DNA of 20,966 nt from a virus. Shown one piece after another: positions 1 through 20,966 of the stretch (position 1 is the first letter of the stretch; each line of letters begins with the position of its first letter). The stretch covers positions 1 through 20,966 of IMG/VR virus record IMGVR_UViG_3300034073_002354. One strand, written 5' to 3'. Below the pieces are notes generated by a model, which saw nothing but the letters and a program-made list of their open reading frames with translations, was not told the origin of the DNA and did not search any database. Made by a program: the position numbers and the translations under genes.

Positions 1-497
1 TTGTCAGCGACGATCCCAGCATAACTACCTGACGACTTGTAACGAATCCCTAGCGTCGCACTACCAAATACATCTAAAGGGTTAAACGGCGTACCCGCTA
101 CACCAATTTTTCCGTCACTTGCAACAAACAACCTCCCAGTGCCATTAGTCGAGATGGCTACGTTATTTGCGGAAGGTAGATAAACGCCGTTGGTGGGGAC
201 GCTGCTGCTGGTTGGGATGAACGATGCAGCCGTGCTCGTGCCAGTGGTGACGACGTTCTGGCTGCCGAAGTTGGGGCTGATCTTGGTGCCAGCAATCGCG
301 GCGCTGCTGTCCACCATTGCATTGGTCACTAGGGACCAATCGGTGTCGTAGTTGGTGCTGCTCGCCTTCCGAAGCACTTGGTTGGCTGTGCCGCCAGTAG
401 GAAGATTGCTGCCCGTGGCGCCTTGGACGCCTGGAACTGCCAGCACAATCTGCGTGTCTTGCTGGTCAATGACCGCAATCTGCACTTCGGAAGACAT
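1..497 (-). CDS. Tail fibre protein, N-terminal part (runs off left edge)
   Basis: The reading frame opens at ATG 495-497 and stays open for 165 codons to the left edge, so the C-terminus is missing. It starts 3 nt after the stop of the 197-aa gene. The N-terminus (MSSEVQIAVIDQQDTQIVLA) is followed by a short collagen-like stretch (VPGVQGATGS). Next comes a fibre-shaft type segment with DSSAAIAGTKISPNFGSQNV, the same style as the repeats of the 848-aa fibre, then VAISTNGTGRLFVASDGKIG and PFNPLDVFG. This last pattern is typical of phage fibres that end in an intramolecular chaperone (peptidase S74) domain, but that end lies outside the window. Likely a trimeric adhesin attached to the tail tip. 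The fibre assignment is fairly safe from composition and context; the S74 ending is a guess. Confidence 0.8.
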   Translation of the reverse strand, partial: MSSEVQIAVIDQQDTQIVLAVPGVQGATGSNLPTGGTANQVLRKASSTNYDTDWSLVTNAMVDSSAAIAGTKISPNFGSQNVVTTGTSTAASFIPTSSSVPTNGVYLPSANNVAISTNGTGRLFVASDGKIGVAGTPFNPLDVFGSATLGIRYKSSGSYAGIVAD

Positions 498-500
498 GGA

Positions 501-1094
501 TCAGTTCCGCGAATAAGTACGTTGCACGGTGGCAACACCCGTAAGCCAATAGTAACGCTCACCGCCTGCGGTAGTCAGACTGATGTCGTAGCCATAGCGC
601 CCGACCTCGATAGCGATTGTTTGCTCGGGAGTTAGCGAAAGCTGGAACTCGCCGTTTGCAGCACTTGTAATAGTGCTTGTAAATTGCACCGCAGGGCTTA
701 GTGCTTCGTTGGTAATCAGTGTGCGAATATCAGAATCAATTTCATAGCTCGTCAAGTTAATAGGTTCAGCAACATAGAACGTTCCAGTGGCTGTGCCGGT
801 CACACTGATGGAGCTGCCGCCGCTGCTGGCGGAAACTTGAAACGCACTCGTGGTAAGCCCAGCGCTGATCACGTAATACACCGTGTTCAGCGTCAACCCA
901 CAGGGGATAGTGGTGCCACCAGTAAACACCACCTTGTCGTTTACGACTAACCCGTGGCAGTCGCAGTTGAAAGTCGGCGTGCCACCAGTAATGCTGATGC
1001 TGGTTACTATCTGCCGATTCTGAGTAGCACGAAAGCTACCCTTCCAGGTGGCGTTCTGGTAAATCGTGATGTCGTAGCTAGCGGGGGTGATCAT
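501..1094 (-). CDS. BppU-like baseplate/tail protein with FCCH-like insert
   Basis: 197 aa, ATG at 1092-1094. The two ends form one recognisable pattern: residues 1-30 (MITPASYDITIYQNATWKGS) and about 108-197 (NLTSYEIDSDIRT, then GEFQLSLTPEQTIAIEVGRY and a YDISLTTAGGERYYWLTGVA strand near the end). Together they resemble the BppU/N-terminal baseplate-type beta domain found next to phage fibres. Between them, about residues 35-105, sits a different module with HGLVVNDKVVFTGG, LNTVYYVISAG and SVTGTATGTFYV. This is the signature of the small FCCH-like beta-barrels that often decorate phage structural proteins. The protein probably links or orients a receptor-binding protein. The family call is from memory of motifs; the domain insertion is visible in the sequence. 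Confidence 0.65.
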   Translation of the reverse strand: MITPASYDITIYQNATWKGSFRATQNRQIVTSISITGGTPTFNCDCHGLVVNDKVVFTGGTTIPCGLTLNTVYYVISAGLTTSAFQVSASSGGSSISVTGTATGTFYVAEPINLTSYEIDSDIRTLITNEALSPAVQFTSTITSAANGEFQLSLTPEQTIAIEVGRYGYDISLTTAGGERYYWLTGVATVQRTYSRN

Positions 1095-1098
1095 CGGA

Positions 1099-1551
1099 TC
1101 AGGGCTGTGTGGGCCAGGTCACGTTCCACGGAAAGCCGCCTTGGGACGGCACATCACGCAGAGCTTGGCGGTACTTCTTCCAGTCTGACTGCTGTTGCGC
1201 ATCAAGCTTGACGTCTGCAAGTTGCGTCCAGTCACAAGCAGCAAGGCGTTGGTCGCGGTCTCGGCGGATCCGACGAGCTTGGTTCTCAGCAAGCTGCTGT
1301 TGTTGCTCCAAGGGAAGCGGCTGCACGTCCCAGCCCTTTACCCAAACGCCGTTGACGAGTTCGACGGGGCGCTCGACTACATGCTCGGTTCGATGGTCGC
1401 AAGCAGGGGCAGGTTCTTCTTTGATTTGGATGACGCCATAGCTTTTGAGATCAGCTTTTTCCAGATCAAGTGGAAAGCTGACATTGGGGTGCTTCTGTCG
1501 CAGCTCGCTGCGACCAATGGGTTTCTGTGGATCAGCAGCAAAGGCAAGCAT
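1099..1551 (-). CDS. Tail assembly chaperone, Phage_tail_APC (PF16778) type
   Basis: 150 aa, ATG at 1549-1551, overlapping the TAA of the beta-propeller gene by one base. The C-terminal half carries the hallmark of the PF16778 tail assembly chaperone family: RDQRLAACDWTQLADVKL, then W-KKYRQALRDVPSQGGFP and the ending NVTWPTQP. The N-terminal half (to about residue 60) is less conserved and contains PLDLEKADLKSYGVI, and a Gln/Arg-rich helix (LEQQQQLAENQARRIRRDRD) precedes the conserved block. Members are usually encoded just downstream of a fibre or receptor-binding gene and are thought to help that protein fold or assemble. The placement here, between the propeller protein and further fibre parts, fits. 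Confidence 0.82.
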   Translation of the reverse strand: MLAFAADPQKPIGRSELRQKHPNVSFPLDLEKADLKSYGVIQIKEEPAPACDHRTEHVVERPVELVNGVWVKGWDVQPLPLEQQQQLAENQARRIRRDRDQRLAACDWTQLADVKLDAQQQSDWKKYRQALRDVPSQGGFPWNVTWPTQP

Positions 1552-2831
1552 TAGATGTCAGTCTTTGTTGAAGTCAGTGTAACCGCCGAATCCGTCAATG
1601 ATGAAGCCGCTTCCGTCAGGGTGGCAGTGCTGCCGGTAAGAGTCGGCGTAACTGCAGTGTATAATTTAGAAACAGTAGGCCAAGCGGCGGAATTGTAAAA
1701 ATAACTGCCATATGTGCCTGTAAGATTACCCGTTAAAGGCAGGTAAGCAATTAAACCATTTGGCGCGGTTGTTACATTTGAATATGTTAGACCGGCAAGG
1801 TACATTTTGTTAAGTCCAAAAATTGCCACGGCATAGCCATTTTCAGCATTTGTTGTGCCTAGATAACGCTGCCAAGAAATTGACAAATCACTTGCATATT
1901 TGACGACATAAAAATCCTGACGACGCTCAGCCCCGAAGTAAGTTCCAATGTCATTGGATGTTATCACGTACATATTATTACTGGAATCAGCAAAAGCGTC
2001 TACGGGATCGCTTCCGACAAATCTATCAATAGTTTTTGTTGTTTGTATGCTGCCGCTAGCATTATACTTAATAGCAAAAAAATCTGCGTTTCCAGTCCCA
2101 AAAACATAAATGTTGCCCGAAGAATCCGCACTTACAGTAGACGCGTACCAAGTTGTAAACGACTCATAAACCGCGCGCTGGAACTGAACCGTTCCGGATG
2201 AATTATATTTTACAGTCAAAAAGCGTTTATACGAAGATACTGTGTAGTATCCACAAACCACGGGATTTCCAGAGCTATCAATCGTCAGCCCGTCAAAGCG
2301 CGTCGCATAAATACTTGTTAGTCCTTTCTGCCATTGCAGTACACCAGAAGAGTTGTATTTTGCTATAAAACCTGCATCGGTTCCAGAATTGCTGTAATAA
2401 CCAGCAATGTATATATTGTCGGAATTATCGACAGCAATTTTTTTGGTCAGGGCGCCAGCTATAGAGCGCTGCCAGCGTAGTGTGCCGGAGCTTGTATAAC
2501 TAGCTACATAGCTTACATTGCCAACATCTTGTTCTGTCAAAACAACGTAAATATTCCCAAGGCTATCCAAGCATACGTCTTCACCAATTTGCGTATTAAA
2601 GGATTCTCCTAGGCTGCGCTGCCAACTCAAAGCACCATCTTTTGTTAATTTTCCAACCAATCCGTAGCCAACCGTGTTTGTGTAACGTCCCGCAAAATAA
2701 ATATCGCCCGTTAAGCCTACCTCAATGCCTTTGATGTATTCGTTGTTTGTTGCTGTTGATAGCCTTGTGATCCAATAATTTTCTCGCGTGCCGGTTGCGA
2801 TGGCGGCAAAAAATGCTTTACTTAACATCAC
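1551..2831 (-). CDS. Seven-bladed beta-propeller tail protein (probable receptor-binding protein)
   Basis: 426 aa, ATG at 2829-2831, joined to the fibre gene by a 4-nt ATGA overlap. Residues about 30-365 hold seven repeats of 45-55 residues built as D-S-S-G-N-I-Y-V-x-G ... F-x-x-K-Y-N-S-S-G-x-L-x-W-Q-R. Clear examples are VDNSDNIYIAGYYSNSGTDA and FIAKYNSSGVLQWQKGL. This is the SBBP/NHL type of beta-propeller blade. No signal peptide or catalytic motif is evident. The C-terminus (residues 397-424) is four heptads of Ser/Thr-Leu-Thr. The gene is AT-richer than its neighbours: two hand-counted 60-base lines gave 40% and 43% GC, against 65% in a capsid-gene line. Position after a fibre and before an assembly chaperone suggests a distal binding protein, perhaps for a host surface glycan; that role is inferred. 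Confidence 0.78.
   Translation of the reverse strand: MMLSKAFFAAIATGTRENYWITRLSTATNNEYIKGIEVGLTGDIYFAGRYTNTVGYGLVGKLTKDGALSWQRSLGESFNTQIGEDVCLDSLGNIYVVLTEQDVGNVSYVASYTSSGTLRWQRSIAGALTKKIAVDNSDNIYIAGYYSNSGTDAGFIAKYNSSGVLQWQKGLTSIYATRFDGLTIDSSGNPVVCGYYTVSSYKRFLTVKYNSSGTVQFQRAVYESFTTWYASTVSADSSGNIYVFGTGNADFFAIKYNASGSIQTTKTIDRFVGSDPVDAFADSSNNMYVITSNDIGTYFGAERRQDFYVVKYASDLSISWQRYLGTTNAENGYAVAIFGLNKMYLAGLTYSNVTTAPNGLIAYLPLTGNLTGTYGSYFYNSAAWPTVSKLYTAVTPTLTGSTATLTEAASSLTDSAVTLTSTKTDI
1560..1643 (-). repeat. Four tandem 21-nt units encoding Ser/Thr-Leu-Thr heptads
   Basis: The end of the beta-propeller gene encodes TLTGSTA, TLTEAAS, SLTDSAV and TLTSTKT in direct succession, just before the last two codons. 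The DNA copies have diverged, so the period is kept at protein level. A regular heptad with Leu at position 2 suggests a short oligomerisation or docking tail rather than an unstructured end. Confidence 0.75.
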
Positions 2832-5374
2832 GCATAGCTCCCAAGATAAGCGCCATATAAAGTGCTGCCTATCTTAAAAAACGCCAACATATCGTAAGAC
2901 GTTAATGTTGGCGCTACATTTCCGTTTGCTGTAACCCATGTAACCGTTGGCCATGTCACTGTATATGAGCTGCCATTTGCCAACACAAGAAGTACTGACT
3001 GCCCCGACTGGAGTGCATCTGTAAACGAAGGGTTTCCCGTTAATCCAGTCGTTTGTATTGTACCGTTTGCAGGGTCTAGCGAAATGGACCCAGACGTGCC
3101 AAGGCCTGTATATACGGTTTCTTTAATTTCTTTAAGGGTTGTTTCACCGGTGACACCGAGTGTGCCAGGGATGCTGATGTTGCTGGCCCACTCGACGTCA
3201 GTGCCGGCAGCATTGGTCTGGAGGAGTTGGCGGGCAGTGCCGTTAGCGAGTTTGCTAACAGCGATCTCGGCGGATGCGTTGATGTCGGCGTTAACGATTA
3301 CGCCGCTGCCGATTGCCGTTACACCGGCATTGCTGATCGTGATATCACCGGACATGGCGACGGATGTAGCCACGTTGCTGCCGTTACCGACGAGAATGTT
3401 GCCGCTGGTCAGTGATGCCAGCTTGCCAAATGCAATGCCTGCGCTGGCATTTACGTCGGCATCAACAATGACTCCGCTACCGATAGCGGTGACGCCTGCA
3501 TTACTGATAGTGACATCACCCGACATTGCCACTGAAGTCGCAACGTTCGAGGCGTTGCCAACAAGGATGTTGCCACTGGTCAAGGCAGCAAGTTTGCTGT
3601 AGGCAATCGCAGCACTAGCGTTTATATCTGCATTGACGATGCTGGCGTTGCCACTTACAAGTACGTTGCCGCTTTGATTAGGCAGGGTGATCGTTCTGTC
3701 GGCTGTGGGGTCAACAACGGTCAGAGTTGTCTCGTAGTCGTCTGCAGTTGCTCCTTCAAAAACTAAATTTGCACTATTTAACGTGATGTTTCCAGTGAAA
3801 ATTGCTCCGGTTCCGCCTGATAGTGCTGCTTTGTTTAGCTGCAGTTCCGCCAATGCGGCTTGCACATTTGTAGCAGTTAATCCGCTAATGCTTGCAACAC
3901 TGACAGAAGATGCACCTGCTGTTGCACTTGCCCCAATGTATTGCCACGCACTTCCCGTAGATATAATCAAATCGCCCGCAACCATTGCCACGTTTGGAGC
4001 GTTACCACCGCTAGGTGTGCCGCCAACCGAGACAATTAAATAATATCTTGTGTTACTTGCGCTAGCCGCAGGCAGAGCGGCACTTGCGGTCAATCCAATA
4101 GCGGTACCAGCAGCAGTTACAGCGTCTACTACCCCAGCGCCCGAGGATGCGTTAAAAGTTCCAGCGAAAACAATTTCGCCACTAACGGCTGTAATTGGAA
4201 TCCAACCTGTACCTGAATAGCAGTACAGATCTTCGTTGGTAACGTCGTAAAAGAATTGTCCGGAGTAGTCTGCGGCAGGGAAGTCAACTACGTTTGTAGT
4301 AGAAGCTGCTCCTCCAAATTTTGTAGTTGAGAAGTTTGCAAATTTGCTGCCTTCAATGCCATTAGCAGGCAATCGCGCAGAGCTAAGAGTGCCGCTGGTA
4401 ACTTGGCTGGCGCTGAATTCGATGTCAGTCAGGTCTGCGCTGACTAGGTTGCCGCCAGCGGTGATGTGTCCCTGGGCATCAACGGTGACTTTTTCGTAAG
4501 TTCCGGGTGTGACGGTGTTGGTGTGGCTGATGGTGCCAGCAGCATTGACGCCAAGACCAGCGCCAGGGGCAACAACACCGACCGTTCCGGATGTGGCGAC
4601 GGGTACATCCGCGCCAATCAGAGCGCGTCCGTCGGCGATTAAGCCCTTGGCGTTGTAGCGAACAACGTGGTACGCACTCGTGTTTTCAGTGACCGTGTTA
4701 TCAATGACGATCTGGTTCCCGCTCATGGCGAGACCGTTGCCATTCACCAGAACAGCACCCTTATCCGTGGTGGTGGCAGTCGGCAGATCTGCCGGAGCAA
4801 TCACGCGATAGGTGACGGAACCAGCGCCGGACGTTGGGCCAGCCAAGAACTGACTGGCAGCACCAGTGTTGTCGAGGGTGGTGTTAAGTGTGACGCTATC
4901 CCCGGTTTGAGTGACGGTGACATTTACGACGCCTTCGCTGCCGCCAATTACGGTGTTAACTGAGCCGCCGGCTTTGATTGCTTGCCAAGTGGAGCCGTCC
5001 CAGCAGTAGAGCTTGAGGTCGTCTGTATCGAGAGCGAACTGGCCGGTGAAGTCACCAGTTGCTGGAAGCGTGCTGACAAGGCGCGTTACAGAATTGTTCG
5101 CAAGCTTGGCGGCGTTTACAGCGTCGTTGGCGAGCTGCGAGGTATTGACGGTCTCGCCTTCAATGGCGCTGCCTGGTACTGAGCCAGCAGCGAACAGGAT
5201 TTTCGCGCTCGGGATTGTGTCGTCGGCAATCAGCGTGACAGCCTTGCCGATGCCGTCCGAGATCGTGATGCTGCGTGTCTCGCTGGCACTGGTATCAGCG
5301 ACGGCCAGCAGGTCGTTGGCGGCAAGGTTTGCGCCAGCTAGCTGGGGTAGTTCGCTGATCTTCAGGTCAGACAC
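2828..5374 (-). CDS. Large repeat-containing tail fibre protein
   Basis: 848 aa with a GTG start at 5372-5374, six bases after a GAGAGG ribosome binding site. The N-terminus (MSDLKISELPQLAGANLAAN) is the adaptor-like start common in cyanophage fibres. Two copies of a tip-like motif follow (LDTDDLKLYCWDGSTWQAI near residue 115; YDVTNEDLYCYSGTGWIPI near residue 380). The middle has Thr/Val/Ala/Gly-rich shaft sequence. Residues about 581-711 contain two full and one partial copy of a 57-residue repeat. The C-terminus (TWPTVTWVTANGNVAPTLTS ... FFKIGSTLYGAYLG) resembles a small knob domain seen at the end of other phage fibres; there is no peptidase S74 domain. Probably trimeric, extending from the tail tip. 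GC content swings along the gene, which suggests mosaic assembly. Confidence 0.85.
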   Translation of the reverse strand: MSDLKISELPQLAGANLAANDLLAVADTSASETRSITISDGIGKAVTLIADDTIPSAKILFAAGSVPGSAIEGETVNTSQLANDAVNAAKLANNSVTRLVSTLPATGDFTGQFALDTDDLKLYCWDGSTWQAIKAGGSVNTVIGGSEGVVNVTVTQTGDSVTLNTTLDNTGAASQFLAGPTSGAGSVTYRVIAPADLPTATTTDKGAVLVNGNGLAMSGNQIVIDNTVTENTSAYHVVRYNAKGLIADGRALIGADVPVATSGTVGVVAPGAGLGVNAAGTISHTNTVTPGTYEKVTVDAQGHITAGGNLVSADLTDIEFSASQVTSGTLSSARLPANGIEGSKFANFSTTKFGGAASTTNVVDFPAADYSGQFFYDVTNEDLYCYSGTGWIPITAVSGEIVFAGTFNASSGAGVVDAVTAAGTAIGLTASAALPAASASNTRYYLIVSVGGTPSGGNAPNVAMVAGDLIISTGSAWQYIGASATAGASSVSVASISGLTATNVQAALAELQLNKAALSGGTGAIFTGNITLNSANLVFEGATADDYETTLTVVDPTADRTITLPNQSGNVLVSGNASIVNADINASAAIAYSKLAALTSGNILVGNASNVATSVAMSGDVTISNAGVTAIGSGVIVDADVNASAGIAFGKLASLTSGNILVGNGSNVATSVAMSGDITISNAGVTAIGSGVIVNADINASAEIAVSKLANGTARQLLQTNAAGTDVEWASNISIPGTLGVTGETTLKEIKETVYTGLGTSGSISLDPANGTIQTTGLTGNPSFTDALQSGQSVLLVLANGSSYTVTWPTVTWVTANGNVAPTLTSYDMLAFFKIGSTLYGAYLGSYA
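3242..3634 (-). repeat. Fibre-shaft repeat: two 171-nt units plus a partial third
   Basis: Unit 1 (3464-3634) and unit 2 (3293-3463) each encode 57 residues of the form NADINASAAIAYSKLA-LTSGNILVGN-SNVATSVAMSGD-TISNAGVTAIGSGVIV. Only a handful of positions differ between them. A third copy covers the first 17 residues (3242-3292), then diverges into ARQLLQTNAAG. The exact 171-nt spacing and high protein identity with many silent DNA differences point to an old duplication kept under selection. Confidence 0.92.
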
Positions 5375-5380
5375 AGCTAG

Positions 5381-5386
5381 CCTCTC
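5381..5386 (-). promoter_or_regulatory. Ribosome binding site of the fibre gene (decides a GTG start)
   Basis: On the minus strand GAGAGG lies six bases before the GTG at 5372-5374. No ATG is available nearby in frame, so this site supports the GTG as the real start of the 848-aa fibre. Confidence 0.7.
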
Positions 5387-5403
5387 GTTCCGGTGTACTC
5401 AGT

Positions 5404-6300
5404 TTAGACATCGCTGTCTTCCAAGAGCAGATAGCCTCCGCCCTGTTCAAGCACAATAGGATCACCCGTCTCTTGTAGCAACTTGCGGCGTGGCGTTGTG
5501 TTGGCACGCAAGCGGATCGGTCCTGTAGCTACAAAGTCAATCGTCGAAACCACAATGTCGCCAGGGGCAAAACTTGTGGCGCTGCCCGTCACAATCGCAT
5601 CAAATTCCCACCAGACTTGATCGTTGACCTGCGAGCCAGCAAAAGCACCACCGCTAGCGGATGTACCAAGCGTTTTGATGAAAAACTTTGCGTGGAACGC
5701 AGAGCCAATTTCTGTGCGCAGTACCAGTTGCATCAGGTAATGCACTGGTTCTTGATTTAGCTCGTTGACGTAATCCCACTGCGCAGTAAGCCGACCACTG
5801 CCGCTGATCAGGCTGCTGTATTGCTGGCGGTGCTCGTCCGAGAGCGTTGTAATATCAACTGTTTCGCGTGTTGTATTTAATTCATAATCTGTAATACATG
5901 CCAGCAGCCTGCCTGCAAGATCTTCTACTTCAACCTTGATAGGAATGTCGCGGTTGATGTCGGCAAGTTCAACAAGTCCGGCGGTACTTCCTTCCAAGCT
6001 GTCATTGAAGTTGTCGTACAGGCGGATGCCGCCAAGCTCGTCGACAAAGACGTACCACTTACCACTTTCGTGGACAGTCCCATCGCTCCAGCCGCTGGGG
6101 GACACAAAGTCGAGATCAGTGCCGTCTGTCGTGCTGATGGCAACGAGGTCGCCGCTAATCAGAAAACCTTCGTTGAAATCGAAACTGAAACGGTGACGTG
6201 TGCCGTTTACGTCAGATGGGTTGACAACAGATTCTTTGAAGCCTTCGAGCGATTTGCGTGTCAGCTCGATGTTGCCGATATTTCCGAGGTAAATTCCCAT
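5404..6300 (-). CDS. Tail protein with tube-like core (298 aa)
   Basis: 298 aa, ATG at 6298-6300, overlapping the previous TAA by one base and ending 29 nt before the fibre start. The N-terminus (MGIYLGNIGNIELTRKSLEG) is a pattern I associate with cyanophage tail proteins. The centre (TTRETVDITTLSDEHRQQYS, SLISGSGRLTAQWDYV) resembles the beta-sandwich core of phage tail tube proteins, where a 'VDxTTL-D' loop and 'SGSG-LTxxW' strand recur. The C-terminus (LQETGDPIVLEQGGGYLLLE) looks like a small tag-like domain found in other phage tip proteins. Placed after the gpJ-like protein, it may form a distal ring or connector holding fibres. No enzyme motif is visible. Specific function unknown. Confidence 0.65.
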   Translation of the reverse strand: MGIYLGNIGNIELTRKSLEGFKESVVNPSDVNGTRHRFSFDFNEGFLISGDLVAISTTDGTDLDFVSPSGWSDGTVHESGKWYVFVDELGGIRLYDNFNDSLEGSTAGLVELADINRDIPIKVEVEDLAGRLLACITDYELNTTRETVDITTLSDEHRQQYSSLISGSGRLTAQWDYVNELNQEPVHYLMQLVLRTEIGSAFHAKFFIKTLGTSASGGAFAGSQVNDQVWWEFDAIVTGSATSFAPGDIVVSTIDFVATGPIRLRANTTPRRKLLQETGDPIVLEQGGGYLLLEDSDV

Positions 6301-6725
6301 TACAACGTCACCTCACTCAGTGCTCCAGTTGTTTGGAAGCTGATTTGTGCTGACGTAATTTCACCAACACTGGCGCCAAAAGAAACGCTGGTGATATAGG
6401 CAGTGAAAGAAACGTCGTGATTTGTGTTGCCCTGAATAAGGCGCAGACGGATTACTACAGTGTCGCCGTCACTTACACCGTCAACCTTCAAGACCTTGCG
6501 CAGTGCGTCGGCTGCGTCGTTGCGCTCGGCGTCATCGCTGTAGTACAGAAGCGTGGCGCTACCGTTGAATTCTTGGACGCCGGGGGCGTATGTGCGTTGC
6601 GCGTTGCCAAGGCTGGTGGTCTCCAGCATCTCCACGCTGCCAGTCAGGGTCCAGTTTGTGACCTTGAGTTGGGTGGCACCGTCGATCAGCAGGGCGCCGT
6701 CTTTGCCAGTAAATACTTTGGCCAT
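6300..6725 (-). CDS. Tail tube-like protein (141 aa), second tube-fold candidate
   Basis: 141 aa, ATG at 6723-6725, one-base overlaps at both ends. MAKVFTGKDGALLIDGATQL, then a VTNWTL strand, LETTSLGNAQRTYAPGVQEF and NGSATLLYYSDDAERNDAAD resemble phage tail tube/major tail subunits. In those proteins an initial 'G-DG-L' strand, a W-x-L strand and an 'ETT-LG' loop recur. A much larger major tail protein already exists at 16315-17250, so this one is unlikely to be the main tube subunit. The location next to the tail-tip protein suggests a distal tail or tip-ring role. Assignment rests on remembered motif similarity. Confidence 0.65.
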   Translation of the reverse strand: MAKVFTGKDGALLIDGATQLKVTNWTLTGSVEMLETTSLGNAQRTYAPGVQEFNGSATLLYYSDDAERNDAADALRKVLKVDGVSDGDTVVIRLRLIQGNTNHDVSFTAYITSVSFGASVGEITSAQISFQTTGALSEVTL

Positions 6726-7090
6726 TAGATGACAGCCACCAGATTTACTGTAACGCTACTGCGACCGGGGCGAACAGACCGCAGTTGCGGTTCGGCTTCA
6801 TAGCGCCACTTGCTGCCCGCTGGTGCCTGCATTGCAACCGATGTTCCAATCAACACAGCAGCAGGTAGATCAAATGTGCGCAACGTGCCGTATTGCGCGT
6901 CGTAGTCGGTCAGAAATAACTGAGCGTTACTATCGGAAATGTTGTCGTAACTCAGCGACAGTTTTGCGTTGCTGCGCTGGTTGCCGTACAAAATACGAAT
7001 TTCGGATCCTGACTGCGAATTGAAACGCTTGACAGGCCAGTCACCTGGGCTGAACTCGCGGCTTGTTGGAACCAGTGCTGGAAACGTCAT
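6725..7090 (-). CDS. Minor tail protein (121 aa)
   Basis: 121 aa, ATG at 7088-7090, overlapping the TAA of the tail-tip gene by one base. It begins MTFPALVPTSREFSPGDWPV and continues with FNSQSGSEIRILYGNQRSNA, LTDYDAQYGTLRTFDLPAAV and, at the end, RYEAEPQLRSVRPGRSSVTV. This layout of short beta strands ending in 'V-PGRS-V-V-L' matches a small minor tail protein I have seen in other siphoviruses, including cyanophages, but I cannot name its family. Composition is soluble and beta-rich, with no signal peptide or membrane segment. The tight coupling to the tip protein suggests it is made and assembled with it. Confidence 0.6.
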   Translation of the reverse strand: MTFPALVPTSREFSPGDWPVKRFNSQSGSEIRILYGNQRSNAKLSLSYDNISDSNAQLFLTDYDAQYGTLRTFDLPAAVLIGTSVAMQAPAGSKWRYEAEPQLRSVRPGRSSVTVNLVAVI

Positions 7091-10000
7091 TACTCCTGCA
7101 CCTCAAACGTGCCGGTCAAAATGTCTGCTGCAACAAGGCTAGCGCCGTTCTCGTCCACAGGAACGTGGATGGCTGAGATGCTGATCAGGCCGTCCTCTTC
7201 AATGGTTAGCTGCTCCACTTGGTAGATCGCTTGGTTGTTTTGCTGGGTCAGCAGCGTAAACAGGCAGCCATGCACATTGTCGTCAAGGACAACGCCTGCA
7301 GATATTGTGATGCTCTGCTCAACAATTTGCCCAAATTCAGGATCGTAAATAAGCGCGGTATAGTCACCATCCTCGATGGAGCTAATTGACACGAGCGTGC
7401 CAGCGTCGGTAATCGCACCATTGTTTTGTGCTGAGTATGTGGTGCTGGTGGTCAGTACGCGTATGTACGAGCCGGGCTCGATGCTCAGGCCATCTGGCAC
7501 AGTTTTAAAGGCGACGCTATGGGTGATGCGGCGACGTGTTGCCAACAGGAATTTTGCCGTGAGTAGAGCCTGAGCGCGATTTGTGCAGAAATCGCTGAGG
7601 TCGATGTTTTGCTGGTTCGAGGTGTCACCGCTTGCGTCTGTCCATGAAACAACGGCAGATCGCGGTGTGGGTAGCTTGTTTTCTAGTGTTTCGCGCCACT
7701 GCACCTGCACTGTGGTGTCGATCCGCTGTGCTGCATCTAGGTAGCTGAGCTGCAGGCTGCCTTCGATGATGTTGCCTGCTGTGAAAATTTGCTCCACCGA
7801 AATTGGTAGTGCTGCGATTTTGCCGTTGCTGTCGTAGGGAAGTGCCGGCATCATGCCGAACCGCCCATTCTTGATGGTGAAATTACAGAGCTGCAATGAA
7901 GCTGCGTCGTACAAGAACGAGCGCAAATTTTCCGATTCTTCGATAACACCGTCAAAGAAGATCTTGTTGGCGTTCAAAAAGCGAGCGGTAATCGTAAGGC
8001 TTGCGGTGTCGATAAGCTCGGCTGGGATGGTGCTACCCAAGCCCTGCTCGGAGTTTTGAAGGAGGTACAGCACCAAGTCAGCGAAGTTATTGCTGGCTCC
8101 GGTTGTATTGTCTAGCAAGCGCGAAACGGCAATACCTTCCGGTACCCACAGTCGCATTTGATCGACGCTGCTTATTTGTCCGCTGCTCTTCATGCTCAAA
8201 GAGACGACAGACATGTTTGTGTATTCAGGCGTCGCATCGTTGGTGACGTACTCGTTGACGTAAACGATCTCGTGCTCGGGGCCGCTTTCGTTGCTTTTGT
8301 TTAGCTCTTCGAAATAGCTGCAGTCAGCGATGCCAGTGCCGATCTCAAACGAGCGTTCTGCTGTGCTCAGGTCGGCGTCCCTTGGGCGCAAGATTTTTTC
8401 TTCAACTTGAGTAACAGAAAAGGTAAGCGTGACCGAGGTGTAGCCGTTTGCCTTTGCGAACGGGTTTGTGATGCTATTTAAGCCGTTTACCTGTAAGTCA
8501 GCTTTTGTACCAATAGGCCAGCTTCCTACGTAATTCAAAACTGTGTACGAGATCTCTTGCCAAGTCCAGCGGCGGATGCTGTCTTTATCCTTGTCTTTAT
8601 TTTTTACCGATGTGGCTTTTACCCTGAACTCCAGTGTGTGCTCGGGCTTGCCAGATTTTGAGACTGTGATTCGCTGGCTTTGAGTTGTGCCTTGATAGCG
8701 CTCGTCTGTTGCTGCGCCAAAGATGTGCGTCAGCCATGCGTCTACTACAGCTCGATTGTTACCTTGATTGACGCGCGTCTCGCTAACCGCGATAGCTGTG
8801 GGACTATAGGTGGTTGGCAGAACAGTGGGGACATTATTTGCGTCGCTCTTGTCGGTTAAAAGTTGAGGGGAGTTGGTTAAGTCGCTGATATTTACAACTA
8901 TGCCATTGGTCTGCAAACTAAAAAAGCCGTAATCGGTCTCAAACAGGCTCCAGCCCAATACGCGCTCTTCGTCAGCCTTAAGACGCCATGCGGAGGCATC
9001 GGCGTAGTTGTGGTAAATATCAGCGCCTGTTTTCGGGATAAATTTGTACTCGTAGTACTTAGTATCGCTAGCTTTGATGCGAATGTAATTGTGCAGGTCA
9101 ACGGGGCTGCGACCCACCACACACAAAAGTTGCGGAATTACATCCCACTCAAGTGTTATCAAACCAGTGGGTACTGGGCGCACTGCGATCTGAAAGAAGC
9201 TGGCGCGGTTGAAATAGCGCGTTTGGCGCGGAGTTGTAACCGTGACGCTCTTTTTGTCAAAACGGAAGAGCTTGGCTGGGGTGGGAATGGTGCTGAAATT
9301 GCACAAGCCTTCGGCGCGGTTCCAAACTTGAGATCGAATGCCTAGTTCGATGACTTGCGCTTCACGCCTAACTGGGCGGATCGAGGAGGCGTAGTAGCGA
9401 CACAGCGGCCAATGATTGATGTCGCAGTGGATCGTTTCATCGAATGTGCTGCCCTCGTAGCCAGCCAGCGCTTTGCCGACAGCTCGTTCACCAGCAATAC
9501 CGATGCGGTCGTCACCGAGGACTTCTACGCACTCCATGTCAACCACGAGGCGGCTGACGACGTTATCAATACCTTCGTTTTTGGTGACGCGCCACACGGT
9601 CGCACCAATAATCCACTCGGTGCCGACGCTCAACAGGTCCGATGCGTTTTCGCGCCAAGTTTTAGATGAGTCTTTGAGGTCTTTGACTGTGGTTTCTGTT
9701 TTGTACCCGTTGTAAGTGAAGTCGCTGTTTAGCTCCACCCAGTCTTGGCGGTAAAGCGTGAACTTGATCACATCGCCCTTTTGGGTGTTTACAACTGCTT
9801 TGCTGTTGTACTCGGTGGCGAGAGAACTGTTGACTGGGCGGTGGTGCGTAAGACCCATTGTGCGGGAGTAGGCGCGCCCCACGCCGGGCTGCCCGGCGCG
9901 AGCGTCAGCACTCTCCCTGTCGTCCGGAATTTGATCGGCGAGGCTGCCGGCAATTTTGCGGCGGCGAGCGCGAATCTCTTTCTTGGTTTCGTCGCCGTTT

Positions 10001-10965
10001 TCGCCCTCGAAACTGATGCTCGGGGCGCTGATGATTTCCCAGTTGTAGCGATACGCAGTGCCGTTGTGGATGGGCGTGGCAGTACCAAACTGCACCTGCG
10101 ACTGGGGCGAGTGCGCCATTGACGCCGAGTCGTCAACGTCCTGCTCGATGCCTGGAGCAGTAAATACAAAAGGGCGACCGGATGTGCCGGAGTCGCGTGC
10201 GCCTTGGGTGCCACCGATCAAATTGCGGACACTGGCAGGGTTGTTTTTGCCGGCCTGTGAAGACCAGAACAGCGCGTATTCGTTGAGGTTTAGGTTGTTA
10301 AGTGCAAAGGTACCAAGGCGGACACCGGCAATTTTTGGCGTCGCTAGTCCGTACTGACCGGCAACGTAGATGCCCTCAAATGCGCGGTAGGTCCCGTAGG
10401 AGTAGACGCGGCTCCAAACAAGTGCGGGCGTCAGTGTCAGGCCGCCTGTATCTACACCATCAGCGCCAATATCGACCTTGCCGAAAGGGATCGGAATGAC
10501 TTGACCGTACTCGGCAAGAGACGCGATATTGTCAAACGATGAAGTCTGATTGAAGCGACTGGGACCAATCTGGTTGCGCAGCTCGCGCTGCTTGACGCGC
10601 TTATCGGAAACAGCCGGGGGCTTGGGTGCCAGCAACATGCTGGCGGCAGTTAAGGCAATACCAATAGCAAGGTTGGTAAGAATAATTGTTGTTGCTGACT
10701 TTGCTGCAGTTTGTGCAGCTAAATATCCCGCAGCTACCAAAGGTGCTGCTGCATAAATTTCCGGGATATGCTCGTATTCGGCGGGGCGGACGCCTGCATA
10801 TTGCGTCGCATAACGTACAAACTTTTTATACTCTTCCTCGCTGCATCCCAGCGCTTCGATCAGCGCGACTTCATACGGTAGGAGCGGCGGATCGTAAGCT
10901 TGTCCGCCGGTTTCCAGTCCACTGCGGAGATCAAGGGGTTTATGAAGAGGATACCGTTCTGCCAT
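7090..10965 (-). CDS. Tail-tip protein, gpJ-like with a gpI-like hydrophobic N-terminus
   Basis: 1291 aa, ATG at 10963-10965; lambda gpJ is 1132 aa. Residues 1-65 are charged (RYPLHKPLDLRSGLETGGQA, CSEEEYKKFVRYATQYAGVR). Residues about 68-117 are hydrophobic (YAAAPLVAAGYLAAQTAAK, TNLAIGIALTAASMLLAPKP). They are followed by FNQTSSFDNIASLAEYGQVI-PIPFGK, the motif seen in gpI-like proteins and the start of some gpJ homologues. The rest is a long beta-rich chain, as in tail hubs and central fibres, ending with EEDGLISISAIHVPVDENGA. It would close the tail tube and contribute to host recognition and DNA passage. The first 106 nt overlap the NlpC-like gene in another frame; the charged N-terminus looks genuine, so I keep this start. 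Confidence 0.85.
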   Translation of the reverse strand: MAERYPLHKPLDLRSGLETGGQAYDPPLLPYEVALIEALGCSEEEYKKFVRYATQYAGVRPAEYEHIPEIYAAAPLVAAGYLAAQTAAKSATTIILTNLAIGIALTAASMLLAPKPPAVSDKRVKQRELRNQIGPSRFNQTSSFDNIASLAEYGQVIPIPFGKVDIGADGVDTGGLTLTPALVWSRVYSYGTYRAFEGIYVAGQYGLATPKIAGVRLGTFALNNLNLNEYALFWSSQAGKNNPASVRNLIGGTQGARDSGTSGRPFVFTAPGIEQDVDDSASMAHSPQSQVQFGTATPIHNGTAYRYNWEIISAPSISFEGENGDETKKEIRARRRKIAGSLADQIPDDRESADARAGQPGVGRAYSRTMGLTHHRPVNSSLATEYNSKAVVNTQKGDVIKFTLYRQDWVELNSDFTYNGYKTETTVKDLKDSSKTWRENASDLLSVGTEWIIGATVWRVTKNEGIDNVVSRLVVDMECVEVLGDDRIGIAGERAVGKALAGYEGSTFDETIHCDINHWPLCRYYASSIRPVRREAQVIELGIRSQVWNRAEGLCNFSTIPTPAKLFRFDKKSVTVTTPRQTRYFNRASFFQIAVRPVPTGLITLEWDVIPQLLCVVGRSPVDLHNYIRIKASDTKYYEYKFIPKTGADIYHNYADASAWRLKADEERVLGWSLFETDYGFFSLQTNGIVVNISDLTNSPQLLTDKSDANNVPTVLPTTYSPTAIAVSETRVNQGNNRAVVDAWLTHIFGAATDERYQGTTQSQRITVSKSGKPEHTLEFRVKATSVKNKDKDKDSIRRWTWQEISYTVLNYVGSWPIGTKADLQVNGLNSITNPFAKANGYTSVTLTFSVTQVEEKILRPRDADLSTAERSFEIGTGIADCSYFEELNKSNESGPEHEIVYVNEYVTNDATPEYTNMSVVSLSMKSSGQISSVDQMRLWVPEGIAVSRLLDNTTGASNNFADLVLYLLQNSEQGLGSTIPAELIDTASLTITARFLNANKIFFDGVIEESENLRSFLYDAASLQLCNFTIKNGRFGMMPALPYDSNGKIAALPISVEQIFTAGNIIEGSLQLSYLDAAQRIDTTVQVQWRETLENKLPTPRSAVVSWTDASGDTSNQQNIDLSDFCTNRAQALLTAKFLLATRRRITHSVAFKTVPDGLSIEPGSYIRVLTTSTTYSAQNNGAITDAGTLVSISSIEDGDYTALIYDPEFGQIVEQSITISAGVVLDDNVHGCLFTLLTQQNNQAIYQVEQLTIEEDGLISISAIHVPVDENGASLVAADILTGTFEVQE

Positions 10966-11204
10966 GCAACCCCAAATGCCAGCGGACTGGCGGCCAACAA
11001 CGTGATGTCACCATCGTAAGCCGGCCAGTCAATGCGATTGCAGAAGCGTTCCAGCTCTCGCAAGACTTGCCGTGGCGTCATGGCATACCAGTCGGTATTG
11101 ACCGCTGGTGGATTCATGTCCATTTCGCCTAAGGCGTCGAGGACAAGGTTGATGCAATCGTTTTCGCCGTAGGTGTAGGGGCGACCAATCAGGTGCTCAC
11201 ACAC
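10860..11204 (-). CDS. NlpC/P60-like tail assembly protein (gpK position), probably inactive
   Basis: 114 aa, GTG start at 11202-11204, overlapping the previous gene by 8 nt. HLIGRPYTYGENDCINLVLD matches the catalytic-Cys block of NlpC/P60 (C40) proteins encoded at the lambda K position, with Cys17 as the candidate nucleophile. The later block where a catalytic His is expected reads FGVAWQNGILFINPLISAVD and has no His; the only His in the protein is residue 4. The protein is shorter than typical active members. It may be a structural or vestigial relative of the tail-associated peptidoglycan hydrolase. No convincing Shine-Dalgarno precedes the GTG, so translation is probably coupled to the upstream gene. 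Its C-terminal 35 codons overlap the tail-tip gene. Confidence 0.65.
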   Translation of the reverse strand: MCEHLIGRPYTYGENDCINLVLDALGEMDMNPPAVNTDWYAMTPRQVLRELERFCNRIDWPAYDGDITLLAASPLAFGVAWQNGILFINPLISAVDWKPADKLTIRRSYRMKSR

Positions 11205-11652
11205 GTACAGAACTGGTAAAGGGGATGTTGCCGATTGTGCGGCGCGTCAACCGGCGGGCTGGTACGTTTGCATCAACGGCATCCAGCACGCTATTCAGCG
11301 AAACTTGGATGCTGGTTTCATCCCAGCCGCCGGCAGAGCAGACACCCCAATAGCTGTACAGAACGCGGGCGATACTGGCTTCTGACCACAAAACTGTGGT
11401 CACTTTGCCGACCCACAAACCTTGGATTGCTTCGGCGGTCCAGTTGCGCGTGATGTCGGTGTTGCCGAATTGCAAGGTGGCATCTAGGTTGTCGCCCTTG
11501 AGCGTTGCAACCGCACCACCAAATCCGAAAGGTAGGTATAGATAGTTGCGATTGTTGTGCGTAATCTGTTCGTTGATGCGAAAGTTTTGGAAGCTGAAGC
11601 GGGTTTGATTGGTTGGGCCTACCTCGAACAAGTGGCCGTAGTTGAATTCCAT
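11197..11652 (-). CDS. Minor tail protein at the lambda gpM/gpL position
   Basis: 151 aa, ATG at 11650-11652, overlapping the tape measure TGA by one base; a GGGAGG lies 13 bases upstream, rather far for a ribosome binding site. Sequence includes MEFNYGHLFEVGPTNQTRFS, NYLYLPFGFGGAVATLKGDN and LDATLQFGN, then VLYSYWGVCSAGGWDE and the ending TIGNIPFTSSVRV. It is beta-rich and soluble. It lies between the tape measure protein and the NlpC-like protein, where lambda encodes gpM and gpL, and so probably belongs to the tail-tip complex. Unlike gpL it has a single Cys, so no iron-sulphur site as in lambda gpL is expected. I do not recognise a precise family. Confidence 0.6.
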   Translation of the reverse strand: MEFNYGHLFEVGPTNQTRFSFQNFRINEQITHNNRNYLYLPFGFGGAVATLKGDNLDATLQFGNTDITRNWTAEAIQGLWVGKVTTVLWSEASIARVLYSYWGVCSAGGWDETSIQVSLNSVLDAVDANVPARRLTRRTIGNIPFTSSVRV

Positions 11653-14600
11653 CAGATTCCGAGCCTCCCGCGAGCAGCAGCGCTGTTAGTCAGGGTTCGC
11701 ATGGCGCGGCGTTCGCCTTGGATAGCGCCTTGTTGGGCGGCTTGTGCCATGCCGGCTCGGAACTGGTCAGCCGTAACGTACTCGACATTGTTAATGCGCT
11801 CCACGCTGTAGCGAACGTCGATGGGCTCCATCGTGGCCATGCCATTAGCAGCAGCCTCAGTAGTCGCGCCACCGCCAGCAGGACCACCGACCGCACCCGG
11901 GGAGCGACGGTAACGACCCATTGCGCCATCTAGCTTGGCAGCGACGCCAAGCTTTCCATCGGCACCACGCTTAAGCGGCATGATCGCCTCAGGGCCAGCC
12001 TCGCCCATAAGGCCGTTCTGCATCTCACCACCCTTGGCGTATTTGAAGAAGGTGGGGCGAGTGACGATGCCACCCATGGCGAATGGCTGGATGCCATTTT
12101 CCGCGTAAACATTACCTTTTGCGTTCAAAGCTGGCATTGAGAACGCCGCTGGATTAAAGCCAGCCTGTCCGCCGCCGAAAATGCCGCTGTAATTTGGAGC
12201 GCTTCCTCCGCTGAATGGGCTGGTGCTGATGCCTAGCGCTTTCATAATGCTTCCGTAAATAATCATTGCAAGCTGTTGAGCAATGATTTGTTGCGCCATT
12301 TGCAGGAAACTTTCGCCGATAGAACGCATCATGTCCGCTAATGCTTGTCTTGCGGATGTTGCGCCAGAAATCGTTTCGGCAAATGCATTAGCAAACGATT
12401 CGCCGATTGTTCTTGCGCCACTTGCTACTTGATTTTCAATGGAAACAAGCTCTTGCAAATCTGCTTTCATTTCCGCAAACGTTTCCATTGCAGGTGTCGC
12501 AAATTCACTTGGCGTATATCCAACATCAGCGCCAAAGCCTCCGCCGGCTGCACCAAAATCAAATGCAGCAATACCAGCTCGACGACCCATGGTCTGCATT
12601 TCTTGCGTCAGCCCCATGCTTTCAAGGATTTTGCGCTGCAATTCAAGCTCAGCAGTCATGTTCTGCTCAGTCTCAAGCTGAAGCTGCTTGTACTCAAGCT
12701 TGTTTTGAGCAATTTTTTCAGCGATACGCTCAACATCAAGCCCCTGCTGCAGCCCTTGAATACGCAAATCATCAAGCGCCGCGTTTTCCTCATTAATTGC
12801 GCTTTGCTTTACATCTGTCTGAAGCTGACGCTCTTTTAGTCGCAACGCATCAAGTTCTATTCGACTTGCGCCAGATGCGATCATTTCCCTTCTCTGGCGT
12901 TCAATTGTCGTTAATTCTTCAACAAGCAATGTCTTTAGCGACATATCTTGAATGCGTGCAAGATCTCTAAATGTCTCTTCGTATTGACGTTGCCGCTCCC
13001 GAGCAAGCTTCTCCGCTTCACGCGTTGCTTTTTCAGAATCTTTAGCGCCGGCGTCTCCACTATCAATGCCCGCTGCTCCACCTCCTCCAAACTGAGAAGG
13101 CTTAAATTCAGGAAACAGATCTTCAATTTTATATTTACCGCCACCAGGCTGACCTGTAATGCCAAACATTCGAGCAACCTGCCCGCCAAGCATATTTGCC
13201 AAAGCAACGCCGGGATTCGCTTGCATGAATTGATAAATGCGCTGCAGCGTGCGACCAAAAGCTCCTACCAACCTGGAAAGAACGCCGGTAATTGCCGCGC
13301 CAGCATTAACCCAGTCAGTAACAAATTGCTTAATTTGCCTGCTGTTCTCGTTGACCCAGTTAATCATATTTGTAAGAAAATCTTGCAGGCCAGAACCAGT
13401 TCTTTGGAAGAATCCTCCGAAGTTCTCAGATGCATTGTCAAGTGCAATTTGCAGCCGTACTCCAGCTTTTTCTGGACCTTCTGCGATCAGTTGAGCGATA
13501 TCGTCGTATTCTTCAAGCTGTCCTCTCATGAATTTAACAAAGTCGGCAATTGTGACCTCACCGTTTTCAAATGCCTTTGAAAGCTCTGGAAGCGTCCGTC
13601 CAGTTGCGGCGGCAAATTTTGCTACAGCGCCAGGCAGTCGTTCGCCAATTTGCCCCGACATCTCCTCAGCACTCACCTTACCTTTGGATAGTACCTGTGT
13701 GGTTGCACGAATCAATGCATCAAGATCTTGTTGCGACTTACCAAACGCCACGCCTGAAGCAATCACGCCACGATAAATAGCCTCTGTTTCAGCAAAAGTT
13801 AAATTATTTGCCCTGGCTGCAACAGCAATCTGAGCCAAGCCTTCGATTGAAGGTTTCAGCGCGACTGCATAATCAGAGCTGACAGAGCGCGCAAGCTGCA
13901 GCAATTGATTATATTCTTGCTGACTACTTGCTGCCTGAGCAAGTGTGGTTTTTGCAAGATTTAATTCAGCCGTATACTGCGCAACTGCGCCTGCCTGCTG
14001 GCGCAGCATACCAATTTGAGCGCCAGCAGCCGCACCGGCAAATGCACCACCTACAGTACCAAGACCTGGCACTGCAGATCCAAGAATTGCACCACCAACG
14101 CCGCCAAGAAGACCTTCAACACCACCAAAAATACCGCCAGAAATAACAGCGCCAGCAGCCTGAACTGCCTGTCCAGCAGTCAGGCCTCTACGTCTTTTTC
14201 TGTCACGGGCTTCAAGCTGCCTATCGAAAGCCGCAAGTTCATCACGGAATCCTTTGTCGCGAACTCGACCTTCAAGATCAAGACCTTCTAGCAGCTTGTC
14301 AATATGAATTTGATCGTATTTAGATTGAATTTCAACTCGACGAACGCGCGCTTCTTCGTAAATGCGATTTACATCATCAAGTGAGCGCTGTATTGACTCC
14401 TGAGCACGACGACCAGCTTCCGGAAAAGGCTGAGGTCCGATAGGTGTCGAATACGCGCTTTCTTCAACGCGAATACGGCCAGGCGTGCGGGCTCCGCTCA
14501 TAATCATGGCGCCAGTAGCCGGGTCGCGATACCCACCAACGCCAGGGGCCATTGGACCCTGCGTCCTGTAATACTCCTGAATACCAGCCAGCTTTTCTGA

Positions 14601-15560
14601 GCGACGCTCGACTCCTGCTTGTGCAATATCAAGCTTTCGGAATGCTTCAGCAGTACCGGTCAACTCACTGCGAAGTTCACGCTGAATATCAGCCATTCGA
14701 TTGGCAACATCCACGTAACGCCCACTACCGCGCTCAACGTTCGCCAGTTCGGCCGTAAGCTCTGAAAGCTGCTGTTCAAGTGCTGCTGTCGTATTAGGTA
14801 GGTCAGGTAAGCGACTCGGGCTTGCATAACCACCAGTAAAAGTTGGATTTTGATAAGCTTGAAATCCAGCAATCACCTCAGCTCGCCCCGTGCGACCAGC
14901 CTGGGTAATTGTCATTAAGCGAATTCGTTCAAGCGTTTCAAGATATTTTTCAGAATCAAAGCGAAGTCCGGCCATGCCGCGACGAAGCGCAGCAATTTGA
15001 CCGGAAAGCTTTTCTGGTGTGGCGCCAAAACCTTGGTTAAGTGCGCGACTGAATTCCTGAGCCTCGGAAGACAAGCCAGTCAGCTTGCCGCGCGCATTAT
15101 CAATATCTTTACCGAGCTGAGCAAAAGCAGACGATCCCGGTCTGGTTTGTTGCTGAAGCTCCTTTAATGCGGTGATTTGACGCTGAAATGCCTCAGCGCT
15201 TTGCTTAGACGAAGCAGAGGAGCGAAGAATAGCTTCTCGTTGACTATCAATTGCAGCAGTTGAACCTTTTAGTTCTGTTTCAAGCTGGGCAATGCTATTT
15301 ACAAGTCGGCTATAAGTTGCACTACCAATTTCAGCCTGTCCACGTAAGCCCTTAAAAGCTTCAAGCTGACCACGAATAAGCTGCTCAGTCCGTCCGCTCG
15401 CTTCACCAAACTCAATAATGCTGCGACGTGCTTTTTCGATCGTCGCATTATTAGGCCCAATGGCTTTTTCAAGTTCGCGAAAAGAGCTTTTCAGCTTGTC
15501 AAGGCCCTCGGCACCTTGAATACCAAGCTTGACCAGAATTTCGCTTACCTGCTTAGCCAT
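11652..15560 (-). CDS. Tape measure protein
   Basis: 1302 aa, ATG at 15558-15560 preceded by AAGGACAAGG, overlapping the T frame by 8 nt. Residues 1-450 are mostly Gln/Glu/Lys-rich helices (coiled coil). Residues about 458-517 are a Gly/Ala-rich hydrophobic stretch (GGIFGGVEGLLGGVGGAILG, AFAGAAAGAQIGML) likely to insert in a membrane during DNA entry. Residues about 624-663 carry the conserved tape-measure block SAEEMSGQIGERLPGAVAKF. Residues about 860-1010 are again helical. The C-terminus has ARQALADMMRSIGESFLQMA and the lambda-like GGIVTRPTFFKYAKGG and LMGEAGPEAIMPLKRG. No lysozyme or peptidase motif is evident. It sets tail length during assembly and is expelled ahead of the DNA. Confidence 0.95.
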   Translation of the reverse strand: MAKQVSEILVKLGIQGAEGLDKLKSSFRELEKAIGPNNATIEKARRSIIEFGEASGRTEQLIRGQLEAFKGLRGQAEIGSATYSRLVNSIAQLETELKGSTAAIDSQREAILRSSASSKQSAEAFQRQITALKELQQQTRPGSSAFAQLGKDIDNARGKLTGLSSEAQEFSRALNQGFGATPEKLSGQIAALRRGMAGLRFDSEKYLETLERIRLMTITQAGRTGRAEVIAGFQAYQNPTFTGGYASPSRLPDLPNTTAALEQQLSELTAELANVERGSGRYVDVANRMADIQRELRSELTGTAEAFRKLDIAQAGVERRSEKLAGIQEYYRTQGPMAPGVGGYRDPATGAMIMSGARTPGRIRVEESAYSTPIGPQPFPEAGRRAQESIQRSLDDVNRIYEEARVRRVEIQSKYDQIHIDKLLEGLDLEGRVRDKGFRDELAAFDRQLEARDRKRRRGLTAGQAVQAAGAVISGGIFGGVEGLLGGVGGAILGSAVPGLGTVGGAFAGAAAGAQIGMLRQQAGAVAQYTAELNLAKTTLAQAASSQQEYNQLLQLARSVSSDYAVALKPSIEGLAQIAVAARANNLTFAETEAIYRGVIASGVAFGKSQQDLDALIRATTQVLSKGKVSAEEMSGQIGERLPGAVAKFAAATGRTLPELSKAFENGEVTIADFVKFMRGQLEEYDDIAQLIAEGPEKAGVRLQIALDNASENFGGFFQRTGSGLQDFLTNMINWVNENSRQIKQFVTDWVNAGAAITGVLSRLVGAFGRTLQRIYQFMQANPGVALANMLGGQVARMFGITGQPGGGKYKIEDLFPEFKPSQFGGGGAAGIDSGDAGAKDSEKATREAEKLARERQRQYEETFRDLARIQDMSLKTLLVEELTTIERQRREMIASGASRIELDALRLKERQLQTDVKQSAINEENAALDDLRIQGLQQGLDVERIAEKIAQNKLEYKQLQLETEQNMTAELELQRKILESMGLTQEMQTMGRRAGIAAFDFGAAGGGFGADVGYTPSEFATPAMETFAEMKADLQELVSIENQVASGARTIGESFANAFAETISGATSARQALADMMRSIGESFLQMAQQIIAQQLAMIIYGSIMKALGISTSPFSGGSAPNYSGIFGGGQAGFNPAAFSMPALNAKGNVYAENGIQPFAMGGIVTRPTFFKYAKGGEMQNGLMGEAGPEAIMPLKRGADGKLGVAAKLDGAMGRYRRSPGAVGGPAGGGATTEAAANGMATMEPIDVRYSVERINNVEYVTADQFRAGMAQAAQQGAIQGERRAMRTLTNSAAARGRLGI

Positions 15561-16223
15561 CCTTGTCCTTGGCCAATTCGCTCAACGCTGCAGCCTCCAT
15601 TATTTGAAGACCTTCCAGCATCTCGCGGCGATTGTCCACATTGTAAAGGTCAAACATCCCGCCAGCACACAGCATCACCTCATATCGCAACCCGAGGTAG
15701 CCAGCCATCGTTGTGTTCCACTGCGTCTGCATCCGTAGGAACATCATCACGACATCCCAATTTTCGTCCCACACCTCAAAATCGACCGCTTCATCACGCG
15801 GCTGCTCAGGGAGAACAATGCCAAATGCAGCAGCGTCCTCCCCGGTTTTATCCTCTACACGCTTGCCACCGCCTGCCCAATAGACGGCAGCATCTTTCAG
15901 TTTCCCTGGCGCGCGCCCTCAAAAGTTTCGGTATAAGCCTTCAGCACACCGCGAATCCAGTAGGGGTCATCCGAAAGATCGCGCATGGCCTCAATCGAAA
16001 ACGGCACTTCTTTGCCATCCTCGTCCTGAATGCCTTCCCAACCGACCATGATCACCTTCAGCAGATCCAGCTCGCCCTTCTCGCCAAGCTTCTGAAACTC
16101 CTTCCGGCCAACACGCTTGAATTTGGCATCAAAGGTGACCGTGTCAAAAGTGCCGCCATCACTCGGCTCTTCGATGCTCACCGGCCAAGAAAAAACTTTA
16201 ACTTTTTTACGGACAAATGCCAT
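15553..16223 (-). CDS. Tail assembly chaperone G-T fusion made by -1 frameshift
   Basis: Reading the G frame from ATG 16221-16223 through GGA AAC, then slipping back one base at 15900-15906, gives a second frame. It has no stop from CTG (15898-15900) to TAA (15553-15555). The product would be 108 + 115 = 223 aa. The T extension starts LKDAAVYWAGGGKRVEDKTG and contains EVWDENWDVVMMFLRMQTQW, a 'GYLGLRYE' turn and LEGLQIMEAAALSELA. This matches DUF1799, the family usually encoded in the T slot. In lambda, G and GT chaperone the tape measure protein and bring in tube subunits. Neither the GTG at 15774 nor another codon in the T frame has a ribosome binding site, so T is probably made only as the fusion. 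Confidence 0.88.
15897..16223 (-). CDS. Tail assembly chaperone G (unshifted product)
   Basis: 108 aa ending at TGA 15897-15899, one base after the slippery site. The protein (MAFVRKKVKVFSWPVSIEEP, DTVTFDAKFKRVGRKEFQKL, MVGWEGIQDEDGKEVPF, ending TFEGARQGN) has the usual layout of lambda gpG-like chaperones: a beta-rich N-terminal half, then an acidic helical region around a 'GW-G--DE-G' motif. I choose ATG 16221-16223 over the in-frame GTG at 16254-16256 because homologues start near 'MxFVxKK', although neither has a clear Shine-Dalgarno. It lies downstream of a terminator, so it should be expressed at a lower level than the tail tube protein. Confidence 0.88.
   Translation of the reverse strand: MAFVRKKVKVFSWPVSIEEPSDGGTFDTVTFDAKFKRVGRKEFQKLGEKGELDLLKVIMVGWEGIQDEDGKEVPFSIEAMRDLSDDPYWIRGVLKAYTETFEGARQGN
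15900..15906 (-). promoter_or_regulatory. -1 ribosomal frameshift slippery site GGGAAAC
   Basis: In the G frame the minus strand reads CAG GGA AAC TGA, giving the heptamer G GGA AAC (X XXY YYZ), with the G stop codon directly after it. Slipping back one base re-pairs both tRNAs on GGG AAA and continues in the T frame. Lambda uses GGGAAAG at the same gene junction. A weak 5-bp stem (15886-15890 with 15873-15877) lies about nine bases downstream and may or may not matter. Confidence 0.92.
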
Positions 16224-16261
16224 GCGCAATGAAGGAGATACTGCAACAGCATACACCCGAC

Positions 16262-16286
16262 AAAAAGGGGCCGCATTAGCGACCCC
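16262..16286 (-). terminator. Rho-independent terminator after the major tail protein gene
   Basis: On the minus strand GGGGTCGC and GCGGCCCC form an 8-bp stem (one G-U pair) around the loop TAAT, followed at once by five T. It lies 28 nt after the stop of the major tail protein and before the G chaperone gene. Confidence 0.9.
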
Positions 16287-16314
16287 CGAACCGTCTTCAC
16301 CCGTTACACCTTAA

Positions 16315-17250
16315 TCAGGTGTAAACAAAGCTGAATTCGTCATTGCCACTGGTAGAGGGCACGCAGGTGAACGGAATCGTCAGCATGTGGATGCCGTCCT
16401 GATCGCTGTAGCTCACATCACCGATGTCCACCCGAGTAGAGGCGAAATCAAAGATGTTGCCAGCGGTCTGACCGTGCTGGAACAGCAGGTTGCCCAGGGT
16501 CCCGTCGCTCAGCGCTGCAGTGAAGTAGTCCTTCTGAGCAATGGTCGGTGCTTCGATCACGACGCTGCCAGTGCTAGCGCGATCAGTCAGCAGCACCTGC
16601 TTGGTGCAGTTGATCAGGTCGCGATACACCAGCGTATTGCCGATATCGAAGGTCACCGACTGAAGGCAACCGCTGTAAGACAGCAGTTCAAAGCCAGTGG
16701 TGTTGCCCTGCTTCGCGATCACAGGAGTTGCCTGGTTCGCGTAAGTAACTGCAGGAGCTGCCGTATCGGTCGGCGCGTTGTACACACCAGTGAATGTGAA
16801 ATCAATAGAAGGGATCTCACCCACAGTCATATTGAGGCTGAAAGTACCGCGAGCACCAGTCACTTTGTGCAGTACACCATCAATGTTGTAATAGATGGTG
16901 CAGCTACTAAAAGCAGAGCTAACAGGGGCGTAGGTCACGCTGGTGCTAGCAGATACGGTTTCGCTCATGCCGCAAGCAAGCAAAGCTTTGCCGTAGCGGG
17001 GAGCGGTGCCAGCAGTGCCAGATCCAGCAAGCTCAACGCTGAATGTGCATTCAACGCGAGTGTTAGCAAGCAGTTGCTCAGATGCACCCAGATAAGGGCG
17101 CACCAGATCGCGGCTTACGACATCACTCTGCAGAGGAGTGATATTCAAATCCCGCACCAGAATGGCGTCGGCGCCGTCGGGAGTCGGATCGGTCCCGTAA
17201 GTCGTCTCCGTCTCCAGCAGGATCAGGCGTTTCCGAGTTAAAAGGGGCAT
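16315..17250 (-). CDS. Major tail protein (tail tube subunit)
   Basis: 311 aa, ATG at 17248-17250, with AGAGG about nine bases upstream. Starts MPLLTRKRLILLETETTYGT and continues with DPTPDGADAILVRDLNITPL. The 'ETTYGTDPTP' opening and VRPYLGASEQLLANTRVECT resemble the large major tail/tail tube protein family of siphoviruses. In that family a conserved N-terminal arm precedes a tube beta-barrel (FSVELAGSGTAGTAPRYGKA) and a second domain follows. The ending is HMLTIPFTCVPSTSGNDEFS. Position between tail terminator and tail chaperones is the canonical place for the tube subunit, needed in hundreds of copies per virion. A terminator follows directly, which fits its being the last highly expressed gene of this segment. 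Confidence 0.9.
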   Translation of the reverse strand: MPLLTRKRLILLETETTYGTDPTPDGADAILVRDLNITPLQSDVVSRDLVRPYLGASEQLLANTRVECTFSVELAGSGTAGTAPRYGKALLACGMSETVSASTSVTYAPVSSAFSSCTIYYNIDGVLHKVTGARGTFSLNMTVGEIPSIDFTFTGVYNAPTDTAAPAVTYANQATPVIAKQGNTTGFELLSYSGCLQSVTFDIGNTLVYRDLINCTKQVLLTDRASTGSVVIEAPTIAQKDYFTAALSDGTLGNLLFQHGQTAGNIFDFASTRVDIGDVSYSDQDGIHMLTIPFTCVPSTSGNDEFSFVYT

Positions 17251-17359
17251 TGGAAATTACCTCTGGTCGTTCAGGTGGCAGCGTTCGTGAAACAAGGGTA
17301 CGAACGCCTGTCTCGGGGTCAAGGATGTACGAGCCACCTTGCCCTTGAAACTCATCCAT
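17123..17359 (-). CDS. Small phage protein overlapping the major tail protein start
   Basis: 78 aa, ATG at 17357-17359, starting 28 nt after the tail terminator stop. Residues 1-30 (MDEFQGQGGSYILDPETGVR, then TLVSRTLPPERPEV) look like a real short protein: 'QGGSY--DP-TG-R-LV-RT' recurs in small ORFs found just before phage tail tube genes. From about residue 37 on, the frame runs inside the major tail gene for 128 nt and becomes Arg/Asp-rich (DRSDSRRRRRHSG), which looks like a shadow of the other frame. Homologues I recall end near the tube start, so the original stop may have been lost or a frameshift has occurred. Function unknown; it may couple translation to the tube gene. Confidence 0.55.
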   Translation of the reverse strand: MDEFQGQGGSYILDPETGVRTLVSRTLPPERPEVISNAPFNSETPDPAGDGDDLRDRSDSRRRRRHSGAGFEYHSSAE

Positions 17360-17387
17360 TACTGTAAATCGGGTGGCTTATCAGACT

Positions 17388-17813
17388 TTAGGACGACAAA
17401 CTCGCAACGCTAGTCCGATATTGAACAATATAATCATTGAAAATTACGCCTGCAGGCTGATCGGCATCAACAAGATTGAATGACACCTCATCAGGCTGCA
17501 CGTCAATTGCGTAACCACCAAGCGTCAAATCCGCAACCATGTTGGCGTGCATGCTTTCAATCACAGGATCAGCAAGCTGATCAGGCACGTCACCCCTGAC
17601 GATCACGCTGACCCTGACACGCATGCGCCAGTCCAGCGTTGGCAAACTGGTGTTCTGAGTTGGCGTATCACTGATCGGCTCTACCACGATCGCTGGTGAC
17701 TCAGCGCGCTGCACAGCGGTTACTCGACTGCGATAAACGCGACCATTCACCCCCGCCGTGCCAGCCAAAGCGGTAGTAATCGCTGCCAAAATTTGCTCAC
17801 GCTTGGTCGCCAT
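17388..17813 (-). CDS. Tail terminator protein (gpU-like)
   Basis: 141 aa from ATG 17811-17813, which has GAGG six bases upstream. A longer version from TTG 17840 would add nine residues but lacks this support. Sequence MATKREQILAAITTALAGTA, NGRVYRSRVTAVQRAESPAI, then VVEPISDTP, TLDWRMRVRVSVIVRGDVPD and YAIDVQPDEVSFNLVDADQP is the standard alpha/beta layout of the lambda gpU/minor tail Z-type terminator family. An N-terminal helix precedes R-V-R-R, E-P strands and a conserved 'DADQPAG' near the end. The protein caps the finished tail tube and forms the surface that joins the head. It lies between the connector genes and the tube gene, as in lambda. Confidence 0.85.
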   Translation of the reverse strand: MATKREQILAAITTALAGTAGVNGRVYRSRVTAVQRAESPAIVVEPISDTPTQNTSLPTLDWRMRVRVSVIVRGDVPDQLADPVIESMHANMVADLTLGGYAIDVQPDEVSFNLVDADQPAGVIFNDYIVQYRTSVASLSS

Positions 17814-17967
17814 TGAATCCTCGCTGTGGAAGCTTGCCAAACGGCCCTGGATCCGAACCGCCGCTCACGATTGATTTCGCTCGATAATAAATGTAACAGT
17901 CTGTTTTACCCGCCACCTCCAAAGCCTGCATCACCTTGACCCAGTTTTTGAAAGTATCGCGATCCAT
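17797..17967 (-). CDS. Small hypothetical phage protein (56 aa)
   Basis: ATG at 17965-17967, two bases after the TAG of the preceding gene, stop TGA at 17797-17799, overlapping the tail terminator start by 17 nt. Translation: MDRDTFKNWVKVMQALEVAG, then KTDCYIYYRAKSIVSGGSDP, then GPFGKLPQRGFNGDQA. The 'ALE-AGKT--Y-Y-RAK-IVSG--DPGPF' pattern resembles small proteins of unknown function found among phage connector/tail genes. It fills what would otherwise be an empty 156-nt gap in a tightly packed operon. One probable amphipathic helix at residues 3-20; no known domain. Confidence 0.7.
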   Translation of the reverse strand: MDRDTFKNWVKVMQALEVAGKTDCYIYYRAKSIVSGGSDPGPFGKLPQRGFNGDQA

Positions 17968-17969
17968 CG

Positions 17970-18590
17970 CTACAGCACCACCCCTGGTCCCATCACGACC
18001 AAGGCCCCCGTATTGCTATTCCCCCTCGTCACGCGACCGATTGGCTGCTTGTTGGTCGGAGCCGTAGTGGTAAATCCTCCACCCTCTGCAACATACAGCG
18101 CTGAATTGACCGCATACCCATTGGTATCCATCATCGTGATCTCACCATTGATCACTACATGTCCGTCTGCCCCTGCCGCAAGAGCCGCATCAAGAATTCC
18201 AATTGCAGGCATCTTGGCAAGGTTGGCTGCATCAGCCGCTGCCACAATCACCGTTGCAGTGTCGCCAACATTTCCTGTGATGTAAACAGGCGTACCCTTA
18301 GCAAGGGTTGATGCAGTGCCATTGCGGCAATGAATATAAACAGGGCCAGCAAGGGCACCGTGAATATGGGGCAGCGTTGCAATACCAGTAACAGATAATG
18401 TCGTAAATGTTGGATTGTCATATCCCTGCACATACAACAGCGAATTCCAAGCTGTTGTTCCATTGCCTAGCTTTAGCTTTCGAGTGTCAGACTCAAACCC
18501 GACTTCCCCAGCAAGCAGCACTGGATTGGCCGCCGTCCAAGCTGCAGCAGTACCGTTACGAAGCTTGAAGCGCGTAATCGTGTCGCTCAT
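17970..18590 (-). CDS. Fibre-like virion protein with Mtd-N-like start
   Basis: 206 aa, ATG at 18588-18590 in a 4-nt ATGA overlap with the preceding gene. Residues 1-55 (MSDTITRFKLRNGTAAAWTA, VLLAGEVGFESDTRKLKLGN) match the short trimerising domain at the start of major tropism determinant and many phage fibres. Residues about 82-206 (GPVYIHCRNGTASTLAKGTP, GHVVINGEITMMDTNGYAVN, then PIGRVTRGNSNTGALVVMGP) form a beta module common in phage decoration and fibre proteins. It is encoded among head-tail connector genes rather than with the tail fibres. A collar/neck whisker or head fibre is therefore more likely than a tail fibre. No C-type lectin domain is present. Confidence 0.75.
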   Translation of the reverse strand: MSDTITRFKLRNGTAAAWTAANPVLLAGEVGFESDTRKLKLGNGTTAWNSLLYVQGYDNPTFTTLSVTGIATLPHIHGALAGPVYIHCRNGTASTLAKGTPVYITGNVGDTATVIVAAADAANLAKMPAIGILDAALAAGADGHVVINGEITMMDTNGYAVNSALYVAEGGGFTTTAPTNKQPIGRVTRGNSNTGALVVMGPGVVL

Positions 18591-19009
18591 GGCGTGCCAC
18601 CGTCAAGTACATTCCCGGCCACATACGTCGTCGCAGGGCCGCCTCCATCAAGAATAACGACACTGTCTGTATCGACTCCATCTCCATCAAGCACAGCAGC
18701 AGACACTGCAGCCAACACTGGCGTCGCGCTGCGCTGCAGCATCAAATCGCAAAATTTTCCGTCATCTAGCAATTCAACCGATCGAACCGTGTAAGGCAAC
18801 CCATCGACGTTCACGCCAGCGCCATATTGCAAATCACCAAACAAGCTCGCAAGACAAGTGACTTTGTAGTCAGTCGTCAGCACCACGCCATCCGCCACCA
18901 TTTCGCTCGGCATATCAAGAATTCCAAGCCCACTTGCTGACCCCGCTGAAATCGGCACACCGAAATCAGCAAGGAATACGGTTAGGTCTTCCGTGAGTGC
19001 CATCGTCAT
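18587..19009 (-). CDS. Head-tail joining protein (gpFII-like)
   Basis: 140 aa from ATG 19007-19009; a second in-frame ATG at 19001-19003 (MALTED) is equally possible, and neither has a strong ribosome binding site. LTEDLTVFLADFGVPISAGS, GLGILDMPSEMVADGVVLTT, DYKVTCLASLFGDLQYGAGV and YTVRSVELLDDGKFCDLMLQ resemble phage head-tail joining proteins of the gpFII type. In these a 'DL-VFLADFGV' opening, 'GILD-P' and 'DY-LTCLAS-FG' recur. After the usual end of such proteins (about residue 95) there is an extra Gly/Asp-rich tail (VVILDGGGPATTYVAGNVLD, ending GGTP). The protein would form the ring between connector and tail terminator. It is the first gene after the terminator at 19060-19093. Confidence 0.75.
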   Translation of the reverse strand: MTMALTEDLTVFLADFGVPISAGSASGLGILDMPSEMVADGVVLTTDYKVTCLASLFGDLQYGAGVNVDGLPYTVRSVELLDDGKFCDLMLQRSATPVLAAVSAAVLDGDGVDTDSVVILDGGGPATTYVAGNVLDGGTP

Positions 19010-19059
19010 TAGCAGGCCCGATGCTGAAAGCAGAGCGGGAACAGTGAAATTCTAAGCAC

Positions 19060-19093
19060 AAAAAAGCCCCAGGTCACCGAAGCGACCCGAGGC
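19060..19093 (-). terminator. Strong Rho-independent terminator after the capsid genes
   Basis: On the minus strand GCCTCGGGTCGC, loop TTCG and GTGACCTGGGGC form an uninterrupted 12-bp stem (with three G-U pairs) closed by a UUCG tetraloop and followed by six T. It lies 16 nt after the decoration gene stop and inside the only gap of about 100 nt in this part of the operon (19010-19109); I see nothing else in that gap. Confidence 0.95.
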
Positions 19094-19109
19094 CCCTCTC
19101 CGTCCGCTA

Positions 19110-19520
19110 TCAAGCGTACTTCTTCACGCCAACACCGTTGATGGAATAGGTGTGGGTAGAAGTCGAAGTAGTCGACACAGCCTTGATCCAGCGCTTAGCG
19201 GCGCCCTTGGGGAACACCAGATACTGCTTAGAGGCAGAGGTGCTCACCTGAGTGAATGCCACAGCAGCAGAAGCAACTTCAGAACCGCCGCGATAAAACG
19301 CAGTGGTTACATCGGTGTAGCTACCGCCAGAGGTGTCGCTCGACTGGATTTTGACATCCAGAGTCGAAGTACCACCAGCCTCGACATCAAGAATAATCAC
19401 GAGGTCGCCCTCGTAATCATTCATGTCAACAGCGGTGCCATCCAGGTTGGAAGTGCGCTGAGCAGTAGGAGCAAGCGCAAAATGCTGCAGCTTCTCCAGA
19501 CCGGTAGAAAGAATGGCCAT
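19110..19520 (-). CDS. Probable capsid decoration (cement) protein
   Basis: 136 aa, ATG at 19518-19520, with AAGGAGG seven bases upstream. MAILSTGLEKLQHFALAPTA, NDYEGDLVIILDVEAGGTST, then LDVKIQSSDTSGGSYTDVTT, SASKQYLVFPKGAAKRWIKA and ending YSINGVGVKKYA form an all-beta protein. The 'GDL-VILD---G-S-TLDVKIQ-SD-SGG-YTDV' pattern recurs in phage virion proteins encoded beside the capsid gene. The best ribosome binding site in the window and the terminator directly after it suggest a product needed in capsid-like copy number, so a decoration or capsid-stabilising role is likely. That role is inferred; it could instead be another virion protein. Confidence 0.6.
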   Translation of the reverse strand: MAILSTGLEKLQHFALAPTAQRTSNLDGTAVDMNDYEGDLVIILDVEAGGTSTLDVKIQSSDTSGGSYTDVTTAFYRGGSEVASAAVAFTQVSTSASKQYLVFPKGAAKRWIKAVSTTSTSTHTYSINGVGVKKYA

Positions 19521-19522
19521 GA

Positions 19523-19750
19523 TCAGTCCTCCTTAGGGGCATAGGTGCGGGCCTTACGCACGGGCTTGGCCGGCTCAGGCTTGATTTCTTCCGTCACCTC
19601 GACAGGTGCGGGCTTCTCCACGGCAACCGCCACAACAGCTTTGCCGCTACCAACCAAAAGGTTCGCGTCAGCTTCACTCACCTCGATAAAGGAGCCGGCC
19701 GAAACCGGCTCCCCCGAGACCATGACTTGACGCAGGATCTCGACCCTCAT
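19523..19750 (-). CDS. Small protein following the capsid gene (75 aa)
   Basis: 75 aa, ATG at 19748-19750, starting two bases after the capsid stop. Residues 1-42 (MRVEILRQVMVSGEPVSAGS, then FIEVSEADANLLVGSGKAV) form the small 'V-V-G---AG--VEVSEADA-LL-GLGKA' domain of about 40 residues found in many phage genomes beside the capsid gene. I think it is the DUF7210 group, but am not certain. The rest is a flexible Pro/Glu/Lys tail (PAPVEVTEEIKPEPAKPVRK) ending in APKED. The compact fold plus charged tail suggests a small binding or accessory virion protein; its role is unknown. The ribosome binding site of the next gene lies within its last codons. Confidence 0.7.
   Translation of the reverse strand: MRVEILRQVMVSGEPVSAGSFIEVSEADANLLVGSGKAVVAVAVEKPAPVEVTEEIKPEPAKPVRKARTYAPKED
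19528..19534 (-). promoter_or_regulatory. Near-perfect Shine-Dalgarno AAGGAGG of the decoration gene
   Basis: On the minus strand AAGGAGG is followed by seven bases and ATG 19518-19520. It is the strongest ribosome binding site I found in the window and points to high expression of the 136-aa protein. Confidence 0.85.
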
Positions 19751-19752
19751 AA

Positions 19753-20966
19753 TCAGGTGCCGTAGCAGAAGGCGCCAGGCTGCTTAACAGCCACATCCAC
19801 GTCTTGCAGCGCGATCACGCGAACGGTGCCAGCGGTGGCACCAGCGTAAGGATCAACAGTCAGATCCAGACCGCTCCACATGCCCATGATCATCATGGAG
19901 AAGTCGCCGAACAGAGCGTCGTTGTTGGTGAGCTGGTTCGACACAACAGCGGGATAGCCGTTGATCTCACCGTCCTCAAACACGAAGCCAGCGGCCACGG
20001 CAGAAGCAGACTTGGCAGTCGACTTCAGGGCACCGCGAGCAGCAGCGTTAATGATGTAACGCAGGCTGCCGGCATCAGCGTTAGCAGAGGCCACATCGGT
20101 TTCCATGCCGATGTACTCCTCGAAGGTGCCGTAGGTGGTGATGGTCTGGCTACCAATACCGGTGGTGTTCACCAGGCCCAGAGGCTGGTTGCTGGAGCCA
20201 GTGCCGTAAATAGCAGCGCGGTCAAGCTCAAGAGCAATCACGCGAGCCAGATCGTTGCGGATCATGCCCTCAACGTCAATCGAGGACTGAAGCAGCAGAC
20301 GACGGCTGTAGTCGACATAAGCACCCACAGTCTTGGGGGTCATGTTGACTTGATCGATTGCCTGCTGGCTTTCGGTCGGGCTGCTGTTTTCACCCACCCA
20401 GTAGGCAGTAGCAGCAGAAGTCTGACGGGGGATGCTGATGTTGCCCTGCAGGCCGGTCAGCATGGTCACGCCAGCCTGGGCCAGTGCCAGACGGTTGCGC
20501 AGCAGGTCGATGAACGAACCAGCAAGCAGCTCATCAGCAACAAGGTTGCCACCAGCAGTGGGGGTGCCCACCACCAGATCGCGACGCAGCACTTCGTTGG
20601 GAATCACGATGCCGTTGCTGGCACGCTCATACTTCTGAGCAGCAGCCTTGCCGACTTCGATTTCAAACTCAGCAGCGCGACGAGCCGAAGCATCACTGGG
20701 GTTAGCCAGATAGTTCAGCGCACGAGCAAAGCTGAAAGAACGAGTCTCCTTATCGGAGAGGCCAACATCATTCGAGGTGATGTCAGCAGAGCGGATGGGT
20801 TGTTCCACGGGTTGAGAGCCGAGTTTTTCAAGGACGGCGGCGCGGGCCTCATCGAGGGTGCGACCACCTTCGATCAGCTCACGAGCCAGGTCTTGCATCT
20901 GGTGCTTATCGCCCAGTGCGCTGATGGCGGCGATACGGGTACGCTCGGCCTCTGCGGCCTTGGACC
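19753..20966 (-). CDS. Major capsid protein, HK97 fold (5' end beyond the window)
   Basis: 403 codons visible, ending TGA 19753-19755. An ATG exists at 20896-20898, but the frame stays open for 22 more codons to the edge (KAAEAERTRIAAISALGDKH) and reads as protein, so the true start is outside. Residues after the ATG (MQDLARELIEGGRTLDEARA, AVLEKLGSQP) form a helical region like the scaffold end of phage capsid proteases. The HK97 capsid domain (PF05065) follows: LVADELLAGSFIDLLRNRLA, NISIPRQTSAATAYWVGENS, TPKTVGAYVDYSRRLLLQSS, then NDLARVIALELDRAAIYGTG and SSNQPLGLVNT. It ends RVIALQDVDVAVKQPGAFCY. Possibly the capsid half of a protease-capsid fusion; only the upstream sequence can tell. Confidence 0.93.
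   Translation of the reverse strand, partial: SKAAEAERTRIAAISALGDKHQMQDLARELIEGGRTLDEARAAVLEKLGSQPVEQPIRSADITSNDVGLSDKETRSFSFARALNYLANPSDASARRAAEFEIEVGKAAAQKYERASNGIVIPNEVLRRDLVVGTPTAGGNLVADELLAGSFIDLLRNRLALAQAGVTMLTGLQGNISIPRQTSAATAYWVGENSSPTESQQAIDQVNMTPKTVGAYVDYSRRLLLQSSIDVEGMIRNDLARVIALELDRAAIYGTGSSNQPLGLVNTTGIGSQTITTYGTFEEYIGMETDVASANADAGSLRYIINAAARGALKSTAKSASAVAAGFVFEDGEINGYPAVVSNQLTNNDALFGDFSMMIMGMWSGLDLTVDPYAGATAGTVRVIALQDVDVAVKQPGAFCYGT

Follow-up and report, generated by a model that had tools for sequence, protein, structure and literature searches.

A predicted seven-bladed SBBP propeller as a probable exchangeable adhesin of a siphovirus tail fibre

The stretch of DNA analysed here (the window), 20,966 bases long, comes from an uncultured virus, and genes in siphovirus head-tail order lie on its minus strand. 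The open reading frame under study was confirmed on that strand of the window (1551-2831, 426 aa). Its translation probably starts at ATG 2828 rather than GTG 2831, because close relatives start at that codon (M-L/I-S/N-K) and because the ATG overlaps the fibre stop codon as TGATG, coupling the two genes. The stop codon of the propeller gene is likewise coupled to the start of the following gene (TAATG), so that one-base overlaps mark both the fibre/propeller and the propeller/PF16778 junctions. The product of that following gene passes the gathering threshold for Phage_tail_APC (PF16778; 88.4 bits, threshold 26.6). The gene order thus agrees with the original prediction, which placed the protein between the main fibre and a PF16778 chaperone (Table 1); the propeller lies among tail fibre genes and beside its cognate chaperone gene, a context that serves as a mark of phage receptor-binding proteins. 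With its counterparts in the Synechococcus siphoviruses S-LBS1, S-CBS3, and S-CBS1, the capsid protein shares 52-53% identity, and a picocyanobacterial host is therefore likely; a search for psbA-type genes as a further host clue found none in eight related records.

Table 1. Features of the propeller locus, in window coordinates
Feature	Position	Strand	Remarks
Tail fibre, 848 aa	2828..5374	-	Upstream of propeller; stop overlaps propeller ATG by one base
Fibre C-terminal adapter domain, about 100 aa	2831..3133	-	Exchanged along with propeller
Propeller gene	1551..2828	-	425 aa from ATG 2828; 426 aa from GTG 2831
N-terminal peptide MLSKAFFAAIATGTREN, probable mounting module	2775..2828	-	Similar modules on propellers and PF24299/DUF7483 proteins
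Velcro strand, residues 20-25, closing blade 7	2757..2774	-	AlphaFold2 model
Seven blades	1737..2738	-	28 strands, AlphaFold2 model
Blades one by one	2607-2738, 2457-2591, 2316-2453, 2166-2303, 2019-2150, 1857-2000, 1737-1844	-	
C-terminal beta tail, residues 366-426	1554..1736	-	Short strands ~7 residues apart; AlphaFold2 and HMM
PF16778 tail assembly chaperone	1099..1551	-	E 2.7e-25; start overlaps propeller stop by one base
PF16778 domain within chaperone gene	about 1102-1278	-	
Segment exchanged relative to L004	1240..3127	-	Fibre adapter, propeller, and N-terminal part of chaperone

Profile searches assign the propeller to the SBBP rather than the NHL repeats, since it scores above the gathering score of Pfam SBBP (PF06739; 24.1 bits against 20.5) and below the threshold for NHL (PF01436; 17.5 bits against 20). 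Matches to TIGR02608 delta-60 (E 1.4e-11) and to the LipL53 SBBP family (E 4.5e-19) lie under the curated cut-offs, and a PHROGs search returned no useful family. AlphaFold2 reached a pTM of 0.69 from the single sequence, and a pLDDT of 91.9 with a pTM of 0.91 from an alignment of 55 viral relatives. In the resulting model the repeats close into a propeller, as SBBP repeats are expected to do: 28 strands form seven blades of four, an N-terminal strand completes blade 7, and a well-predicted C-terminal beta tail follows; the model contains one short helix and no stem. Of the complete propeller of seven SBBP/NHL-like repeats originally proposed, the blade number, the closed ring, and the SBBP assignment are all recovered, and only the NHL component falls away.

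Among the matches listed by VIA-align, the closest solved propeller is that of CylK (7ron; Z 45.6 over 345 residues, 23% identity), a seven-bladed cyanobacterial Friedel-Crafts enzyme; a designed seven-bladed propeller aligns with a Z of 34, and other structural neighbours include the sialidase NanA and virginiamycin B lyase. PhiKZ gp131 and PRD1 P2 do not appear among the best 50 matches per list, which has no bearing either way. A near full-length structural match (TM 0.87/0.88) is found in A0A6J5N4Z3, a beta-propeller repeat protein of an uncultured Caudovirales phage, though at 22% identity and with no function described. Across the 55 aligned sequences, the d-a and b-c loops are variable (entropies of 2.6 and 2.3) and the a-b and c-d loops conserved (1.1). 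Variability would therefore sit on one face of the modeled propeller, a pattern that may be general to SBBP propellers.

The presence of CylK, NanA, and virginiamycin B lyase among the structural neighbours allows a reading of the propeller as a tail-tip enzyme that would attack surface polysaccharide, as a lyase or glycosidase, instead of simply binding. However, the CylK alignment covers only the propeller of that enzyme (chain 250-662), and its N-terminal domain of ~250 residues has no counterpart in the window protein; moreover, the invariant columns of the viral alignment are G, D, K, and Y at mostly repeat positions, with no obvious catalytic set. We regard an enzymatic role as unlikely.

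Relatives of the propeller are encoded in 420 viral stretches by a first alignment scan and in at least 563 by a second, for which the query excluded the C-terminal tail. The original prediction calls the fold uncommon among described phage adhesins, but these counts indicate that it is not rare in uncultured phages. A scan of viral contigs with the single protein returned no match, and since the alignment scans found hundreds, this null result reflects a limit of the search patterns. An HMM for the C-terminal tail (E 1e-3) matched 107 of 110 viral propeller ORFs, whereas 110 cellular SBBP ORFs gave no match. A PF16778-like gene, identified with a profile built here, lies directly downstream in 36 of 62 non-redundant viral propellers, at spacings from 4 bases of overlap to 12 bases apart; these loci are best-ranked matches, and both viral rates may therefore be inflated. 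The scan with the tail-free query agrees, with the tail present in 28 of 28 further ORFs and a PF16778-like gene directly downstream in 20 of 27 further non-redundant propellers. Approximately one third of viral propellers have no recognisable PF16778 neighbour. A literature search returned no link between PF16778 and phage, and SBBP and phage together only in an unrelated context.

Eight further propellers adjoin another small conserved gene, of NEYPRHIGD type, in the PF16778 position. This 109-aa gene (MLYINxENEYPRHIGDxQL), found downstream of the propeller in L154, L155, L161, L164, L182, L195, L197, and L200, resembles the small gene that follows the propeller of L077 and may represent another chaperone type. 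Tandem propellers with a small chaperone-like gene between them occur in L135, L138, L153, and L204. L287 (Leptospira phage KF114878) has neighbouring genes with beta-propeller and kelch repeat annotations.

Comparison with close relatives indicates that the propeller is exchanged as part of a cassette. The window and L004 are 93-97% identical at the DNA level on both flanks, as against 47% in the propeller; identity drops from 95-100% to 17-80% within the exchanged segment. It stays at 94-97% across the tail genes and the greater part of the fibre, falls abruptly at position 3127, and recovers near 1240, inside the chaperone gene. Divergence and exchange of this kind are a further mark of phage receptor-binding proteins. 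Similarly, phages whose central tail protein J is 96-98% identical to that of the window carry either propellers of only 28-61% identity or an S74 fibre. Five members of the same lineage (L087, L088, L096, L116, and L120) contain neither the propeller nor PF16778; their fibre instead runs on into a C-terminal region with an S74 intramolecular chaperone, a domain verified by Pfam in L096 and L087. Two complete solutions, propeller with PF16778 and S74-ended fibre, thus alternate at one locus on the backbones of this lineage. Because the propeller is very different or absent in close relatives with such similar flanks, it has the appearance of an exchangeable host grip.

Within allele classes, dN/dS values of 0.03-0.12 (0.08 in comparison with L127) indicate purifying selection and lead us to reject diversification by positive selection or hypermutation, although dS is near saturation in some pairs. 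Divergence extends over the whole propeller gene, unlike the target of a diversity-generating retroelement. Judging from these comparisons, the propeller alleles are old, conserved, and traded between backbones rather than fast-evolving.

Such exchange also bears on a structural role at the tail tip, for which the nozzle protein of SU10, with a seven-bladed propeller as its core, offers a precedent (PMC9509320). Yet the propeller is dispensable in the lineage, as the S74 alleles demonstrate; it is highly divergent on near-identical backbones, unlike a core tail part; and it is encoded downstream of the fibre, adjoining a fibre-type chaperone. A purely structural function is therefore very improbable.

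The propeller gene is GC-poor (42.8%, as compared with 52.7% for the window and 58.6% for the capsid gene), and its GC3 of 0.377 is the lowest among the 19 genes of the window. The low value of ~40-43% in the original prediction is thereby confirmed, whereas the 65% set against it was that of a single capsid line rather than of the capsid gene. GC3 remains between 0.36 and 0.50 across very different propeller alleles, and low GC, being common to all propeller alleles examined, does not date an acquisition; the tail fibre gene of S-LBS1 is also GC-poor relative to its own genome (PMC6157547). The nearest relatives of the propeller are viral, at 78% identity, with hundreds more at 30-37%; cellular SBBP proteins share 23-39% identity with it and have no C-terminal tail. 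The immediate source of the propeller, as far as these relatives tell, is other phages. Recent capture of a bacterial surface propeller, the separate acquisition originally suggested, could draw on the low GC3, on the abundance of SBBP proteins in bacteria, and on the cyanobacterial source of the best cellular match (L205), but is extremely improbable given the closer viral relatives, the virus-only tail, and the low GC3 throughout the alleles.

In viral loci, 69 ORFs (redundancy included) end in the fibre adapter domain, and a variable adhesin is often encoded directly after it. Besides SBBP propellers, the bodies encoded between adapter and PF16778 comprise PF24299/DUF7483 proteins and at least two other types of repeat protein. 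Propellers and DUF7483 proteins carry N-terminal modules of the same types (RYKGGVISATPPTTS..., YPGGFITKSPV..., MDPITQQ..., GAASAQGFG..., and ML.K.L..AAG), and for 20 of 42 propellers the match of the N-terminus to that of a DUF7483 protein beats 60 shuffles. For the window itself the match to DUF7483 modules (score 27) was equalled in 4 of 60 shuffles and is not significant alone; those of its sister alleles L095 and L122 beat all shuffles. These data are compatible with a plug-in system at the fibre ends of aquatic tailed phages, in which adapter, mounting peptide, and PF16778-type chaperone serve bodies of all these kinds interchangeably; the bodies would be traded between backbones as cassettes and would alternate with S74-ended fibres. 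We would give this generalisation an even chance of being correct.

The other repeat proteins in this slot include two types (L107, L024, L030, and L038; L109 and L018). These types, WDIST...MYVxG and AYPWSGSGFGTKYSNP...VAFSPDG, may be further propellers. A 1084-aa ORF in L186 (5812-9066) combines a DUF7483-like region with a propeller.

We propose, with considerable confidence, that the propeller is an exchangeable distal adhesin of the siphovirus tail fibre. Its N-terminal peptide would dock onto the adapter domain at the C-terminal end of the 848-aa fibre, and the PF16778 protein encoded by the next gene would aid its folding or assembly. One variable face would bind a molecule on the host surface, most likely a glycan, and specificity would be changed by exchanging the cassette of adapter, propeller, and chaperone, with either another propeller allele or an S74-type fibre end taking its place. 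The distal receptor-binding role put forward in the original prediction is well supported, if indirectly, by the cassette swapping, the replacement by S74 fibres, the chaperone linkage in most viral relatives, and the N-terminal modules common to another body type of the same slot.

Propeller receptor binders as such are already known: PMC4901313 describes them for Staphylococcus phage phi11 (five blades) and PRD1 P2, and gives the seven-bladed PhiKZ gp131 as a proposal. In phi11 Gp45, as in the window protein, a propeller domain forms part of a tail receptor-binding protein, and the glycan site is proposed to lie in the propeller (PMC4901313). However, Gp45 combines a helical stem, five blades, and a tower in one trimeric chain, an architecture that the window model does not share; the window protein has seven SBBP blades without a stem and is a separate gene with its own chaperone. 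The C-terminal domain of PhiKZ gp131 (4GBF, cited in PMC4901313) is described as seven-bladed, located at the baseplate periphery, and a proposed receptor binder, although gp131 is a myovirus baseplate protein and the likeness is one of description. Related SBBP-type blades occur in other picocyanobacterial viruses, the T4-like cyanophages Syn1, S-RIM32, S-RIM44, and S-PM2, but at ~25-30% identity; the propellers of Syn1 and S-PM2 lie within proteins of >1000 aa, and that of Syn1 has no C-terminal tail. Several of these T4-like cyanophage propeller proteins are annotated as virion structural proteins. The apparent novelty lies in the SBBP type, in its wide spread, and in its linkage with a chaperone as a cassette.

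The receptor binders of cyanosiphoviruses are poorly known. A fixed propeller fold with a virus-only C-terminal tail and a linked chaperone would allow host specificity to be approached from sequence in hundreds of uncultured phages; phage pairs that in nature differ mainly in the cassette would permit direct tests of host range. DUF7483 and viral SBBP proteins likewise gain a testable function.

Positions 1-500 of the window (minus strand) contain the start of another tail fibre gene that runs off the contig. Within it, positions 122-176 share 91-96% DNA identity with tail fibre genes of the Synechococcus podoviruses S-CBP3 and S-CBP4, and an overlapping stretch at about 164-206 is 88% identical over 43 bases to the S74-allele fibre of L088 and L116; these matches possibly reflect a recombination joint common to fibre genes.
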